From positions 1 to 64,000 of the forward strand of contig NZ_FQUY01000016.1 of assembly GCF_900129195.1 (NCBI RefSeq): a DNA stretch of 64,000 bases, given 5' to 3'. Source of the DNA: Desulforamulus putei DSM 12395 (GTDB lineage: Bacteria; Bacillota; Desulfotomaculia; Desulfotomaculales; Desulfotomaculaceae). Both the position numbers and the translations under genes were made by a program. Of this stretch, positions 1 through 64,000 are shown piece by piece. Within the stretch, counting starts at the first letter, position 1; each line of letters opens with the position of its first letter. Under the pieces are notes generated by a model. It did not search any database, was not told where the DNA came from, and saw only the letters and a list, made by a program, of their open reading frames with translations.

Positions 1-160
<160 letters not shown>

Positions 161-506
161 ATATCTTCAATATTTTTAAAGAGTTTTGGCTCTTTGTTAT
201 CCGTGAATTACTCGCCAGCGTCTTTGTTCACGCTTGACGAGGATGTGGTCTGTCACAGTTTCATCTTATATCGATGACTTTTGACTTGACCTGTTGTGCA
301 TCCATCATCCACTGTTTAGTTTTCAAAGACCAGCTTGTCAGGCCCGATCTCGCGATCGGAATTTTATCTTACCACAACTTTCACTGTTGTTGCAAGTGAA
401 AGTTGTGGTAATTTGCTGACCACCTTATCGACGGCAAGAAGCTCATCTTACCACTTTCATTGGCTTGTTGCAAGTGGTAATTTTAAACCGCCATCTTGCG
501 GCGACA
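161..506 (-). other. rRNA operon leader with two related stem-loops
   Basis: About 345 nt separate the promoter from the 16S gene. The stretch holds a 17-bp perfect stem (369-385 with 395-411; core ACCACAACTTTCACT) and a shorter sibling (448-456 with 472-480; TTACCACTT). Both are preceded by ATCTTACCAC-like sequence and share GTTGCAAGTG in the loop/right arm, so they look like a duplicated unit. A third small stem, CCGATC/GATCGG, lies at about 350. Such leaders usually carry antitermination and RNase III processing signals; assigning a role here is inference. No gene is seen. Confidence 0.6.
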
Positions 507-512
507 TTTATT

Positions 513-541
513 ATGTTAACACTTGTTAAAGAATTATGCAA
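513..541 (-). promoter_or_regulatory. rRNA operon promoter
   Basis: On the minus strand there is a -35 TTGCAT (541-536), a 17-bp spacer and a -10 TAACAT (518-513). Transcription would start near 506. The upstream side (542-610) is AT-rich and contains a direct repeat of GTTCTGTGATA, which could act as an UP-type element. Position before the 16S gene supports the call. Confidence 0.6.
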
Positions 542-622
542 GACCTTTTTTAAAAAGTGTTGTTGTTCTGTGATAATGTCACCTTATAACCGTTCTGTGA
601 TATTGTATTTTTTCTCTCATTT

Positions 623-2170
623 TTAAAATTTAAACTTATGAACCAACTCGTTTAAGTCGTCGGCCATCTTTGAAAGTTGTTCAGTGGCCGCCGTAACTTC
701 TTCAATGGCTGCGGTTTGTTCCTCGGTGGTTGCGGCTACATTTTGCACACCTTCAGAGATTTGTTCAGCAGCCATGGCTACGCTTTGCACCTGCCTGGCC
801 AGCTCCTCAACCGAACCAAGTATACCGATGAATTTATTGCCAACCTCCCGGACAACAACAGCTCCGTCGTTTGCTTGCTTGTTGCCGTTCTGCATAGCCA
901 GGACAGCCCTCTTTGACTCGACCTGGACCTGGCCGATGAGCTGGTTTATTTCCTTTGCAGCATTACCGGATTGTTCAGCCAGTTTTCTGACTTCCTCGGC
1001 AACCACCGCAAAACCGCGCCCCTGTTCTCCGGCCCTTGCCGCTTCAATGGCTGCGTTGAGGGCAAGCAAGTTTGTCTGTTCGGCGATGGCGGTTATCAGA
1101 TCAACAATTTGATTAACCTTCATGAGAGTATTTGAAAGCAAGTCAACAACTTTGGAGGCCTCGTCGCTGGTTGCCTTTATTAACTCCATTTGCCCGGTTA
1201 CCTGTTCTGCTCCTTGCGCCCCAAGTTCTGCTTCCCTGGCGGCTTGTCCTGACAGATCGGCTACATGTTTTGCGTTGTTGGCAACTTCTTGGACACTGGC
1301 AGCAACTTCAGTGACGGTGGCTGCTGTTTCAGAGGCACCGGCAGAGGTCTGCTGTGCCTGGGCAGCCAGCTGTCTGGATGAATCATTTAACTGGCCGGCA
1401 GCTTTTGTTAGTTTTTCCAGCACATCTTTGAAGCTCTCCCGCATCTTGTTCAGCGCCGTTGCCAGCTGGCCCAATTCATCGGATGACTTTATATCAACAG
1501 TCTCCCTGAAATCTCCGTCGGCATATTGCGAGGATACTTTACCAACCTGGCTGAGGGCCCTGGTGATTGGTTTGGTTATCAAATAGGCAAGCAATGACCC
1601 GGTAAGGATACCAATTGCCAGCAATATCAGAGAAAGCTTTTCTATCCTTTCCTCTGTGCCAGCCAGATTCTGCATAGCTGTGTCAAGGGACCTTTTCTGG
1701 TATTCAAGATATTTGTTTGTTTGAGTAAGAACTTTGGCATTGGCAGGAGCCGCCACATTTGACATATAAGAGGCAGCGGTCTGTTGCCCTTGTTCCTTAT
1801 AGAGTTGGATTATCGTCGGGGGAAACGGTTCGTATTCTCTCGCCGCTTGTTTCAACGGGTCAAATACTTCTCGATTTTTTGCATGCTTATCCAGAAAAGC
1901 AAGCTGCTCATCCGCTGTTTTTTTGGCTTCATCATAGTCACCGATAAACTTTTCATCTCCCGTGGCTAGGTAACCACGAACTGCTGCCCCTTGGCGGGCC
2001 ACATTCAAAGCAAATGAGTGGGCAGCATTCAGGTTGGGCAGCCTATGTTCTGCCAAATCATCTATATTTTCGCGTACCTGTTTTAATTGGTAGTAATTAT
2101 AGACCACCATAACAGACATCAAAATCAATAACGAGATAAACCCGGCCCATATTTTATGCGATATTTTCAT
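623..2170 (-). CDS. Methyl-accepting chemotaxis protein
   Basis: 515-aa transmembrane chemoreceptor. TM1 is at about residues 8-28, followed by an extracytoplasmic four-helix-bundle type sensor region, TM2 at about 178-198, a HAMP linker, and the long coiled-coil signalling domain. The conserved hairpin tip ([20 protein letters not shown]) is at about 360-380, where CheA and CheW dock. A strong AAAGGAGG lies 8 nt before the ATG. There is no C-terminal CheR-tethering pentapeptide. The gene stands alone and faces the rRNA promoter region; its ligand cannot be read from sequence. Confidence 0.95.
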
Positions 2171-2348
2171 GGAACATCCTCCTTTTATCCTGTACTCTTT
2201 TCAAGGGAAAGTTCTTGGCTGGCTTTTCATGGAGTGTTTTCTTGTTCAAGGCGGGCCCGTTCGTTTTGGAGTCCTTGGATGTATTCACGTAATCCTTCTG
2301 AACACTTTTCTATTTCACGTTGGACTTCGTGGGGATGGTTTCACCGGG

Positions 2349-2665
2349 TCAACACCTACCTGATAATACTTTATCAGAGAAACGCCCACGAAACAAACCT
2401 TTTATTGGGTATTTTTTTATCCAAGCATCGGCTTCCTCTACCACTTGTCCCAGACGCTCCGAGGCGTCAAAGCGCTTAAAGAAAGCGTTGATTCGGGTTT
2501 GGATCTGGATATTTTCAGATAACTCTGTTATAATGGACGGCAAGCAAAGCACCTTCCTTTCGGTTGATGGGTTGTTTGCTAGCTCCATTATCCAGAAGAA
2601 AGAGGGTGTTTTTGCTTATTTATAAAATACCTTAGTTTATCATGTTTCAAGAAAAAGATCAACTG
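2349..2665 (-). mobile_element. Insertion-sequence remnant, copy 1
   Basis: The minus strand reads a 79-residue open frame beginning MELANNPSTERKVLCLP that ends without a recognisable catalytic motif. Its upstream end (about 2560-2665: ATAAATAAGCA, CACCCTCTTTCTT, then GAAACATGATAAACTAAGG) recurs at 8812-8945 in copy 2. The shared sequence is a promoter-like TATAAT, the first codons MELANNP and a terminal repeat of about 50 bp. I read it as a decayed IS or MITE derivative; the transposase family was not recognised. Beyond it, 2666-3065 holds no gene that I can support. Confidence 0.45.
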
Positions 2666-3085
2666 CGAAAGTTGAGTTGCTAAGTCCTATCCAGACCTCC
2701 ATAAGAGTAGTGCCGTCTGCCTTGTTCAGCGGTTTTCAGAAGAACAGGCATAACAAAATTATCGTTTCTTGTCCCAAAGATGAAGCTCCCTTGCGTGCTC
2801 ACTTTAATGAATCGAGAAAAACTCTTCGGCTCATTTTGATCTAAACATATACAAACAGTGCCCAGTAAAAAATAATTGCCCGGTCCAGAAGAAAAGTGCC
2901 GTTTTACGCGTCAGCCAAAAATCTGTACTTGCAGCTAATACCAGGGAACGTATGTCCGTTACATCAGAACATAAGGAAGCTGCCAGTAAGCGCGCTGCAA
3001 TTGAAGGAACGACTCAAGCCTTAAAGAGGGCACATGGCGCCCGCTTTTTGCAGGGGAATCAGGTATACAAAAGGAGGTGTTTCAT

Positions 3086-5008
3086 GTGGAAGCCGGTGTT
3101 AGAGAAATACTACAGTCCATCGTTCCCTTCAATACACTGAACCGGGATATACTGGAGGAAATTGCTCCTCAGTTGCATCTCCGCCGTTACAAAAAGGGGG
3201 AGTATGTTTTCCGGCAGGGTACCCCCAGCCTTGGTACTCTGTTTGTTCTTGTGGAGGGGTTGGCAGAAGTAACGGTAACCGGCGAGCGCGGCACCGAAAG
3301 TGTGGTGGGTTACCGCCGCCCTCACGAGTTTTTTGGCGAGACGGCATTTTTTACGGGTAACACCTATTCGGGTTCGGTACGCGCCAGGGAACCAATGGTC
3401 TGCCTGGTGATTCCCAGGGAAGTTTTTGAACGCCTGATGTACAATCACCATGGCGTGGCCCGCTTTTTCGACCAGGTACTGTTGGACCGGATGCGATCCC
3501 TTTATGAGGAGATTGTCAACGAGCAGTCTTTTGAGGCCTATGGAGCCTCGGAGTCCAGCCTTTTTCGCCGGCGTGTCAGTGAACTTATGTCCAGCCCGGT
3601 GGTCACCTGCCAACCTTCTGACCCGGTGACCGTAGTGGCCCGCCTTATGAGTGAGCGCAACATTAGTGCTGTAATCGTTGTTAACCGGCAGGGAGAACCG
3701 GCCGGACTGATTACTGAAAAGGGTCTGGTAGCAAAGCTGATTGCCCAACCCCGTAATCCGGAAGACTGTAACGCCGGGATGGTGATGGAAACAAATCTGG
3801 TGTCCTTGCCGCCTGACGCCTATTTGCACCAGGCCCTGCTGGCCGTGATTAAAGGGGGAGTCAAACACCTGGCGGTAGTGGAAGAAAAAAAACTGGTGGG
3901 GATCGTCACCCTCGTGGATTTGGTTAAAGCCCGCAGCACCGGCACCCTGTGGGCAGTCCACCGCATTGACGATCAGCAAACCCTGGCAGGTCTGGCAGAA
4001 ACCGGCCGGGAGGTGGACCTGCTGCTGAATGCTCTGGTGGCCGAAAAGGCACCTGTACCGGTGATCTTTGAAGTCATGTCCGAAATGCACGAGCGTTTAA
4101 CCAGAAAGGTGATTACCCTCTGTGAAGAGGAAATGGAGAAGGATGGCTACGGGCCACCACCACTGCCTTACTGTTGGCTAAACCTGGGTAGTGCCGGGCG
4201 CCGCGAGCAAACACTGCGCACCGATCAGGATAATGCCATTGTTTTTGCCGATCCGCCGCCTGATCAGGCATCTATTGTTACCAACTACTTCCTGCGCCTG
4301 GGGGAAAAGGTGGTGGAAGGATTGGCCCAGTGCGGTTTCACCAAGTGCCGGGGGATGGTTATGGCCTCTAACCCCAAATGGTGCCGTTCAGTTAGTGATT
4401 GGCGAAAGATTATTGACATATGGATTAAACGACTGGATCCCGCCGAAGTTCGGATGCTTACCATTTTCCTTGACTTTCGCCCGGTATACGGGGAGGCCCT
4501 GCTGGCCAAATCACTTTGGGAGCAATTTTTTACGTCTTTCCGTACCCCCAATCCAGCTTCACACCTGCTGACCGATGACGAATTACAATACCGTCCGCCA
4601 CTGGGTTTCCGCAATAACATTATCACCGAAAAGTCCGGTCCGCACCGGGATGAAATAAACTTAAAAACAGCGGCCGGGGTACACATTGTGAACTGCCTGC
4701 GCATTTTTGCCATCAATTATGGCATAACCGAAACATCTACCCTCGGACGTCTCCGGGAACTGGTGACGCTGGGCGCCATTGGCCAAGACGAGGCAGAATA
4801 TATTCAGGCAGCTTATGAAACCATTATGATGTTCCGCATACGGGAAAACCTGCGCAAGCACCAGCAAGGAAAGGAACCGGACGATTACATTAACCCGTAC
4901 CGGCTCAGCAAACGGGAGCAGGACATCCTTCGGGATTCTCTTTCGGTCATTGTAAGGCTGCAGAAATTAACTAACAAATTTTTTACTGATCCATGGCGAA
5001 GTAGATAA
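3086..5008 (+). CDS. cNMP-binding / CBS / DUF294 nucleotidyltransferase-like protein
   Basis: Signal-transduction protein of about 640 aa. An N-terminal cyclic-nucleotide-binding fold (about 15-125) is followed by a CBS pair (about 165-285), a DUF294 nucleotidyltransferase-like domain with GSAGRREQ and DQDNA motifs (from about 367), and the DUF294 C-terminal helical domain. A GTG at 3086 is chosen because AAGGAGG (3071-3077) sits 8 nt upstream; the in-frame GTG at 3077 overlaps that SD. Proteins of this layout are commonly encoded beside acetate/SSS symporters and DnaQ-type exonucleases, which is exactly the neighbourhood here, so a role in tuning the carrier is likely but not shown. Confidence 0.9.
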   Translation: MEAGVREILQSIVPFNTLNRDILEEIAPQLHLRRYKKGEYVFRQGTPSLGTLFVLVEGLAEVTVTGERGTESVVGYRRPHEFFGETAFFTGNTYSGSVRAREPMVCLVIPREVFERLMYNHHGVARFFDQVLLDRMRSLYEEIVNEQSFEAYGASESSLFRRRVSELMSSPVVTCQPSDPVTVVARLMSERNISAVIVVNRQGEPAGLITEKGLVAKLIAQPRNPEDCNAGMVMETNLVSLPPDAYLHQALLAVIKGGVKHLAVVEEKKLVGIVTLVDLVKARSTGTLWAVHRIDDQQTLAGLAETGREVDLLLNALVAEKAPVPVIFEVMSEMHERLTRKVITLCEEEMEKDGYGPPPLPYCWLNLGSAGRREQTLRTDQDNAIVFADPPPDQASIVTNYFLRLGEKVVEGLAQCGFTKCRGMVMASNPKWCRSVSDWRKIIDIWIKRLDPAEVRMLTIFLDFRPVYGEALLAKSLWEQFFTSFRTPNPASHLLTDDELQYRPPLGFRNNIITEKSGPHRDEINLKTAAGVHIVNCLRIFAINYGITETSTLGRLRELVTLGAIGQDEAEYIQAAYETIMMFRIRENLRKHQQGKEPDDYINPYRLSKREQDILRDSLSVIVRLQKLTNKFFTDPWRSR

Positions 5009-5046
5009 AAGACGTCCGCCTGACTTATACAGGCGGACGTCTTTTT
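5007..5046. terminator. Bidirectional terminator
   Basis: Perfect 16-bp stem (5007-5022 with 5030-5045; AAAAGACGTCCGCCTG) with a 7-nt loop, a T-run on the plus side and an A-run on the other. It lies between two convergent genes and can serve both. Confidence 0.9.
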
Positions 5047-5057
5047 ATAAATATGAA

Positions 5058-5768
5058 TTAGTACAAGCTGCAATAACAGAGAAAATCAGCAAGGTCACGG
5101 AGATTTTTAATACCCCGTTGTTCCAGTTGGGGAAACATAGCTTTTAGCAGCCGCGCCGTCATCAAGGAATCGCCCAAGGCGGTATGCCGTCCCTCCACCG
5201 GGATGCCGTAGGCCCGGGCCATATCTTCCAGCGAGCGATGCCGCCAATGGGGATGCAGTATTCGCCCCAGAACAAATACATCAAGGCTATGGGCAGCACA
5301 TAGAGCGTCCCTCCCGGCGCTGCGCAGTGCCGGGTTGAGAAAGGCCAGATCAAATCCAACATTGTAGCCGGTAATAATGCCACCCCTGGCAAAATCCAGG
5401 AATTGGGGCAGGATTTCCTCAAGGCGGGGTTGACCGGCCAGCATTTGGCCGTCAATCCCGGTAATGGAGGTGGCAAGCTCCGGGACGGGCCGCTGAGGAT
5501 CAATTAAGGTAGAGAAACGGTCGGGAGCAACTTCTCCACCGATTAAACGTACTGCCGCCAGAGAAATTACCCGGTCACCATGCTCCGGCTTAAGCCCGGT
5601 GGTCTCGCAATCCACCACCACAAAACACTGCTCCCGCAGGGGTACCTCCGGGTCGTGCAGGCCGAAGCGACCTGCCGTGGGCTGTTGCACAAACTTCCCT
5701 CGGGCCAATGCCCTGCTCCCCTGCCCTAGGGATTTCAACATATTGAATAACAGGTTGTTTGAAACCAT
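5058..5768 (-). CDS. DEDDh 3'-5' exonuclease (PolC/DnaQ epsilon-like)
   Basis: 236 aa. The DnaQ-type motifs are all visible: ExoI VVDCETTGL (about 51-59), ExoII GYNVGFDLAF (about 122-131) and ExoIII HTALGDSLMTARL (about 196-208), giving the D-E-D-D-H set that binds two metals. It lacks polymerase domains, so it is a stand-alone proofreading/RNase T-like nuclease. The start has a weak SD (AAAGGCTGAAGCGGG) and lies 15 nt after the small membrane peptide gene, so it is probably the last gene of the DUF485-symporter operon. That linkage is common in other bacteria but its reason is unknown. Confidence 0.9.
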   Translation of the reverse strand: MVSNNLLFNMLKSLGQGSRALARGKFVQQPTAGRFGLHDPEVPLREQCFVVVDCETTGLKPEHGDRVISLAAVRLIGGEVAPDRFSTLIDPQRPVPELATSITGIDGQMLAGQPRLEEILPQFLDFARGGIITGYNVGFDLAFLNPALRSAGRDALCAAHSLDVFVLGRILHPHWRHRSLEDMARAYGIPVEGRHTALGDSLMTARLLKAMFPQLEQRGIKNLRDLADFLCYCSLY

Positions 5769-5783
5769 CCCGCTTCAGCCTTT

Positions 5784-5954
5784 CTACCAGCGGGGCCAGA
5801 AGACGGCCATGCCCGCCCCGCTAAGTACCGCCAGGCCAAGACCCATGGCTGCGGAGAGCCCCCAACATTCCACTGCGGCCCAGATTAAACCGAGAACAGC
5901 CAGATAAGCAGTGTACAAAACCGTACCCCGCCGCCAGGATTTACGTGCCACCAT
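5784..5954 (-). CDS. 56-aa membrane peptide in the symporter operon
   Basis: Short frame reading MVARKSWRRGTVLYTAYLAV at its start and ending in FWPRW, with two hydrophobic segments (about 12-30 and 35-52) after a basic N-terminus, so inside-in topology is likely. An SD (AGGGGGG) lies 4-5 nt before ATG 5954. It fills the gap between the symporter stop (5975) and the exonuclease start (5768) with 15-20 nt spacers on both sides, as expected of an operon gene. No family recognised; a small accessory subunit of the carrier is one possibility. Confidence 0.7.
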   Translation of the reverse strand: MVARKSWRRGTVLYTAYLAVLGLIWAAVECWGLSAAMGLGLAVLSGAGMAVFWPRW

Positions 5955-5974
5955 GAATCCCCCCTGCTTGCTTT

Positions 5975-8029
5975 TTAATGGGTACCTGCCGGTGCCGGAT
6001 TCGACCCATCCTTAATATACTCGTCTCTTAAGGCCAATTCTTCCGGAGCGTGCAATACCAGCATCTTACGGCCGGCATCACGGGGCACCGCATCCGGAGT
6101 GAGCAAGGAAACAACAAAGATCAGGATCAGGGCGAGGGGGACTGCCCAGATTGCCGGTTGTTCGGCCAGGGACCGGATAACAGGGTTTGCTGCATAAAAG
6201 GCGCCAAGGGACGGAATCACTTTTTTATCCGCCAGCATTACCGACACAATGGCCACCAGGGCTGAAATGCCCCCACCAAGCATACCTGTTGCCGCTCCGA
6301 TAAAACTGGTCCTGCGCCACCATATGCTTACGATAAGCATTGGGAAGTAGGATGCCGCAGCAATGGCGAAGGCCCAGCCAACCATCATATTAATGTCGAA
6401 GTTCTCTACCATAGTTCCCAGAATCATGGCCGTTACCCCCCCGCCGACGGCGGCAATGCGGAAGGCCCTCAGGCGCTGGCCGGGAGAAGCCTGCGGGTTA
6501 ATCATATTCCCGTAGATATCATGGGCCAGGGCTCCTGTAATGGAAACCAGCAGGCCCGAGAAGGTGGTCATAAAGCCGGCAAAGGCTCCGGCCGAGGTGA
6601 TCCCCGAGAGCAGGTCTCCCAGATAAGGCATTGCCCCGTTTAAGATATGAGGCATGGTCAAAACCACTGAATCTGTGCTAAAGGCGCCGCCGGTAACGGC
6701 ATATAGATGCGGTACCAAATTACGACCTAAGGCTCCCCACATGGGCGGGAACACATAGAAACAGCCCAGCAATATCAGTACCCAAAAAGCAGTACGCTTG
6801 GCTGTCCGGCCGTCCGGATTGGTGTAAAACCGCACCAGGATGTGGGGCAGACCGGCGGTACCGCAGATGATGGCCAGAATCAGAGAATAGGTGTAAAGGA
6901 GCGGGTGCCCGTACTTACTGGTAAAAGGTCCGTAGGGTTCCAGCCACTTTTTATCTGGCGGGGCATTGGGCACTTTCTCACCTTTGGGATACATGATCTG
7001 TACATTTTCTTTACCGGCGGCAGGAAAGACGGTAAGTTTGACCGGCACGGTTTTGGGTTTGCCGTCGCTGCCGGGGGAACCTGCAGGCACAGGGTCGCTG
7101 ACGGTAAAACTGCTGCCGGGCGGAAAGATATAAAGAGTAACTTTTTTCCCGGCAATATCCCGTGTAGTGGTTTGGCCGGGCAACCCGGAGATGATCATCT
7201 TCTCCGCCGGGACAGTGGCCCCGTTGGGCAGAGGCTTGGCCGTTGCTACTGCTACTTCCGCCCCGTTGACAAAGGTGGCTGTAGCCCCGGCATTAAAAAT
7301 AATTTCATTGGATGGTGCCTGCGGCTTATAGGAGACGGTTGTGTCCTCCTTAAACTGAGGTATAGATTTGCCAGCTTCACCCTGGTTACCGATTTTGCTC
7401 ATATGCTGCTGGTAACCCCCAACCATGGAAAAAAGAATAAATATAGGGAGAGAGATGGCAAACATCTTAACCCAGTACTGAAAAGCCTGCACAAAGGTAA
7501 TCCCTTTCATGCCGCCTAAAGCCACGTTAAAGGTGATAACAGCTCCAACCAGAACAACGCCAACCCAGTAGGGAGTGTGCAGGATATTAACCAGTGCTAC
7601 TCCTGCCCCCTTCATCTGCGGCATGGTGTAAAAAAAGCCGATAACCAGAACAAAGATAACTGCAATTTTACGAAAAAGCGGGCTGGAGAAGCGCCCCTCG
7701 GCAAAATCCGGGATGGTGTAGGCGCCGAATCTTCGCAGTGGGCTGGCAATAAACAGCAACAGAAAAAGATAACCGGCTGCATACAAGGCTGGATACCAAA
7801 GTACGTCGTAACCGAATTTCATAACCATGCCGGCTATCCCCATAAAAGAGGCCGCCGATAGATATTCGCCCGAGATGGCTGCGGAATTCATGGGTACGCT
7901 GACGGAACGGGAGGCAACATAAAGATCCGCTGCGCTGCGCACCGAACGCTGTACGTAAAAACCAAGTCCGATGGTGCCGATCACCAGCACGGTTACACAT
8001 AGTAAGGGAATCCAAGAAATACCGGTCAT
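5975..8029 (-). CDS. actP: Sodium:solute symporter (acetate/ActP-like) with a large loop insertion
   Basis: 684-aa SSS-family carrier with about 13 membrane segments; the N-terminal ISGEYLSAASFMG and DVLWYPALYAAGYLF regions are typical of ActP-type cation/acetate symporters. It is some 130 residues longer than E. coli ActP. The excess is a hydrophilic stretch at about residues 205-370, rich in P, G, T and V and lacking membrane segments, placed between TM helices. SD AGGAGG lies 7 nt before ATG 8029. It follows the DUF485 gene by 12 nt, the standard pair. Substrate is probably acetate or another short carboxylate. Confidence 0.9.
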   Translation of the reverse strand: MTGISWIPLLCVTVLVIGTIGLGFYVQRSVRSAADLYVASRSVSVPMNSAAISGEYLSAASFMGIAGMVMKFGYDVLWYPALYAAGYLFLLLFIASPLRRFGAYTIPDFAEGRFSSPLFRKIAVIFVLVIGFFYTMPQMKGAGVALVNILHTPYWVGVVLVGAVITFNVALGGMKGITFVQAFQYWVKMFAISLPIFILFSMVGGYQQHMSKIGNQGEAGKSIPQFKEDTTVSYKPQAPSNEIIFNAGATATFVNGAEVAVATAKPLPNGATVPAEKMIISGLPGQTTTRDIAGKKVTLYIFPPGSSFTVSDPVPAGSPGSDGKPKTVPVKLTVFPAAGKENVQIMYPKGEKVPNAPPDKKWLEPYGPFTSKYGHPLLYTYSLILAIICGTAGLPHILVRFYTNPDGRTAKRTAFWVLILLGCFYVFPPMWGALGRNLVPHLYAVTGGAFSTDSVVLTMPHILNGAMPYLGDLLSGITSAGAFAGFMTTFSGLLVSITGALAHDIYGNMINPQASPGQRLRAFRIAAVGGGVTAMILGTMVENFDINMMVGWAFAIAAASYFPMLIVSIWWRRTSFIGAATGMLGGGISALVAIVSVMLADKKVIPSLGAFYAANPVIRSLAEQPAIWAVPLALILIFVVSLLTPDAVPRDAGRKMLVLHAPEELALRDEYIKDGSNPAPAGTH

Positions 8030-8041
8030 TTTCTTTACCTC

Positions 8042-8380
8042 CTAAAACTTTTTGGCACGCTTGGCAATTGCGTGTTCAAGATCCAGCGAGAGTTTTACAT
8101 AGATATAAGCAACCGCCCACGTCAACGGGTAGAACAGGACGCCAAGAAAAAGCCAACTCCCTGTGAAACCAAAAATACGGGCATTGGCAAAGGACGGCAG
8201 ATAGAAGTTTACCAAAGGCAGGCCAAGGAGAATGACAACAAATACGGCAAAAAGAGCCAAGCTTAAACGCAGTTGCTTAAACATAATTAAGTTTAGAAAT
8301 TCCTGGCTATACAAATCCATGGGTTTTGCATCCGGTGAAGATGGTTGGTCGATGGTATTTTTCTGTGTAGCAACCTCCAT
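8042..8380 (-). CDS. DUF485 small membrane protein
   Basis: 112 aa with two membrane helices (about 36-58 and 74-96) and the DUF485 signature region (LALFAVFVVILLGLPLVNF and WAVAYIYVKLS). DUF485 proteins (YjcH) are encoded directly upstream of ActP-type symporters, as here, and are thought to help assembly or activity of the carrier. SD CAGGAGGG lies 6 nt before ATG. It is the first gene of the operon DUF485 - symporter - 56-aa peptide - exonuclease. Confidence 0.93.
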   Translation of the reverse strand: MEVATQKNTIDQPSSPDAKPMDLYSQEFLNLIMFKQLRLSLALFAVFVVILLGLPLVNFYLPSFANARIFGFTGSWLFLGVLFYPLTWAVAYIYVKLSLDLEHAIAKRAKKF

Positions 8381-8811
8381 GTTTTTCCCTCCTGATTCTT
8401 TATTTCACTTTGCCTGTCAAACAGTTCACAGACTTTTGTCTATCGTAAATTCTTTTTCTTTACAGCCGGCACTATTTCTCTTTCATGTGACCCATCCTCC
8501 CTCGTGAAAGCCTTCTTTTTTTAGTACATTTCCATTATAGTTACCCGGCAACATCAGGTCTAACAAGATTCCGCCAAGTGCGGTATTTTCGTGTTAATAG
8601 CCATGCTTTCAAGAAAGGCTGCCCGGGCACAAAAATGCTGCATTTCCTCTAAACCGTTAACAGTAAAAAAACCCACGCCAGTTACCATAACTGGCAGCCA
8701 ATTAGTAAGCCATTATTTGCTTACCGTTTAACCGGGTTTATGACAAACTGTAGGCTGTAAATTACTGCTTAAACAAGAAATACTAAAAAACGTTCAACCC
8801 GGGTTTAGTTA
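8381..8811. other. Non-coding stretch upstream of the DUF485 operon
   Basis: No gene seen. There are short palindromes at about 8679-8697 (GCCAGTTA/TAACTGGC) and 8708-8728 (GTAAGC/GCTTAC), then GTTTAACCGGGTTT-like repeats running into the IS remnant. The operon promoter is presumably here but no clear -35/-10 pair was found. Confidence 0.4.
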
Positions 8812-8945
8812 TAGGATGTTTTATAAATAAGCAAAACACCCTCTTTCTGGTATAATGGAGCTAGCAAACAACCCATAAACCGAAAAGGGGGGTGCTTATT
8901 TATGAAAAATTTAGTTTTATCATGTTTCAAGAAAATGATTAACTG
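8812..8945 (+). mobile_element. Insertion-sequence/MITE remnant, copy 2
   Basis: Shares with copy 1 (2349-2665) the blocks ATAAATAAGCAAAACACCC, a TATAAT box, and ATGGAGCTAGCAAACAACCC (MELANNP), after which a stop occurs at once. The right side GGTGCTTATTTATGAAAAA and CATGTTTCAAGAAAATGATT is the inverse of the left terminus. It is therefore a roughly 130-bp internally deleted element with inverted ends, that is, a MITE-like derivative of the same IS. Confidence 0.5.
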
Positions 8946-9290
8946 TCACAAGCAACCTTTTCATAAATTGCCCCCCTTTATTATTTGATAACCGAGTATA
9001 AAAGAATGCCAGTGTTCAGTAAATAAAACACCGGTCAACAACCATATTAACCGGTCCAACCGCTTACCAATGACGGCGGGCCGTTTCCTCTTGCTGGGGA
9101 AATCCGTTTTAATATAATGACGGGAAACATAGGGAGTATCCACCACCGCCAGGGTGCTGCCGTCCCCCTCTCCCCATATGATCCGTTCGGAGACCAAAAT
9201 AGTATAAACATGACATTTGGCCTAGAGGAAAAAAGCAATTTTTGTAAAATAGATATAAATAAGAACGAATATTGACAAGGTGGTAAATTC

Positions 9291-9725
9291 TTGATTAATA
9301 TGAAAAACTTGAAATTTACAACGGAAAAAATTGAAGATTTTACTCTTTCCGGGGACTTCGATCAGCTTTGCAACCTTTGCGGCTGCACCGGAGCTGAAAT
9401 ACAACCCGACGTTGAATATGTGAACAACAAGGATGTAAAAAGCCTCTGTTTGTCAATCTATTGTTCATCCAAGGAATGTAGGAATTTATCCTACTATGAC
9501 TTCCTTTTGGAAAATAAATTAACAGCCAGCGCCTCTGTGGAGGATTTTATACCGTTGCCAAAGGGTCTGAAAATAATCTGCAATCAATGCGGCAATCAAG
9601 ATATACAGGTTAAAGTGAAAATGGAACAATCGGGTTTTAAGTATGTCTGCGACCTTGTCAATGTATCCCTCTCCTGCTCCTGCGGCAATTGCGCGCAGCA
9701 TCAGTTCCTGGGGAAATATTTCTAG
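9291..9725 (+). CDS. Cys-rich hypothetical protein
   Basis: 144 aa with four cysteine pairs or near-pairs: CNLCGC (about 27-32), CSSKEC (about 58-63), CNQCG (about 97-101) and CSCGNC (about 131-136). That suggests one or two zinc ribbons. TTG 9291 is chosen because AAGGTGG lies 6 nt before it; ATG 9300 is the alternative. No family recognised. It is a monocistronic gene closed by the palindromic terminator that follows. To its left (8946-9290) I see no supportable gene. Confidence 0.6.
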   Translation: MINMKNLKFTTEKIEDFTLSGDFDQLCNLCGCTGAEIQPDVEYVNNKDVKSLCLSIYCSSKECRNLSYYDFLLENKLTASASVEDFIPLPKGLKIICNQCGNQDIQVKVKMEQSGFKYVCDLVNVSLSCSCGNCAQHQFLGKYF

Positions 9726-9730
9726 CGGTA

Positions 9731-9768
9731 AAAAGACATGGCCTGCGCCGGCGCAGGCCATGTCTTTT
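9731..9768. terminator. Perfect 38-nt palindromic terminator
   Basis: AAAAGACATGGCCTGCGCC followed directly by its reverse complement, with T and A tails. It sits between the plus-strand Cys-rich gene and the minus-strand efflux operon and can serve both directions. Confidence 0.8.
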
Positions 9769-9901
9769 AAAATTTACTGTTGAGTTGCTGCCAGAGCAAT
9801 CGGTGGTAGGGCAGTTTGGCCGTCCCTTCCAGGGTTACGAGTTTCTCCCCGGCTACCCTCTCGCTGCCCACCAAAAGCGTGCTTCTTTTGGTAATGCTCA
9901 T
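9767..9901 (-). CDS. 44-aa peptide coupled to the RND pump gene
   Basis: Short frame starting MSITKRSTLLVGSERVAGEK and ending LWQQLNSKF. Its ATG overlaps the stop of the RND gene as TAATG (9903-9899), the arrangement used for translational coupling, and its stop falls at the edge of the terminator. No membrane segment or family recognised. The overlap and operon end position argue for a real gene; the small size means chance cannot be excluded. Confidence 0.45.
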   Translation of the reverse strand: MSITKRSTLLVGSERVAGEKLVTLEGTAKLPYHRLLWQQLNSKF

Positions 9902-12900
9902 TATGAATGATTTACGGTTGTTGATTTTGGGGAACGTGAGAAAATTCGCTGCTTTAATCTATGACTCTTCCCTTTAAAATCATCCAGCAGGGTATAAATA
10001 ACCGGCACCACCACCAGGGTCAGCAGGGTAGAGGTGATCAAGCCCCCGATAATGGCATGTGCCATGGGTGCCCGGCCTTCGGCCCCGGGGCCCAGGGCCA
10101 GGGCCAGGGGCATCATACCCAGGATCATAGCAGTAGAGGTCATCACAATAGGACGCAGACGGGTCAAGGCGGCCTTACGGAGGGCTTCGTTGCGCTCCAC
10201 TCCCTTGGCTCGCTCCTGTTTGGTAAAGTCTATCAAGAGAATAGCGTTCTTTGTGACCAGACCCATCAGCATGATAATACCGATCATACTCATAATACTC
10301 AAGTCACTGCCCACAATGAGCAATCCCAGAATGGCCCCGACAATGGCCATGGGCAGCGACAGCATAATGGAGAGGGGATCGATATAGCTCTCAAACTGGG
10401 CGGCCAGAATAAAGAAGATAAACAGAACGGCTGTAATCAAGGCCAGTACCATGGCGGTAAAAGTCTCGCCCATCCGCTCCGAATCGCCGCCCTCAAAGAA
10501 GCGGTAGCCCGGGGGCAGCTTCATCTCCTTTGCCACCCGTTCCTGAAAGGCCTTGTTGAATTCGCCCAGCGAAATGCTGCCGTCGATGTTACAGGATAAC
10601 ACGATTTCTTTGGTTCGGTCAAAGCGGTTAATCTGACTGGGCGAGGTGGAAAACACCGTCTCAGTCACCTGGCTTAAAGGAACCATGGTGGATCCGTGCT
10701 TGCCGGGCAGGTAGATATTGCTGAGATCGGCCAGGTTTGTACGGTGGCTTTCGTCCAGGCGAACCCGAACATCAAAACGGTCTTCGCCGTCCTCGTACTG
10801 GCCCACCACCACCCCGTTGAACAAGGTGCGCAGGGTATCGGCCACCGTGGCGGTGCTTACACCCAAGTCGGCGGCCACATCCTGTTTAATTTGAATTTGT
10901 GCTTCCGGTTTACCGGGCTTGAAACTGCTGGAGACGTCCACGGCACCGGGGATGCTTTCCATGATTTTTTGGGCCTGTTCCGCATAGACCTGAAGCTGGT
11001 CCAGGTCATCCCCCAGCAGCCTGAATTGAACCGCTGCACCGTCGCTCATGCCGGCCTGCTGGTTAATGGTCACCTTGACCCCGGGAATGGTATTCAGCTT
11101 ATGCCTCATATCCATGGCCAGTTCATCAATGGTTTTGTCCCGTTCATGCTTGTCGACCAGTTTAACAAAAATATTGGTCTGTTCTGCAGTCACGGTGGAA
11201 TAAACTTTGGTTACTTCCGGGTAGCTTTGCAGAACCTTTTCCATTTTCTCGGTAACTTTGCCGGCGGCTTCCATACTTAGACCGGCATCGAGATCCGCCA
11301 CCACGTACAGTTCCCCGATGTCTCCTCCCGGCACAAAGGTGGAGCCCAGCAAGGGGATCAGCATGAGACTGCCAAAGAACAATATTAGCGCAATCCCGAT
11401 GGTCTTTTTGCGATTTCGCAAGACCACCTGGAGAAAATCTGCATATTTTTGGGTAATATGATCAAATCCACGGTTAAACCATTTGATAAACTTACCCACG
11501 GGCCCCCTAGGCACATATTCTTCGTCCTTTAAGTAGCGGGAGGACAGCATGGGTACCAGGGTAAAGGCCACAAACAGGGATACCAGCACACTGAAGACTA
11601 CGGTAATCCCAAACTGTTTGAAAAATTGACCCACGATACCCGTCATCATGCCCACCGGCAGAAACACCGCCACAACGGTCAGGGTGGTGGCAGTTACTGC
11701 CAGGCCAAGCTCGGTGGTACCGTCCCGGGCTGCATCCATAGGGCTTTTCCCCATCCGCAGGTGACGTACAATATTCTCAATGACCACAATGGCATCGTCA
11801 ATCAGCAGACCCACCGCCAGGGAAAGGGCCATCAGGGACATGAAGTTTAAGGTGAAACCCAGCATCTTCATGGCAAAGAATGTGGCAATAATGGATGTGG
11901 GAATGGCCAGGGCGCCGATTAAAGTGCTGCGCCAGTCCCTGAGAAAAATGAAAACGGTCAGGACAGCCAGCACACTGCCCTCAATCAGGGTATTCCTTAC
12001 GTCGTTTACCGCATCCCTGATATTGACGGAGTTGTCCCGGACCAGATCCAGTTGAACGCCCGGCGGCAGTTCCTTTTTAACCTCTTCGATGACTTTCTTG
12101 ATCTCGTTTGCTACTTCGACGGTGTTGGCGCCGGATTGCTTAATGATATCAATGCCAATGGCCGGTTTGCCCTGGTAACGGGAAATGCTGTCCTGTTCCT
12201 CTACACCGTCAACCACGGTGGCGATATCCTTAACATATAACTGGACCCCTTCACGCTGCGCTACAGGCAGGTTGGCAAATTCATTGACCCTGTCGATGTT
12301 GCCCACTGTTCGGAGCGTCATCTCCCGGTCGCCGCTCCCCACCTTACCTCCGGGAACTTCCATGTTCTCACTGCGCAGGCTGTTGACGACCTCGCCGGTG
12401 GTAAGCCCGTAGGCTGCCAGCTTGTCTTTGTCCAGTTTAATGTGGATCTCCCGTTTTACATCACCGTAAATATTGATGGACCCCACGCCATTGACAGTTT
12501 CAATCCTTCTTTTAATTAAATCCTCCACCACTGTGGTCATCTCACGCAGGGAGATGTTCCCGGTTACCGCCAGAGAGGCAATGGGCGCAGCCGAAGGATC
12601 AAAGCGGGCGATAATTGGTTCCTCTATATCCTGGGGTAAATCTCCCCGGATGGTACCGATCTTATCCCGCACGTCCTGGGCAGCCACTTCAGGAGATGTC
12701 TCCAGGGAAAACTCGGCAAAGACGGTAGCAACTCCTTCCCGGGCGGTGGAATAAATATGCTTTACCCCGGAAATCTGCCCGATGGCCTCCTCCAATTTGG
12801 TAATAATCTTTGTTTCTACCTGTTCCGGTGAAGCCCCGGGCTGCACGACGGTAACTACCACATAGGGAAATTCAACTTCGGGATAGTCGTTAATATTCAG

Positions 12901-12993
12901 GCCAATATAGCTGATAATACCCACGGCCAACAGTGCCAGGATCGTTACCGTAGCAAAAACCGGCCTTTTTAAACTGAGGTTGGTAAGAAACAT
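9901..12993 (-). CDS. RND efflux transporter permease (AcrB/HAE1-like)
   Basis: 1030 aa, the usual length. N-terminal FLTNLSLKRPVFATVTILAL helix, two large extracytoplasmic porter regions, and the duplicated 6+6 TM bundle with the SLAVGLLIDDAIVVIENIVR segment holding the proton-relay aspartates (about 395-415). A C-terminal MMPLALALGPGAEGRAPMAH segment is also typical. In this Gram-positive there is no outer membrane factor gene nearby; the permease and its adaptor form the whole operon. It follows the adaptor gene by 14 nt. Substrates are unknown; lipophilic compounds are usual. Confidence 0.95.
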   Translation of the reverse strand: MFLTNLSLKRPVFATVTILALLAVGIISYIGLNINDYPEVEFPYVVVTVVQPGASPEQVETKIITKLEEAIGQISGVKHIYSTAREGVATVFAEFSLETSPEVAAQDVRDKIGTIRGDLPQDIEEPIIARFDPSAAPIASLAVTGNISLREMTTVVEDLIKRRIETVNGVGSINIYGDVKREIHIKLDKDKLAAYGLTTGEVVNSLRSENMEVPGGKVGSGDREMTLRTVGNIDRVNEFANLPVAQREGVQLYVKDIATVVDGVEEQDSISRYQGKPAIGIDIIKQSGANTVEVANEIKKVIEEVKKELPPGVQLDLVRDNSVNIRDAVNDVRNTLIEGSVLAVLTVFIFLRDWRSTLIGALAIPTSIIATFFAMKMLGFTLNFMSLMALSLAVGLLIDDAIVVIENIVRHLRMGKSPMDAARDGTTELGLAVTATTLTVVAVFLPVGMMTGIVGQFFKQFGITVVFSVLVSLFVAFTLVPMLSSRYLKDEEYVPRGPVGKFIKWFNRGFDHITQKYADFLQVVLRNRKKTIGIALILFFGSLMLIPLLGSTFVPGGDIGELYVVADLDAGLSMEAAGKVTEKMEKVLQSYPEVTKVYSTVTAEQTNIFVKLVDKHERDKTIDELAMDMRHKLNTIPGVKVTINQQAGMSDGAAVQFRLLGDDLDQLQVYAEQAQKIMESIPGAVDVSSSFKPGKPEAQIQIKQDVAADLGVSTATVADTLRTLFNGVVVGQYEDGEDRFDVRVRLDESHRTNLADLSNIYLPGKHGSTMVPLSQVTETVFSTSPSQINRFDRTKEIVLSCNIDGSISLGEFNKAFQERVAKEMKLPPGYRFFEGGDSERMGETFTAMVLALITAVLFIFFILAAQFESYIDPLSIMLSLPMAIVGAILGLLIVGSDLSIMSMIGIIMLMGLVTKNAILLIDFTKQERAKGVERNEALRKAALTRLRPIVMTSTAMILGMMPLALALGPGAEGRAPMAHAIIGGLITSTLLTLVVVPVIYTLLDDFKGKSHRLKQRIFSRSPKSTTVNHS

Positions 12994-13007
12994 ATTTTAT
13001 CCTCCTG

Positions 13008-14099
13008 TTAGTTGGCGATCTTTACCATATCCTGGTCTTTTAATTTGTTGACATTGGTAATGACCACCTGTTGACCCTCGGTGAGTCCTTTCTTGATTTC
13101 AACTGATTGATCAATGATTTGTCCGATCTCCACCTGAACACGCTTTACTTTATTGCCTTCCGGTACAAAGACAAAATACATCCCCTGCTTGGTGGTCAGG
13201 GCGGCCTGGGGAACGGTTAAGGCGTCCACTGCCTCCCCGGTTTTTACCTGTACTTTGGCAAACATACCGGGTTTTAAAAGTTTTTCCGGGTTATCAACTT
13301 TAATCTTGGTCTCAAAAACCCGGGCTCCCTTGTTGGCCACCGGATTGATAACTTCCACAACCCCGTTGAATTTTTTGTCGCCATAGGCATCCACAGTTAC
13401 ATCGGCCTTTAAACCGGGCTTCACTTTGGCCAGGTCCTTTTGCTCGATATTGACAACCACGTAAACGGCTGAAATGTCTTCAACGGTCATCAGGGGAGCT
13501 CCCTGAGGAGAAACCATTTGTCCCGTGGTAACATTACGGTTTGCCACCAGTCCGCTGATGGGTGAACTGATGGTGGCGTTTTGCAAGGCTTCCTGGGCTG
13601 AAGCTGCGGCAGCCGCAGCTGAACTGGCATCCGCTTCCGCCATTTTCAGGGCAGCTTCCGCCCCTTCAAATTCCTTTTGGGAAATGGCCCCCTGCTTATG
13701 TAGTTCCTGATATCTTTGAAAATCCGCCCGGGCCGTGGTGAGGCCGGTTTCCGCCTTCTTGAGGGCGGCCTGACTCATAGCCAGCGTATTGACAAAATCC
13801 TGGGTCTCCAGGAGAACAAGCGGTTGACCGGCGGCCACCTGATCCCCGTTCTCCACCGTCACTTTACTGACCCGGCCGGAGACTTTGGCACTGATTACTG
13901 CTTGATGATAGGCTTCAATACTGCCGGTAAGGGCCAGGGCATTTTCAACCTTTACTTTGGCCACCGCCCGGGTGGCAACAGTCTGCACCGGTAAATCCTG
14001 TTTGGTTTCACTTTTACCCCACAAACTGCCGCCTTTCATAACACCGAAGGCTAATACCGCTACCACCGGAATTAGCCACAGTTTCCATTTCCTCTTCAT
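13008..14099 (-). CDS. RND/MFP periplasmic adaptor subunit
   Basis: 363 aa membrane-fusion protein. N-terminal membrane anchor (about 6-24), then the biotinyl-lipoyl half-motifs (VSKVTVENGDQVAAGQPLVL and NATISSPISGLVANRNVTTG) flanking an alpha-helical hairpin, then beta-barrel and membrane-proximal domains (VPQAALTTKQGMYFVFVP). It links the permease to the cell exterior or exports across the envelope. It lies between the TetR gene (20 nt upstream) and the permease in one operon. Confidence 0.93.
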   Translation of the reverse strand: MKRKWKLWLIPVVAVLAFGVMKGGSLWGKSETKQDLPVQTVATRAVAKVKVENALALTGSIEAYHQAVISAKVSGRVSKVTVENGDQVAAGQPLVLLETQDFVNTLAMSQAALKKAETGLTTARADFQRYQELHKQGAISQKEFEGAEAALKMAEADASSAAAAAASAQEALQNATISSPISGLVANRNVTTGQMVSPQGAPLMTVEDISAVYVVVNIEQKDLAKVKPGLKADVTVDAYGDKKFNGVVEVINPVANKGARVFETKIKVDNPEKLLKPGMFAKVQVKTGEAVDALTVPQAALTTKQGMYFVFVPEGNKVKRVQVEIGQIIDQSVEIKKGLTEGQQVVITNVNKLKDQDMVKIAN

Positions 14100-14119
14100 T
14101 CTCGCTTCCCCTTTACCAC

Positions 14120-14674
14120 TTATTCTCTTTTTAAAATACCGTACAGAATAATATTTTTAACCTGTTCCATGGCCTGGCTTATTGTCAGGCCATGTTGGTT
14201 TAAAAATTTATAATCAAACAGGGCATCGATGGTTTTATCCAGGGTTAATCCAATAATAGCCGGGTGAAGATCATCCCTGATATCGCCCTTTTCTTTGCCT
14301 GTGGCCAGCAATTTTTTTACATGTTCACACTTAAACTCGCCTATGGCATCGGCCTTGGCCCATTCTTCCGGGAAAAAACGCTGTAGTTCCTCCAGCAGCC
14401 AGTTCGGTACTTTTTCGTGGTTATCACAAAATACAACCTCTTTAAATTTTTCAATCCAGCCTCCTTCCGTTTGCATGGCCTCGATTGTGCGGGCCTTTTC
14501 CATTTCCATGTGTGCGTCTACCACCGCGCTGATAATTTGATTTTTACTGTCAAAATACTTATAGACAGTCTTTTTGCTGATACCCAGGTCTGCGGCAATG
14601 TCATCAATGGTGAACTTCCTAAAACCAAATTTTTTAATTTGCTCCATAGCTGCCTGAATAATTTTATCTCTCAA
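14120..14674 (-). CDS. TetR/AcrR family regulator
   Basis: 184 aa. The N-terminal TetR HTH is clear (FTIDDIAADLGISKKTVYKY, about 22-41), followed by a helical ligand-binding domain. A TTG start (14674) is used, with GGGAGG 8 nt upstream. It heads the efflux operon and probably represses it; a palindrome overlapping the -10 region just upstream is a fitting operator. The inducer is unknown. Confidence 0.92.
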   Translation of the reverse strand: MRDKIIQAAMEQIKKFGFRKFTIDDIAADLGISKKTVYKYFDSKNQIISAVVDAHMEMEKARTIEAMQTEGGWIEKFKEVVFCDNHEKVPNWLLEELQRFFPEEWAKADAIGEFKCEHVKKLLATGKEKGDIRDDLHPAIIGLTLDKTIDALFDYKFLNQHGLTISQAMEQVKNIILYGILKRE

Positions 14675-14723
14675 AAATCAAGCCTCCCTTCAGAAACCAA
14701 TGCAGTTCCCTCAGTTTCTAAGT

Positions 14724-14755
14724 GTAACGTTACCAGTAATACCGGTTGACGTCAA
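14724..14755 (-). promoter_or_regulatory. Efflux operon promoter with probable TetR operator
   Basis: Minus strand -35 TTGACG (14755-14750), 17-bp spacer, -10 TAACGT (14732-14727). The -10 is embedded in the perfect palindrome GTAACGTTAC (14724-14733), so a bound repressor would block polymerase. The region to 14915 is otherwise AT-rich and empty. Confidence 0.55.
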
Positions 14756-14927
14756 GTTAATTATTATTAATGATTAAAATATTGAAAGTTCAAACAACTT
14801 GCAGGATAATAAAATAATGAAATATATAGGTTGTCAGTGTTTATGAAAGTGTAAATAATACTTATTAGGTAAGACGTTGTTTCAGCACAAAATATTTCAC
14901 TTTTTATGAAGAGGGATGATTTTTCTA

Positions 14928-16355
14928 ATGGTTATGTCTTTGAATATTACGATTCGACTGAGGCTTGCTAACCGTCCCGGTACCCTGGCCAGGGTACTCA
15001 ATGTCATTGCCCGGGAAGGGGGCAGCCTTGGGGCCATTGATTTGGTTACTGCCACCCCGTCGTACATAACCAGGGACTTGATGATCCGTTTACGGGAGAG
15101 GGGGCACCTGGAAGAGCTGGTTCAGGCATTGCAAAACATGCCGGATGTCCAGGTCATCCATGTGGCGGACCGGGTCTTCACCCGTCACCTGGGCGGTAAA
15201 ATTGAAATAATCCCCAGGAGACGGATAGAAAACTGGGAGGACCTGTCGCTGGTCTATACGCCCGGTGTGGCGGTGATCTCCGAAACCCTGGCCCAGGAGC
15301 CGGAAATGGCCTATAAATTGACCATGAAAGGAAATACCGTAGCCATTGTAACCGACGGCTCGGCGGTGCTGGGTTTGGGGAATTTGGGGCCCACCGGGGC
15401 GCTGCCGGTGATGGAAGGCAAGGCTGTTCTGTTCAAGCAGTTTGCCAATGTGGACGCAGTACCCATTTGCCTGGATGTCCATGAACCTCAACAGATCATC
15501 GATGCTGTGCTGGCCCTGGCACCGGCCTTTGGAGGCATTAACCTGGAGGACATTGCCGCCCCGAAATGCTTTGAGATTGAGGAAAAACTGAGCCAATTGC
15601 TGGATATTCCCGTTTTTCACGACGACCAGCACGGCACTGCCATTGTTACAGTGGCAGGTCTTATCAATGCTCTGAGGGTAGTGGGCAAGACCATGGATAG
15701 TATTAAAGTGGTTATGAGCGGCGCCGGTGCCGCCGGGGTGGCCATTGCCAAAATGCTGCTCCGCGCCGGTGTTCGTAATTTGATTGTCTGTGACAGAAAG
15801 GGTGCCATCTCCCGGAACAACCTGCCCAAAGATTCTTCCAAAGCCTGGATTGCGGAACATACCAACCCCGAAGGAATACAGGGGAGCTTGAAGGAAGTCA
15901 TTGCGGGGGCTGACGTATTCATTGGCGTCTCCGGTCCGGGCCTGCTAAATCGGGAAGACATCCTGAAAATGTCCAAAAAGCCGGTTGTCTTTGCCCTAGC
16001 CAACCCCGACCCGGAAATTCAGCCGGAGGAAATTTACGATATCGCAGGGGTGATTGCCACCGGTCGATCCGATTATGCCAACCAGATTAACAATGCCCTG
16101 GCCTTTCCCGGTGTCTTCCGGGGCGCCCTTAACTGCCATGCCCGCACCATCAATGATGAGATGTGCCTGGCGGCTGCCTACGCCCTGGCCGGCATCATTA
16201 CCAGCGATCAGCTTACGGCCGAAAATATCATTCCATCTGTCTTCAATGAAGAGGTGGCCCCGGCAGTGGCCCGGGCGGTGGAGGAAGCGGCTGAACGCAC
16301 CGGCGTGGCCAGAAAAGTAGCGGCAGGCTTTGATGGAGAAGTTTTTAAGCCCTAG
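14928..16355 (+). CDS. NAD-dependent malic enzyme with N-terminal ACT domain
   Basis: About 475 aa. An ACT regulatory domain (about 4-78, [20 protein letters not shown]) is fused to the malic enzyme core. The core shows [44 protein letters not shown] (metal ligands), [11 protein letters not shown] and the nucleotide-binding [13 protein letters not shown]. It oxidatively decarboxylates malate to pyruvate; ACT fusions suggest amino-acid control. GAGGG at 14911-14915 favours ATG 14928 over 14916, which nearly overlaps it; ATG 14934 is also possible. Monocistronic. Pyruvate supply fits the CstA-type carrier next door, a link that is only inferred. Confidence 0.93.
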
Positions 16356-16390
16356 AACGGAAAAGACAAAATAAAGGCTAAAGCAAAAAA

Positions 16391-16424
16391 TAGGTGACAG
16401 GAGTTCCTTAACTCCCGTCACCTA
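16391..16424. terminator. Hairpin between convergent genes
   Basis: TAGGTGAC-A-GGAGTT pairs with AACTCC-C-GTCACCTA (one internal mismatch), short loop. The T-tract is poor (AAATTTA), so it may be a weak bidirectional terminator for malic enzyme and CstA genes. Confidence 0.55.
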
Positions 16425-16464
16425 AATTTAGCAGCATATATCGATTTTCAGAAGGGGCCAAGTT

Positions 16465-17913
16465 TTATGATACCGGCTTTTTGGCCGGGGATACTGTCAG
16501 TTGGTCGTTGTTCATTCCCAGGACTTTCTTAATAAACAGCCCGATGGGAATCAGGGCCAGCACAAAGCCCAGAGGGTATGCGATGCCGGTGGCCAGCTTA
16601 AATCCTTCCGGCGCCATCAGGATGTAGGTGAAGGTCACTACGGTCATGAAGGCAGCGGGAACCGAAGCCACCCAATGGAACTTTTTCTCTTGTACAAGGT
16701 AAACGGCGGCTGCCCACAGCATGATCATGGCAGTGGTCTGGTTGGCCCAGGCAAAGTACCGCCACAGGAAGTTAAAGTCAATCAGTGTGAGCAGGTAACC
16801 CACGGTGAACAGCGGAATGGCAATGACCAGCCGTTTGCCAAAGGGCTTTTGGTCCATTTTCAGAAAGTCCGCAATCAGCATCCGGGCGCCGCGGAAGGCT
16901 GTGTCACCGGAGGTAATAGGCAGTACGATGACACCCAGCACTGCCATAGTACCACCCACGGCGCCCAGCATGGTGGTGGCCACTTCCTTCACTACACCGG
17001 CGGGACCGGGGCCACCGGGCGCCAGCACGGCGGCCAGGCCTTCATAGCTGCCGTAGAAGGACATGCCGGCAGCGGCCCAAATCAGGGCAATAATTCCTTC
17101 GGCAATCATCATGCCGTAGAAAATCTTACGGCCATATTTTTCATTTTGCGTGCAGCGGGCAATAATGGGAGATTGGGTGGCATGGAAACCGGAAATGGCG
17201 CCGCAGGCAATGGTAATGAACAGCAGCGGCCAGATGGGTGCGCCTTTCGGGTGCATGTTGGCCAGGGTGAGCTCAGGAATATGATACCCCTGGAGGATTA
17301 AGGCACCAGCTACACCAAAGGCCATAATTAACAACAGGGCGCCAAAGAACGGGTACACCCGGCCGATAATCTTATCAACGGGCAGCAGGGTGGCCAGAAC
17401 ATAGTAAACTAAGATGATACCAACCCAAACGCCTAATGTCATCCATCCCGGTGTCAAGTTTGCCAGCAGTTTGGCGGGACCGGTCATAAACACGGTTCCC
17501 ACTAGGACCAGCAGAACCAGTGCAAAAACATTGGTAAAGGCTTTCATGCCTCTGCCCAGATACTTACCTACCATGTCCGGCAGACCCGCTCCGCCGTTTC
17601 TCACAGAGAGCATCCCGGAGAAGTAGTCGTGTACCGCACCGGCAAAGATGGAGCCAAGCACAATCCATATAAAGGCCACGGGACCCCACAGGGCACCCAT
17701 GATGGGTCCAAAGATGGGACCCAAACCGGCGATGTTCAACAGCTGAATCAGGCTGGCCCGCTTCCACTCCATGGGAACGAAATCCACACCGTCTTGCTTG
17801 GCGTAAGCGGGGCATACATTGTTTTCATTTACGCCAAATACTTTTTCTACGAATTTACCGTAGGTAAGGTATCCAACAATGAGTAAAATAATTGCAGCCA
17901 GAAAAGTAAACAT
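16465..17913 (-). CDS. cstA: CstA-family carbon starvation / pyruvate-peptide transporter
   Basis: 482-aa polytopic carrier of the short CstA form (the E. coli proteins exceed 700 aa). The family signatures QLLNIAGLGPIFGPIMGAL, DYFSGMLSVRNGGAGLPD and GFHATQSPIIARC are present, with about 12 helices. ATG 17913 is chosen because AAAGGAGGG precedes it by 6 nt; the longer TTG frame has none. CstA and BtsT proteins import pyruvate or peptides and are controlled by LytS/LytR-type systems; such a pair lies directly upstream here, so the same logic is likely. Confidence 0.92.
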   Translation of the reverse strand: MFTFLAAIILLIVGYLTYGKFVEKVFGVNENNVCPAYAKQDGVDFVPMEWKRASLIQLLNIAGLGPIFGPIMGALWGPVAFIWIVLGSIFAGAVHDYFSGMLSVRNGGAGLPDMVGKYLGRGMKAFTNVFALVLLVLVGTVFMTGPAKLLANLTPGWMTLGVWVGIILVYYVLATLLPVDKIIGRVYPFFGALLLIMAFGVAGALILQGYHIPELTLANMHPKGAPIWPLLFITIACGAISGFHATQSPIIARCTQNEKYGRKIFYGMMIAEGIIALIWAAAGMSFYGSYEGLAAVLAPGGPGPAGVVKEVATTMLGAVGGTMAVLGVIVLPITSGDTAFRGARMLIADFLKMDQKPFGKRLVIAIPLFTVGYLLTLIDFNFLWRYFAWANQTTAMIMLWAAAVYLVQEKKFHWVASVPAAFMTVVTFTYILMAPEGFKLATGIAYPLGFVLALIPIGLFIKKVLGMNNDQLTVSPAKKPVS

Positions 17914-18051
17914 GTGCTTCCCTCCTTTATTGATTTCTTGAGTCAATTTAATTTTAATGCAGGAGGAAAGCTCTGTGTTTAATTTGCGTATACTTTGTCA
18001 AAAAGCTCGCACAAATGGTTCATATAACTGTCTAAAAGGAAACCGGCACTC

Positions 18052-18777
18052 CTAGATACCCAACAGCCGTTTAATTTCTCTCATGCCGCTGCGGCTTACC
18101 GGCACCCTGGAGGATTTATTGTCTTTCATTACCAGTTGGTAGCCATGAAAGGCAGGTTCAATTTTTTCAATCTTGTTAACATTAACCAAAAAGCTGTGGT
18201 GAGGCCGAAAAAAGGAAACTTTATCCAACCGCTGTTCCAGGCCTTGTAGCGTATAGTTAACCTTATATTCCTTGTCGAATGTTTTTATGATTACTTCCCT
18301 GCCTTGGCGGCCGGCGTAGACAATCTCTGCGGGGTCCAGCAGCGTGATCAAGTCTTCATCACTGACGGCAATCTTGTTTTGCAAAGGGTGATGCCCGGTC
18401 TTTCTTTGGTTAACCAATCGCCTCAGTTTGTCGATGGTTTCCGCCACCCGTTGTTCAGAAAAGGGTTTCAACAAATAGTCCACTGCATTCACCTCAAAGG
18501 CTGCCAGTGCGTGGCGGTCATAGGCGGTGGCAAATACCACCAGGGGGGGATCTGTCATACGGGCCAGCTTCCGGGCCACTTCCAGCCCGTCTCCCCCGGG
18601 CATGGATATGTCTAAAAACACGGCATCCGGCCGCTCTTTTCGTAAGGCCAGCAGGGCGGCATGGGCATCCTCCGCCTCGGCCACCACCTCCAAGCCGGCA
18701 TGCTGTTTTAACAGGTATACCAGTTCATCCCGGGCCGGGGCCTCATCATCCACCACCACAACTCTCATGCCAATCAC
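18052..18777 (-). CDS. LytTR-type response regulator
   Basis: 241 aa. Receiver domain (about 4-120) with DDEAPARDEL acidic pocket, phospho-acceptor in AVFLDISMPGGDG (about Asp55) and LLKPF lysine; then a LytTR DNA-binding domain (about 140-240; FFRPHHSFLVNVNKIEKIEP). It overlaps the kinase stop by 4 nt (ATGA), so the two are co-translated. LytTR regulators bind direct repeats upstream of carrier genes; the 138-nt gap before cstA is the obvious target. Confidence 0.95.
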   Translation of the reverse strand: MIGMRVVVVDDEAPARDELVYLLKQHAGLEVVAEAEDAHAALLALRKERPDAVFLDISMPGGDGLEVARKLARMTDPPLVVFATAYDRHALAAFEVNAVDYLLKPFSEQRVAETIDKLRRLVNQRKTGHHPLQNKIAVSDEDLITLLDPAEIVYAGRQGREVIIKTFDKEYKVNYTLQGLEQRLDKVSFFRPHHSFLVNVNKIEKIEPAFHGYQLVMKDNKSSRVPVSRSGMREIKRLLGI

Positions 18778-20522
18778 TCCTCTTGCTGTACAGTCAAGGG
18801 TATTCTAAACTGCACCGTTGTACCCCCATGGGGGGAACTCTGAATAGAAAGACCGTAACCGGGGCCGAAGACCCCCTTTAACCTGCTGTGTACATTGATG
18901 AGACCAATCCCCCCCTCATGCCGGTTGTTCTTCCCTTCTAACAAACTTTTTAGTTTCTCCGGGTCGATCCCGACGCCATTGTCTTGGACGGTGATGAGAA
19001 GGTCTTCATTTTGTTGGACAGCTCTAATAGAAATCATAGATTCATCGGTAAATTTGATAAACCCGTGCTGGACGGCGTTTTCCACCAGCGGCTGCAGGGT
19101 TAAAGGCGGCAGGGATGCCCCAAGAAATCTGTCGGGAACATCGACGATTACCTTTAAGCGGTGGGAAAAACGAGCCTGCACCACCGCCAGGTAGGCCTGC
19201 ACATGTTTTAATTCTGTTTCAAGATTTGTCCATTTACTTAAGGAGCTCTTCAAATTTTGCCGGATGTAATTACCCAGCTCTATGAGTACCTTCCGGGCTT
19301 CATCAGGATTGGTTCGAATTAAGGAAACTACGGTGTTTAAGGCATTAAACAGGAAGTGCGGATTAATTTGTGCCTGCAGCGCCTTGATTTCCGCATCCTG
19401 CAGCAGCCTGGCCTGCCTCTCGGCTTCCCCTAACTCCAGCTGTGTGGAAAAGAGCTGGGCCAAACCCCGGGCCAGCTCCACCATTACTTTGTCCGGCCTG
19501 CGCCGCTTGACAGAATATAATTTGAGGGTTCCGATAATCTTTTTTCCGCTGTAAAGGGGAACCACGATGGCCGATTGCAGGGGACATTGTCGGTTTTTGC
19601 AAAGGATTTCCGAAGGGTTGGCAGCGGTTTGCAGTTGGCCGTGCTCCAGCACACGCTTGGTAACTTCGGTCAAAATGGGCTGGCCGGGCAAGTGGTGGTC
19701 CGCCCCTTCCCCCACATGGGCTAATATAAACCGGTGGTCGGTAATGGCCACCGCACCCGCCCCTGATTCTTCATAAATAATACGGGCAGTGGCCAGAGCA
19801 GAGTCAAAATTTAAACCGGTCCGTAAATGGGGCAGGGTTTTGTCGGCAATGGCCAGGGCCTTTTGCGCTTGAACCGCGCCAATGGTTTTTTCACGCTCTA
19901 CCACCGCGTGGATAATGGCCATAAACAGCGCAATGCCCAGGCTGTTTGCAACGACCATGGGTATGGCAATGATTTGCACCAGGGCCAAGGCCTTGGCAAA
20001 GGGTTTGGCCACCAAAAGGATAATGGCCATTTGTCCCATTTCTCCGGCCATGCCCGTGGCCAGAGCCACCCCCGGAGAAATGATGCCATGCCGCCGTATC
20101 CTGGAGTAAACCAGTCCTCCCAGCAGTCCTTCATAAACGGTGGAAATACCGCAGGCAATATCAGTAAAGCCGCCTAGGGACATCCTGTGGATACCGGCAA
20201 TGAGCCCGGCCCCCAGGCCGGTGAGGGGACCGCCCAAAAGGCCCGCCACCATCACCCCAATGGCCCTGGAATTGGCAATGGCATCCTCATAGGAAAGGGA
20301 GCCGGGGAAACGGTGCTGCACCTCTCCGGGACTGACGGTGATGCCGGTATAGGTGCCGATAATACCTAAAAATCCAAAGATCAGGGCCAGAAGGAACCTG
20401 CTTTGTGGATTGGGTCGGTTGTCCAGCAAGGTGCGAAAACCCGACCAGCGGGTAAACAAAAAAGCGATGGCCACTATAATGCCCATACGTTCTGCCATGG
20501 AGATTAACAGGGACCAGGACAA
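18774..20522 (-). CDS. LytS-type sensor histidine kinase (5TM-5TMR)
   Basis: About 582 aa. N-terminal 5TM-5TMR_LYT membrane sensor (about 1-190, GPLTGLGAGLIAGIHRMSLG), GAF-like domain (about 225-355), His_kinase domain with QINPHFLFNALNTV (about 378-391) and an HATPase with NAVQHGF and GGIGLINVHSRL. Start TTG 20522 follows AAGGAGG by 8 nt; an upstream in-frame ATG (20543) lies before the SD. Family members such as BtsS sense extracellular pyruvate. Co-encoded with the LytTR regulator and next to cstA. Confidence 0.93.
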   Translation of the reverse strand: MSWSLLISMAERMGIIVAIAFLFTRWSGFRTLLDNRPNPQSRFLLALIFGFLGIIGTYTGITVSPGEVQHRFPGSLSYEDAIANSRAIGVMVAGLLGGPLTGLGAGLIAGIHRMSLGGFTDIACGISTVYEGLLGGLVYSRIRRHGIISPGVALATGMAGEMGQMAIILLVAKPFAKALALVQIIAIPMVVANSLGIALFMAIIHAVVEREKTIGAVQAQKALAIADKTLPHLRTGLNFDSALATARIIYEESGAGAVAITDHRFILAHVGEGADHHLPGQPILTEVTKRVLEHGQLQTAANPSEILCKNRQCPLQSAIVVPLYSGKKIIGTLKLYSVKRRRPDKVMVELARGLAQLFSTQLELGEAERQARLLQDAEIKALQAQINPHFLFNALNTVVSLIRTNPDEARKVLIELGNYIRQNLKSSLSKWTNLETELKHVQAYLAVVQARFSHRLKVIVDVPDRFLGASLPPLTLQPLVENAVQHGFIKFTDESMISIRAVQQNEDLLITVQDNGVGIDPEKLKSLLEGKNNRHEGGIGLINVHSRLKGVFGPGYGLSIQSSPHGGTTVQFRIPLTVQQEE

Positions 20523-20602
20523 TACAGCCACCTCCTTGACCATAGGGTTTCTAAAAAACCTTTACCTTATTAGGGTCCATGAAAACCTGTCGCCTCATGG
20601 CT

Positions 20603-21256
20603 TTATCCTTCGGACAAATCTTCCAAACCCCGGCGCAGTTTTCGAAGATAATGCCTGCCTTCCCGGGTGATTCGATAGTAGGTATGGTTCATGTGCTTGA
20701 TCCAGTCCTTTTGCCGGTGGTAGCCCTCCAGCATATTGCCCGGCACCCTTTCCAGCAGGCCCTTTTCCAGCAGGGCCTCCAAACGCCGGCGGGATTCTGC
20801 CACATCAAGGCCGATATTGATACCCAGCCGCCAGGCATATTCCGGCCCGGCATACTCAATAAACTTAAGGATGGCCAGGTCCGTCTCGTCTTCGACCTCC
20901 TCGGGCAACAACCCCATCTCCATGAGCGTCTGGTAGACCTGCAGGGCCTTATCCCGGCAGAGGTCCAGGTATTCCCGGTGAAGGGATACCAGTTCATGTT
21001 CTTCGTCCGGTTCCTTCTCGCCAATCATTTCTTCCAGTTCTCTAAGATCCTTCACAAGGCTTCTTAACTCATGAAAAAGGAGGCATTTTGGGTTTAAGTC
21101 GTTTAGTTTTTTGGCCAATTCGGGCATCCTGCAGGGGTCGGTGCTTACCTCAGGCTTAGCCAGCAGCCTGTGCACCTCATCCCTTTCCTGAACAATTTTA
21201 TCAATTCTTGACCAGATTTCTTCATCACTGAGATATTTGGCATTGAAAACAGGCAT
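20603..21256 (-). CDS. DUF2250-like winged-helix protein
   Basis: 217 aa. An N-terminal helical, charged region (about 1-110) leads to a C-terminal winged-helix-like domain (AILKFIEYAGPEYAWRLGIN, then LLEKGLLERVPG and YYRITREGRHYLRKL) resembling the DUF2250 family of putative DNA-binding proteins. ATG 21256 is chosen because GAGGTGG sits 3-4 nt upstream. It stands alone between LytS and the racemase cluster; function unknown. Confidence 0.6.
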   Translation of the reverse strand: MPVFNAKYLSDEEIWSRIDKIVQERDEVHRLLAKPEVSTDPCRMPELAKKLNDLNPKCLLFHELRSLVKDLRELEEMIGEKEPDEEHELVSLHREYLDLCRDKALQVYQTLMEMGLLPEEVEDETDLAILKFIEYAGPEYAWRLGINIGLDVAESRRRLEALLEKGLLERVPGNMLEGYHRQKDWIKHMNHTYYRITREGRHYLRKLRRGLEDLSEG

Positions 21257-21544
21257 GGTCCACCTCGTAGAAAAGGAGCTATTCCTAGCATACTTCCCGG
21301 CGGTCCCTTTCATAATACCGGGTTTATTTTACCTTCACGAGGATTCCACAATGGGATTGCATGGCATATACGATATTGGCGATAGGATCGTGACGTAACC
21401 GTTTTTGATAAGTGTTTGTGCCATAAATCAAATCTCCTCACTTTTTTCCAAGGGGCAACCCGCTTGTCGAAAATTGCAGTATATACATTCTTTAGTACCA
21501 CAACACTTGTTAGAATCCTGCCCGGCACTTTGTTTTGCCAGAAT

Positions 21545-21572
21545 CAAAAAACCTGCCCGTGGGGCAGGTGAA
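21545..21572 (-). terminator. Terminator of the racemase operon
   Basis: Minus strand stem ACCTGCCC/GGGCAGGT followed by TTTTTT, 18 nt after the racemase stop. The stretch 21257-21544 has no gene that I can support. Confidence 0.85.
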
Positions 21573-21587
21573 ATGAATTATTCCTTC

Positions 21588-22697
21588 TTACCGCCGAAAT
21601 GTCTCGCTGTACAGAGTGAACTGATCAATGATCTCCCGCACCGGCTCATAGCCGATACCTGGCCTGTCCGGCACTTGAATGAGACCCTTTTCCACCGTGA
21701 CCTCCGGTTGGATGATGTCCTGCTCCCAGTACCGGCTGGAGGCGGCGGTGTCGCCGGGCAGGGTGAAACCGGGCAGGGTGGTGAGGGCCACATTGTGAGC
21801 CCGGCCCACGCCGGCCTCCAGCATACCGCCGCACCATACCGGGATTCCCTTATCCCGGCAGTAGTCGTGAATGCGCCTAGCTTCCGTGAGGCCGCCTACC
21901 CGGCCGATCTTAATGTTAATAATGCGGCAACTACCCAATTCGACGGCTTTGCGGGCATCCTCCCGGGAGTGAATGCTTTCGTCCAGGCAAATGGGGGTTT
22001 TCATCCGTTTCTGCAGGGCGGCATGGTCGATAATATCGTCATGGGCCAGGGGCTGTTCCACCATCATTAAATCAAATTGATCCAACTTCACCAGATGGTC
22101 CATGTCCCGCAGAGTATAGGCCGAGTTGGCATCCGCCATCAATTGAATGTGCGGGAAACGGTTGCGCACAGCGGCCACCACGTCAACATCCCAGCCCGGT
22201 TTAATTTTTATTTTGATCCGGCGGTACCCCTCGGTGACGTACTGTTCCACAAGGGACAGCAGCTTTTCCACCGACTCCTGGATGCCGATGCTGATGCCCA
22301 CTTCAATTTCACTGCGCTCCCCTCCCAGGGCCCGGCTGAGAGGAATGCCCTGCTGCTTGGCATAGAGGTCCCAGATAGCGCCCTCCAGGGCCGATTTAGC
22401 CATGTTGTTGCGGCGGATATGACTGAAAATGGCCGTGACCTCCTGGGGGTGCTGCAGAGTCTTTTGGCACAGCAGAGGAATGAGAAAGTCTTTCATCATC
22501 AGCCAGTTGGTGCCGACAGTTTCTTCATTGTAAAGGGGCTCCTTCATGGCCACCGACTCGCCCCAGCCGCTGCGCCCTTCCTGATCCCGGACTTCCACTA
22601 GAATAAAGTGTTTGTCCCATTCGGTGCCAAAACTGGTTGTAAAGGGGGCCTTCATGCGCATTTGCATAGCCCGCAGGGTAATAGAGTGAAACTTCAT
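21588..22697 (-). CDS. N-acylamino-acid racemase / o-succinylbenzoate synthase family
   Basis: 369-aa enolase-superfamily enzyme of the MLE subgroup. The KxK catalytic pair ([10 protein letters not shown], about 160-170), metal ligands in [20 protein letters not shown] and CLDESIHS, and the second general base in [10 protein letters not shown] are all visible. Sequence alone cannot separate OSBS (menC) from N-succinylamino-acid racemase (NSAR). The adjacent acyltransferase and M20 deacylase favour NSAR, as in Geobacillus-type D- to L-amino-acid conversion, and no other men genes are here. SD AAAGGAG lies 7 nt before ATG. Confidence 0.9.
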
Positions 22698-22699
22698 AA

Positions 22700-23530
22700 T
22701 TACTCTCCTTTCTGCCAGGGCGCCCGGGGGATGGACAGAGATGCACGGGGTACCAGCAAGTACTCATGTACCGGTTCCCCCCGGTGAAGCCGGAATCCCG
22801 CCACCGCCCAACCGGCGGCAAAGCGTTCAACGAACACCTGCCGGGTGTACTGTCGCCATTCCCTGGCCAGTGCCAAATCTTTTTCTCTCATGTCCTGAAA
22901 ATATGCCGGCACAGCCACCCTCAGCACCTGCGCATCCAGGATGCTGTCCGTCAGCTTGTGTGGGACCGGGAACCCGCCGTCATTCAATTGCCACTCAATA
23001 AGGCTGATTTCCTTGCCCTGGGGCAGGATATGTCTTTCCCGATCAAGCCACCATTCCACTTTAAAACGATCCGTGGGCAACCCCTTGTTCATGGAGTCGT
23101 TCATTTCGCCATAGCAATTTTCTATATAGGTGGAGCAAATGACACCCAGTTTGCCAACATTGAGGTAGCCGTTGGGAGTTAACAGGGGATCGTAGGTCCA
23201 GGTCATCAGCCGGTAACCCTTGGCCAGGGCCGCTTCGGCCTGGGCAAGTTTCAGTTTTTCGCCGATTCCCATGCTGCGCAGGTCCTTCCGCACAGCCAGA
23301 GTATGGGAACAAAGGTAAATCTGGTTATTTAAAAAGCCCGGAAAACTGTAAAGCATTCCCACCATTTGCTCCCCCAGAAAAGCACCCAGCAGAACACCGC
23401 CGTTCCTTGCCACCGTTAAGGTTTGGTGTATGGGCACAGGTATTTCGGTTTCCCACACCGATTGTTCCAATTCCTGCACGGCTTTCATATCGGAAACCGT
23501 TGTCAAGGGTCTAATGACGATCTCATCCAT
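22700..23530 (-). CDS. GNAT family acyltransferase (COG3375-type, NSAR partner)
   Basis: 276 aa GNAT protein: [20 protein letters not shown] gives the acyl-CoA pyrophosphate-binding loop, and [20 protein letters not shown] is characteristic of the subgroup encoded with NSAR. It would N-succinylate (or acylate) D-amino acids, making the substrate of the racemase. ATG 23530 is chosen because AGGAGG lies 10 nt upstream; a longer frame to 23584 runs through that SD. Two nt separate its stop from the racemase ATG. Confidence 0.88.
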
Positions 23531-23580
23531 TATAGCGAAACCTCCTGAATAACTTTTTGCCGGTTCCCGGTAACAGTTTG

Positions 23581-24714
23581 TCACGGGGTTCCGGTGCAGG
23601 CATACCAGACCGCCCTGGCCAGGATTTCCGACCCGTCCAGCAGGTATTGGCGCTCAAACCGCATGTCCGGGTGGTGCAGCCCCGGTTCCAACCGGCATCC
23701 CAATCCCAGCATGGTTGCTTTAATCCCTGGGCGCAGGCGGGTGTAATAGTGAAAATCTTCGGCGCCCGGGGTCATCACCGGGGGCGCCAGGTTTTTCCCA
23801 CTGATGGTATCGGTGATGGCGCGGGACAAAATTTCCATTGCTTGCGGACTGACTTCAGCCGCCGGTGTTTCCACCCCTTTGGTAAAGCGGATTTCAGCGC
23901 CATAGACCCCGGCCAGGCCGGCTGCCAGCTGCTCCACTGCGGTCACCAGTTCATTCATATGCCGGTTGGTTTGGGCCCTTACATCCAGCGTAAAGGCTGC
24001 GTGGTCCGGAATAATGTTGGCAGCTTCACCGCCGGCCCAAAGGCGGGTCATTTTTATGGAGGCCGGCTGCAAGGGATTCCAATGCAGCCCATGAATCATC
24101 TGGACCAGCATGGCAGCCACTTCAATGACATTGATCCCCAGGTGGGGCCTGGCCCCGTGGGCGCTCAGGCCCTTGATTTCACCATGCAGCAGGCAGGCTG
24201 CCCCGTTTTGGATGGCCGGCGCGGCAAGACCGCCGGGTAATTCCTGTATAGGTCTTAGATGCACACCGAACAGAAAGTCCACATCATCAAGGGCCCCCTT
24301 TTCAATCAGCCGCAGGGCCCCTTCGCCCGTTTCCTCTGCCGGCTGGAAGATTACCTTCACCCGGCAGTTTTTAGGCCGGGGCATTTTCCTCAGGGCAGCG
24401 GCAGCGGTGAGGACCATGGCCATGTGGGCATCATGACCGCAGGAATGGATAAATTCGTCACCCTTTTCTGTCCGGTGGCAGAGGGCGTCCATATCCGCCC
24501 GCAAAGCCACCGTGCAAGGTCCGTCGCCCAGCACACCGATTACACCGGTACAATCGGGGAAGGTGATGGTTTGATAACCTAGTTCCCGAAGCTGCTGTTG
24601 CAAAAAGAGGGTTGTTTTATTTTCCTGCCAGGCAGGTTCCGGCATGGCGTGCAGCTGATCAAAGGCCTGCTCAAGATAGGGCTGCCAGCGCTGCCGGTCA
24701 AAGATAAAGCCCAT
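23581..24714 (-). CDS. M20 family amidohydrolase (N-acyl-L-amino-acid deacylase)
   Basis: 377 aa M20D metallopeptidase. Metal/catalytic motifs: LRADMDALCH (about 77-86), SCGHDAHMAMV, QPAEETGEGAL, and MTPGAEDFHYY near the C-terminus; a dimerisation domain lies between. It would hydrolyse the N-acyl-L-amino acid formed by the racemase, completing a D-to-L conversion. AAAGGTGAG lies 6 nt before ATG; it is first or second gene of the operon, 50 nt before the GNAT gene. Confidence 0.92.
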   Translation of the reverse strand: MGFIFDRQRWQPYLEQAFDQLHAMPEPAWQENKTTLFLQQQLRELGYQTITFPDCTGVIGVLGDGPCTVALRADMDALCHRTEKGDEFIHSCGHDAHMAMVLTAAAALRKMPRPKNCRVKVIFQPAEETGEGALRLIEKGALDDVDFLFGVHLRPIQELPGGLAAPAIQNGAACLLHGEIKGLSAHGARPHLGINVIEVAAMLVQMIHGLHWNPLQPASIKMTRLWAGGEAANIIPDHAAFTLDVRAQTNRHMNELVTAVEQLAAGLAGVYGAEIRFTKGVETPAAEVSPQAMEILSRAITDTISGKNLAPPVMTPGAEDFHYYTRLRPGIKATMLGLGCRLEPGLHHPDMRFERQYLLDGSEILARAVWYACTGTP

Positions 24715-24720
24715 GTAAAC

Positions 24721-25191
24721 TCACCTTTCTTCTTTCTTTTCTTGTTGTTTCCCCGGCGGTGCAAAGGTACGGGTCACCCAAAAAAGAAAACGGGTGATTT
24801 TTGCGTATGGATTGCGGAAATAGGTTTCTCTTACTACATACCAAACGAAGGCGATGCCGGTCACATCTTTGATTATATCTGTAACCGAGGCGGACCTGGA
24901 AGGGATAAAGGACTGGTGAAACTCGTCCAAAAGGGCATAGGCCACCGAGATGATTACCGCCAGCTTGTTCCCTGCGGGGGTCAGTTCACCCCGGGTCAGC
25001 AGGGCCAGGACCAGCAGCCCGTACAAGATGGCAAATTCCACCAGGTGCAGGCTTTCCTTAATCAAAGAATCGTAAAAACCCAGATCTACAACGGAATGAC
25101 TGGGCCGGCTCGATAAAAACCAGATGAACGCCATATAGGCCAGGGGTAAAATTTGAATACCTGAACGGACAACCTTTCGCCGGAAAGACAT
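24721..25191 (-). CDS. VanZ family protein
   Basis: 156 aa with four hydrophobic segments and the VanZ-like motif region (FIWFLSSRPS, HLVEFAILYGLLVLA, AYALLDEFHQSFIPSR, DIIKDVTGIAFVW). VanZ proteins are membrane proteins of uncertain function, first met in teicoplanin resistance but widespread. It ends 6 nt before the M20 gene and may share its transcript. Confidence 0.9.
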   Translation of the reverse strand: MSFRRKVVRSGIQILPLAYMAFIWFLSSRPSHSVVDLGFYDSLIKESLHLVEFAILYGLLVLALLTRGELTPAGNKLAVIISVAYALLDEFHQSFIPSRSASVTDIIKDVTGIAFVWYVVRETYFRNPYAKITRFLFWVTRTFAPPGKQQEKKEER

Positions 25192-25225
25192 TGGGTGACT
25201 CCTATGTTAATTATTCTTTTAAATT

Positions 25226-25408
25226 TTATTTCCACAAATTATTGAATAGTCCTTTAGGCATAAGGGGCTTTTTTACAGGTGTTTCCTTGTACAACCACCT
25301 TCCAGGGGGTCCATCGGGGTCATGCGTGAGGTGCAGTAAACCTGTGTTCCTGCAGCCCTGAAGCCGGTCAATACATAAGGAGCAGTCAATATGCTGCTCC
25401 TTTTCCAT
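25226..25408 (-). CDS. Small hypothetical protein
   Basis: 60-aa frame from ATG 25408, beginning MEKEQHIDCSLCIDRLQGC with three cysteines. No Shine-Dalgarno sequence is visible ahead of the start, and it lies directly after a decayed MCP tail, so it may be a chance frame. Listed for completeness. Confidence 0.25.
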   Translation of the reverse strand: MEKEQHIDCSLCIDRLQGCRNTGLLHLTHDPDGPPGRWLYKETPVKKPLMPKGLFNNLWK

Positions 25409-25410
25409 GC

Positions 25411-25559
25411 TTAACAGGTATTTTTTAACCACCGGCTCGTAGTATACACCGGTTCATCAAGTTCGGCAGCCATCCGGTGGAGTTTTTCAACGGAGGAATG
25501 AACCTCTTCCATGGCGGCAGTCTGATCAGGCAAACGCTTTTCCAACAGCGCTTTTAGTG
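25411..25559 (-). pseudogene. C-terminal remnant of a methyl-accepting chemotaxis protein
   Basis: The minus strand reads ...DQTAAMEEVHSSVEKLHRMA, then AELDEPV, and stops at 25411. This is the usual C-terminal helix of MCP signalling domains (compare [20 protein letters not shown] in the intact receptor at 623-2170). Nothing upstream continues it because the acyl-CoA ligase gene occupies that strand. It is a leftover of a deleted receptor. Confidence 0.6.
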
Positions 25560-25567
25560 ACCCTGTT

Positions 25568-27232
25568 TTATCTTTGTTTTTCCTCTTCAACCAAAACCCG
25601 GCGCAGAATTTTGCCTACTGAGGACTTGGGAAGCTCGGCACGAAATTCAACCTGTTTGGGCACCTTGTACTGGGCCAAATAACGGCGGCAGAATTTAATG
25701 ATATCTTCCCGCCTGGCTTCCGCACCCTCTTTCAAAACAACAAAGGCCTTGAGGACTTCCCCCCGATGACGATCTTTAAGGCCGATGACCGCAGCTTCTT
25801 TCACAGCGGGATGCTCATAGAGGACTTCCTCCACTTCCCTGGGGTATACATTATAACCCATACTGATGACCATGTCTTTCTTACGATCGACAATATAAGT
25901 AAAACCGCTCTCATCCATGCGGGCAATGTCTCCGGTATATAACCAGCCGTCCCGCAGCACCTTTGACGTTTCTTCAGGCATGTTCCAGTAGCCCTTCATC
26001 ACCTGGGGCCCCTTCACACATAATTCTCCCACTTCTCCCGGCGGCAGTTCCCTGGTCCCGGTTTCCAGGTCCATAATTTTGATCTCGGTATTGGGCATGG
26101 GAAGCCCTATGGAACCGCTGATTCGATAGCCCGCCACAGGGTTGCAGTGGGTGACAGGAGATGCCTCGGTTAAACCATAACCCTCCACCAGCTTGGCCCC
26201 GGTAAGGGCTTCAAACTGCTGCTGCACCTCGGCAGGCAGCGGCGCCCCGCCGGACACGCAGCAACGGATGGAAGACAGGTCGTACTTCTTCACCTCCGGG
26301 TGGGAGATCACGGCTACATACAGGGAGGGTACCCCCTGGAACACGGTGGGACGGTATTGTTGAATCTGTTTCAGTAAATTCATTGCCTCTAGGCGGGGAA
26401 TCAGGATCATGGCGGCGGCCAGGTATACGGATAGGTTCATACAGGTGGTCATGGCAAATACATGAAAGAAGGGCAGGACACAGAAGAACCTCTCCTTCCC
26501 CTCCTCACAGATGTTCAGCCAGGCCCTGGTTTGCATCACGTTGCTAGATAAGTTTTTATGGGTTAACATGGCCCCCTTTATAACACCCGTAGTCCCCCCG
26601 GTATATTGGAGCAAAGCCAGGTCCTTTTCCACCTCCAGTTCCACTCGGGGCGGGGTAGGCAGGTGCTGCTGCAGCAGTTGTTCAAATCGAAAGACGCCCC
26701 GGGTTCCGGGCTCGTGCCCTTGACTTGTTTCCTGAGAGGAACCGGGCAAATGCAGCGGTAGGGACAGGTAGTCCTGGAAACCGGTTGAAATGACCCTTTT
26801 AACCGAGGTTTCAGGCAGGACGTTGATTACTTTTTGCTGGAGTTGGTCCAGGCAAATGATGGTTTCCGCCCCGGAGTCTTTTAATAGGTAAGAGAGTTCC
26901 CGCTCCGTAAACAGCGGGTTCACCATCACTCCCACCGCTCCCAGGCAGGCCACCGCATAGTAAGAAATGACAATTTGCGGGCAGTTAGGCAGCATGAAGA
27001 CCACCCGGTCCCCTTTTTTGATTCCCAGGCTGTGCAGAGCCATGGCAAACCGATCCACCCTTTCTTTTAGTTGGCGATAGGTAAGCTCGTGGTTGAGAAA
27101 AAGGATGGCCTGGTTATCAGGATATTTATGGGCGGCCTGTTCAAGCAAGCAATACAAAGAAACATTGGGAAGATCCATTTGAGTAGATATACCCTCCGGG
27201 TAATACTTGTGCCAAAGTTGATCTTTAGTCAT
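25568..27232 (-). CDS. fadD: Long-chain fatty acid--CoA ligase (AMP-forming)
   Basis: 554 aa adenylate-forming enzyme. P-loop-like motif LLQYTGGTTGVIKGAMLTHK (about 213-232), VEGYGLTEASPV (A5), GWLYTGDIARMDESG (A7), DRKKDMVISMGYNVYPREVE (A8) and the A10 lysine in PKSSVGKILRR near the C-terminus. It activates fatty acids to acyl-CoA via acyl-AMP. A G-run SD (GGGGGG) lies 7 nt before ATG. Monocistronic, with an Rrf2 gene upstream in the same direction. Confidence 0.93.
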   Translation of the reverse strand: MTKDQLWHKYYPEGISTQMDLPNVSLYCLLEQAAHKYPDNQAILFLNHELTYRQLKERVDRFAMALHSLGIKKGDRVVFMLPNCPQIVISYYAVACLGAVGVMVNPLFTERELSYLLKDSGAETIICLDQLQQKVINVLPETSVKRVISTGFQDYLSLPLHLPGSSQETSQGHEPGTRGVFRFEQLLQQHLPTPPRVELEVEKDLALLQYTGGTTGVIKGAMLTHKNLSSNVMQTRAWLNICEEGKERFFCVLPFFHVFAMTTCMNLSVYLAAAMILIPRLEAMNLLKQIQQYRPTVFQGVPSLYVAVISHPEVKKYDLSSIRCCVSGGAPLPAEVQQQFEALTGAKLVEGYGLTEASPVTHCNPVAGYRISGSIGLPMPNTEIKIMDLETGTRELPPGEVGELCVKGPQVMKGYWNMPEETSKVLRDGWLYTGDIARMDESGFTYIVDRKKDMVISMGYNVYPREVEEVLYEHPAVKEAAVIGLKDRHRGEVLKAFVVLKEGAEARREDIIKFCRRYLAQYKVPKQVEFRAELPKSSVGKILRRVLVEEEKQR

Positions 27233-27291
27233 CCTTAACCCCCCTGGGGACTAAAATTATGAAAGATCTCCTAAAATGAAAAGCCTTCAAG

Positions 27292-27322
27292 AATTTTTCC
27301 TTGAAGGTTTCTTTAAGAACGG
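27292..27322 (-). terminator. Terminator after the Rrf2 gene
   Basis: CCTTCAAG/CTTGAAGG stem with an 8-nt loop, followed on the minus strand by CTTTTCATTTT. It separates the Rrf2 gene from the acyl-CoA ligase gene. Confidence 0.6.
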
Positions 27323-27368
27323 AGGTTTTCCCTTTTCAAGTTTTCCCTGAAATAAAAATTTTTTACCT

Positions 27369-27785
27369 TTATTTATCAGTACAAGCACGGAGGTCTGCAA
27401 AGTTATAGCTTGCCAGTTCTCTGTTCAGCGTCTGCTGAATAGAAAAAAGGGCCTTGTGCAGGGGGCACCTGGCAGCGAAGTTTTTACTGCATTCCTCCGG
27501 CGCCACCAAGCATCGATTAACCACCAACGGTCCCTCCACCGCTTCCACAACGTCCTTCATGGTGATCTCTCCGGGATCCCTGGCCAGGGCATAACCCCCG
27601 CTGACCCCCCGGTATGATTCCACAATGCCGGCTGCAGTAAGCAGTCGGAGAATTTTCAGCAGGAACCGGATGGGGATCCTCTCCTGTTCTGCAATAAGTT
27701 TAGCTTCCGCCAATTGTCCCTTGGGCAACTGGGACAGATATAAAACCGCGCGAAAGGCATAATCTGTGGCCTGGTTTAGCCTCAT
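27369..27785 (-). CDS. Rrf2 family regulator (possible Fe-S sensor)
   Basis: 138 aa. Winged-helix N-terminus (LNQATDYAFRAVLYLSQL, YRGVSGGYALAR) and three cysteines in NRCLVAPEECSKNFAARC (about 95-112), spaced like the cluster-binding cysteines of IscR/NsrR proteins. It is therefore likely to sense iron-sulfur status, NO or redox. ATG 27785 has GAGGG 9 nt upstream; the TTG nine nt earlier abuts the SD. The next gene remnant (DsrE-like) hints at a lost sulfur-related target. Confidence 0.9.
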   Translation of the reverse strand: MRLNQATDYAFRAVLYLSQLPKGQLAEAKLIAEQERIPIRFLLKILRLLTAAGIVESYRGVSGGYALARDPGEITMKDVVEAVEGPLVVNRCLVAPEECSKNFAARCPLHKALFSIQQTLNRELASYNFADLRACTDK

Positions 27786-27879
27786 CCTGAACAACCCTCT
27801 TTCATATTAAAATACACCTGTTAAGTGTACTTTTGCTTACTATAACGGACCCACCAAAAGAAAGTCAAGCAGCACCTTT

Positions 27880-27958
27880 AAATTCAAGTTGGGGACGGTT
27901 CTTGACTTGAATTCCATTATATGGAATTCAAGTCAAGAACCGTCCCCAACTTGAATTT
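27880..27958. repeat. Perfect 79-nt palindrome (REP-like)
   Basis: Arms of 38 nt (27880-27917 and 27921-27958) match without error around a 3-nt loop. The arm contains CAAGTTGGGGACGGTTCTTG. GGGGACGGTTCTT and AAAGTGTCAC-type pieces are, from memory, seen in dispersed palindromic repeats of clostridia linked to REP-associated Y1 transposases. A piece of the second type (AAAGTGACACTTTC) lies nearby at 28221-28234. It is long for a terminator and has no T-tail. Confidence 0.75.
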
Positions 27959-27963
27959 GTGTT

Positions 27964-28220
27964 TTAAATGAACAGGTTGACGTTGGATTGTTCGGCTTCT
28001 CCCAGGTACATGGCTGCACCGCCGATTTCCACCCCGTCGATGAGTTCCGCGGGCTTGATGCCCATGACGTCCATGGACATCTGGCAGGCCACCAGCTTGA
28101 CGCCGTTTTCTTTCGCTAACTGAATGAGTTCTTCCAAGTCACCGGCCGGCCCATGGCCGCCGTCCGTTGGCGATGATAAAGGCCGCCATGGCTTTGTCCA
28201 ATTCAAAGCGGCAAATCAAA
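27964..28220 (-). pseudogene. Internally deleted DsrE/DsrF/DrsH-like protein
   Basis: The C-terminal half is intact and typical: EELIQLAKENGVKLVACQMS, MDVMGIKPAELIDGVEIGG, ending EQSNVNLFI. An N-terminal piece, FELDKAMAAFIIANG, is read in another frame just upstream (about 28165-28215), so the middle of the gene is missing and the two parts are out of frame. Intact proteins are about 160 aa and belong to sulfur-carrier/peroxiredoxin-like families. A REP-like AAAGTGACACTTT marks the upstream break. Confidence 0.7.
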
Positions 28221-28233
28221 AAAGTGACACTTT

Positions 28234-29400
28234 CTATTCATCGGACAAATGCAAGGGATAACTGGCGATAAACGTTGTTCCCTTTTCTTCATTCACCACA
28301 AAGGAGATGGTTCCTTTAAGATAACGCTCGGTCAGGAGCTTCATACTATAGGTTCCCAGGCCCCTGCCGCTGCCCTTGGTGGAGAAGGATCTTTGGAAAA
28401 CCTGCAGCTGCACCTCCCTCGACATGGCCAGAGGATTGTTCACCCAAAACTGAACCCGCCTCTCCTTTTTCATGACCCCGAGGGTGACGGTGTCTCCGGT
28501 TTTGGAAGCTTCCAGGGCATTTTTAACCATATTCCCCAGCACCCTCTTTAACAGGACCGGGTCAGTCACAAAGGACACGTTTTCAGTGGCTTCGTCTACC
28601 TTGAGGAAAATACCCCTGGCCGCCGGGTGGTTGGATAGTTGATGAATGATATAGTTTAATAGCTCGCCGGATTCCACCGGTTCCCTGTTAACCCTTAATT
28701 CATTGTTTTCGGCGCTAACCAGGTCCCGCTGTTCCAGTATTTCCTCAATTAACGAAGCAGATACTTCCTCCAGGTCTTGCAAGAGTTCCTTTACTTTGGC
28801 AGGGTCTTTGGTATGGCCCAATAACTCAACCACACCGCGGAGACTGCCTGCGGTATTCAGGATATCGTGGAAAAAGATCCTTTCCAGGGCTCTCCTTCTT
28901 TTTTCATGGCTGATGTCCGTAACAAAAACAATGGTAAAATGCTGTCCTGCCAGTTCAAAGGGTTTGGCTGAAAAAAGCAAGTCCAGGGATACATATTCAT
29001 CACCTTTTTTTACAATCAGCCGGCATTCCCGGGCAGCTTCTTTACCGCTCTGGCTGGTCAGAATGGCCAGCGCCGCACCGCATGTACTGCAGTTTTCACT
29101 GGTGCCGCAGCCGGGTTCGTTTTTCCGGGCATGAATGCAGTTTAAAACCTCCCCTGGCCTAGCCCCCAGGATCTGGCTTGTATCATGAATATTTAACAGG
29201 TCCAGAAGAGCCTGGTTGCCATAAACAACCTGCCTGTATTCATTTAAAATCATAATTACATTGGGAAATGCATTAAAAACATTGTGCAGGTCATGAAACT
29301 TTGCCACAGCCTGGGATTGCGCCAGGACCCTGTCCAGGGCTAACCTTTCTGCCGGGGCAAAATGGGTATAGGTGTTTTCAAACAACAACATATTACTCAT
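28234..29400 (-). CDS. PAS-domain sensor histidine kinase with Cys cluster
   Basis: 388 aa, no membrane segment, so cytoplasmic. PAS domain (about 35-170) carries four or more cysteines in CIHARKNEPGCGTSENCSTC (about 89-108), suggesting metal, heme or redox sensing. The phospho-acceptor box is FFHDILNTAGSLRGVVELLG (about 178-197) and the HATPase shows NMVKNALEASKTGDTV and GSGRGLGTYSMKLL. No cognate regulator is adjacent. The SD is poor (GGGGGTGCGG); ATG 29400 is kept for lack of a better one. Confidence 0.85.
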   Translation of the reverse strand: MSNMLLFENTYTHFAPAERLALDRVLAQSQAVAKFHDLHNVFNAFPNVIMILNEYRQVVYGNQALLDLLNIHDTSQILGARPGEVLNCIHARKNEPGCGTSENCSTCGAALAILTSQSGKEAARECRLIVKKGDEYVSLDLLFSAKPFELAGQHFTIVFVTDISHEKRRRALERIFFHDILNTAGSLRGVVELLGHTKDPAKVKELLQDLEEVSASLIEEILEQRDLVSAENNELRVNREPVESGELLNYIIHQLSNHPAARGIFLKVDEATENVSFVTDPVLLKRVLGNMVKNALEASKTGDTVTLGVMKKERRVQFWVNNPLAMSREVQLQVFQRSFSTKGSGRGLGTYSMKLLTERYLKGTISFVVNEEKGTTFIASYPLHLSDE

Positions 29401-29589
29401 GCGCCGCCCGCACCCCCTAATACATTAGAATATTTCAGCATAAAAAGGGAATATTCCTTTCCGCTTGCCCTAAGCAAGCAAATCATTTTTTTGGTTTTTT
29501 ACAGTGGAACCTTTTTTGACACCTTTCCATACTATGGAGCAAAGGGCAAATAATGGCGCCCCTTATCATTAAGGAAAGGAGGATGCTTC

Positions 29590-29691
29590 ATGGGCGGTTA
29601 CGGTTATTACAACAACTTTGCCTTCATTATTTTCCTGGTGCTGATCCTGCTATTCTTCGGTGACGGTTTCTATGGCGGCTACAACAAATAA
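29590..29691 (+). CDS. YjcZ-family sporulation peptide
   Basis: 33 aa: MGGYGYYNNFAFIIFLVLIL then LFFGDGFYGGYNK. A Gly/Tyr-rich head and tail around one membrane helix is the hallmark of the YjcZ family found in spore formers. AAAGGAGG lies 6-7 nt before the ATG and a terminator follows 20 nt after the stop, so this is a complete small transcription unit. It supports a spore-forming host. Confidence 0.88.
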   Translation: MGGYGYYNNFAFIIFLVLILLFFGDGFYGGYNK

Positions 29692-29711
29692 GAATAACCC
29701 AACATTAAATT

Positions 29712-29740
29712 CGTCCGGGTTTTGCCCGGGCGTTTCATTT
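29712..29740 (+). terminator. Terminator of the YjcZ gene
   Basis: CGTCCGGG/CCCGGGCG stem (29712-29719 with 29725-29732) then TTTCATTTT. Confidence 0.85.
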
Positions 29741-29789
29741 TGTATGATCTGTCTCTTTTGGGACAAGCTAAGAGTTAGCCAGTGTCGGA

Positions 29790-30014
29790 GGTGATATGGA
29801 TTGCATGTGCAGGACCCCGAGAGAATAGAAAATTTCACCGGCTTGATAAAGTGCTGGAAAACTACGGACGGGATCCGGAACAGCTGATCCGCGTGCTGTG
29901 GAACGGATCACCTAGGGCAATGGAGAAATGGAGGACCTGGATGAATTGGAGGAACTGGCCAAAGACATTAAAGATGCTTCCCTGTGCGGCCTGTCCCACC
30001 GCCTCTTTGTTTAA
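29790..30014 (+). pseudogene. Fused remnant of NuoE-like and NuoF-like subunits
   Basis: A SD (GGAGGTGAT) precedes ATGGATTGCATGTGC, which stops after 10 codons. In the next frame comes RENRKFHRLDKVLENYGRDP, matching the N-terminus of NuoE/HndA-type 24-kDa subunits. From about 29930 another frame reads EDLDELEELAKDIKDASLCG, the C-terminus of NuoF-type NADH-binding subunits, to a stop at 30012-30014. A deletion of more than 2 kb has joined the start of one subunit to the end of the next, so an NADH dehydrogenase- or hydrogenase-type complex has been lost here. Confidence 0.6.
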
Positions 30015-30055
30015 CGTTTTTTAAACAACCCATATTTTTAGTGTAATCCAAGAAA

Positions 30056-30080
30056 AAAAGCCGGAATCCGGCTTTTAGAT
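30056..30080 (-). terminator. Terminator of the zinc-ribbon gene
   Basis: AAAAGCCGGA/TCCGGCTTTT stem (about 30057-30076) followed on the minus strand by TTTTTTTC, 20 nt after the stop of the next gene. Confidence 0.85.
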
Positions 30081-30100
30081 GGTTATATACCTCAACAAAA

Positions 30101-30364
30101 TTAATCAAAAATGTCTTCCAAAATACTAAACAGGCTATGCTTCTTCTTATAATGCTTGTATCCATGGTGATGGTCGTGGTGTTTGTGGTGATCGTAATAC
30201 TTGTATAGTTCATCATATTCCACCATGGCATGCCTGGCCTCATGCATTATCTTTTCCAGTTCCCCATGATCCAGCCAAACCCCACGACACCGGGGACATA
30301 CATCAATAACGACCCCTTCTTTAACAGCCTGACGCATCTCTATTTCGCACTTGGGACAAAACAT
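30101..30364 (-). CDS. Zinc-ribbon (zf-TFIIB-like) protein with His-rich tail
   Basis: 87 aa. MFCPKCEIEMRQAV and DVCPRCRGVWLDHGELEKI form the four-cysteine ribbon of the zf-TFIIB/COG3809 family, followed by a helix and a His-rich segment (HHKHHDHHHGYKHYKKK). Metal binding is certain in kind; the role is unknown. ATG 30364 has AAGGAGG 8 nt upstream. Confidence 0.88.
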   Translation of the reverse strand: MFCPKCEIEMRQAVKEGVVIDVCPRCRGVWLDHGELEKIMHEARHAMVEYDELYKYYDHHKHHDHHHGYKHYKKKHSLFSILEDIFD

Positions 30365-30470
30365 GAAACATACCTCCTTATGATTAGTATACCCAAAAGA
30401 TGGCAATCTCCATGCGCCGCAGCAACCTGTTCGTCGTAAACCCCTGCAATATGATAAATATGATTTTGCC

Positions 30471-30539
30471 TATAGAAAATAAAAAGGCAACGATTACATG
30501 TTGTGTCATGAATTCGTTGCCGTTATGTTATTTTCTATA
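30471..30539. repeat. Imperfect inverted repeat
   Basis: TATAGAAAATAA pairs with TTATTTTCTATA (30471-30482 with 30528-30539), and inside it GGCAACGA pairs with TCGTTGCC (30486-30493 with 30514-30521). It lacks a T-tail and could be a small MITE or an RNA hairpin; no gene between 30365 and 30783. Confidence 0.5.
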
Positions 30540-30635
30540 TGAAATGATAAATCCCTGCCAGAGCGGCTCCATGATACACGTTTTTCTTAATTCTGCAAAA
30601 AATACTCTTCTTTACATGGTTTTACACCATTCGAC

Positions 30636-30687
30636 TTATCCACATAAAAGGTCGCTTTTCCACAGAGTTATCCACATCTTATCCACG
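30636..30687 (+). promoter_or_regulatory. Cluster of four DnaA boxes
   Basis: TTATCCACA at 30636-30644 and 30668-30676 are perfect boxes; TTTTCCACA (30656-30664) and TTATCCACG (30679-30687) differ by one base. All four face the same way and start 20, 12 and 11 bp apart, close to whole helical turns. No replication gene is near. It may titrate DnaA, regulate a neighbour, or be a leftover origin. Confidence 0.6.
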
Positions 30688-30783
30688 ATACCGGTGTTCG
30701 CAGCGGGCCTTTAGACCTATACAAAAAAGTCTTAGATAGGTAACCGATCCTAGTCTTAGTCTAACAATATACTTTACGGTGCC

Positions 30784-31053
30784 CTAGGCCCCGCATAATC
30801 CGATTTTTAAATTGATCAGCAAGCCTCCTGAAGCATTTATGGGGTAAAAATATCCCTTATTCTTAAAATAACCAATGGCCACCAGGCTCTGCACCATCAA
30901 CGCAACACGGTTGGTGCCGTTTGCCACGGCCGACGGTAAGCCTAGAAAGATTAAAGCAGGCATGGCAATTAAAGAACCCCCGCCTCCTACCACATTAACA
31001 AACCCGGCGGCAATTCCCGCCACAAAGATAATGAAAAACTCCAGTGGTGTCAA
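30784..31053 (-). pseudogene. Truncated TauE/SafE sulfite exporter-like protein
   Basis: 89 residues remain of a family normally near 250: the N-terminal half with VNVVGGGGSLIAMPALIFLG and GTNRVALMVQSLVAIGYF. The frame ends in unrelated residues at LKIGLCGA. The preceding SD (AGGGGGAGGG) is intact, so a short membrane fragment may still be made. Family role: export of sulfite or organosulfonates. Confidence 0.8.
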
Positions 31054-31094
31054 AAGAAACCCTCCCCCTTAACATGATCAAAAAACAGACTGCC

Positions 31095-31787
31095 CTATGC
31101 CTGCCCCATCTTACAGGCCACTTCGCTGAAATAGGCCCGTCGAGAATTATCGATGTGCTCCCTGGCAATCCGTTCCGCCAGGCTGCCGTCCCGCATTTTA
31201 ATGGCCTCCACCAGAAGTCTGTGTTCCTGGGTGGCTTCCTCGATACGCCCGGGGTGGCAATACCCAACCCTGGTATACCTATTAATATGTTCAACCAGGG
31301 AGGTAATCATGGCATACAGCCGTTGACTATCCGCCGCTTGATAAATCACATCGTTAAACTGCTGGTGCGCCTTTTCCAAGCTTTCCAAATCGCCTCCGGA
31401 AGCATACCCTTCGATATCTTCCATCAGGCCAACCAGCTGCTGCAGCTGCTCCGGCTTTATTTTCTCCGCCGCCATGCGGGCGGCCAAACCCTCCAGCACC
31501 GCCCTTATACGGTAGATCTCCAGGACCTCCAGATCGCTAACCCGGGCCACCACCGTGCCGCCCCGCGGCAGGTGAGCCACCAACCCCTCCAGTTCCAGCA
31601 TGCGAATAGCTTCCCGCACGGGGGTCCGGCTGACCCTCAGGATATCTGCCAGTTTTCGCTCGACTAAACGCTCTCCCGGTTTTAAGCGGCCCTCCAGGAT
31701 GGCCTGCCTCAGCTGCCGGTAAACCTTGTCTCTTACCTGGGGTTGCGGGTCGGCTTCCACCGGCATCAGATCATATTCTTCTGTCAT
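31095..31787 (-). CDS. GntR/FadR-type regulator (FCD domain)
   Basis: 230 aa. GntR winged helix (about 20-88; ERKLADILRVSRTPVREAIR) plus an all-helical FCD ligand domain with metal-ligand histidines and acidic residues (INRYTRVGYCHPGRIEEATQ, REHIDNSRRAYF). AAGGAGGAGG lies 3-6 nt before ATG. A 20-bp palindrome sits 16 nt upstream of its start, the usual autoregulatory operator. The TauE remnant just downstream may once have been its target; ligand unknown. Confidence 0.93.
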   Translation of the reverse strand: MTEEYDLMPVEADPQPQVRDKVYRQLRQAILEGRLKPGERLVERKLADILRVSRTPVREAIRMLELEGLVAHLPRGGTVVARVSDLEVLEIYRIRAVLEGLAARMAAEKIKPEQLQQLVGLMEDIEGYASGGDLESLEKAHQQFNDVIYQAADSQRLYAMITSLVEHINRYTRVGYCHPGRIEEATQEHRLLVEAIKMRDGSLAERIAREHIDNSRRAYFSEVACKMGQA

Positions 31788-31802
31788 CTTCCTCCTCCTT
31801 AT

Positions 31803-31822
31803 ATGGTATACCGGTATACCAT
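31803..31822. promoter_or_regulatory. GntR operator palindrome
   Basis: ATGGTATACCGGTATACCAT is a perfect 20-bp palindrome. It contains TGGTATACCA, which fits the TGGTnnnACCA-like sites bound by FadR-subfamily GntR proteins, and it lies just before the GntR gene. Confidence 0.7.
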
Positions 31823-32011
31823 TTCTGCTTTTATGCTAAGTGTTACATAAAATGTCCGCAAATGCCATTGGTGCGAAAAAACATAAATTCCCTCTGCTAT
31901 TTGGCTTTTTATTAACCAATCCTGGACCGTTCTTAATTTTTTCTTGAAGCCAAAAATTCCAGTCAAAAGTGTCATTGTTTTATGGAAAGTTAATTAGACC
32001 GTTGCTTTCTC

Positions 32012-32233
32012 TTGGTCTTTCCTGTAAAGGATACAACCATTGCTTCGCTGCTGGCAGCCTTTGTCACCATCCCCTCAGCCTTTGCCTTTAATGGTGTGGA
32101 ACGGGCACGTGCCCAGGTCAATAAAGGCGCGGCTAAGCCACTGGGGCCCTGGTGGGGTTTTCTGGCCAAATATATCTTTACCGGCGTAGCCCTGTTTATC
32201 TTGGTTATGGGTATTGTTTTGGGAGGCATTTAG
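32012..32233 (+). pseudogene. Remnant of a sodium:neurotransmitter symporter-type carrier
   Basis: 73-residue frame. It reads ASLLAAFVTIPSAFAFNGVE, like the conserved mid region of SNF carriers, joined to PLGPWWGFLAKYIFTGVALF and a final helix, like an SNF C-terminus. Most of the roughly 450-aa protein is absent, so this is an internally deleted copy. No SD or start is convincing. The left flank (31823-32011) has a degraded REP-like piece (GGACCGTTCTT, AAAAGTGTCATT). Confidence 0.45.
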
Positions 32234-32269
32234 TTATGTTGATTAAGACCGGGATAAGGAGGTGATCAA

Positions 32270-32359
32270 ATGCCCAAAGAGAAAAACACTACTCTAAAGA
32301 CCAAAAGGGAAAATAAAGAATTAAAGTTTGAATTAGACACCCAATCCAGCAGGTATTAA
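32270..32359 (+). CDS. 29-aa basic peptide
   Basis: MPKEKNTTLKTKRENKELKF then ELDTQSSRY. It has a near-perfect SD (AAGGAGGTGATCAA) and starts 37 nt after the SNF remnant ends, with a terminator 60 nt after its stop. Small genes commonly follow SNF carriers, so it may be the intact tail of that lost operon. No family recognised. Confidence 0.5.
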   Translation: MPKEKNTTLKTKRENKELKFELDTQSSRY

Positions 32360-32420
32360 AAGGGTGATTATGCCAGCATGTCCGACGGCATAGTACCCTA
32401 ACGGAGTTATCGGATTAATT

Positions 32421-32455
32421 AAGGCCACCGGATTTTATCTTGGTGGCCTTTCATT
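32421..32455 (+). terminator. Terminator
   Basis: AAGGCCACC/GGTGGCCTT stem (32421-32429 with 32442-32450), 12-nt loop, then TTCATT. Confidence 0.75.
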
Positions 32456-32555
32456 ACTGGTATAATTTTGCCAAACACTTGGCATCGATACATGATAAAT
32501 AGACACAGCTTAGCAGGTGGAATATTACTTTCAATATCAAATTGTTTCAGGTAAC

Positions 32556-32906
32556 TTATCCTGCTATTAGCTTTTTAAGATTGTAAATATCTTTGTCATG
32601 CTGATGGGTTTTATAGTCTATGTAATCTACTTCCTTCTGGATCATGTCAAGCTGTTCTTTTATCTTTTTAACATCTGTTAATAGTTCCGTAGAGGCTACT
32701 TCCAATCTTTGGAACCGTTCCTCCATAGTCTTTTCCATGTTATCCAATCTGGATTCCATGTTTCCCATCCTGGATTCCATGTTATCCATTTTGGATTCCA
32801 TATTTTTCATTCTGGATTCAAAGTTTCCCATCATGGATTCCATGTTTTCCATTCGGTTATCCATCTGTTCTAACTTGGCTAAAATTTGTTCCCATATTTT
32901 TTCCAT
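32556..32906 (-). CDS. Coiled-coil protein with heptad repeats
   Basis: 116 aa. From about residue 10 to 60 it repeats a seven-residue unit of the type M-E-S/N-R/K-M-x-N (MENMES, MKNMESKMDNME, MGNMESRLDNME), a regular methionine-rich coiled coil, followed by a second helical part (KKIKEQLDMIQKEVDYIDYK). Similar short proteins are frequent in Desulfotomaculum-like genomes, but no function is known. AAAGGGG lies before the ATG. Confidence 0.75.
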   Translation of the reverse strand: MEKIWEQILAKLEQMDNRMENMESMMGNFESRMKNMESKMDNMESRMGNMESRLDNMEKTMEERFQRLEVASTELLTDVKKIKEQLDMIQKEVDYIDYKTHQHDKDIYNLKKLIAG

Positions 32907-32983
32907 TAATCCCCACCCCTTTCAAATATTATACTTAAGGAACGGGATTTGTTCCAGCATTAAAACTAAGGTTTCTGCTTCCC

Positions 32984-33925
32984 TTGTTTAGGAATATTCA
33001 CCGGCGTCCGCAGGTTTGGGCTACGGAGGGATTTTCTTATAACAGCCAATCTATAGGTATGTGGGTCAAATATGAGTATCCAAATCTTACCTGGGACGAA
33101 GTTTTTGGGGAACTCCCACCCTTACGTCAAAAGGCTCGCTTTATTGCCATTGCTACCACCAGTGGCACCGGTTCGGAAGTTACATGTGCCGCGGTAATTA
33201 CAAACCGCAGCGTTGAGCCTCATGTTAAAAATGTTATTGCCGGTAACGAAATTACCCCTGACATTGCTATTACTGATCCGGAGTTAGCTTCTAACATGCC
33301 TCCTAAAGTCACAGCGGCTACCGGTATGGACGTACTAACTCATGCCATAGAATCATATACCTCGATTGCTGCCACAGAAATTGATAAGGCAATTGCTATA
33401 CGCGCCATTCAAATGGTCTTTAGGAGTTTACCCAAGGCCTATGCCGATGGTCGCAACAAAGCAGCTAGGGAAGATATGCATACCGCCTCTTTAATGGCAG
33501 GGATGGCCTTTACGAATTCGTTCCTAGGCATAGTTCACAGTTTAGCGCACCAGTTAGGATCCCAATATGGTATTCCTCATGGTTTAGCTAATTCTTTAAT
33601 GTTACCCTATGTCATAGAGTATAACTCAATTGCGGTTTCCGAATTGTATGCAGAAATCGCCAGTGCATTGAAAATTGACTTTGAAAATAACAGGGATGCT
33701 GTTAATAAACTTGTACAGGCCATTTATCAATTACAAACTGATATCGGCCAACCCCATACAATTAAGGACGCTGGAGTAGATGAAAAAACTTTCTTTGACA
33801 GACTAGAAATAACTGCTCAAAATGCACTGAACGACATTTGTACGTACTGCAACCCAAGAGTACCTAATATTCAAGATATGAAGAATCTTTATACTACCGC
33901 TTATTACGGAAAGGATTCAAAATAA
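32984..33925 (+). pseudogene. N-terminally truncated iron-containing alcohol dehydrogenase
   Basis: Homology starts at about WVKYEYPNLTWDEVFGELPP and runs to the C-terminus, with the family signatures IATTSGTGSEVT, LTHAIESYTS and FLGIVHSLAHQLGSQYGIPHGL (iron-ligand histidines). About 110-120 residues, including the GGGS NAD(P)-binding strand, are missing. The first 20-odd residues of the open frame are unrelated. It lacks an SD. The enzyme cannot bind coenzyme, so it is called a pseudogene. Confidence 0.85.
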
Positions 33926-33933
33926 CATCGTCA

Positions 33934-33964
33934 CGAGGCCACTGTGAAACGGTGGCCTCTTAAT
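33934..33964 (+). terminator. Terminator of the ADH remnant
   Basis: GAGGCCAC/GTGGCCTC stem (33935-33942 with 33952-33959) followed by TTAATATTTT. The next stretch, 33965-34396, shows no gene that I can support. Confidence 0.75.
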
Positions 33965-34396
33965 ATTTTGCTTAAAAGCTGCCCCCAGCACATGGCAAAC
34001 AGCCGGCTGGCGGTGGCATTACCAATCTTATCCGCCAGTGTATCGGTGTCTCTTCATCATGTTTTCGAACCGCCGTTATCCTCGGCCATAATGTTGACTA
34101 ACATTGGATAGCGCCTTGTTATTTAAAAATTGCATAGAAATCTATCCTATAGCTGCAGGGCAGATATTTTTATTTTTTCGCACCCCCGCAATAGCGCCGG
34201 CCGGTGAGTCCGCTGCCACTAAAAATAAAAAGCCGCCGAACATATGTCCGGTCGACTTTAAATTTATTGTAATGCAGATATTTCCAGTTGTCACACGTAG
34301 GCGGTTAAATTGGTTTAAGATGGTCATATTTCTGAAGCGGGCGGTCTTAAGTAAATTTTTCTTTGGCAAACCAACAAAAAACAGGGTTGCCTCCGC

Positions 34397-34633
34397 TTAA
34401 CGTCTTGTTATTTTAGAAATAAACTCATCTACAGAATGATAGATACTGTAGTTGGTTAAGTTGCGGTGTGTCCGACGCAAGGTGGCAAAATCTTTGGCGC
34501 CATATACACCGATGCTGGCCCCTGGGACACTGGCTTTAATTCGTTTGTATGCATCCTTCACTTCCTGGGAAGAAGCGATTTCTAGAAGGCCGGTACTGCC
34601 TTGACATTTGGAATATAGATATAGTCTGGACAT
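34397..34633 (-). CDS. Small hypothetical protein
   Basis: 78 aa, starting MSRLYLYSKCQGSTGLLEIA. ATG 34633 has GGGAGGAG 7 nt upstream, inside the end of the preceding gene. The sequence looks globular with a GASIGVYGAKDFATLRRTHR segment; no family recognised. It is paired with the 127-aa gene upstream (stops and starts within a few bases). Confidence 0.55.
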   Translation of the reverse strand: MSRLYLYSKCQGSTGLLEIASSQEVKDAYKRIKASVPGASIGVYGAKDFATLRRTHRNLTNYSIYHSVDEFISKITRR

Positions 34634-34634
34634 A

Positions 34635-35018
34635 TCAAATCTCCTCCCGATTCTGCTGCTGAAACGCCTTTTCATAAAGATAATCTACATATGACTTCAA
34701 GCTGTGGCCCACGGGGTGAGCGGGGATTTGCTCCAGCCACTTCCGTAAAAGATCATCTTTGTACCAATTTCGTTCGATGGAATTATCCTCTTTGTACCGG
34801 AAGGTAAAATCTATGATTTGACTATGACCAGTCATGATTTTATCAATTTTCTCAGAATATTCCAGGGTGGAGAGGATAAATTCGTCCTTTAAACCTAGAA
34901 TATCTTCTAAGGTTAAATCGGTTTTATCCTTTGTGTTTTTCATATTAAAGGGCAAGCCAAATTGCTGTATCATTAGAATATTGTCCCATATCTCTTTATA
35001 TGGTAACAACCCGATCAA
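34635..35018 (-). CDS. Hypothetical protein, possibly N-terminally truncated
   Basis: Up to 127 aa from TTG 35018 (GAAAGGG directly upstream), or 113 aa from ATG 34976. Contains a charged helical LTLEDILGLKDEFILSTLEY region and NSIERNWYKDDLLRKWLEQI. No family recognised. Its stop lies 1 nt before the next ATG, so the two are an operon. Confidence 0.45.
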   Translation of the reverse strand: MIGLLPYKEIWDNILMIQQFGLPFNMKNTKDKTDLTLEDILGLKDEFILSTLEYSEKIDKIMTGHSQIIDFTFRYKEDNSIERNWYKDDLLRKWLEQIPAHPVGHSLKSYVDYLYEKAFQQQNREEI

Positions 35019-35360
35019 ACCCTTTCAACAACATTCCAGCCATACTTTACCTTCATTTCTTGAGGGGCAATTATTGATTATGCCATTTAGAATTAAATAA
35101 TTAACCTGAATCCGTGAAAATTACCTGAGTTACCTATTAATCAATCCATGGAAATATCAAAGGCTACACCAAAAACCGGCTTTAAGCTGCCAGGAGAGAA
35201 GGAACTGCCTCCTCAAGCCTTCATTGCTCTTGGAAGATGTAAAAATAAATATTCAATGGAAAGTAGCTTCAGAAACAGAACCTAGAACTTTTTCAAATTA
35301 TAAATAATCTCTTGAAACTTCCACTATTTCACCCTGCTAAAAAATAAAGACTCCGCGCAA

Positions 35361-35432
35361 TGTAAAGACATCATCGCGGAGTACGTTGAGCAGGTTAATG
35401 TGACCCGTGAAAAAGTAGAAGTTATATTTTAA
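35361..35432 (+). pseudogene. C-terminal scrap of a serine recombinase
   Basis: CKDIIAEYVEQVNVTREKVE then VIF and stop. This resembles the last residues of large serine recombinases (DxxIEEFVDKVxVxxxxIEIxF). The upstream part is missing. The rest of 35019-35577 holds no gene. Confidence 0.35.
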
Positions 35433-35577
35433 AAAACTGTGAATATGGTGGTGGAGGCGGGCCTTGTGTCAATATATGCACAGCCAACACTACCACTTTT
35501 ATATCTCTTTATTATAATGATCTACGACATTAAGGACTTTTTGGTTTAAACTAAAACCCAAGTTCTTTAATAATATA

Positions 35578-35665
35578 GATGTGACGACTCCCCGGACCAA
35601 AGTCCGAGGCTTCCCGGTTCATCCGGGTTGCTGCCGCAACCCGTCCCCGAAGGCCCCCGCCCGGG
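35578..35665 (-). mobile_element. IS200/IS605-type right-end / omega-RNA-like remnant
   Basis: Consecutive short hairpins: CGGAC/GTCCG (loop CAAA), CCCGG/CCGGG and GTTGC/GCAAC, read on the minus strand as GCCTCGGACTTTGGTCCGGG then GAGTCGTCACA. The pattern matches the conserved 3' end of TnpB-type elements, where the guide RNA scaffold ends. No tnpA or tnpB remains. The terminal 14 bases recur at 61624-61637. The gap to 35809 is empty and may contain the element boundary. Confidence 0.5.
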
Positions 35666-35809
35666 ATCCTTAATATTAACGGTAGTCAACTATTGTACCG
35701 CGGATCTTTAACTAGCCTCCGTATTTTAAAATATACTATAATAGCACACCCAGTGAGGCAAAAAGTACAATGACTACCCGAAGTAAAACATCGTCTTCTT
35801 GCTAATTAA

Positions 35810-36352
35810 CTACCAGAGATATTTAACCATGAAACCATCGCTTATTTTTTTATATCCAAGTTTTTGGTAGTGTCTCACCATTTTTTGCCGCATTTTTTTA
35901 AATTCCTCTGAATCATGATCTATTTCTAAAGGCCAGGGTTTTACAATCGCAATCTTGGCTTTATTTTTAAAATAATGTTCAATTCTTTCGGTAACTGCCG
36001 ATGCTATTCCATTAGAGCGATATTGTTCTTTAACCGTTATTCGGTGCAAATAAAGGAAATTCGGAATATTATTTTTTCCAAAGTACACACTTAGAGCCTT
36101 ATAAAGGTCATAATATTCCTGGTCAATATCATCTAAAATAGGAAATATATCTTCTCCGTTTTTAATTGCACTGTCATTATCAAAATAATCAAACTCAACT
36201 TCCCCAACTTCTACTAATTCTGGACTTTCTTCGGCGTCGGTTTCCCAATCGCTAAAAATAATTTTCCCGTAAAAAGATTGAAGATAATACGCTGGGAAGT
36301 CATTATTTAGTTCCATCTCGTGCGAAATTCGAACATTAATATCCTCTATCAT
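35810..36352 (-). CDS. GNAT-like N-acetyltransferase
   Basis: 180 aa. LHRITVKEQYRSNGIASAVT (about 103-122) is the acetyl-CoA binding strand-loop-helix with R/Q-x-x-G-x-A, and the C-terminal HYQKLGYKKISDGFMVKY is the typical final strand pair. The N-terminal half is acidic and unlike standard GNATs. AAAGGTGA lies 5 nt before ATG. It is next to the integrase and is probably cargo at the end of the mobile element. Confidence 0.75.
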   Translation of the reverse strand: MIEDINVRISHEMELNNDFPAYYLQSFYGKIIFSDWETDAEESPELVEVGEVEFDYFDNDSAIKNGEDIFPILDDIDQEYYDLYKALSVYFGKNNIPNFLYLHRITVKEQYRSNGIASAVTERIEHYFKNKAKIAIVKPWPLEIDHDSEEFKKMRQKMVRHYQKLGYKKISDGFMVKYLW

Positions 36353-36394
36353 TTTTAATCACCTTTCGTCAAAACTTTTAGAACCATTTCATGG

Positions 36395-37453
36395 TTATTT
36401 CTTTTTCTCCTTCCTCGGAACATACCGGTAAGTAACCTCCACCCTGTTATGCCCAAGATCCCGTGTTAACCTGAGCCTGGACACAACATCCACCACTTTT
36501 CTTAGTGGATTTTTACACATACGTCTGGCCTTTTGCTCTGATATTGAAAATTCTTCAGCAAGTCCCTGCCAATCCTTGGCTTTCACCAATTCATTTATTC
36601 TGCTTATATATTCCTTGTGCCGTTGGACGGCAAAGGTTTTTCGCATTCCGTGCAATCCACGACCACTAAAGCCACTTTTTTCCGCAATCGTCTTAATCTG
36701 TGAATAAATGGTTTGTTGATTTACGCCGGCAAAAATACCTCCATAGGAAGCTTCTTGAACTAATCTTTGCATAAGATTATGAAATTGTCCATCATATCTT
36801 ACTTCCCTTACCTTCCCTCCCTTCTCAATTAATGTCACCGTCCTTTTTTGAAGATTAATACGCTCTGCGGTAATAGCCTTGCTAAAATCCCTATAGGTTT
36901 TATTCCCTTTTTTCAAAACGGTGCCAAAAATTGATTCGGCCCGGCAGCCGGTAGCCCGAATAAATTCTAAGGCATCCCCTGCTCTTGGGTTTATTTTCCT
37001 CAACTCCTGAATAAGCCGATCTGCCTCTTCCGGTGTATAGGCCGGCCCGCGCTGAACCGTAACATCCTCCCTGCTTCGGCGAGGTCGCTCAAACTCATCA
37101 ATTTTCCAGGACACCCTGCCAAACCATTTATTTGTCATTTTCTCCAATTTTTCAAGGGCTGAAGAATATTGATGTACTGTTTCTGGCCTCCGGATCTGCT
37201 TTATCCTTTCAAGAAAATTCCGCACTTCTTCAGAAGTTACGGAACATATTTGAAATTTTGTTGTCCCCCTTCTCTCCGCTAGGTCTTTGGCAAACCGCAT
37301 ACAAGCCGCCCGGTAGAGGTCGTATGTTGCAGCCCCAGTTATAGCTGCGTCCAGCTGACCGGCTTTCTTTAATTCCTTTTTCTTTTGTCCAAAGCTCCTC
37401 GACATACTAAATAACTGGTCAATCTGCCGATATATGGTTTTAACCTTCGTCAT
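36395..37453 (-). CDS. int: Tyrosine recombinase / integrase
   Basis: 352 aa. Catalytic residues are readable: Arg in IRATGCRAESIF (about 165-176), Lys in EKGGKVREVR, HxxR in LHGMRKTFA (about 264-272), His in LGHNRVEVTY and the Tyr nucleophile in VTYRYV (about 341-343). ATG 37453 has AAAGGATGG 6 nt upstream. The core is longer than usual between the HxxR box and the final motif. It is the first gene inside the element and is preceded by five TCCGGA iterons that could control it. Its attachment site was not identified. Confidence 0.88.
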   Translation of the reverse strand: MTKVKTIYRQIDQLFSMSRSFGQKKKELKKAGQLDAAITGAATYDLYRAACMRFAKDLAERRGTTKFQICSVTSEEVRNFLERIKQIRRPETVHQYSSALEKLEKMTNKWFGRVSWKIDEFERPRRSREDVTVQRGPAYTPEEADRLIQELRKINPRAGDALEFIRATGCRAESIFGTVLKKGNKTYRDFSKAITAERINLQKRTVTLIEKGGKVREVRYDGQFHNLMQRLVQEASYGGIFAGVNQQTIYSQIKTIAEKSGFSGRGLHGMRKTFAVQRHKEYISRINELVKAKDWQGLAEEFSISEQKARRMCKNPLRKVVDVVSRLRLTRDLGHNRVEVTYRYVPRKEKKK

Positions 37454-37474
37454 GCTACACCATCCTTTTTGTTT

Positions 37475-37734
37475 ATGTCCGGACAATGTCCGGGCAAAAC
37501 ATTTGGAAATTCCTTATATCCGGACATTGTCCGGACAATTTTTATCCTGTTTTAGTTTTGTTTTTCAGATTTGTCCGGAATGTGTCCGGACAAATTATTC
37601 TCCACAGTGTATTTCATTTCCAAATTTTTTAAAAAATACTATATCGTGTATTTTAAAATAGCTTATGTCCGGACATTTTCCGGACATTCATTACATGTTT
37701 CAGGTTTTATGTCCGGACAATATCCGGACATAAA
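37475..37734. repeat. Iteron cluster 1 (TCCGGA pairs) upstream of the integrase
   Basis: Five copies (about 37475, 37516, 37571, 37664, 37709) of a unit built from two TCCGGA boxes one helical turn apart, ideal form TGTCCGGACAATGTCCGGAC. The same unit occurs eight times at 54678-54946 between parM and parR. The repeats fill the integrase promoter region. Confidence 0.9.
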
Positions 37735-37754
37735 TTAATTTTTTCGTATAGCTG

Positions 37755-38446
37755 CCGCAGGATAAAGGTACCACTGCCAGGGTTTTGACTGCCCTTACCA
37801 GGGCAGAAATAAATTCCTCCTGATCATTTTTTTACCGACCAGCTTGCATTGCTGCCGCAATGCAAGCAGCACCTACCGGTGCTGTGGTACCCTGGGCTCC
37901 CGCCCAAGAGCTTAGCTTTGCTATTGCCTTGACACTACCGTTTCAAGGCAATAGCAAAGCTAAGGTTTGACGCCCCCTGCCAGGGTCGTTTATTTATACC
38001 TACCGGTCTAAATAAACGACCCTACGGGTCTTGGACGCAAACCTTCCTGCCGGAAGCTTTGCGATATTCATCCGCCATTGGTCTGTTCCCATCAGCCCAA
38101 CGGCTATGTATTTCTTACAGGTCTTTATTCGACCCATGCGACTCCCGTCGCTCTCGACCGGGTCCCTAAAGCCGCCCTACCGGTCCGTCTCACCTACCGG
38201 TCATCGACGTTTAGACTCCATACATAGGAACGATCCCTATGATGGAAAATACTCATTTGGGAAAAATGAGCTGAGACAAGTGATTTAAGGCAGTTACCAC
38301 TGCCGCAGGTTCTACCGAACCTATCCGATCAACCTGGTTTCCACCAGGTGAAATATAATCATATGTGCTGTAACCCCAGCACGTAGGACAAAATTGTTGC
38401 AAAGCTATTCCCCCGTCAGGGGATGGCCTGGCTTGCACCAGGCCAA
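37755..38446 (-). ncRNA. Candidate large ornate structured RNA
   Basis: About 690 nt with no open frame but dense perfect stems: 37789-37806 (7 bp), 37842-37867 (11 bp), 37868-37883 (6 bp), 37911-37964 (22 bp), 37982-38023 (15 bp), 38036-38063 (6+5 bp), 38131-38164 (5+5 bp), 38289-38304 (6 bp), 38307-38322 (6 bp), 38332-38349 (7 bp), 38365-38382 (6 bp), 38425-38444 (7 bp). A long-range helix joins 37767-37774 to 37884-37891. Eight hairpin tips end in the same loop, GGUA on the minus strand; others are GGCA, GGAA or GGGA. Minus strand is inferred from neighbouring genes. Size and style recall GOLLD/ROOL-class RNAs, but identity is not claimed. Confidence 0.6.
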
Positions 38447-38462
38447 AATCTGTTAATAAAGT

Positions 38463-38621
38463 TTATTCTTCTTTAACAATAACCTTGTGAATATGATGGT
38501 CGCATTTACTTCCACTGCAACCTTTAAAACTTTCTTCCTTGTATTTATCACATTTGTTTACGACTTCTCGCGTTATGAATGCCTCGTACTTATTGCAATA
38601 ATCTCCCGATTCAATAACCAT
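38463..38621 (-). CDS. 52-aa Cys/His-rich peptide
   Basis: MVIESGDYCNKYEAFITREV, then NKCDKYKEESFKGCSGSKCD and HHIHKVIVKEE. Four cysteines and three histidines suggest a single zinc site. AAAGGATG lies about 10 nt before ATG. It is immediately upstream of the large structured RNA region, and a transcript from here would run into it. Confidence 0.6.
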   Translation of the reverse strand: MVIESGDYCNKYEAFITREVVNKCDKYKEESFKGCSGSKCDHHIHKVIVKEE

Positions 38622-38639
38622 ACTATCTATCATCCTTTC

Positions 38640-39017
38640 CTAAATTCTTTCTACAATCAGCGCTTTTTTACCAAACTCCCTCACATCAGCCTTAGCAATT
38701 TCTGCTACAGTATTTAAAAACTTATGGTTATGAAGGAGTTTAGTAACCCCTTCTCTTTGAAATATTTTTATCAACTGTCTTATCCGGTGCTTAATTAACC
38801 TGTTCTCAAAAACTTGGTGTGCTTTCAGCATTTTTTCCATCTTTTCTGCAGATATGCCGGCTTCACACCAGTAGCACAAATAGTCAGGGCCGCCGGGGAA
38901 TCCTATATATGTCCCGTGCTCACAGTGAGTAAGGCAGTAATCACATTCCTCGCTACTACCGTTGATGGAAGGGTAAAAAGGGTTACCGCAGGTTTTGCAG
39001 ATCTTTTCAACTAACAT
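38640..39017 (-). CDS. Cys-rich hypothetical protein
   Basis: 125 aa. The first half has CKTCGNPF, CDYCLTHCEHG and CYWCEAG pairs, i.e. two zinc-ribbon-like knuckles; the second half is helical and basic (RLIKHRIRQLIKIFQREGVT). It could bind nucleic acid. AAGGGAGGG lies 7-8 nt before ATG. Operon spacing to the 52-aa gene is 18 nt. Confidence 0.65.
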   Translation of the reverse strand: MLVEKICKTCGNPFYPSINGSSEECDYCLTHCEHGTYIGFPGGPDYLCYWCEAGISAEKMEKMLKAHQVFENRLIKHRIRQLIKIFQREGVTKLLHNHKFLNTVAEIAKADVREFGKKALIVERI

Positions 39018-39032
39018 TTAAAAACCCTCCCT

Positions 39033-39419
39033 TTAATCTTCATCCGGCAGCATGATGGTGACAACGGGCTCTCCCCTGTCACCCGGGTGGCACAGTGCTT
39101 TGAGCTTCACTGTTTCCCGGTGATTACCCCTTACCGCTTCAACACTAAACATGATCTGTGATTGTGCCCTGCTTCGTCTGGCGGCTAAGTAACACATCCA
39201 GAGGACATCCCAAAGCCGGCCGGTCTCTGATTGACCTTGGGTACGATCTGCTTCATCCGGAGTAATTAGTTCCGTCCACACAGCCTGGGTAACAGCTACA
39301 GGATATCTAAATCCTACTTCCATGGCAGTTTGAGAAACATCAATTAACACACCGTCTTCAATAGCCTGTTGTCTGGTATAAGTGTAAATTACTTCCCCAA
39401 AATCTAATAAACTTTCCAT
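39033..39419 (-). CDS. DUF6573-like protein
   Basis: 128 aa. MESLLDFGEVIYTYTRQQAI, DGVLIDVSQTAMEVGFRYPV and TRTQ-like central region with a Pro-Asp-rich end match the DUF6573 family, common on conjugative plasmids and ICEs; function unknown. The start is preceded by the stem-loop/SD/stem-loop module at 39426-39489, so the SD lies about 27 nt away in sequence but 6 nt from the base of the hairpin. Confidence 0.75.
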   Translation of the reverse strand: MESLLDFGEVIYTYTRQQAIEDGVLIDVSQTAMEVGFRYPVAVTQAVWTELITPDEADRTQGQSETGRLWDVLWMCYLAARRSRAQSQIMFSVEAVRGNHRETVKLKALCHPGDRGEPVVTIMLPDED

Positions 39420-39425
39420 GTTCTT

Positions 39426-39489
39426 GATACCGGCTGCCGCCGGTATCCTCCCTCCTTTCGGATTGAATTTACCGGCTTTTAGCCTGGTA
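39426..39489 (-). promoter_or_regulatory. Stem-loop / SD / stem-loop module of the DUF6573 gene
   Basis: Downstream hairpin GATACCGGC/GCCGGTATC (39426-39447, 9 bp, loop GGCA) lies between AAAGGAGGGAGG (39448-39458) and ATG 39419; its base is 6 nt from the ATG. An upstream hairpin (39470-39489, TACC-GGC pairs with GCC-GGTA) precedes the SD. Confidence 0.7.
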
Positions 39490-39508
39490 TTTTCTTGCTA
39501 CGCTATGC

Positions 39509-39640
39509 TTGATTATCACCACAAAAAATGTATAATTTAATCAAGCATACTCCTCTGTGAAGGAGGAGGCGTGTGGTTTTTTAAATAGGGCTTTTACTGT
39601 GTCTGCGTTAGGTTTATAATGTAACCTAACGTTTTTTCTT
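39509..39640 (+). ncRNA. Candidate antisense RNA (type I antitoxin-like)
   Basis: One of the few plus-strand units in the element. -35 TTGATT (39509-39514), 16-bp spacer, -10 TATAAT (39531-39536), start near 39543, and an intrinsic terminator with a 9-bp stem (CGTTAGGTT, 39606-39614 with 39623-39631) plus TTTTTT. The RNA would be about 95 nt. It includes a CTCCT/AGGAG hairpin and overlaps the 3' end of the 35-aa peptide gene on the other strand. A 12-bp inverted repeat TATGCTTGATTA (39504-39515 with 39538-39549) spans the promoter. Confidence 0.55.
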
Positions 39641-39733
39641 TCTCTTGCGGCTGACGCTGTGCCTAAGTTCAACCAGTTTCGTCAGCAGTGTAATGGCTGC
39701 TGTCAAAAGCTGGAGCAACTCAATTATTGGCAT
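39626..39733 (-). CDS. 35-aa hydrophobic/basic peptide (type I toxin-like)
   Basis: MPIIELLQLLTAAITLLTKL, then VELRHSVSRKRKKKR: one membrane helix and a strongly basic tail, the layout of Fst/TxpA/holin-like toxins. SD GAGGGGGTGA lies 6 nt before ATG 39733. The SD is partly buried in a leader hairpin (39744-39797). The antisense unit on the other strand overlaps its end. Not assigned to a named family; chance cannot be fully excluded. Confidence 0.55.
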   Translation of the reverse strand: MPIIELLQLLTAAITLLTKLVELRHSVSRKRKKKR

Positions 39734-39743
39734 GAGCGTCACC

Positions 39744-39797
39744 CCCTCTCTCTGTGGGTCCCACACGCCTCCATGTGTAGGGACCAACAAGAGAGGG
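39744..39797 (-). promoter_or_regulatory. Leader hairpin of the toxin-like peptide
   Basis: CCCTCTCT/AGAGAGGG (39744-39751 with 39790-39797), GGTCCC/GGGACC and ACAC/GTGT form an 18-bp interrupted stem. Its base covers part of the GGGGG Shine-Dalgarno region (39742-39746), which should restrain translation. Confidence 0.6.
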
Positions 39798-39832
39798 CTG
39801 CGTCAGGGCTGTACCACCAAACCCATATTCTT

Positions 39833-40009
39833 TTACTTATTTATCAGGTAGTTGATTAGATGGGCGCCAAAGTACAGCGGCACCGCGACAATCAAAAACC
39901 TGAACAGCTTACGCTCGTAAAAATCATCCAGCCAGTTGAAGGTATCCATCAATATATCTTCACTGGTTGGTTGGCTTTCGTAAACAGCCTTTCGTTGTAC
40001 TTGTTCCAT
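39833..40009 (-). CDS. 58-aa small membrane protein
   Basis: From ATG 40009: MEQVQRKAVYESQPTSEDIL, then an amphipathic part and one membrane helix (FLIVAVPLYFGAHLINYLI). GGGAGGT (40057-40064) is followed by a 12-bp GC hairpin (40027-40056) and then 17 nt to the ATG; a TTG at 40042 lies inside that hairpin. It follows the unusual translation-start layout of its neighbours, though with a longer gap. Function unknown. Confidence 0.55.
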   Translation of the reverse strand: MEQVQRKAVYESQPTSEDILMDTFNWLDDFYERKLFRFLIVAVPLYFGAHLINYLINK

Positions 40010-40213
40010 ACTTAAAGCCGGGTATGGCCCTGCCGGGGCCAATTCCCCGGCAGGGCACCTCCCTACTGGTTAATTCTTTAGCTTTCTTTAATTTTCCGGG
40101 CCTTCAAGGACCGTACCCCGGTCCGTGCTCACCCGGCTTTTAATCCCCACTTTTTAGCCGCCAGGCACTTTGCTTGTTCGTGACTTTTAGCAACTACCCT
40201 GGTTGTTAAACCG

Positions 40214-40498
40214 TCAATCCTGGTGACCAGATAAACGTCCATCGTACTCATTCTCTACTGCACCGCCTTTCATGATTTCTTGATAAAGCTCCAGGAGTGG
40301 TGCTGCTACGTGCAGCAGTTCCTTTTCCACTTTATCTCTGTCATTAGCCATGACTGCGGAGAAAAGATGGCCCATATGTTCTGCAGCAATCATGGCCCAT
40401 TTCTCCATAGGCAGGTCATGATCGCCTTTTACCATGCGGTTCATTAAAGCTTGTAAAGCTACTTTACCCAAGAAACTGTTCTTAACTTGCTCAGTCAT
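40214..40498 (-). CDS. Hypothetical helical protein
   Basis: 94 aa, all-helical, with AAEHMGHLFSAVMANDRDKV and EKELLHVAAPLLELYQEIMK. The E-x-x-H ... E-x-x-x-V-A-A pattern faintly recalls MazG-like pyrophosphohydrolases, but the metal-binding acidic set is incomplete, so the family is uncertain. Normal SD (AAAGGATG) 6 nt before ATG. It follows the primase-like gene by 15 nt. Confidence 0.6.
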   Translation of the reverse strand: MTEQVKNSFLGKVALQALMNRMVKGDHDLPMEKWAMIAAEHMGHLFSAVMANDRDKVEKELLHVAAPLLELYQEIMKGGAVENEYDGRLSGHQD

Positions 40499-40513
40499 TT
40501 AAAACATCCTTTC

Positions 40514-41509
40514 TTATACTTTTTTGAACCAAAACTTACACCCGGCTACAGCGGCATCATCTACGCCTTTGAATTTTTTGTGCCAAAGGGCTTCAAATAA
40601 CCGCCTGCCGGCTCCGACTGCCGCATTTCTAAAGTCTTCGCAGGCTATACCAACGCGCGGGTTGGTATACTTGTCCTGATCAAAGGCTTCTATTACTTCG
40701 TGATCAGGGAATTTCTTTTGAAGGACTTCTACTGCTTCTGACCACGTATTAACGCTTACAGTGCCTAAAACTACGGCATTGATCCGCTGGCTGAGGATAG
40801 TAGCCTTTAAGGCCCCCTCCGTTACCCAGATTCGGCGGTCTTTTATTTCTTTCGGCCTGGCCACATGTACCGGAACTCCGGAACAGGCTCCCGATAGCTT
40901 ATTTCCCGAGCTGAACAGCTGGTATTTTCTATCCCCGCTGGGTTTGTCTAGCCTGATCTGCAGGGCCTGGATTCTTCCTTCGGAATCCAGGATGGGGAAT
41001 ACAAACCCGGGGGAGTAGTTGAAACACCAGTAGTAGCCGTTGCCTTTTTTGTTAGGGGCCTGGTAGAACCCAGGTACTCCTTCCAGGTTATGACCCATAT
41101 TGATGAGTCTCTGGCACACTTCCCAGGGCTTTATGCCGGTGAGTGACCGAAAGCCTGCTTTCTCAATTTCTTCAGCCGTTAAGCCCCGCCGTTTGAGCTC
41201 CTTGATGTGGTGGTGTTCCAGGGACAAAAGGTTAAGCATTGCCCGGTATACCTGGTTGCACACTTCAATTGGAGCTCTTACCGCAGCTTTTTCTGCCCTG
41301 TCCACGGGCTGATAATATACCGGCGGGGCAGTCAGTTTATGCAGCCAGCCGCCCATTTTACCTGATACTGGGTGGTTACTTTCAATGCGCATGCAGATGG
41401 CTATGCGGTCGTTGAAAGAACACCAATCAGCTTTGCCGCAGATGGGGCAGGGCTGATGCCGATTTACCCGTTGCAGCGGCTGGTTTATATACTTTTTGGC
41501 ATAAGTCAT
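40514..41509 (-). CDS. DUF3854 / TOPRIM-like primase-related protein
   Basis: 331 aa. An N-terminal zinc finger (CPICGKADWC, about 21-30, and a later Cys) is followed by a helical region and a TOPRIM-like domain: IWVTEGALKATILSQ (Glu), VNTWSEAVEVLQKKFPDHEV and EAFDQDKYTNPRV (Asp-x-Asp), as in DUF3854 proteins of plasmids. Probable role: priming replication of the element. Its SD is bracketed by two identical GC hairpins (41516-41567). Confidence 0.75.
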   Translation of the reverse strand: MTYAKKYINQPLQRVNRHQPCPICGKADWCSFNDRIAICMRIESNHPVSGKMGGWLHKLTAPPVYYQPVDRAEKAAVRAPIEVCNQVYRAMLNLLSLEHHHIKELKRRGLTAEEIEKAGFRSLTGIKPWEVCQRLINMGHNLEGVPGFYQAPNKKGNGYYWCFNYSPGFVFPILDSEGRIQALQIRLDKPSGDRKYQLFSSGNKLSGACSGVPVHVARPKEIKDRRIWVTEGALKATILSQRINAVVLGTVSVNTWSEAVEVLQKKFPDHEVIEAFDQDKYTNPRVGIACEDFRNAAVGAGRRLFEALWHKKFKGVDDAAVAGCKFWFKKV

Positions 41510-41515
41510 ATATCC

Positions 41516-41567
41516 GGCGGCTGCTGCCGCCCTTCACCTCCTTTAGGTTTGGGCGGCCTTTGCCGCC
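41516..41567 (-). promoter_or_regulatory. Stem-loop / SD / stem-loop module of the primase-like gene
   Basis: Downstream hairpin GGCGGC/GCCGCC (41516-41531) between AGGAGGTGA (41536-41542) and ATG 41509, base 6 nt from ATG. Upstream hairpin 41552-41567 has the same GGCGGC/GCCGCC stem. The two stems can exchange partners, which would put the SD inside a large loop. Confidence 0.75.
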
Positions 41568-41577
41568 TTATATCTTC

Positions 41578-41868
41578 TTATTCTTCATCTTCGTCATCAT
41601 TGAAAACTTCAAATTCAAAAGAATCCAATGCGCTTTGTATTTCATTTATCCAACCCCAAAGCTCGCCTTCCTCATATTGGTAACATGCAGTTTCTATTTC
41701 TTCTATTAATCCTTCTGCCTGTCTTATATAAAATTCCAGGGCAGCTAATCCGCTTTTTTTTGCTACCTCATTTCCCCGTTCAGCACGGCATAGATAAAGA
41801 TTTTCACGTGCTTTTTCTAATTCTTCACAAAAGATTTCAGCTTCTTTGTAAATTTCATCTCTTTCCAT
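41578..41868 (-). CDS. Acidic coiled-coil hypothetical protein
   Basis: 96 aa from ATG 41868 (MERDEIYKEAEIFCEELEKA), all-helical, ending in an acidic tail (FEVFNDDEDEE). A GTG at 41898 gives a longer frame, but it lies within the hairpin 41875-41898 (GTGT-CAGCC pairs with GGCTG-..ACAC, GGAA loop on the minus strand). AAAGGGGG lies just upstream of that hairpin and the ATG 6 nt downstream, so ATG 41868 is preferred by analogy with its neighbours. Function unknown. Confidence 0.6.
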   Translation of the reverse strand: MERDEIYKEAEIFCEELEKARENLYLCRAERGNEVAKKSGLAALEFYIRQAEGLIEEIETACYQYEEGELWGWINEIQSALDSFEFEVFNDDEDEE

Positions 41869-41929
41869 ATTTTTGTGTACCAGCCTTCCGGCTGACACTT
41901 ATCCCCCTTTCGTATTTAAATACCGGGAA

Positions 41930-41985
41930 AAGACAAAAAGAGAACGCTTCAATGGTAGTTCCATTGATTAACGTTCTCTTTCTTG
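41930..41985 (-). terminator. Terminator with nested stem
   Basis: AAGAGAACG pairs with CGTTCTCTT, enclosing TCAATGG/CCATTGA; the minus-strand product is followed by TTTTTGTCTTTT. It closes the 142-aa gene upstream. Confidence 0.75.
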
Positions 41986-42033
41986 ATATCCCTGCCTTGA
42001 CGGCCTTGCTTTTTTCCCAATCCTTTCCAGGGG

Positions 42034-42462
42034 TTACAGCTGCTTGGCTCTAATAGCAAACCAGGCTTCCCCGTCTTTCATTACATTATACTCGATCTCA
42101 AACTTCTTGTTCAGACCATCTTGCAGTGTTTTTCCGACACCGTTTTTGGCAATGATTATTTGGTCATCCTTGCCGTTTTCTACCCGGCAAACAGCCCTGG
42201 TATTGCCATTCTTGGTCACTTCCACTTTAACTACAGTGACTACTGCTGTCGGATTCTCTTTTGCGTTCTTCTCTGCCCCTTCGTTTTCAGTAGAAGAATC
42301 GTTTTGGTTGCCGGTGTTGTTGGTAGGCCGTTCGGCCGTATTTTGATTAGTTAAGCCAGAAAATATAACCGGAACCGCAAACATACGGCAGGAACCGGAC
42401 CATGCCATACACTGCTCACGCAAACATTCTTCAAAACCTCTGAACGGACATGCTTTTTTCAT
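42034..42462 (-). CDS. Hypothetical protein with Cys-rich head
   Basis: 142 aa. The head CPFRGFEECLREQCMAWSGS (5-24) has cysteines as in plasmid zinc-binding proteins, then a Thr/Asn/Glu-rich linker (about 38-68) and a beta-rich domain (VVKVEVTKNGNTRAVCRVEN). Similar architecture is seen in small ICE proteins; no family named. The translation start uses the hairpin-bracketed SD at 42470-42536. Confidence 0.6.
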   Translation of the reverse strand: MKKACPFRGFEECLREQCMAWSGSCRMFAVPVIFSGLTNQNTAERPTNNTGNQNDSSTENEGAEKNAKENPTAVVTVVKVEVTKNGNTRAVCRVENGKDDQIIIAKNGVGKTLQDGLNKKFEIEYNVMKDGEAWFAIRAKQL

Positions 42463-42469
42463 TTTTCCG

Positions 42470-42536
42470 GATACGGGCCTCGGCCCGCATCCTCCACCTC
42501 CTTTTAGTTTAGTGTAGGATTACAGGCCGCTAGGCC
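42470..42536 (-). promoter_or_regulatory. Stem-loop / SD / stem-loop module of the 142-aa gene
   Basis: Downstream hairpin 42470-42491 (CGGGC/GCCCG plus a GAT/ATC extension) lies between AGGAGGTGGAGG and ATG 42462, base 7 nt from ATG. Upstream hairpin 42525-42536 (GGCC/GGCC, 4 bp) is weak. Confidence 0.6.
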
Positions 42537-42547
42537 GTCAGCTTTCT

Positions 42548-43405
42548 TTATGCAGCACTTTTCTTTTCTAAGTCTTCTGCTGCTGCAAAAACCCTTTTCA
42601 TGCACTCTTCCACATCGGATAGTACACGAAAGATAACTTTTAAAGCCTCGCCGGGATCATTGGCGGCGTAGTGTTTGATATATTCCCAGGAATACTGATG
42701 ATATCCCCGAATACCGTGCAGCTCACACATTGTGGCCGCAAACACTTCAGCAACAATTTCTTGCTCTGATACCTGCCCGTTTTGAAGATTTCGGAAAGTA
42801 TGGTGGACTGCATGTCCTAACTCATGAAACCACGTCTTTACGTCATGGGTATGCAGAACAATTTTCTTTCCGTTTTCACCCCAGGCATAAAAACCGTAGG
42901 ATCTGTCGCTGCTGGGCGTGTAGATAATTTCTTTTACTCCGAACGCTTTTGCCACCTCAGCCAAGGGCGGCGGTTCGGGTGGAGCATATTTACTTTCTAA
43001 AAGAGGTTCCCCTTCGGTATCCTCATAACGGAATACCGGGATAAACCGAAACCCGATAACAACCATGCGTTCTTCTTCGATTTTACGTTCTTCTCCCGTT
43101 TCCGAATCTATTTCTTTGGCTTTAAATATTACTTTTTTAGTTAACGGCGCTAAAATATAGAAAGCTTTGGCGCCCTTTTTAACACGCCTATTGACTTCTT
43201 CCCACTGTTTAAACCCCCGGGCATCTTCGGTACCGTTTAAAAGCATTATGATTCTGTTGCCCATGCTCCACTTATCAGACGGTCTTTCGTCACCCGCCTG
43301 ACGGCGAAGCATTGTTCTGGCCACGGCCGGCGGCAGGTCGCCGCTTTCAAACATGGCCATCAGCCGGTTTAGGGTTGCCTTTGCTTTCTCAGTATCAAGT
43401 TTCAT
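42548..43405 (-). CDS. ArdC-like antirestriction protein with zinc protease motif
   Basis: 285 aa from ATG 43405. The N-terminal ArdC-like ssDNA-binding region (about 5-140) reads QWEEVNRRVKKGAKAFYILA; the C-terminal ImmA/IrrE-like part has HELGHAVHH (about 196-204) and a distal Glu. Such proteins protect entering plasmid DNA. An ATG six codons earlier (43423) sits in the loop of the hairpin 43413-43436; by analogy with its neighbours the start is placed after the hairpin. Confidence 0.82.
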   Translation of the reverse strand: MKLDTEKAKATLNRLMAMFESGDLPPAVARTMLRRQAGDERPSDKWSMGNRIIMLLNGTEDARGFKQWEEVNRRVKKGAKAFYILAPLTKKVIFKAKEIDSETGEERKIEEERMVVIGFRFIPVFRYEDTEGEPLLESKYAPPEPPPLAEVAKAFGVKEIIYTPSSDRSYGFYAWGENGKKIVLHTHDVKTWFHELGHAVHHTFRNLQNGQVSEQEIVAEVFAATMCELHGIRGYHQYSWEYIKHYAANDPGEALKVIFRVLSDVEECMKRVFAAAEDLEKKSAA

Positions 43406-43412
43406 GCTTGCA

Positions 43413-43475
43413 GGGCAGGCCATCTATTGCCCGCCCCTTTCACCTCCTTTGTGGTGATGGGCGGGCCGGGCCGCC
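43413..43475 (-). promoter_or_regulatory. Stem-loop / SD / stem-loop module of the ArdC-like gene
   Basis: Downstream hairpin 43413-43436: GGGCGGGC pairs with GCCTGCCC through one G-U pair that exists only in the minus-strand RNA. Base is 7 nt before ATG 43405. AAAGGAGGTG (43441-43450) lies just upstream, and another hairpin (GGCGG/CCGCC, 43460-43475) precedes it. Confidence 0.7.
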
Positions 43476-43482
43476 TGGAATA

Positions 43483-43596
43483 TTAATTTTCTTTCCAGAT
43501 ACATCCACAGACAGGGCAAATAAAATACCCTTCTTCATCTACCTCAACCAAAGATAGACAGTTGTAGCATTGACAGTTAATAAGAATTCTTTCCAT
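43483..43596 (-). CDS. 37-aa zinc-ribbon peptide
   Basis: MERILINCQCYNCLSLVEVD then EEGYFICPVCGCIWKEN: two Cys pairs (CQCYNC and CPVCGC) form a rubredoxin/zinc-ribbon-like knuckle. GGGGGGATG lies about 6 nt before ATG 43596. One of several very small Cys-rich proteins in the element. Confidence 0.65.
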   Translation of the reverse strand: MERILINCQCYNCLSLVEVDEEGYFICPVCGCIWKEN

Positions 43597-43627
43597 AGAC
43601 ACATCCCCCCGCTACGCTGTTTTTATT

Positions 43628-43966
43628 TCATCTTGCAAACTTTTCCCGGTACTCCCGCGCCGCCGGCGTGTCGAACCGGAGCGGGTTTTCTCTGATTTCC
43701 GCCCAGAAAGTGCGCCGGTTGGCCGGAGCGACTCCGAATTTACGCAGGCACTCGGCTTTAACCAGACAGAACAGGCGCTGCTCTTCCCGCTTGGCCAGCT
43801 TTTTGAAGTCCGCCAGCGTGTTTTGAAGCGCGATGTTCGCGTTTTCGATGCCGTAACGCTCCACGTACTCGTTGTAGCGTTCCATGATGTCCTGCTCAGT
43901 CAGGTCTTTCCCCGCCTGCATGGCGTAGTGCAGGGTCTTGACGATAAGTTTTCTAATACTGTCCAT
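43628..43966 (-). CDS. Hypothetical protein
   Basis: 112 aa, helical and basic, starting MDSIRKLIVKTLHYAMQAGK. GC-rich codon use differs from its AT-richer neighbours, suggesting a separate origin. SD AAGGAG lies 10-11 nt before ATG. No family recognised. It follows the structured non-coding region 44001-44710. Confidence 0.6.
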   Translation of the reverse strand: MDSIRKLIVKTLHYAMQAGKDLTEQDIMERYNEYVERYGIENANIALQNTLADFKKLAKREEQRLFCLVKAECLRKFGVAPANRRTFWAEIRENPLRFDTPAAREYREKFAR

Positions 43967-44000
43967 TAGCCGTACACTCCTTCCATAAAATTATGTACAG

Positions 44001-44710
44001 AGCGTCCGGCTACCCAACCGGACGCTAAAATAAGCTGCCCGGCTGGGCAATATTTTCACGACTTTCAATAAAAAAAGGCACGCCAAAAAGCGGTTATCAA
44101 TACCGCAGTTTGCATACCTTTCAATAGCTTCTTAGCTTATGCTAAATCATCTTGCAAACGTTTCTTATCCGGCATCACATCCAGTGCATGGGCATACCCG
44201 GACTTTAACCCTTACACCTTCACCCTGCGCTTGCCGCCGCATCAGCACTGGTAGTGCGGGACCACACCTTCACCAGTGGTTCGGGTTCTCCTTGCTCTCA
44301 GCCCCGTGGCGGCGAAATCCCTCAAAAGCCCTACACGGGGGTTGGTGCCGTTTCATAAGTTTAACCTGCGTCTCCCCTCGGCGGAGCACACCCGCCTGAC
44401 GCTGCATTTCTGCGCGGTTAAACTAAATCTTCCTGGATTTATTAGGCCAGGTCCTTACTGCTGCCAAGAAGGGGTAGTTGACAACAGCATTTTCCCAGTG
44501 TGGCCACTCACCGAGTTTTGTTTTGACAACTACTTTCTGTGAAAATGCACAAAAACCGAGTTTTTATGCCTTAACACCATAGTTGTCTGTCAAAACCACT
44601 AAACCCTGTTTAGTGGTTTTTGACTTTGGAAGACTATAATAACCCTGTTATTATAGTGGCCGGTCTTCCTGGTATAGCCGTTTTCCCACTCAGTGGATAG
44701 CTATACCTTT
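44001..44710 (-). other. Second structured non-coding region
   Basis: About 700 bp without a gene. Stems: 44001-44026 (9 bp), 44303-44340 (CCCCGTG/CACGGGG), 44359-44423 (8 bp, bulge, 3 bp), 44589-44624 (16 bp, one bulge), 44634-44656 (10 bp) inside 44628-44669 (7 bp), 44671-44707 (8 bp). The stems at 44592-44620 and 44634-44656 have the same triloop (CCT plus strand, AGG minus). GTAGTTG (44474-44480) and GCATTTTC (44487-44494) pair in crossed order with CAACTAC (44527-44533) and GAAAATGC (44541-44548), a possible pseudoknot. It could be an RNA, an oriT or both. Confidence 0.5.
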
Positions 44711-44754
44711 TATTTGATTACACATTTTTACAATACCAAATATTAATTCAAAAA

Positions 44755-45468
44755 TCAATCCACAATATCTAAAAATTGTTTTTTACTTATATCATAAAAT
44801 TTGTTCCCGTTACAATCCAGTTGTTTGGCCAGGTCTTTGGCGTATTTGTTTATATTTAGCGCATCCAGTGTTTTTATATTTACCAGGAAGATTGTAAATC
44901 TGTAGTTAGGTATTTCAGAAACTCTGACATCTTCCAAAAGTTCTATGTTATATACCTGACCCTTCTGGTTTTCTTTTACTTTATAACAACCTATCATAGC
45001 AAATAGTTCCTGCACATCAAAAACAAACTGCGCCTTAAGGTACTGTTTATATTTTTGTTCTAAAGAAAGGGTAAATGGCAATGAATTATATTTCTCCCCC
45101 ATATCTTCAAGGGCATATACACCACCTGTATCTACCATATACCAAAAGTATTCTTTTTCTTCTGTTTTTATACGATTTTCGTAGACTAAACCAGTAATGA
45201 CACAATCCTCAATTAATCTTTTAAATTTATTAAACTTTATACCTATTCCTGGGATTATCATATCCTTATCAGCTATCTGAAAGTAGTTAATAAATCTTAA
45301 TATGGATTCATGTTCTTTTGTAAGCATTAATGTTTTAAAATATCCGGCTACATCATCCTTTGATATATTACGACCAATAAGTGGTTCTTCAAAGCCAATG
45401 TTATATCTCCGGCCTTGTGTAGATTCGATTGATTCCATAAAATAGTCCGTGTCATAATTACATAGCAT
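44755..45468 (-). CDS. Hypothetical protein
   Basis: 237 aa from ATG 45468 (GAGGTGA 5 nt upstream). The middle looks like a winged-helix (TKEHESILRFINYFQIADKD ... FNKFKRLIEDCVITGLVYEN), as in replication-relaxation type proteins of conjugative elements, but the match is weak. No catalytic motifs. Confidence 0.55.
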   Translation of the reverse strand: MLCNYDTDYFMESIESTQGRRYNIGFEEPLIGRNISKDDVAGYFKTLMLTKEHESILRFINYFQIADKDMIIPGIGIKFNKFKRLIEDCVITGLVYENRIKTEEKEYFWYMVDTGGVYALEDMGEKYNSLPFTLSLEQKYKQYLKAQFVFDVQELFAMIGCYKVKENQKGQVYNIELLEDVRVSEIPNYRFTIFLVNIKTLDALNINKYAKDLAKQLDCNGNKFYDISKKQFLDIVD

Positions 45469-45498
45469 ACTCTTCACCTCAAATTAACATTAATTTTG

Positions 45499-45532
45499 GA
45501 AAATCCCCGGACAAATGGTGTCCGGGGATTTA
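45499..45532 (-). terminator. Terminator of the S1-repeat gene
   Basis: AAATCCCCGGAC/GTCCGGGGATTT, a 12-bp perfect stem with 7-nt loop, minus-strand tail ATTTTCC. It carries the CCGGACA/TGTCCGG half-sites also found in the iterons. Confidence 0.75.
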
Positions 45533-45538
45533 AAGACA

Positions 45539-46444
45539 CTACTTTTCTTCTCTTTTATGTTCCGGGTTCGGTTGAACCAGGGTTAATTTGCTTGTTTTTT
45601 CAGCTTTTTTATTCCGCCAGTAATTGCGGTTTTTTCTTCTCCCCCTAATTAATTCAGGGTCAAAAACAGACAAACTAATTTCTTTTTCTTTCGTGTTGCA
45701 ATTATTGACAATGCAAACTAATTTTTCTCCCAGTCGCGGTGTTGGATTATTGACCGGATAAGGGGCTATACCTACCACACCAGGGCTTAATGCTAAAAAG
45801 ATGTTGCCTAGGCCGAGTCGCACAACAGTACCGGTTACAATATCTCCTCTAATATATTTTACATGTTCCCATGGATCGATCAGGGAAACAATAATTTGGC
45901 CGGTAGATTTGTCAATTTTATCAATTATGGCCTGTACATATTGGCCTTCACTATATAATTCGTCCAACCGCATAGAGCGTGAAACCCTGGCTTCTCTGGG
46001 GTTAAAACTGACGATTACACCACCACCAATATCTACGCCCAGCCATATGTCACTGACAAAGACTACCTGTGCCTCGAATTTTATTCCTTCTTCTGCAATA
46101 TGCAAAAGCCGGTTACGGGCTTCTTCTACCAGTTCGCGGCGGGTGCAGGCTACCAGGTTGTTTTTCTTATCGATACCTTTGATTCGAATATTTATTTCTT
46201 TTCCTACAAAGAAATTCATCATTTTATCGGTAGGAAGGCCTGTTTCACTTGCCGGCACCAGTCCCCGGACATTGGGAAAACCATCAAACTCCAGTTCCCA
46301 AGCCAGTCCTTCCAGGGTTTCATGTCTTCTAGTGGCAATTACTGTGGCTGTCATTATGGTGTTGCGGTCCCTGGCATCGTAAAGTAGGTTCCAATGATCT
46401 GTTTTCTGTTCAAAGTTTCTTTCAGGCGGTAATAGAGTTTTCAT
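45539..46444 (-). CDS. S1-domain RNA-binding protein
   Basis: 301 aa with three S1-like OB-fold repeats (about 28-105, 115-190, 195-270), e.g. LVPASETGLPTDKMMNFFVG, GVIVSFNPREARVSRSMRLD and GDIVTGTVVRLGLGNIFLAL, then a basic tail. It should bind single-stranded RNA. An S1 protein is unusual cargo; on an element with structured RNAs and hairpin-gated starts it may aid translation. AAAGGGGG lies 9 nt before ATG. Confidence 0.8.
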   Translation of the reverse strand: MKTLLPPERNFEQKTDHWNLLYDARDRNTIMTATVIATRRHETLEGLAWELEFDGFPNVRGLVPASETGLPTDKMMNFFVGKEINIRIKGIDKKNNLVACTRRELVEEARNRLLHIAEEGIKFEAQVVFVSDIWLGVDIGGGVIVSFNPREARVSRSMRLDELYSEGQYVQAIIDKIDKSTGQIIVSLIDPWEHVKYIRGDIVTGTVVRLGLGNIFLALSPGVVGIAPYPVNNPTPRLGEKLVCIVNNCNTKEKEISLSVFDPELIRGRRKNRNYWRNKKAEKTSKLTLVQPNPEHKREEK

Positions 46445-46469
46445 TATAAATTTCCCCCTTTATTTTTCT

Positions 46470-46505
46470 TGGGTATTCGGATTCCATAGAATTCGAATAC
46501 CCATT
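46470..46505 (-). terminator. Hairpin between the coupling protein and S1 genes
   Basis: TGGGTATTCG/CGAATACCCA, 10 bp, with no long T-tail; a processing site or weak terminator. Confidence 0.45.
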
Positions 46506-46528
46506 TAAATCAGTTTTTGGTTAGTTTT

Positions 46529-48061
46529 TTACCAGTGGTTGTGGTTGTTAAAATTAACGGTGTACTTATGGGAATTTTTTGTACTAGAATTTTTTTGAGA
46601 CTGATTATTAGTTTCAATATAACTGATGTTCGGTAAGCTAACAGTAAATGGCCTTGGCGTTACTATTGAGCTGATGGGCAATTCTCCCAGTTCTTTTATC
46701 TCTTTAGCTTGGGGCAATCTATCCCAGCCCACTTTTTTAAGGTATAAAGGGTAGCACCACTGTATCAGTGCCAAGCAGTCCAGCGGGTGCATTCTGGCTA
46801 TTTCATCCGGGGTCATCAGGGACCTTTCGATGACCTTTTTGGTCTTTTTGCTTAACTGAAGGTGGTGAGCAACCGGTACGGTCACGTCTTCACTCTCAAA
46901 TTTGCCGTATACCGCAACTTTCCCCAGTATCCGCGAGAACATTTCTGCTGTTTCAAGATCCCCGGGGGTAACTCCCAATAGCAGAAGGGTTGGGCAGTTA
47001 GCTAAAATGTTTTTTGCTTCTTCTCTGCCGTATACATCGTCCAACTGGCTGCGGCCCTGGAGGATAAATTGAATGTGAATACCTAAACTGCGTGCTGTTG
47101 AAATAATTTCTGAAAAGCCTGGTATTTGGCCGATGTTGGCAAATTCGTCTAAAAGCATACGCACCGGTACCGGCAGTTTACGGTTGTTGCTGTCTGCCAG
47201 TTGATACAGTCGCTTAAATAAAAACATGTAGAAGGTTGAGAGGATGGGTTTTAATACTCTGTTTTCTCCTCTGACCGGTAGTACACAAAAAAGTGCTGTC
47301 TTTTTTTTACCCACATCACTTAGTTCTATTTCCTGCTGTGATAACAGGGCTGCCAGTGGTTCAGTGGTAAGCACTTTAAGTTTTGCCGAAAGGCCGGAAA
47401 CTGCGTGTTCAAAGTTAGCTGATGCGGTGCCCCGCCAGCGTTCGTAGATGGTAGCGCTAATTTTGCCCGTCTGGTAGGCTTCTTTAAAACGATAATTAAG
47501 CTGTTCTTTATCCCATGATGTAAGGCTCATCACAGTTCGCATGTGTCTTTGCTCTTCCGGAAAATCGCCCTTTAGGAGGCCCACCAGGGCTTCTAAAAGC
47601 TGGATTTCTTTTGCCACAAAATAGCCAGAATCATCTTTGGCCGCATTATTAATAAAGCATGAGGTCATTTCTGCCACTTCTGCGTCGTCACTGCTTTCCA
47701 GAATGGGATTCCAGCGGTGACTGCAGGCAGGGGTATTTAAGTTGAAAATTTTTACTTCATAGCCCATTGCTGCTAGCCAGGCAGACATAATTTCTGCCAG
47801 TTCTCCCTTGGGGTCTATAACCACCATGCTTTGACCGTCTGCTACGGCCGCAATCATGTTGCCCAGGACAAATGAGTAGGATTTACCGCTGCCAGTGCCG
47901 CCAAAGATGGCTGCATGACCAGCCAAGCTGGGCATCCCTTTAGGGGCTTTGCCGGGTATGACTCGGATGATCTCTCCGTCCAGTTCGCCAAGTATAATAC
48001 CGCCCGGGTAGGCGGTATTGGTAAACAGTTTTATCACATTAAAGGGCGCTTGTCTGGTCAA
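46529..48061 (-). CDS. VirD4/TraG-type coupling protein, ATPase part
   Basis: 510 aa. Walker A GGTGSGKSYSF (about 52-62), ID-type SMVVIDPKGELAEI, Walker B RMLLDEFANIGQIPG (about 295-309) and the RSLGIHIQFILQGRSQLDDV helicase-like motif identify a type IV coupling ATPase (TraG/VirD4). The N-terminal membrane domain is missing and is encoded by the gene just upstream in another frame. TTG 48061 with AAAGGAGAAG upstream. It pumps DNA to the transfer channel; the other T4SS genes are not in this window. Confidence 0.88.
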   Translation of the reverse strand: MTRQAPFNVIKLFTNTAYPGGIILGELDGEIIRVIPGKAPKGMPSLAGHAAIFGGTGSGKSYSFVLGNMIAAVADGQSMVVIDPKGELAEIMSAWLAAMGYEVKIFNLNTPACSHRWNPILESSDDAEVAEMTSCFINNAAKDDSGYFVAKEIQLLEALVGLLKGDFPEEQRHMRTVMSLTSWDKEQLNYRFKEAYQTGKISATIYERWRGTASANFEHAVSGLSAKLKVLTTEPLAALLSQQEIELSDVGKKKTALFCVLPVRGENRVLKPILSTFYMFLFKRLYQLADSNNRKLPVPVRMLLDEFANIGQIPGFSEIISTARSLGIHIQFILQGRSQLDDVYGREEAKNILANCPTLLLLGVTPGDLETAEMFSRILGKVAVYGKFESEDVTVPVAHHLQLSKKTKKVIERSLMTPDEIARMHPLDCLALIQWCYPLYLKKVGWDRLPQAKEIKELGELPISSIVTPRPFTVSLPNISYIETNNQSQKNSSTKNSHKYTVNFNNHNHW

Positions 48062-48653
48062 TATGATCTTCTCCTTTCTTTACAATCTTAGGTGTTAAAG
48101 GTGGGCCAAATTCACAAAGGTGTTTAATATCTTGTTTAGCGGCCCACCGTGAGGTGCCGTGGGCTGCGCTGTCGGCTACTTCTAATCCATGTGAGAATTT
48201 TGAGTTGTTTTTTCTCTTCCCCCCTTTCAGACTGCGGGTTATTTGTATAGCTACTGGTACTAAAAATACCAGTAACAGGTTTAGCCACAGCCAGATCTTT
48301 CTTACATTCGGCTGACTGAGTTGGGTGCTGCTTTTACTGACCCAGGCCCAGGCGGTGGTGATGGGATGCTGCCAGTAAAAACTAACTGAATCAAATGCGT
48401 GTTTAGCCGCCTCTTTTTGGGCGGCGGTAGCAAATATTGATATTCCGTCTGCCCATTTACCAAGCCCCGACAGCCAAGCGGCCAGGGTGCCCAGCAGCCA
48501 CACGTCTGCAATATAGAGCAGTGGTAAGGCCACCGGCAGCCCGGCGGTAATGAGTACGGCTTTTTTATGTTTCTTTACCCAGGGCGGCAGGTCTATGTCA
48601 CGGGCAGCTTTGATTGTTTTTAAGGCAGGCTTAAGTTTATCCGGCAGTCTCAA
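48039..48653 (-). CDS. Membrane part of the split coupling protein
   Basis: 204 aa with hydrophobic segments (about 31-60 and 122-142) and the sequence HGTSRWAAKQDIKHL (about 167-181). That is the conserved segment that in TraG/VirD4 proteins lies between the TM domain and the nucleotide-binding domain (GSARWATKxEI-like). The protein stops 23 nt inside the ATPase gene. The two ORFs together make one normal coupling protein, so this is a natural split or a frameshift. Confidence 0.7.
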   Translation of the reverse strand: MRLPDKLKPALKTIKAARDIDLPPWVKKHKKAVLITAGLPVALPLLYIADVWLLGTLAAWLSGLGKWADGISIFATAAQKEAAKHAFDSVSFYWQHPITTAWAWVSKSSTQLSQPNVRKIWLWLNLLLVFLVPVAIQITRSLKGGKRKNNSKFSHGLEVADSAAHGTSRWAAKQDIKHLCEFGPPLTPKIVKKGEDHIDQTSAL

Positions 48654-49020
48654 TCAGGGCACCTTCTTTCTGGCGTGTAATGTCGTAAGGCACAATTCTC
48701 ATGGCCAGTTGGTTGTCTACGCCCAGGGCGTCTAAAACCTCCCGCCGGACGTAGACGTAGCCTATTTCTCCCAGTTCATTCAAGTTTTCGCTGAAACGAA
48801 CGCAAGCCTCGTATTCTTTGTTGATTTTCAAAGAGGTAACATACCCGCCCGGGGGAAGATATTTTTTGTCGGTATCCAGTTGGACCAGGATTTCATCCAC
48901 AATTCCAAGCCTGCTTTTAAGTTGGTGAGGAATGTAAATTCTGCCGATTCTGTTCATGCCTTCGGTAAACACTGTTTTGTTGGGTGTTTTCTTATAGTAC
49001 CTCATGTAGAAGCTGTACAT
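48637..49020 (-). CDS. Hypothetical protein with two AbrB-like halves
   Basis: 127 aa. GMNRIGRIYIPHQLKSRLGI (about 21-40) resembles the swapped-hairpin AbrB/SpoVT core, and a second similar part (IGYVYVRREVLDALGVDNQL) follows. It may bind DNA or be a structural copy of that fold. Its stop overlaps the next gene by 17 nt, and it follows topB by 17 nt. Confidence 0.5.
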   Translation of the reverse strand: MYSFYMRYYKKTPNKTVFTEGMNRIGRIYIPHQLKSRLGIVDEILVQLDTDKKYLPPGGYVTSLKINKEYEACVRFSENLNELGEIGYVYVRREVLDALGVDNQLAMRIVPYDITRQKEGALIETAG

Positions 49021-49037
49021 GGGTTCATCTCCTTCCT

Positions 49038-51446
49038 TTAGTTTTTCCGGGTGAACTCAAATTCTACTTTACCGTTGCCGATAACCAGGGCAGCTTCAAA
49101 TTCCTTGCCGGCTTTACTTTTGAATCCTTTCAAAACGCCAGTGCGGCCTTTAGCCAGCAGTTCCCTGGCAGCGGTAATGCCGATTTTCTTCCCCGAGATT
49201 TCCTTCCAGATGGTGAATTTACAGCCCTCTTGATAACCGGTGCATCCAAATCCACGGCTGTTTTCAACCACGTCTCTGCCGCAGATAGGGCATTTACCCA
49301 GGGAGTTACTGCCGGCTTCACTCTTCCGGCCGGTATTGTCCGTTGCTTGGGACCTATCCGGGAAGCTAAACTCGATCTTGCCGCCTTCCCCAAGAACCAG
49401 CACTGCGTCAAAGCTCTTGCCGGATTTCCCCTTAAAACCTTTAATGATTCCTGTTTTGCCCTTGGACAGCAGATCCCCGGCTTGCTTTTGGGTGATCTTT
49501 TTACCTGCCATTTCTTTCCAGATGGTGAATTTACAACCGTCTTTGTACCCTGAACACCCGTAACCCTTTGTTGTTTCCACCACGCCCCGGCCGCACACCG
49601 GACAATTGCCAAGAGCTTTCTTTTCCGCGGCAATGCTGATGGCTGTTTCTTGATTCCGGGCCAGTTCCACCAGTTCCCTGGTATATTCACATATACTCTT
49701 CATCCATGCCGCGCTGTTTTCTTGTCCTTGCTCGATTCGCCGCAGGCCTTCTTCCCAGTTTGCGGTCATTTCTACCGATTTCAGCTGCTCCGGCACCAGG
49801 TCAATCAGGGTCATACCTTTAGGTGTAGGGACCAGGGATTTCTTTTCTCTGACCAGATAGCCTACTTTTATCAGTCTTTCAATAATGGCCGCCCGGGTAG
49901 CAGGTGTGCCAATGCCGCCAGCCTCCTTCAGCACCTCGGCCATTTCCTTGTCATCACAAAACCGGCCGGCGCTTTCCATAGCCGCCAACAGTGTTGCTTC
50001 TGTGAATCGCTTGGGCGGTTTGGTCTGTTTTTCCACCGGCTCTGCCTTGGATACCACAACGTTTTCCCCTTGACTTAAAGGCGGCAGGTTCTGGTCCTCG
50101 TTCTCATCGCCGTCTTCTTTTTGCTCCTGCTGTTTATCACGCCACAGAACTTTCCAACCAGCGGCCAGCTCCACTTTACCCTTGGACATAAAGGTTTCAC
50201 CGGCTGCCTGGGTGACAACTTCGGTTACGGCATACCTGGCCTCAGGGTAGAAAATGCTTAAAAACCGCCGCACCACCAGGTCATATATTTTTTCTTCTTG
50301 ATCGCTCAACCGCACTTCAGCCGGGTTTCTGTCGGTTGGTATAATGGCATGGTGGTCGGTGATTTTGGCATCGTCCACGTATCTTTTGTCCAGGTGTGGT
50401 ATGTCTGCAGGAATAAAGTCTTTATATTCCGGCATATTTTTAAGTGCTGCCAGGCGGCCGGCCAGGGTTGGCACCATAGCTGTAGACAGGTGACGGCTGT
50501 CGGTTCTCGGGTAGGTAAGAAGTTTGTGCTTTTCATACAGGGCCTGGGCAATATCCAGTGTCTGCTGGGCTGTATAGCCGTACCGCCGGTTAGATTCTTT
50601 TTGCAGGTCGTTAAGGTTAAATAAAAAAGGCGGCTGTTCTTTGGCCTCCTTCTGCATTAACGTTATGATTTTCCCTACGCCTTCACGGGCAACTTTGTCT
50701 GCCAGTGTTTTGGCGGTCTGGGAATCTTTGAATTTGGTTGTGTCTTTTGTGAACCATTTGCCCCGGTAGGTTCCCCCGTTGGCCTGAAAAACTGCGTAAA
50801 CTTCCCAGTATGGCTTTGATACAAAGTTTTGTATCTCTTTTTCCCTGCTGACCACCAGGTTTAGGGTTGGGGTCTGCACCCGCCCCACCGACAGTACGGT
50901 GTTGTGCCGTACTGAAAAGGCCCTTGTGCCGTTGATCCCTACCAGCCAGTCCGCCTGGCTGCGGGCTTCGGCGGCTGCTGCCAGGTTGTTGTATTCTCTG
51001 CCGTCCCGCAAGGCAGCAAAGGCGGCTTTTACCGCCGACGGCGTTGTTTCGGACAGCCACAGTCTTTTGATTGGCTTCCGGCTGCCGCAGTACCGGTAGA
51101 TCCGGCGGAAAATTAATTCCCCTTCCCGCCCAGCGTCGCAGGCGTTTATCACCTGGACTACTTCCGGTAAGTTGAGCAGTTTTTTCAGCGCCCGTAGCTG
51201 TTTGGCAGATGAGCCAATCTCTGTAAGTTTGAAGGTGTCAGGTATAATGGGCAGGGTGCTTAAGTCCCATTTCGTAAGGGCCGGGTCGTATTCGGACGGG
51301 TCGGCCAGTTCCACCAGGTGGCCAAAGGCCCAGGAAATCAGGTATTCATTGTTTTCCAGGTAGCCGTCCTTGCTTTCGAATTTGCCTAAAACTAGGGCAA
51401 TATCTTTTGCTACCGATGGTTTCTCGGTTATTACTAAAGTTTTCAA
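49038..51446 (-). CDS. topB: DNA topoisomerase III
   Basis: 802-aa type IA topoisomerase. TOPRIM domain (EKPSVAKDIALVLG; NACDAGREGELIFRRIY) and active-site tyrosine in KLLTYPRTDSRHLS (about Tyr312) are clear. The C-terminus carries two zinc ribbons (CPVCGRGVVETTKGYGC at about 618 and CPICGRDVVENSRGFGC at about 720), each followed by a FTIWKE-GKKI-...-G-G-KGFK-K-GK-F-A-LVxG unit, an extended duplicated tail. Plasmid-type TopB decatenates replicating DNA during transfer. TTG start with GGAGGTG 7 nt upstream. Confidence 0.95.
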   Translation of the reverse strand: MKTLVITEKPSVAKDIALVLGKFESKDGYLENNEYLISWAFGHLVELADPSEYDPALTKWDLSTLPIIPDTFKLTEIGSSAKQLRALKKLLNLPEVVQVINACDAGREGELIFRRIYRYCGSRKPIKRLWLSETTPSAVKAAFAALRDGREYNNLAAAAEARSQADWLVGINGTRAFSVRHNTVLSVGRVQTPTLNLVVSREKEIQNFVSKPYWEVYAVFQANGGTYRGKWFTKDTTKFKDSQTAKTLADKVAREGVGKIITLMQKEAKEQPPFLFNLNDLQKESNRRYGYTAQQTLDIAQALYEKHKLLTYPRTDSRHLSTAMVPTLAGRLAALKNMPEYKDFIPADIPHLDKRYVDDAKITDHHAIIPTDRNPAEVRLSDQEEKIYDLVVRRFLSIFYPEARYAVTEVVTQAAGETFMSKGKVELAAGWKVLWRDKQQEQKEDGDENEDQNLPPLSQGENVVVSKAEPVEKQTKPPKRFTEATLLAAMESAGRFCDDKEMAEVLKEAGGIGTPATRAAIIERLIKVGYLVREKKSLVPTPKGMTLIDLVPEQLKSVEMTANWEEGLRRIEQGQENSAAWMKSICEYTRELVELARNQETAISIAAEKKALGNCPVCGRGVVETTKGYGCSGYKDGCKFTIWKEMAGKKITQKQAGDLLSKGKTGIIKGFKGKSGKSFDAVLVLGEGGKIEFSFPDRSQATDNTGRKSEAGSNSLGKCPICGRDVVENSRGFGCTGYQEGCKFTIWKEISGKKIGITAARELLAKGRTGVLKGFKSKAGKEFEAALVIGNGKVEFEFTRKN

Positions 51447-51484
51447 GTAAGCACACCTCCTGTATTGTTTTTTGACTTGAGTGT

Positions 51485-52000
51485 CTAACCGGTTCCTAAC
51501 ATCAGCCGTTCCGCTACGCCGTTAATCAACTGGCGTATATCAGAAGGCATGATGGCCATTTCCCTTTCCCGGGCGGCGTATTGCTCATAGGCCATGCGGA
51601 ATTGGCCCCGAAGTACGTCCGGTTCCTCGCAAGCGCACATTTCCCGCCAGCCAAAGCGTTTTACCACGGCGGCGGTGGCCGGGGACATTGACGCCAGGGC
51701 TTCTTCCGGCCGGTAATAGCCATACAACCTCATAGCCCTGGTTACTTCACCCCAGGCTTCAATTGCACTGGGCAGTCTCGGGGTGGTCATCTCTACAGCT
51801 GCTGCCCTTATTTTTCCCACCGCCGGCAGGCATGAAATTTCCTGTTCGGCTAATACTTTTTTGACAGCAGCTTTGGCATTTTCGTAGGGTATGTCGCATA
51901 ATAAGTCATGCCACGCCTCTATGGTCCCTTGTCTAATATCAATATTGGGATATACCGCCGTGATGTAGCTTAACAGTTTAGCTGTTTCTGTTTTAGTCAA
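51485..52000 (-). CDS. Helicase-loader-like (G39P-type) protein
   Basis: 171 aa. The N-terminal half (TAKLLSYITAVYPNIDIRQG, then AWHDLLCDIPYENAKAAVKK) matches the phage SPP1 gp39-type loader/inhibitor family. Such proteins deliver replicative helicase to an initiator; the initiator gene directly upstream (8-nt overlap) supports the call. C-terminal part not recognised. Confidence 0.7.
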   Translation of the reverse strand: MTKTETAKLLSYITAVYPNIDIRQGTIEAWHDLLCDIPYENAKAAVKKVLAEQEISCLPAVGKIRAAAVEMTTPRLPSAIEAWGEVTRAMRLYGYYRPEEALASMSPATAAVVKRFGWREMCACEEPDVLRGQFRMAYEQYAAREREMAIMPSDIRQLINGVAERLMLGTG

Positions 52001-53381
52001 TGGAGCAGCCCTCCTCTTCTTGTAGGTATTTTCTCAATACATGCCAGGCTTTCGGGACATTATCTCCGGCTGTTTTTAGTGCTGATTCCAACCAGTCATC
52101 ACTGTGGCTTTGCTCGCAGGACTCTTCCTCAAGGTATCTTTTGATTGTGTGCCATGCTTTAGGCACATTCAGATCTGTTTCTACAGAAGGTTTTACCCAG
52201 TCCTCATAGGGCTTATTAGGGCCTAGGAAAGTTGCAGGGTGTTTGATGTATTTGGGTTCGGTCCCGTGTGTCAAGCAGTATTGCCGGTAGTTTCGGGCAG
52301 CCAGTATCAGATCCCCGGGGTTAACGCCTTCTTTTAATCTGGCTTGAAAGGCTTTAAATGCTTTCCGTTTTTCGATTTTACGGGGATATTCGGCATAGAA
52401 TTTTTCAAATTCTTGGGTATATGTGTCGTTAACCGGGTTATTATCCTTTCTGATCTCTTCGGGTTTATTGATATGGGCAGGAATGTCTTGCGGCATATCT
52501 GTTTTTTCTGGCGTCAGTTTGGCAATAACAGCTTCTTCCTGTACGGTATTAATAATCGCCTTTAAAAGGCCGAAGTAGCTGTGTTTAATGTTACCCTGTT
52601 CTTGTTGCTGATTGGTCCTGCGGATTGCTTCAAAAACTTGTTCCGGTGTGGCTCCGGTTTCTGCGCATAACTGGTCAATGATAACTTGTTCCGGGTCGCT
52701 ATCGGCTACCTCCAGTTGTTTGTCTTGAGCAATCTCTGCGCAATTTTGGTGCGACATATTATATCTATCTATCCATCTATCATATATGGGTATTGTTATC
52801 TGGGTATTGTTAGAGTCAACTGGCTTTACTACGTCGTCAAATGGCTTTACCACGTGGTAAAGCTGTTTTACCACCCCCCCGCCTGTTTCAGGTGGGTTTT
52901 CGGTAATATTTTTTACCGGTAGTAAAGCAGTTTTACTACCCCCCATTTCTAAACCTGTTTGTTTTTTTACCGGTGGTAAAGTAGCTTTACCACCCCCTTC
53001 TTCCTCTGGTTCAGTCTTTACCGGTGGTAAAACTGTTTTACTACCATCATCTGTTTTTGGAGGGTCCAATAGGGCATAGACAGTGCTTTCATGTTCCTGG
53101 TTAGGTCTGATGCGGATTGTTTTTTGTATCCAGCCTTTTTCTTCCAGTTCGTTTATTGCTTTTATTACGGTTGGCTTGCTTATTCCGCAGCATTTGGCAA
53201 TGTAGTTTAGTGACGGCCATGATTGACGATCTCCGTTGGCACAACGAGCTAAAAATAACCTCACAAGTTTTGCTTTGTCTGAAAGGTCAGAGGAAAACAC
53301 ATCGTTATAATCCCAAAACCAGTTTTTACGGCGGTTGTCGTTTAAGTAGATTTTGGGTTCTGTAATTTGAACATCGGGCAT
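51993..53381 (-). CDS. Replication initiator (HTH/DnaD-type)
   Basis: 462 aa from ATG 53381 (GGAGGG 6 nt upstream). An N-terminal winged helix (LVRLFLARCANGDRQSWPSL, then CCGISKPTVIKAINELEEKG) leads to a Pro/Gly/Lys-rich linker of repeated K-T/A-x-L-P-V-K units (about 115-195). DnaD-like helices follow (EQVIIDQLCAETGATPEQVF; TQEFEKFYAEYPRKIEKRKA), and a twice-repeated VPKAWHxxxKYLxEEE tail ends the protein. The linker DNA contains iterons, so the origin probably lies inside the gene, as in several theta plasmids. Initiator role inferred from layout. Confidence 0.72.
   Translation of the reverse strand: MPDVQITEPKIYLNDNRRKNWFWDYNDVFSSDLSDKAKLVRLFLARCANGDRQSWPSLNYIAKCCGISKPTVIKAINELEEKGWIQKTIRIRPNQEHESTVYALLDPPKTDDGSKTVLPPVKTEPEEEGGGKATLPPVKKQTGLEMGGSKTALLPVKNITENPPETGGGVVKQLYHVVKPFDDVVKPVDSNNTQITIPIYDRWIDRYNMSHQNCAEIAQDKQLEVADSDPEQVIIDQLCAETGATPEQVFEAIRRTNQQQEQGNIKHSYFGLLKAIINTVQEEAVIAKLTPEKTDMPQDIPAHINKPEEIRKDNNPVNDTYTQEFEKFYAEYPRKIEKRKAFKAFQARLKEGVNPGDLILAARNYRQYCLTHGTEPKYIKHPATFLGPNKPYEDWVKPSVETDLNVPKAWHTIKRYLEEESCEQSHSDDWLESALKTAGDNVPKAWHVLRKYLQEEEGCSID
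52843..53050. repeat. Iterons within the initiator gene (candidate origin)
   Basis: Four units beginning near 52846, 52912, 52968 and 53019, ideal form TTTACCGGTGGTAAAG followed by three bases and CTTTACCACCCC. Each is two TTTACC-type boxes facing each other. A weaker piece lies at 52825. In protein they give the K-T-x-L-P-V-K linker. Iterons inside rep genes mark origins in RepA_N-type plasmids. Confidence 0.65.
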
Positions 53382-53534
53382 TTTTATCCCTCCATAATTT
53401 TCTTCTTTAAAAAAGAAAAGCTCGGCATAAATACCGAACCTAACAATAGTAGCTTTTGGGCCGTATCTAGGGGTAGGGGTGCTGGTGGTTAACACATGGG
53501 AAAATATATTAATTACAAATATTTACAGCTTACG

Positions 53535-53563
53535 TTGACACGGCTTATTTTGGTAGCTATACT
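53535..53563 (+). promoter_or_regulatory. Promoter of the HEPN/MNT pair
   Basis: TTGACA (53535-53540), 17-bp spacer, TATACT (53558-53563), close to consensus. Start near 53570; the HEPN start codon is at 53601. Confidence 0.85.
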
Positions 53564-53600
53564 GATATAAACAGTGCATAGAGGCTGGGGAGGGGTGACA

Positions 53601-53987
53601 TTGAAAAAGCAAACAGAATATTGGGTTGCAGAATCAGAGGAAGATATTCTCACAGCTAAGATATTATTAAGGTCTGGAAGATTGCTGGAAAGTGCTTTTT
53701 TCTGCCACCTTGCCTTAGAAAAAATGTTAAAAGCATTTATAGTTGAAAGACAAGACGAAATACCTCCCAAAAGCCATAATCTTTTGGTATTAGCTAAAAA
53801 GTCAGGAATACACAAACAGATGGATGAAGAAACCATAGACTTACTCGCCGAAGTACAGCCATTCAATATCGAAGGCAGGTATCCTGAAACAAGAGAGAAG
53901 CTGCTAAGAAACACTCCGACAGCAAGATTTGCAGATATTGTGAGCAAAACGGAGGAAAAGATAAAATGGTTCAAACAAATGCTGTAA
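53601..53987 (+). CDS. HEPN domain protein (toxin of HEPN/MNT pair)
   Basis: 128 aa from TTG 53601 (GGGGAGGGG about 5-8 nt upstream). Four-helix HEPN fold: YWVAESEEDILTAKILLRSG, FFCHLALEKMLKAFIVERQD and PPKSHNLLVLAKKSGIHKQM. HEPN proteins of this class are RNases restrained by the partner MNT. The catalytic R-x(4-6)-H is not obvious beyond R/H around KSHNL, so activity is uncertain. It overlaps the MNT gene by 22 nt. Confidence 0.85.
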   Translation: MKKQTEYWVAESEEDILTAKILLRSGRLLESAFFCHLALEKMLKAFIVERQDEIPPKSHNLLVLAKKSGIHKQMDEETIDLLAEVQPFNIEGRYPETREKLLRNTPTARFADIVSKTEEKIKWFKQML

Positions 53988-54298
53988 AGGAAAATATCAA
54001 TAAATTAATTAATGATCTACAGAAAAAAAATATTCGTGTAAGCTATATCGTTTTATACGGTTCTCATGCTAAAGGAAGGGCAGGAAAAGACAGTGACATA
54101 GACATTGCTGTTATATCTCCTGATTTTGGCCAAAACCCTTTAAACGATAGCAAAGTTGTTTATAAGTCAATTTTTAATCTTGATATAGAGCCAAACTTTG
54201 ATGTCAAAACATTCTCCCTGGAAGAATTTGAGAAAAACAACCATTATTTTGTGAAAGAAATAAAGCGTACTGGTAAAAAAATATATCCTTCAGTGTAA
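53966..54298 (+). CDS. MNT nucleotidyltransferase (antitoxin of HEPN/MNT pair)
   Basis: 110 aa. YIVLYGSHAKGRAGKDSDID (about 28-47) gives the GSxxxG and D-x-D signature of minimal nucleotidyltransferases, with a third acidic residue later. Known MNT partners AMPylate or otherwise silence HEPN RNases. Translated from within the end of the HEPN gene. This plus-strand pair lies between the initiator and the partition locus and may stabilise the element. Confidence 0.88.
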   Translation: MVQTNAVKENINKLINDLQKKNIRVSYIVLYGSHAKGRAGKDSDIDIAVISPDFGQNPLNDSKVVYKSIFNLDIEPNFDVKTFSLEEFEKNNHYFVKEIKRTGKKIYPSV

Positions 54299-54300
54299 AA

Positions 54301-54326
54301 TACCGCCTATCCCGGCGGTTTTTCTT
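54301..54326 (+). terminator. Terminator of the HEPN/MNT operon
   Basis: ACCGCC/GGCGGT stem (54302-54307 with 54314-54319) then TTTTTCTT. Also lies at the end of the convergent ParR-like gene. Confidence 0.8.
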
Positions 54327-54336
54327 CTGGCAGATG

Positions 54337-54654
54337 TTAAAAATCTGCCAGAGCCTTAGGGTTTTTTACCGCTGGCTTTGGTTTTTCAATGAGTGGTTCT
54401 TCTTTTTTTGGTTCTTTAACTGGCTTGTCATTAATTGAGATACCACTTGCCAGTAAACTTAAAACTTGATCTATTTTATTCTCTAATCTTTGGATAGCCT
54501 CCCCTGGATCCGGGGTGCGTTTCATGTTTCCCAGGGCTATTGAAACTACCTTCTCCAACCACTCCTGACGTTCTCCTACTGGCACTTCTATAAAGAAAGG
54601 ATGGTCTTCCGGCAGCCGGAATTCCACCCTTCGTCCAAGGCGTTTTTTTACCAT
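54337..54654 (-). CDS. ParR-like partition adaptor
   Basis: 105 aa from ATG 54654 (AGGAGGTGTGGGG upstream). A small basic N-terminus (KKRLGRRVEFRLPEDHPFFI) with ribbon-helix-helix character and a Lys/Pro/Glu-rich tail (NDKPVKEPKKEEPLIEKPKP). It shows no clear sequence family, but its place after parM, separated only by iterons, is that of ParR/AlfB-type adaptors that bind the iterons and the filament. A longer upstream frame runs through the iterons and is ignored. Confidence 0.6.
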   Translation of the reverse strand: MVKKRLGRRVEFRLPEDHPFFIEVPVGERQEWLEKVVSIALGNMKRTPDPGEAIQRLENKIDQVLSLLASGISINDKPVKEPKKEEPLIEKPKPAVKNPKALADF

Positions 54655-54677
54655 CCCCACACCTCCTGGCTTATCAA

Positions 54678-54946
54678 TTCCGGACACTTTCCGGAAAAAA
54701 AATGTCTGTCCGGGCAATGTCCGGACAGTTTTAAATACTATATCCGGACACTTTCCGGAAAAATCATTCATTCCCGGACGATGTCCGGACATTATTTTAA
54801 AATTATCCGGACATTATCCGGATCTTTTATCCGGGTTGTGTCCGGACAATTTTATACTGATCAGGGAAAGTTATCCGGAATCTGTCCGGACAAACATCTT
54901 AATGCCTGGATGATATCTGAATGATATCCGGACAATATCCGGTCAT
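54678..54946. repeat. Iteron cluster 2 (candidate parC centromere)
   Basis: Eight units near 54678, 54706, 54741, 54772, 54804, 54828, 54871 and 54925, each two TCCGGA-type boxes about 10-11 bp apart (for example ATCCGGACACTTTCCGGAA). They fill the gap between parM and the ParR-like gene. The unit equals that of cluster 1 at the integrase. Confidence 0.9.
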
Positions 54947-54959
54947 TAATTACTCGTAA

Positions 54960-55910
54960 TTACTCACTCATGGCCAGCTGCAGATAGGCCCTTGCGTTGG
55001 CAGTCTGGGGATTATCAATAACCACCGCCCCGGGAATCATTTCTTTAATAGGTAGGGACTCGGCACCGCCTCCATGAAGGTAAAAGCCGGCCGTAAAATC
55101 TGCAACTTCCCCCAGACGCTTCATAGCGTCATCAACAATGTTTCTGGCAATCTCTTCTTTGGCTTTTAGAACTTCCATGGTCATGTCAATTTTTTTGAGT
55201 TTATATACGGCAGTACCTTCTTCTGCAATTATCCTGGCTTGTTCAGCGGAAACAGGAGCTCCGGTTTTGGATTGGAATTCTTTTTGAACAGCTTCAATTA
55301 CTTTAGAATAACCATATTCTAAGCTGAAGCATTTACTAGGAATTGGCTCAATTTCACCGTTTTTAAATTTAACCGTACTCACATCAGTGGTATGTTCACC
55401 GATGTCAAAGGAAATCAGTGTTCCGTTGGGCAGTTCCGGAATCAGATAGAAAGCAACAATACCTTGACGGAATACCCGCACGTTATTAAATGAGATTCTT
55501 TTAGGTTTGCCGCCGTCAACACTTACGTCACCATACAGGCGTTCTAAATGGGTTTTCAGTGTTGCCTTCTGATCTGCATATCCGATGGGAACTCCAACCA
55601 CCAGGATGTCTCCACTTTCATACTCCAATTTTCTGGCCGCAGCCAGCATCAATATATCGTGGGAAGGGTGCAGATGCTTGTCTTTTTCAGTGGTAAATCC
55701 TATCCCAGTTTCTTCAAGAGCCTTTTGACCGTAAAAATACATTTCCGGTTCACCGCCGGGCTTGGTTATTGATACCACCCCGTCCATCCCTTCTGACATA
55801 GGATGTTTTACATAGGGTGCTAGAGCCGTGGGAAATTTAATTTCCAAACCTTCGGAATTTACCCCTTTAATTTCCCTGTAACCAAAATCAATAGATACTA
55901 CTTTTGACAT
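54960..55910 (-). CDS. parM: ParM/StbA-family actin-like ATPase
   Basis: 316 aa. Actin fold landmarks: phosphate-1 VVSIDFGYREIKG (4-16), phosphate-2 ISFDIGEHTTDVSTV (about 164-178) and adenosine loop YLHGGGAESL (about 273-282). ParM polymers push plasmid copies apart. AGGAGG lies 8 nt before ATG. Operon order HD-GYP - parM - iterons - parR-like. Presence on a chromosome-borne element suggests a plasmid or circular phase. Confidence 0.9.
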   Translation of the reverse strand: MSKVVSIDFGYREIKGVNSEGLEIKFPTALAPYVKHPMSEGMDGVVSITKPGGEPEMYFYGQKALEETGIGFTTEKDKHLHPSHDILMLAAARKLEYESGDILVVGVPIGYADQKATLKTHLERLYGDVSVDGGKPKRISFNNVRVFRQGIVAFYLIPELPNGTLISFDIGEHTTDVSTVKFKNGEIEPIPSKCFSLEYGYSKVIEAVQKEFQSKTGAPVSAEQARIIAEEGTAVYKLKKIDMTMEVLKAKEEIARNIVDDAMKRLGEVADFTAGFYLHGGGAESLPIKEMIPGAVVIDNPQTANARAYLQLAMSE

Positions 55911-55929
55911 TTGTTTTACCTCCTGATCA

Positions 55930-56535
55930 TTAAATCATTAAAAGTATTCCAGCAGCAGCCTTTTCGTCATTTTTTACATCTTGGCCGATCTGTACCGCCT
56001 TCGCCAGCGCCTCAACCACCTGCTCCGGCGCAAACCTGGCTACCTCCGCCAGGGCTACTTCCGGAGTGAAGGCTTTCACCGTGCGATAGTCCCTTTTGGC
56101 CACCATGGCTGTATACACGTCACAAGCCGCCAGCACCAGGGAATCAAGGGGCGGGTCGTATATGCCATACGGATAGCCCCGGCCGCCGGGCCTTTCGTGG
56201 TGTTGTACTACCAACTGCAAAATATCCTCAGGCACGTCCGGCCAGCTTTTCAGAATAAGCGTTTCGCTGACCAACGGATGAGTTTGTATAATATCCCACT
56301 CGTGCGGCAGAATAGGTGCCTTAAAAAACAGCTCCCTTGGCCAGGTGGTTTTGCCTAAATCATGTAAAAATGCGGCCATACCTAGATGTGTTACCTTTTC
56401 ACTGTCAAACCCTAACGCAATAGCCGTTTTGAGGGCTAATTCCATGGTTTGTACAGCGTGTTGATGTAGCACGGGTATCGGCTTCATCAGTTTTTCAGCC
56501 CAATACAGGTCTTTTGTTATCACCAGGGTTAACAC
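55930..56535 (-). CDS. HD-GYP-type phosphohydrolase
   Basis: 201 aa. H-...-HD pair in LHQHAVQTMELALK and MAAFLHDLGKTTWP (HD at about 65-66), then TQTHPLVSE-like and VQHHERPGGRGYPYG, the HH-E-x-x-G-x-GYP motif. Such domains hydrolyse cyclic di-GMP or related dinucleotides. It has no receiver or sensor domain. GTG 56535 with weak SD; ATG 56487 is an alternative. Located 19 nt before parM. Confidence 0.85.
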   Translation of the reverse strand: MLTLVITKDLYWAEKLMKPIPVLHQHAVQTMELALKTAIALGFDSEKVTHLGMAAFLHDLGKTTWPRELFFKAPILPHEWDIIQTHPLVSETLILKSWPDVPEDILQLVVQHHERPGGRGYPYGIYDPPLDSLVLAACDVYTAMVAKRDYRTVKAFTPEVALAEVARFAPEQVVEALAKAVQIGQDVKNDEKAAAGILLMI

Positions 56536-56563
56536 CGCCTTTGATTGAGATTTTGTGTTCTAT

Positions 56564-56595
56564 AAAAAAAAGAACCCCACCGTTTAGGTGAGGTA
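56564..56595 (-). terminator. Terminator of the surface-protein gene
   Basis: Minus strand CCTCACC/GGTGGGG (with one G-U pair that exists only on this strand) and tail TTCTTTTTTTT. Confidence 0.85.
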
Positions 56596-56659
56596 GGAGA
56601 AGTTAGTGTAATTTTTGGGTTACAATAATTGTGCGGTCTAAGATATGTCTTATAAGTGA

Positions 56660-59600
56660 TTATTTTACTGTAAACCATTTAGTCTCTAAAGAATTAACAT
56701 CAATCTCCGCTGAAAGCTGCTTTATTGATTCAGTGATACGGTATACAGCAATGTCTGTATTTTCGTAGCGAAGAACTATAGTACTTTCCATATCACTAAG
56801 TTGTTTAAGCAGATTCCTTCTAAACTGAAGAATTATCTTACTGTCGGTACTTTTGATATGACGAGTAAGGTTAATATTAACAACTGACTGGGCTTGGATT
56901 TTTTGTTTCTCAATAGGTTTACCTTTAGTTTTAATAAAGACGTTGTACTTTCTGCGCGCGGGCAGGAGGATAAGGTAAATAGCTCCTATTCCGCCGCCGG
57001 CGACGGAAACTGTTGCTGCGGCTGTTGTAACAATCATTTCAATTTTTTCAATTGGCTTAGGCAGTTCTTTAACCACGGCAGGCTTTAGCAGTGCCAGTTT
57101 TTCTTCTAAAATAACAAAGTCTACCCGTTCACCTGTAGCCTGGGCTTTAACCTGTACCTTAACATTACTAACATCCTTCTTTTTACTAAAAGCAGATTCG
57201 ATAAGGTTCATGCCCGGACGAACTATTATCTTGGCTACAGCTAATTCAATGAGTCGGTCTTTATCACGTATGAAGAGATGGTGTTCGCCAGGCTCTACGT
57301 TATCAAATCTGTAGTAACCATTTTTGTCCGTGTAGGTTATCCGGATAATTGAGTGTAACTCTACCATGAGGCCTGCCAAGGGGTTTCCGGCTACATCAAC
57401 TACCCTTCCGTAAATCGTGCCCATTTGGTTGCTATTATTTGAGGGTATAACGGGCTGTGATTCGGGTTGAACGACCGGAACAGGTTCAGGTTGTGGTACT
57501 GGTTCAAGTTTCGGCTCCGTATCTGGTAATGGCTCTGGTATAGGCATCGGTTCTGGGATTGGCTCTGGAATGGGTTCAGGTATCGGCTCCGGTTCTGGAG
57601 GTACGCCTCCACCGCCACCAGCTGCCGGGGGAGATGCCACTGCCTTTATCTGTATTCCATGCAGTGCAATTTGTGCAGAGTGACTAGCTGAAATAATAAC
57701 ATCTCCGACAGATATACCGGTAACCAGGCCGTTAGTAACGTTGGCCTTGGTTGTGTCTGTTACATTCCAAACTGCCGTTTTGGTAACGTCTTCGGTGTGC
57801 CCATCGGAATATGTCAGAGTCGCGGTATACTGCAGGGTGCTTCCAATGTTGATTTCAGAAACCGGAGGCGAAATAGAAAGTCCTACACCAACCGCCTGCC
57901 CTACCACAAGAGACAATACAACTGATTGACTTTGGTAAGTAATCGTAATATTAGCAATCCCTTCGTTTAATGCCGTGACAATACCTCCGCCATCTGCAGT
58001 GGCCACTGCTAAATTGTCTGATGCATAAGTTGCGGAACTTGTTACATTAATCGCACTCCCGCCGGTGTAATGGGCAACTACGCTTAACTGTTGGGTGAGC
58101 CCCTTGGGTATGTTTAAGGGGTCAGGGGTTACTGTTAAGTGAGACAGCGTGGAAATATCTGCTGGTCCAATAGTTATATCTACAAACTTAATAACCCCAC
58201 CTGTTGCATCGCAAAGAGCAACCCCCAAATGATCGCCTGCGCTGACAGGAATACTGATCGGGGGTGTAAATACTGTACCGCCAAAAGTTTCTCCCACCGC
58301 TGGCGGAGGCAGGAACGGCGCCTGCTGCAATTTATATTCATAATAGGTACCTGACGGTGCGGCCGGAACTTCAATTTTGGTTGTTCCCGGATCTTGCCCA
58401 GGACCTAATGTTACATCTGACAGATTGGGAGCTGCAATGCTGCCGTAGACACTTGCTACCACTGTTTCTATACCGTCAAGGTTTCTGGCTTTGACCCAGA
58501 GGTTATAGGATTGGGCAGAAGTAAGGCCTGTAAAGTCAAACCTGGTATCAGTAATCCAACCAGATTCTTGTCCGGTTTCGGTACATCCCGCAAAATATTC
58601 TGTCCAGCCAGGGTTGCCGTTAGCTTCCCAAGTAAGAGTGAGTCCGCCAGGTCTGATGTTTGTAATTTGCAGGTTAGCAGGTTCGTTGGCATATGTGACT
58701 GATGCCTGCTCCGGTCCGGCTGATGTTCCTACGGGATTGATGGCGTCAATACGGTATCTGTACTGGGTGTTCGGGGTTAATCCGGTATCGTTGTAATTTA
58801 GTTGATTGGTTTCAGAAATTTCAGTTCCATCCCGTATGACTTTATATTTTTCAGCGCCGGCCGAGGTTGACCATTCCACTTTGATTTCACTACTGGAAAG
58901 AGGGGTCAAAGTGGGGGCCTGGGGTGCCTCCGGTACTGCTATTTCAAAGGTGCAGGTTGAGGTTGTTGAGTTCCCTGCATTGTCCTCAGCAACAACGGTT
59001 ATCACATATTGTCCTGCCTCTGTTATAGGCTCACCGTTGTTCCAACTGTACCATTGACCGTCCCTGGTTACAGTAACCGTTTCGGCAGCCTTGCCGCTGA
59101 TGGAGTAGGTAATATTATAACTAGGTGTAATTGGTTGAGTGTAATATTTATTCCCGTCAATTACGCCGCTGAATGTAATAACGGGAACCTCCTTGTCAAT
59201 GTACGCTGTTCCCGTAACTATGTTGCTTTGGTTTCCGGCTTTATCTACGGTTTTAGCTGCAATAACATGTTGGCCGGTGTTCGTTAAGGTTATGGACAGG
59301 TCTGCGCCGCTTAGATGAGACTGTACTGTACTACCGCCGTCGGTGGAATACTCTAAACGGTCAACCCCACTTAACCCGTCAGTAATACCGGTAATTGTCA
59401 CTGTAACGTCCATGTTGGTCCAGCCAGGCGGTACTATGGTTATGATTGGATCCGGCGGCGCCGTTAAGTCCACCACGATATTACCCGTAAAGATTGTCGC
59501 TGCTGGAGTACAAATAGCATCATTGGCAGTTATTGTGATGCCTGTGTAAGTTCCCTCTGGAATACCGTCAGCTGCAACGTCCCAAGTTAAAGTCCAGTTA

Positions 59601-61276
59601 TTGCTACCCGGGTCGGACGTTGGAGCAGGGTTAATAACAACTGATTTAATTACCCCGTTTAGAGCTGCCGTAATGGTTACCCCATCCCCGTCAGCATCCC
59701 AGACCCGCCCCTGCAGGGCTATGGTTTCATATCCCGGCACGGTAGATTTGTATTGATCACTGTTTGTTACAGAAATTAGTGGCGGGGAATTGGTGGTGAT
59801 GCTGTCTATTAGCTTAACCGGGCTGTTGGCAACGCCATCGCCATTCCTGGTGATGCACCAAACCTCATACTCGGTGCCTTCTGACAGGCCCGATACTACC
59901 CTGTTTGTAGTTGACACATTGAAATCCGAAGCGCTGACCACCGGGCCAGCTGCCCCTGCCCCCTTCAACTTTACTTCTATCCTGTGCTGTGGTTGTGTAC
60001 CGTTACCCGGGTTGTTAGTAATATCAAATGTCAAAGAATTACTGGTTTTTACAACCGCCACCAGTGAGATGGGGTTTAAGGCCAGGGTATAACGGTTTAT
60101 CACAGAAGTCTGTCTAACGTTTCCTACAGCATCACGGGCCTCCATCCGGAAGGTATACTGAGTATTCGGAGATAAACCGGTATAAGCCTGGTTGGTGCTT
60201 GTTGTCCAGCTTGTCCAGGTACCTGTTGCACTGCTGGTGTACCGATAGGGACTGGCGTGCAAGCCTGCGGAAACACCATTACTAGTTGGGTCTGACGTGC
60301 TCCCCGACACTGTAATTTGACTTGTGCTGTTTGCTGTGGCCACCGGTACAAAGCTGTTTGGTGCCGTTTTATCTATTTTGAATGCAACGGCAGTTTCAGC
60401 ACTCTTCCCGCCTTTATCATCCTCTGTCCAGAAATATATGGTGTGGTTGCCTTCGGCTACGCCGGACACATCAATAGAACCAGCAAAAGGCTGATCCGTC
60501 CCATTTGCAGTTATGTTACTCCCCAATTGGGTTCCGGGCTGGCCAGTAGAGCCATCAATCCGGTAGTAAACTTTCAACACATCTCCGACATCTTCGTCTT
60601 TTACAGTACCGTTTGTGGAAATCTCATTGAACCCAGATACTGCTGAAAATGTTTGATTTGTTACAGGATTGATTATATTTATGGCCGGTATTGTATTAAT
60701 TGAATATGTGTTAAAAGTAAAATTACTTGTAGATGCTCCTACTGCACTACTAAACTCAAAAGATTCAATAGTACACCACTTTGCATTTGCAGGTATAGTA
60801 GCAATAGTTTGATTATTTATAACACTCGAACCATCAGTACTATATCTAAACTTAAAATTGGCTACCTGTAATCCCTGGCCATCTGAGACTGAAAATGAGG
60901 ATAATGTTGCCCACTTTGCGTTGGCAGGGATAGTTGAAGCATTTGTTATTATATTGACAGAATCTAAACTATACATGAATTTAAAATTATACGCAACAGC
61001 ACCAACGCCATTACTAATATCAAATGATGATAGAGTAACCCATTTAGCATATGACGGTATACTAGTTGAATTATTTACGACATTAACCCCGTCAACACTG
61101 TAAGAGTATTTAAAATTATTAACATGCAGTCCTTTGCCGTCACTAGCAGAAAAGTTTCTTAAACATTGGGCAGCTATGGCTGCTTCTGCATCCCGTAACA
61201 AATGGTCGTTATTGATCGGGAGTAACATACTGGCAAATACTATCATTGCCAGCAATGTCTTTATTATTTTTTTCAT
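56660..61276 (-). CDS. 1538-aa surface protein with Ig/Fn3 domains and membrane anchor
   Basis: Signal peptide (1-32). Next come at least three tandem units of about 46 residues (about 38-190) sharing IPANAKWATLSSF and NFKFRYS, then Ig-like and Fn3-like domains (NTQYTFRMEARDAVGN, PAPPSGL-type hinges, Cadherin/Big-type ENTAGNSTTSTCTF). A Big2-like part (about 1010-1190) and a Pro/Glu-rich linker (EPEPIPEPIPEPIPE) follow, then a CarboxypepD_reg-like domain (IYGRVVDVAGNPLAGLMVEL). One TM (about 1410-1430) leads to a C-terminal cytoplasmic domain of about 100 aa. The cytoplasmic domain is unusual for an adhesin. Only a weak SD is seen; a structured leader precedes it. Confidence 0.75.
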   Translation of the reverse strand: MKKIIKTLLAMIVFASMLLPINNDHLLRDAEAAIAAQCLRNFSASDGKGLHVNNFKYSYSVDGVNVVNNSTSIPSYAKWVTLSSFDISNGVGAVAYNFKFMYSLDSVNIITNASTIPANAKWATLSSFSVSDGQGLQVANFKFRYSTDGSSVINNQTIATIPANAKWCTIESFEFSSAVGASTSNFTFNTYSINTIPAINIINPVTNQTFSAVSGFNEISTNGTVKDEDVGDVLKVYYRIDGSTGQPGTQLGSNITANGTDQPFAGSIDVSGVAEGNHTIYFWTEDDKGGKSAETAVAFKIDKTAPNSFVPVATANSTSQITVSGSTSDPTSNGVSAGLHASPYRYTSSATGTWTSWTTSTNQAYTGLSPNTQYTFRMEARDAVGNVRQTSVINRYTLALNPISLVAVVKTSNSLTFDITNNPGNGTQPQHRIEVKLKGAGAAGPVVSASDFNVSTTNRVVSGLSEGTEYEVWCITRNGDGVANSPVKLIDSITTNSPPLISVTNSDQYKSTVPGYETIALQGRVWDADGDGVTITAALNGVIKSVVINPAPTSDPGSNNWTLTWDVAADGIPEGTYTGITITANDAICTPAATIFTGNIVVDLTAPPDPIITIVPPGWTNMDVTVTITGITDGLSGVDRLEYSTDGGSTVQSHLSGADLSITLTNTGQHVIAAKTVDKAGNQSNIVTGTAYIDKEVPVITFSGVIDGNKYYTQPITPSYNITYSISGKAAETVTVTRDGQWYSWNNGEPITEAGQYVITVVAEDNAGNSTTSTCTFEIAVPEAPQAPTLTPLSSSEIKVEWSTSAGAEKYKVIRDGTEISETNQLNYNDTGLTPNTQYRYRIDAINPVGTSAGPEQASVTYANEPANLQITNIRPGGLTLTWEANGNPGWTEYFAGCTETGQESGWITDTRFDFTGLTSAQSYNLWVKARNLDGIETVVASVYGSIAAPNLSDVTLGPGQDPGTTKIEVPAAPSGTYYEYKLQQAPFLPPPAVGETFGGTVFTPPISIPVSAGDHLGVALCDATGGVIKFVDITIGPADISTLSHLTVTPDPLNIPKGLTQQLSVVAHYTGGSAINVTSSATYASDNLAVATADGGGIVTALNEGIANITITYQSQSVVLSLVVGQAVGVGLSISPPVSEINIGSTLQYTATLTYSDGHTEDVTKTAVWNVTDTTKANVTNGLVTGISVGDVIISASHSAQIALHGIQIKAVASPPAAGGGGGVPPEPEPIPEPIPEPIPEPMPIPEPLPDTEPKLEPVPQPEPVPVVQPESQPVIPSNNSNQMGTIYGRVVDVAGNPLAGLMVELHSIIRITYTDKNGYYRFDNVEPGEHHLFIRDKDRLIELAVAKIIVRPGMNLIESAFSKKKDVSNVKVQVKAQATGERVDFVILEEKLALLKPAVVKELPKPIEKIEMIVTTAAATVSVAGGGIGAIYLILLPARRKYNVFIKTKGKPIEKQKIQAQSVVNINLTRHIKSTDSKIILQFRRNLLKQLSDMESTIVLRYENTDIAVYRITESIKQLSAEIDVNSLETKWFTVK

Positions 61277-61400
61277 AGGCTATTTTTCTGGTTCCCGTTT
61301 ACCCGTCCGACTAACGGGTGGTAGTGCCTTAAAGCAACTGCAGGGTTATCGAGGTCATTTTACCCAGCAGTGCATTTCTAACACTACCGGGTGACCAGGT
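61277..61400 (-). promoter_or_regulatory. Structured leader of the surface-protein gene
   Basis: Minus-strand stems: GGTAGTG/CACTACC (61319-61325 with 61382-61388) encloses GCA-CTGC-GGGT pairing with ACCC-GCAG-TGC (about 61334-61374, with one bulge and one A-A), and CCCGT/ACGGG (about 61298-61317) follows. The ATG comes about 20 nt later with no clear SD. The nested stem with asymmetric internal loops looks like a riboswitch or attenuator but matches no class I can name. Confidence 0.4.
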
Positions 61401-61652
61401 CTACCCTCCTTTTTTTGAATATCTTTGCGCTCGTTAAACTCCTTGCAAGTGAACCATTTGCCACATCATCCCTAGCCCTGCGCAGACCCTTCATGGGCCC
61501 GGGGCCTCGGCAGTTAAGATATATCAGTAGTTTTTGGAGTGACCCCCTGGTAAACAATCCTTTAATTATTTTATACAAGTGGTATTACCTCCTTGAAATC
61601 GAAAACACTACCAGAAATAGCCCTGTGACGACTCCCCTTAAACCTTCTAAAA
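61401..61652 (-). mobile_element. Gap with an IS605-type end remnant
   Basis: TGTGACGACTCCCC (61624-61637) repeats the terminal sequence at 35580-35593, so a TnpB-type element end once lay here. The rest (61401-61620) holds a short frame MKGLRRARDDVANGSLARSL that cannot be supported as a gene. No tnpB remains. Confidence 0.35.
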
Positions 61653-61686
61653 TAAAAAAGGCCTGGTTTTATCCCAGACCCTTTCC
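61653..61686 (-). terminator. Terminator of the 289-aa gene
   Basis: GTCTGG/CCAGGC (with a wobble) extended by AAAG/CTTT, then TTTTTTATTTT on the minus strand. Confidence 0.8.
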
Positions 61687-61703
61687 TTATTACTCAACAT
61701 TAC

Positions 61704-62573
61704 TCAAATTACGGCAAAATTAATATTGGCTCTTGATAAATCACCATATCCTGATATTTCAAACTCCAGCTGCTGGCTGCCGGAAACAAGAAATTCCTTC
61801 GACCAGGTTAACTTACCGGCAATAATCTCGGCAACCTTGTCGCCGGATGAGTAAACAACCATTTTGACACTGGCGGGGATACCGGTAACGCTCAATAATT
61901 TTATGGTAGTCGGTGTTGATGCATTAAGATAAGTTTGAACCGTCCCACTGCCAACGAATTTAAATGGTTGGGGTGCCAACGCCTTAACGGGAACTTCAGG
62001 AATTACCGGTGGCAGTTGAACTACCGGGGGCTCTACTACAGGCGGCTCAACCACAGGAGGTTCTTCCAGCGGAGGAGTTACCACTCCGCCACCGCCACCA
62101 GCTGCCTGTGTGTCAGCAGGTTGTGTGGTGTTCCCGGATTGATCTGAGTTGCCGGAAGGTTGGTCGGGAGTAATATCTCCTGTTTCTTGGGTATCACCGG
62201 GTTCAGAAACATTTTCCGGTTCCCCGGTATCACCTTGTTGTGTGTTGTCGCCAGATTGGCCGGTATCCCCAGGCAGTGTTTGATCTTCAGTCTGGTTATT
62301 GCCTGCCGGGGGCGTTTCGCCAGCCTGGTTATCTGCAGAGCCACCTGCCGGAGTTTCTGCACCGGTTTCAGAAGCGTCCCCTGTGGATTCCATAGTATCC
62401 TGTCCGACATCAAGTGTTGTACCTGTCGAATCTCCCGCACTATCAGTTTGAGTCGTTGAGATGGTCTGCTCTGCTCCCTGTGCTGCTCCTTCGGTTTCCG
62501 CAAAGGCAGGTACCACCAACGAAAATATCATCGCTCCTGCCACCAGGATGCTGGTAAATTTATATTTTAACAC
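61704..62573 (-). CDS. Secreted Thr/Gly/Asp-rich protein with C-terminal beta domain
   Basis: 289 aa. Signal peptide (1-25, cleavage near VPAFA-ET). A low-complexity region (about 28-165) is rich in T, G, D, S and Q (GDTGQSGDNTQQGDTGEPEN); it leads to EEPPVVEPPVVEPPVVQLPP, a proline spacer. A C-terminal domain (about 205-289, STPTTIKLLSVTGIPASVKM) is shared with the next gene upstream. Probably a cell-surface or matrix protein. No sorting motif. Confidence 0.7.
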   Translation of the reverse strand: MLKYKFTSILVAGAMIFSLVVPAFAETEGAAQGAEQTISTTQTDSAGDSTGTTLDVGQDTMESTGDASETGAETPAGGSADNQAGETPPAGNNQTEDQTLPGDTGQSGDNTQQGDTGEPENVSEPGDTQETGDITPDQPSGNSDQSGNTTQPADTQAAGGGGGVVTPPLEEPPVVEPPVVEPPVVQLPPVIPEVPVKALAPQPFKFVGSGTVQTYLNASTPTTIKLLSVTGIPASVKMVVYSSGDKVAEIIAGKLTWSKEFLVSGSQQLEFEISGYGDLSRANINFAVI

Positions 62574-62587
62574 CTATATCCCTCCAT

Positions 62588-63127
62588 CTACTTGAGAATA
62601 TTAATACTAAATTGGCCGGATAAACCGGCGTTTTTACTTGGCAGAATATTGATGCCAAACTGACCGGTGAGCTCACTGTTCGGTGGCAGAATGTTGATGT
62701 TTAATTCTCCCCAAAGTTCATTTCTCACCGGTTGAAAAATTAACCGGGAATTTACCGGAATGCCTTTACCGGCCAATCTTAACTCTACCACCTGTGATTT
62801 ATCTACCCGGAAAGGCCTTACAAATAAAATCTCATTGCCTCTTAGGACTGCCACCGTTGTTCCACCAGACTTGACTTCGACCATCAGGGATTCCGGAATG
62901 CCGGAAACACTGGTAAGGGCCATATCCGTCGGCGTGCTGCTTGAAACCACCGTTGGAAGAATGCCGATAAATTGTCCTTCTAAGACCGGCGGCTCGGGCT
63001 CCGGAATGTTTGTATTCGTTAGTCCGGCTTGCTGAACAATTTCGCTGCTTGCCATAACAATACCCGAAGGAGGAAAAATGAGAAAAGCCCCCGCCAGGAG
63101 TAAAGCCATAAACACTTTCTTAACCAC
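62588..63127 (-). CDS. Secreted protein with the shared domain and C-terminal repeats
   Basis: 179 aa. Signal peptide (1-26), short linker (IPEPEPPVLEG), then the domain SSTPTDMALTSVSGIPESLM ... SQVVELRLAGKGIPVNSRL, aligned with the C-terminus of the 289-aa protein. It ends in three repeats: GELNINILPPNSE, GQFGINILPSKNA and GQFSINILK. Co-transcribed with the 289-aa gene (14-nt gap). Unknown family. Confidence 0.7.
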   Translation of the reverse strand: MVKKVFMALLLAGAFLIFPPSGIVMASSEIVQQAGLTNTNIPEPEPPVLEGQFIGILPTVVSSSTPTDMALTSVSGIPESLMVEVKSGGTTVAVLRGNEILFVRPFRVDKSQVVELRLAGKGIPVNSRLIFQPVRNELWGELNINILPPNSELTGQFGINILPSKNAGLSGQFSINILK

Positions 63128-63161
63128 CCTTTCACCCCCTCTCTCCTGCTATTGGCCTTAT

Positions 63162-63192
63162 AAAAAAATAAAACCTGGGCTAATCCCAGGTT
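63162..63192 (-). terminator. Terminator
   Basis: AACCTGGG/CCCAGGTT (63172-63179 with 63185-63192) followed on the minus strand by TTATTTTTTT, after the MinD-like gene. Confidence 0.9.
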
Positions 63193-63200
63193 CACCGCTA

Positions 63201-64000
63201 CTACATTTTTATAATTGTCTCGACCAATCTATTTAAGGCCTCCCTGGCAAATGGCACATGGACAATCTCTTGATGGTCCAGTGTCAGCAAAGCTGAAAAC
63301 ACGACAATAAGCGTTGCGGTTATATAAAAAGGCGTCTCAATTAGATGCCAAAGCCAGGTTTTAAAACTTCTCACCTTATATATCACAATATCTATTTTCT
63401 TTCTAAATTTTCTGTACCGGGTAGCCAGTTCACCTCTTAATTCAGAAAACTTGCCTTCAGATACCTCTATTAAATCTTCCGGCTTTTCCTTGAAGACCGC
63501 TTCATAGAGCCGGGCCACACCCTGCCAGAAGGGGGATTTCATAGAAAGGGGCAGGTTTTTCTCTAATCGCTGTTCCATAGTATTGTCAAAAGGAATTTCA
63601 ATAACCTTTTCAATATCGGCAGTGATTACGTTTAGGAGCTCTTTTTTGTTTATGCCGTTTGCGATAAAGTACTGCTCTTTATCAAAAGCAGCACTTAAAC
63701 GTTGCACCCTCTGAGCTTCCTGGCCACCGGAACCCACAACCCAGACCAGGTGTGTGGCGCACCGGGCGGCCTCCATGGTCCCTTCATCTTGACTGTTAGG
63801 AAGATCCAAAACAATGGCATCAAATTCTTCCCGAGCCTTTAAGATAACGGACTGGATTTGTTCTTTAGTGATTGGTTTTTGAATGTAAGTAACGGGAGGT
63901 ATTACCCATAGGTTTTTATAACCCTGTACCGGCAGCACATGTAAATTGTCAAAACCTGTTTTGGGAAAGTACGGTAGGTCAAGGTACTTTATAATGTCGC
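63201..64000 (-). CDS. MinD/CpaE-like ATPase with C-terminal membrane segment (5' end missing)
   Basis: At least 266 aa; the frame is open to the right edge, so the start and the Walker A loop lie outside. The visible part shows DAIVLDLPNSQDEGTMEAAR (Walker B-like) and THLVWVVGSGGQEAQRVQRL, typical of MinD/ParA-fold CpaE/TadZ proteins. A C-terminal amphipathic stretch and one TM (FYITATLIVVFSALLTL) are not usual for ParA. It may position a surface secretion apparatus for the neighbouring surface proteins. Confidence 0.65.
   Translation of the reverse strand, partial: DIIKYLDLPYFPKTGFDNLHVLPVQGYKNLWVIPPVTYIQKPITKEQIQSVILKAREEFDAIVLDLPNSQDEGTMEAARCATHLVWVVGSGGQEAQRVQRLSAAFDKEQYFIANGINKKELLNVITADIEKVIEIPFDNTMEQRLEKNLPLSMKSPFWQGVARLYEAVFKEKPEDLIEVSEGKFSELRGELATRYRKFRKKIDIVIYKVRSFKTWLWHLIETPFYITATLIVVFSALLTLDHQEIVHVPFAREALNRLVETIIKM

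What the first reader, a model, noticed from the sequence alone, without database searches (positions are those of the whole stretch)
37755..38446. Large ornate RNA candidate with a recurring GGUA tetraloop
About 690 bp with no gene contain at least twelve perfect or near-perfect hairpins and one long-range 8-bp helix. Eight tips carry the same loop, GGUA on the minus strand: 37796-37799, 37874-37877, 37936-37939, 38001-38004, 38078-type pair at 38178-38181 and 38195-38198, 38295-38298 and 38313-38316. Two of them cap very long stems (22 and 15 bp). Others end in GGCA, GGAA or GGGA. Repetition of one capped-hairpin motif in unrelated stems suggests tertiary docking or a protein that binds each tip. 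Size, mobile-element setting and lack of coding recall GOLLD/ROOL RNAs, known to form cages, but no match is claimed. The strand is inferred from neighbouring genes.
Basis: partly seen in the sequence, partly recalled or inferred. Interest (0 to 1): 0.88.

Follow-up and report, generated by a model that had tools for sequence, protein, structure and literature searches.

The report
New large RNA beside mobile-element integrases
A roughly 650-base stretch without genes, on a transferable DNA element of a Desulforamulus bacterium, encodes a previously uncatalogued, elaborately folded RNA that is conserved across its bacterial class and nearly always sits just before the gene for the enzyme thought to move the element.

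Summary
The finding holds up and grows. The minus strand of 38446-37755 folds far better than chance (z -17.5) and matches no Rfam 15 family. Homologues occur in 16 of 113 sampled Desulfotomaculia genomes: 11 of the window's type, 3 strongly diverged, 2 of a second type with a different middle. Covariation (0 of 500 shuffles on four of five measures) supports a core with a pseudoknot; one pseudoknot helix is replaced wholesale in the diverged group (GUCUCA/UGAGAC becoming GGCACCCUC/GAGGGUGUC). The RNA lies in a conjugative element, same strand as and usually immediately upstream of a tyrosine recombinase gene. Where the RNA's middle differs, the recombinase family differs too, so the two look like one module. 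The recurring loop is real, as part of a GNNA tetraloop preference (42 of 84 tetraloops; 9 of 76 elsewhere). Two of the eight listed 'tips' are not loops: they pair with each other in the core. It is not GOLLD, ROOL or OLE by covariance model. Most likely it is an RNA partner or leader of the recombinase; expression and mechanism are untested. Structured RNA family: about 0.95. Recombinase-linked role: about 0.5. RNA-guided or RNA-scaffolded recombination: about 0.1.

The parts
37755..38446 (-). Large structured RNA, type A (5' end near 38446, 3' end near 37755; ends approximate)
   Evidence: z -17.5; homologues in the order; covariation
38425..38444 (-). First hairpin GGCCUGGUGCAAGCCAGGCC, shared by type A and type B RNAs
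   Evidence: alignments and searches
38131..38279 (-). Conserved core used for covariance model R1
   Evidence: 11 of 113 genomes, E <= 1.9e-19
38272..38277 (-). P1 5' strand GUCUCA (pseudoknot)
   Evidence: 93.9% cells paired, compensatory changes; replaced by GGCACCCUC in L079
38187..38192 (-). P1 3' strand UGAGAC, lying between the two strands of helix P7
38196..38199 (-).
   Evidence: 100% paired, AU/GC and GC/UA exchanges
38181..38184 (-).
38206..38209 (-). P8 5' strand (CGUC)
   Evidence: 100% paired, five pair types at one position
38173..38177 (-). P8 3' strand
38252..38270 (-). P2 hairpin CUCAUUU/AAAUGAG
38132..38163 (-). P6 and P5: ACCC/GGGU enclosing the GCGA/UCGC hairpin
   Evidence: 88.6% and 97.7% paired, compensatory changes
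37985..38020 (-). Long hairpin with conserved arms GUUUAUU/AAUAAAC and variable 13-28 nt between them; tip GGUA 38001-38004
37911..37964 (-). Longest hairpin (arms AGCUUUGCUAUUGCC), tip GGUA 37936-37939
37472..37733 (.). Five copies of a double TGTCCGGACA palindrome between the RNA and the recombinase start
   Evidence: also seen in L043 and L044
36395..37486 (-). F0: divergent tyrosine recombinase, presumed integrase of the element
35723..35723 (.). End of sequence shared with the related element in G005: presumed left end of the element
46529..48061 (-). VirD4-like conjugal coupling protein (CD1115 family) of the same element

Best explanation
Shown: the region encodes a conserved structured nucleic acid about 500-800 nt long, read on the minus strand, with a core containing a pseudoknot and arrays of GNNA-capped hairpins. 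It forms a module with a tyrosine recombinase gene at the end of a family of Desulfotomaculia conjugative elements. Inferred: it acts as RNA, transcribed through from the upstream genes into the recombinase gene as a very long leader that is possibly cut free. It folds on its own and works with the recombinase encoded after it, either by controlling its synthesis (the recombinase or a host factor binding the RNA) or by holding the recombinase in an RNA-protein complex, so that excision and integration of the element are kept off until needed.
For: Structure: z -17.5, covariation above all 500 shuffles on four of five measures, pseudoknot helix replaced in the diverged group, sense strand favoured in 13 of 13, G-U cells 19 versus A-C 8. 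Partnership: 10 of 11 type-A RNAs have recombinase F0 downstream on the same strand; the three further genomes with F0 have a diverged RNA beside it; in the second type the middle of the RNA and the recombinase family both differ; one related element lacks both, keeping 36 bp of the RNA's 5' end. Leader-like position: in several species the last hairpin is followed within about 50 nt by the ribosome-binding site and start of F0, and the upstream gene often ends about 20 nt before the RNA.
Against: No expression data. In the window about 270 bp with palindromes separates the RNA from F0, and a terminator-like site lies there. In L079 the RNA precedes another gene (F2), then F0. In G043 F0 is 3.7 kb away and in G031 the RNA stands without F0. 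No ligand, protein contact or switching helix is known. Linkage alone could reflect co-inheritance at the element's end.
Confidence: 0.5

Rival explanations
1. A free-standing ornate RNA that works in trans and independently of the recombinase, as GOLLD, ROOL or OLE may: self-assembling or binding a host protein, and merely parked at the integrase end of the element.
For: Size 500-800 nt, many hairpins, pseudoknot, GNNA loops suited to docking; an orphan copy without F0 still fits the model well (G031, E 1.9e-19).
Against: Tight linkage to recombinases, and the middle changing with the recombinase family; no own promoter or terminator recognised.
Confidence: 0.25
2. A DNA-level element: the strand folds as single-stranded DNA during conjugative transfer, as a single-strand origin or a folded recombination site of the attC kind.
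For: Conjugative setting; fixed orientation; the model of F0 resembles integron integrase among others; GNNA loops are also stable in DNA (own knowledge); sequence-conserved hairpin arms.
Against: G-U pairs are common (19 cells); a pseudoknotted core and more than 600 nt of conserved architecture are unlike known origins; arm spacing of the conserved hairpin varies 13-28 nt.
Confidence: 0.12
3. The RNA is a working subunit of the recombinase: it scaffolds or guides tyrosine recombination, as bridge RNA does for IS110 recombinases.
For: Long structured non-coding stretch directly before the recombinase within a mobile element, as in the IS110 group (PMC11208160); middle of the RNA changes with the recombinase; RNA and recombinase are lost together.
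Against: Tyrosine recombinases recognise DNA themselves; F0 has the usual catalytic set and no obvious extra domain. The RNA shares no word of 10 or more bases with the known element end. No guide-like variable loop was identified.
Confidence: 0.1

Closest known systems
GOLLD and ROOL RNAs
   Same: Large ornate RNAs of mobile elements, several hundred nt, pseudoknots; function unknown (PMC12286853)
   Different: No covariance-model match; not in phages or near tRNA arrays; linked to tyrosine recombinases in conjugative elements; multimers untested
OLE RNA
   Same: About 600 nt, in extremophilic and anaerobic Bacillota (own knowledge for range)
   Different: No covariance-model match; different neighbours
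IS110 bridge RNA
   Same: Structured RNA encoded in the non-coding part of a mobile element beside the recombinase (PMC11208160)
   Different: About four times longer (bridge RNA near 180 nt, own knowledge); recombinase is a tyrosine enzyme, not DEDD; guide loops not shown
STAXI motif
   Same: RNA candidate near XerDC integrases, topoisomerases and other DNA-handling genes (PMC2864571)
   Different: STAXI is a tandem small pseudoknot; here one large RNA with a single core
Integron attC sites and single-strand origins
   Same: Strand-specific hairpins next to recombination or transfer functions (own knowledge)
   Different: Much longer; G-U pairs; variable arm spacing; pseudoknotted core

Membership tests
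GOLLD / ROOL / OLE (Rfam) | Match to the family covariance model | tested here: not met
   cmscan: no match at gathering in the window or ten homologous loci; nothing among hits at E up to 10 in the window
GOLLD / ROOL / OLE (Rfam) | Homo-oligomeric RNA-only complex | not testable with these tools
   needs cryo-EM or mass photometry
GOLLD / ROOL | Phage or prophage setting, often near tRNA islands | tested here: not met
   no tRNA in the window; conjugative element genes; no phage-record match
IS110-type RNA-guided recombinase | DEDD recombinase with structured RNA in its non-coding end | tested here: not met
   recombinase is a tyrosine enzyme by fold and residues
Tyrosine recombinase | Fold and R-K-H-R-H-Y residues | tested here: met
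   R182, K225, H279, R282, H346, Y355 invariant in 11 sequences; model matches XerA, Tn1549 Int, VchIntIA, lambda Int
Conserved structured RNA | Compensatory base changes in homologues | tested here: met
   R-scape not available; few independent clades
Conserved structured RNA | Transcript | not testable with these tools
   no RNA-seq held
Integrative conjugative element | Coupling protein, integrase, attachment repeats at both ends | tested here: inconclusive
   coupling protein and recombinase present; left end placed; attachment repeats and right end not found

The most novel reading that the evidence does not exclude
The RNA is an obligatory subunit of its tyrosine recombinase: an RNA-scaffolded or RNA-guided tyrosine recombination system, with the RNA's middle matched to the recombinase family.
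Probability: 0.1. Interest if true: 0.97.

Novelty: new variant of a known kind. Interest (0 to 1): 0.76.

Why it matters
Large structured bacterial RNAs are few and mostly of unknown function. This adds one with covariation support, a pseudoknotted core, two types, and a clear genetic partner (a recombinase), which gives it a testable job that GOLLD and ROOL lack. If the RNA controls or assists the recombinase, it would be a new way to govern movement of conjugative elements; if it acts as a subunit, it would be the first RNA-dependent tyrosine recombinase that I know of.

Tried and rejected
Rfam at gathering and at E up to 10: only chance miRNA-type hits, mostly to palindromes. Plasmid and phage records: nothing. 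Recombinase in viral contigs: nothing. Phylum sample of 299 genomes: only the window's own (strict filters). Attachment repeats and an empty site: not found; a 180-bp match of the G005 flank in G000 C36 did not continue as an empty site. The reading that GGUA is one strict protein-binding motif was weakened, since GGCA, GACA, GAUA, GAGA and GGGA replace it. A dsDNA operator or recombination core in the 37985-38020 hairpin was rejected because arm spacing varies. A hidden gene was rejected: no minus-strand ORF of 80 aa or more, and indels not in threes.

Full report
WHAT WAS CHECKED. The window is a contig stretch of a 3.1-Mb genome in a genus that includes Desulforamulus aquiferis (the G002 and L051 contigs have the same length). 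The eight listed GGUA positions are exact. The minus strand of 37740-38460 has an MFE of -336 kcal/mol, z -17.5, with no shuffle as stable; the plus strand reaches z -12.8. No ORF of 80 aa or more lies on the minus strand. Rfam 15 gives nothing real. Four GGUA loops sit on uninterrupted stems of 6-7 bp (shuffle mean 0.09). Two cap the two longest hairpins. Two are not loops at all (below).

HOMOLOGUES. DNA search finds copies at 96%, 75% and 75% identity in the genus and 12 of 113 genomes in the order. A covariance model of the core (R1) finds 11 of 113, each once, E 1.9e-19 or better; the class holds the same 113 genomes. A sample of 299 genomes in 214 genera of the phylum adds none (strict filters). 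The recombinase profile finds three more genomes (G066, G067, G094). Their loci hold a strongly diverged but recognisable RNA, with the same AACGUYGAUGACC stretch, the same GCGAGAGC-type stretch and the same GUUUAUU/AAUAAAC hairpin. G026 and G045 carry a second type: in G026 the 5' and 3' hairpin domains are shared and the middle is different; G045 shares that middle. That makes 16 of 113.

STRUCTURE. On a sequence-only alignment (A4), seven helices including a pseudoknot give 88.9% standard pairs, 11 pairs with changes on both sides and 35 such cells. None of 500 shuffles reaches any of these three or the covariation score (the fifth measure, further pair types, is not significant), and sliding the partners drops pairing to 27-47%. 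The core has helix 38209-38206/38177-38173 and helix 38199-38196/38184-38181, both paired in every sequence with compensatory exchanges. Between the strands of the second helix lies UGAGAC, which pairs with GUCUCA about 80 nt upstream: a pseudoknot. In the diverged group the same two places read GGCACCCUC and GAGGGUGUC in L079, with close variants in L080 and L081: nine pairs at the same distance from the core. This is the strongest single piece of evidence. It also means that the 'GGUA tips' at 38178 and 38195 are strands of a core helix. Hairpin tips in all homologues are rich in GNNA (42 of 84 tetraloops on stems of 5 bp or more; elsewhere on the contig 9 of 76 on stems of 8 bp or more). 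GGUA and GGCA dominate, and at matching positions GACA, GAUA, GAGA and GGGA occur. In the second type GGUA again dominates, with 7 stems of 4 bp or more. I read this as tetraloops that need a GNRA-like fold, probably for docking; a protein that reads the tips is not excluded.

STRAND AND NATURE. Sense folding is better than antisense in 13 of 13. G-U cells are 19, A-C cells 8, and four of the latter come from one helix misaligned by a base (the last point read from the alignment). Both favour the minus strand acting as RNA. A single-stranded DNA role stays possible but less likely. The conserved arms GUUUAUU/AAUAAAC are separated by 13 to 28 nt in different species, which does not suit a DNA recombination core.

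SURROUNDINGS. Upstream on the same strand lie genes of a conjugative element: VirD4 of the CD1115 family, topoisomerase III, a replication-like protein, an actin-like protein and DUF6573. Downstream is F0, a divergent tyrosine recombinase: weak Phage_integrase in 4 of 8 members, XerA-like in NCBIfam below cut-off, AlphaFold model with pLDDT 81.5 and pTM 0.59 matching XerA, Tn1549 integrase, VchIntIA and lambda integrase, and an invariant catalytic set. Sequence shared with G005 ends at 35723, two genes past the RNA, so F0 and the RNA lie at the element's end. The other end and the attachment site were not found. Ten of the 11 type-A RNAs have F0 downstream on the same strand (in G002 the frame is broken; in G043 it is 3.7 kb away); G031 is an orphan. 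In G066 the gene order is RNA, F2, F0. In several species the last hairpin is followed within about 50 nt by the ribosome-binding site and start of F0. In the second type the downstream gene is a different tyrosine recombinase, Phage_integrase E 8e-15 in G026, with its homologue in G045, although the rest of the element is related. In G025 a related element keeps only 36 bp identical to the RNA's 5' end in G026, and lacks both RNA and recombinase there. RNA and recombinase therefore look like one module.

HOW IT LIKELY WORKS. Shown: conservation, fold, orientation, module. Inferred: it is transcribed together with the recombinase as a leader that may be cut free, and works through or on the recombinase to set when the element moves (0.5). 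Rivals: a free ornate RNA like GOLLD or ROOL (0.25), a folded DNA site (0.12), an RNA subunit or guide of the recombinase (0.1).

LIMITS. Few clades, so the covariation rests on few independent events; no R-scape; no expression data. The window's own copy lacks about 24 nt present in related copies, so its helix there is incomplete and it may be a reduced version. The literature search was confined to open papers; nothing matching was found, which does not prove that nobody has described it.

Noticed in passing
window 37472-37733: Five spaced double palindromes TGTCCGGACA between the RNA and the recombinase start; similar ones occur in the two more distant Desulforamulus copies (L043, L044) but were not noticed in the other genera. 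Possibly operator or recombinase sites.
   Followed up: partly
window 35581-35686: A short sequence with a GGCA-capped hairpin just outside the element's left end occurs about four more times in the genome (contigs C11 twice, C43, C45): a dispersed palindromic repeat.
   Followed up: no
window 39427-39450: Another GGCA-capped hairpin on the minus strand between genes of the same element (GATACCGGCGGCAGCCGGTATC).
   Followed up: no
L042:1808-2482: A protein with the N-terminal part of recombinase F0 joined to a DUF3268 zinc-finger domain, lying right after the second recombinase.
   Followed up: no
L110:4541-4707: A related element in G025 in which RNA and recombinase are missing and 36 bp of the RNA's 5' end remains: a natural deletion of the module.
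   Followed up: partly
L082, around 6690-6840 (G031:C1:4101689-4101834): Orphan RNA copy without a recombinase or element genes nearby, among chromosomal genes; the core still scores 92 bits.
   Followed up: partly
window 38124-38131: The window's RNA lacks about 24 nt that form one strand of a helix in related copies.
   Followed up: partly
window 1-159: The contig begins inside the 5' end of a 16S rRNA gene on the minus strand, an assembly break at a ribosomal operon.
   Followed up: no

Follow-up and report, generated by a model that had tools for sequence, protein, structure and literature searches.

A putative structured RNA with repeated-loop hairpins on integrative elements of the Desulfotomaculales

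Near 44 kb of the window (the whole 64,000-nt stretch of Desulforamulus putei DSM 12395 that was analyzed), a 788-nt gap at 43,967–44,754 separates a minus-strand gene for a 240-aa protein upstream from a 112-aa open reading frame downstream, and the palindromes in this region raise the question of whether it holds a transfer DNA structure or the gene of a structured RNA and, in the latter case, what such an RNA might do. Our best reading, drawn from sequence comparison, is that the minus strand from about 44,710 to 44,070 is a structured noncoding RNA gene of roughly 650 nt that belongs to an order-level family of integrative elements. Two types were distinguished among relatives, the R-type of the window and a D-type, with repeated hairpin loops of the form AAC-NNN-GUU and GC-GNNRA-GC, respectively, and up to 8 such hairpins per RNA.

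A conserved fold on the minus strand

A preliminary description of the plus-strand letters had pointed to a structured region with two long stems bearing identical triloops, a third stem, a possible pseudoknot and an alternative pairing. Repeat search places the two long stems at 44592–44604/44608–44620 (13/13 pairs) and 44633–44643/44647–44657 (11/11 pairs), each around a 3-nt loop that reads CCT on the plus strand and AGG on the minus strand with a C-G closing pair, and the third stem (44671–44678/44700–44707, 8/8 pairs) is present as well. The region is indeed conserved and its hairpins recur in relatives, but it is the minus strand that is functional, and the unit is more extensive, reaching about 44,070. 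Relatives keep both sequence and structure, the lack of which in related elements had been named as grounds for dismissing the idea, and the comparative covariation analysis proposed alongside supports the fold in the 3′ core, the 5′ stems and two pseudoknots.

In the 3′ core (model R1), 95.1% of 245 cells pair across six RNAs, compared with 87.5% in shuffled alignments and 31–49% when the structure is slid along the alignment, and changes on both sides occur at 11 pairs against a shuffled mean of 6.5. The core pseudoknot comprises 6 pairs, 3 of them with changes on both sides. Because 21 of the 245 cells are G-U and one pair is U-G in all six RNAs, which would be an A-C mismatch on the other strand, we assign function to the minus strand and to the RNA form.

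Toward the 5′ end, the same hairpin series (H1 to H5; Table 1) could be placed in the R-type RNAs when they were folded one by one. These stems were placed by hand after folding, so that their pairing percentages lean towards structure and it is the variety of pair types that carries information. Pairing in H4 was counted in four RNAs for each stem (inner 32/33 and outer 31/32 positions); in the inner count the G032 row repeats H3, because the arms were matched to the identical, earlier sequence in H3. A long-range pseudoknot joins the bulge of H2 to the loop of H5, with GGCCA/UGGCC in three of the six R-type RNAs and GACCA/UGGUC, GGUCA/UGACC and GGUCA/UGGCC in one each, giving 30/30 paired cells and both-sided changes at two positions over the six. 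Pseudoknots that covary thus exist in this RNA, though elsewhere than in the crossing helices first proposed, which draw no support from relatives. Those helices exist as sequence (GTAGTTGACAA/TTGACAACTAC at 44474–44484/44523–44533 and GCATTTTCCCAG/CTGTGAAAATGC at 44487–44498/44537–44548), as does the alternative pairing of GACAACTA with TAGTTGTC (44525–44532/44580–44587). The MFE fold instead pairs GACAACTAT with GTAGTTGTC around the third triloop hairpin, and the crossing helices are peculiar to this one sequence, relatives keeping the local outer stem of H4 at this place (four of six R-type RNAs, with differing sequences).

Both ends of the R-type RNA were read from sequence, the 5′ end from the first conserved hairpin and the 3′ end from the T-run of the terminator. 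Promoter-like sites of the TTGACA type, matching at 10 or 11 of 12 positions, lie upstream of 13 of the 19 RNAs, and mononucleotide shuffles equal their scores in at most 12% of trials; a 10-of-12 site is missing in five of the six R-type RNAs, and the window RNA has no evident promoter of its own (best site 8/12, matched by 74% of shuffles). Taken with the window terminator, the sites upstream of those 13 RNAs suggest that the RNA would be transcribed as one unit.

Table 1. Features of the RNA locus and its surroundings, in window coordinates.
Feature	Coordinates	Strand	Basis or remark
R-type structured noncoding RNA (putative)	44070–44710, approximate	-	kept in 5 other genomes; no long ORF on strand
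Intrinsic terminator hairpin and T-run	44070–44122	-	sequence and fold; terminator scan caught inner stem
Conserved 3′ core (model R1), pseudoknot 44198–44203 × 44167–44172	44147–44356	-	covariation in 6 RNAs
H1, 5′ hairpin	44671–44707	-	6/6 R-type RNAs; 54/54 pairs placed by hand; each of 7 compared positions shows several pair types
H2: outer stem, GGCCA bulge 44657–44661, inner stem with AGG triloop 44644–44646	44628–44669	-	hand-placed pairs: outer 38/38, inner 54/54
H3, AGG triloop 44605–44607	44592–44620	-	49/51 hand-placed pairs, 6 RNAs
H4: outer stem GACAACTAT/GTAGTTGTC, inner hairpin with TCG triloop 44557–44559	44525–44587	-	MFE; both placed in 4/6 RNAs
H5 hairpin, loop with UGGCC 44502–44506	44495–44516	-	loop motif in all 6 R-type RNAs
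Long-range pseudoknot, H2 bulge GGCCA 44657–44661 × H5 loop UGGCC 44502–44506	44502–44661	-	
240-aa protein	44755–45477	-	directly upstream of RNA; no match to a curated family at threshold, though relatives give a weak wHTH signal
S1-domain (RNA-binding type) protein	45539–46444	-	S1 homology; part of exchanged block
T4SS coupling protein (VirD4/TraG type)	46529–48061	-	part of exchanged block
Block differing from otherwise collinear G002 element	43477–48475	.	only 64% match at 46989–47581 inside
Integrase-like recombinase	36395–37486		

The absence of a relaxase gene had led to the suggestion that the 44-kb structure might be the element's oriT, and PF03432, the only relaxase family searched, was indeed not found on the element. 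An oriT or other transfer DNA structure at this place would suit the coupling protein on the element and the palindromes of the region, but the G-U pairs, including the one kept as U-G in six of six RNAs, and the minus-strand-specific pairing are RNA-like, and the RNA is present, too, in elements whose examined flanks contain no coupling-protein relative. A better candidate is found at 37,501–38,023, and we regard an oriT at 44 kb as very improbable. The 1.15-kb noncoding stretch concerned (37487–38639) lies beside the integrase gene, is conserved in relatives and contains several TCCGGACA-type palindromic iterons (37501–37745) as well as two long inverted repeats (25 nt, 96%, 37911–37964; 19 nt, 95%, 37982–38023); judged by these repeats, its 37.5–38.0 kb part is a better oriT, att or ori candidate than the 44-kb region. 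Another noncoding stretch, at 39420–40213, is 74–93% conserved over hundreds of bases at three related loci (L058, L059 and L067).

Relatives, linked proteins and the host element

R-type and/or D-type RNAs were found in 17 of the 113 genomes of the order, R-type in 6 and D-type in 13, with two genomes carrying both. A DNA search of 200 related genomes matched seven. Besides the window's own genome, five share the conserved core; the seventh, G074, was left out because its match spans only 38 nt. The R1 covariance model identified full-length members in 6 of the 113 genomes of the order, a second search of 113 genomes gave the same six, and among 398 genomes drawn from the phylum it found the window's own only. 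Set aside were R1 matches in G002 and G103 (29–30 model positions) and those in G062 and at a second place in G000, which are coding-like and were judged to be chance. Named carriers of the R-type are Desulforadius tongensis, a Pelotomaculum MAG and a Clostridiales MAG. For the D-type, core model R2 detected 11 of the 113 genomes, and two RNAs were added by hairpin motif and position, one in G019 (only 14.6 bits with R2) and the second RNA of G098. R2 matches outside the order, in G255 and G428, were rejected as chance, one lying inside a long reading frame and the other among overlapping frames, with the GCGNNRAGC repeat absent. Neither model convincingly finds the other type. The two genomes with both types differ in layout: in G098, the Pelotomaculum MAG, R-type and D-type RNAs stand in tandem about 1 kb apart (locus L013, 15740–18350), whereas G032 has one of each in separate places. 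No blastn match to the RNA was obtained among plasmids or phages, and none by pattern in viral contigs; an origin as a phage or plasmid RNA was rejected on this lack of a nucleotide match and because the 240-aa protein encoded next to the RNA has no viral and no plasmid relative.

Minus-strand genes around the RNA code for the coupling protein, the S1-domain protein, an HTH_36 (replication-initiator-like) protein, topoisomerase III, a helicase-loader-like protein and an actin-like protein, among others; from these and the integrase-like recombinase we infer an integrated, conjugation-related element. A large Ig/Fn3-type surface protein and a ParA/MinD-like AAA_31 protein are encoded farther along the contig (window 56660–61276 and L086, 339–2201); they may be components of an element-encoded pilus or surface apparatus. 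The element of G036 contains group II intron pieces near its coupling-protein gene (L010, 12692–12776 and 15119–15316).

Relatives of the 240-aa protein occur at 16 loci in 15 of the 113 genomes of the order, and a search of 348 genomes drawn from the phylum gave two matches, both inside the order. A PDB profile search with this protein returned chance matches only, and a model of the protein alone by AlphaFold2 had a mean pLDDT of 31.6, too low to use. At 14 of the 16 loci an RNA lies directly downstream of the gene, R-type at 4 and D-type at 10; the remaining two are at a contig end (G009) and about 14 kb from a D-type RNA (G053). RNA type follows the clade of the 240-aa protein without exception (4 R versus 10 D), and the branch separating the two has 100/100 support.

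Comparison with the closely similar element of G002, which carries a D-type RNA, bears on this linkage. The two elements are 91–96% identical over most of 35.8–40.1, 42.0–43.5 and 51.5–54.3 kb and 87–89% identical over 40.5–41.6 and 48.5–51.5 kb. Identity is 91% at one border of the differing block (42013–43476) and 89% at the other (48476–51481), while the proteins encoded there share only 57% (coupling), 38% (S1) and 29% (240-aa) identity. Since the RNA and the 240-aa, S1 and coupling genes all differ together, the RNA and its neighboring proteins seem to move as a block. The association is not absolute: three genomes with an RNA (G016, G098 and G020) have no 240-aa relative, and in G016 and G098 no S1-domain or coupling-protein relative was found in the examined flanks, although an HTH_36 Rep relative is present in both and an integrase relative in G016. 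Neither the 240-aa nor the S1 protein can therefore be an obligatory partner. The coupling protein follows RNA type less strictly, as G053 combines a coupling protein near the window's (74.5%) with a 240-aa protein on the D side.

A cis-acting leader or attenuator of downstream genes would likewise end in an intrinsic terminator just ahead of the next gene, and at several D-type loci (L019, L024, L025, L026, L028 and L029) the frame after the RNA resembles, by eye, a single-stranded DNA-binding protein (ssb-like). Yet the downstream gene varies between members while the core is kept, a leader of about 650 nt with repeated loops would be unusual, and the tandem R and D copies of G098 are hard to reconcile with such a role, to which we give little credence.

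Repeated loops and possible function

The window RNA contains three AAC-NNN-GUU hairpins whose stem is at least 4 bp long; 500 dinucleotide shuffles averaged 0.16, with a maximum that was also 3. Under the same stem rule the R-type RNAs have 3, 1, 3, 3, 3 and 2 hairpins (shuffle means at most 0.21) and the D-type RNAs 1, 5, 2, 3, 3, 7, 3, 5, 6, 0, 4, 3 and 1 (shuffle means at most 0.07), the zero belonging to G032b. One loop motif thus recurs several times on a single RNA, though some RNAs fall short of this when the stem rule is applied strictly. The variable bases of the loop also tend to agree within an RNA, as in the window (AGG, AGG, UCG), G016 (CAG three times) and G098 (UAG twice) for the R-type, and in G006 (GAAGA five times) and G099 (GCUGA three times) for the D-type. 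We compared this agreement with permutations in which loops were exchanged among RNAs at the same hairpin, a test that ignores the tree; homologous positions were assigned by order, with empty cells at the first position for G032b and at the third for G095 and G051 and for G037 and G098. Identical loops made up 6 of 14 within-RNA pairs in the R-type (permuted mean 1.33, p 0.0016) and 21 of 33 among the first three loops of the D-type (permuted mean 6.8, 0 of 20,000 permutations as high). Within a set of three closely related D-type RNAs the agreement was less pronounced (p 0.034), and in R-type G036 and G037 no two loops are identical within the RNA.

The same small loop on several hairpins suggests that the RNA gathers several copies of one partner. 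No loop-complementary receptor was found across the R-type alignment (best column 3/6 for 3-mers, and 4/6 with wobble only for 4-mers), so that a partner external to the RNA is favored. The reading we prefer, with a likelihood that falls just short of even, is that the RNA acts in trans as a multivalent scaffold or sponge for a common partner. Its 3′ domain would form the conserved core with its pseudoknot, and its 5′ domain a hairpin array that shows several copies of one loop and is joined by the long-range pseudoknot. Each hairpin would bind one copy of the partner, most likely the S1-domain or wHTH-like protein of the cassette or, where these are missing, another protein of the element or one of the host, and the bound RNA would serve to assemble or control a step in transferring or maintaining the element.

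The strongest rival, in our judgment still an unlikely one, is an RNA-only ornate assembly like GOLLD, ROOL or OLE, in which homo-oligomers form via hairpins and pseudoknots and the loops are structural contacts. The size range, mobile-element setting and conserved 3′ with variable 5′ part of our RNA match GOLLD as portrayed in part of PMC12286853, GNNRA loops could take GNRA-like folds (sections of PMC12550061), the long-range pairing uses a palindromic GGCC in the loops of 4 of 6 RNAs, and the RNA exists without the 240-aa and S1 genes. Against such an assembly, no ornate family in Rfam matches, no complementary receptor covaries with the triloops, and the tight link to a protein clade would not be expected of an RNA-only device. 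A strict CsrB-type sponge, titrating a regulator of element or host mRNAs, shares the placing of one motif on multiple hairpin loops with the CsrB design (excerpts of PMC7652899) and could draw on the adjacent S1-domain gene; we consider it improbable, for no mRNA targets are known and the elaborate pseudoknotted 3′ core exceeds what a plain sponge needs. None of 16 R-type triloops gives GGA, even when the base after the loop is included, which argues that the partner is not CsrA.

A more speculative reading, to which we assign only a slim chance, is that the repeated 3–5-nt loop serves as an identity code of the element, read by the matching cassette of S1, wHTH and coupling proteins; if so, the RNA rather than a protein-DNA contact would set the specificity of a transfer or maintenance step. 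To our knowledge, bacteria have few large structured RNAs whose function is unknown, and almost none of these has a known partner. Two designs, interchangeable loop sequences, candidate RNA-binding neighbors and joint differences between near-identical elements amount to a natural experiment on the purpose of the loops, through which the function of an ornate RNA becomes directly testable.

Comparison with known RNA systems

Scans with all families of Rfam 15, including GOLLD, ROOL and OLE, using both gathering and E-value thresholds, gave chance-level matches only at the RNAs; they covered the window, 13 relative loci, one D-type RNA and one R-type RNA. A group I or II intron, a riboswitch and a known sRNA were each rejected for want of an Rfam match at the RNA. 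In the open-access literature, no paper was recognizable as describing this RNA, and a term search of the main text of a bacterial noncoding RNA survey (PMC11109978) returned neither Desulfotomaculum nor Pelotomaculum nor conjugative. With a length of about 600 nt or more, a conserved complex structure and pseudoknots, the RNA fits the description of ornate large RNAs, and it is best read, on sequence grounds, as an uncatalogued ornate RNA family of mobile elements whose members carry an array of repeated loops and are linked to a protein cassette.

Like GOLLD, ROOL and OLE, which are large RNAs of unknown function, it falls in the range of about 600–850 nt and has a complex pseudoknotted fold, and it resides on mobile DNA as GOLLD and ROOL do; GOLLD combines a conserved 3′ domain with a variable 5′ domain (as far as these points are treated in portions of PMC12286853). 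It differs from all three in having no covariance-model match, in its repeated same-loop hairpins, in the linked S1 and wHTH-like proteins, and in not lying near tRNA genes (no tRNA in the window). CsrB displays one motif on many hairpin loops of one RNA, and with CsrB and CsrC (RsmZ-type) our RNA shares many hairpins with one loop motif and a possible protein partner (from extracts of PMC7652899). Unlike these, it has R-type loops without GGA, is larger, contains a pseudoknotted conserved core, and varies in loop sequence between elements. The boxB loops of phage lambda are GAAGA and GAAAA. That of P22 is GACAA, and GNRA-like pentaloops elsewhere are protein-binding or tertiary-contact loops (both from passages of PMC12550061). 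The D-type GNNRA pentaloops resemble these phage boxB sites for N peptides, a likeness of loop sequence alone; unlike boxB, the D-type hairpins are arrayed, several on each terminated, stand-alone RNA.
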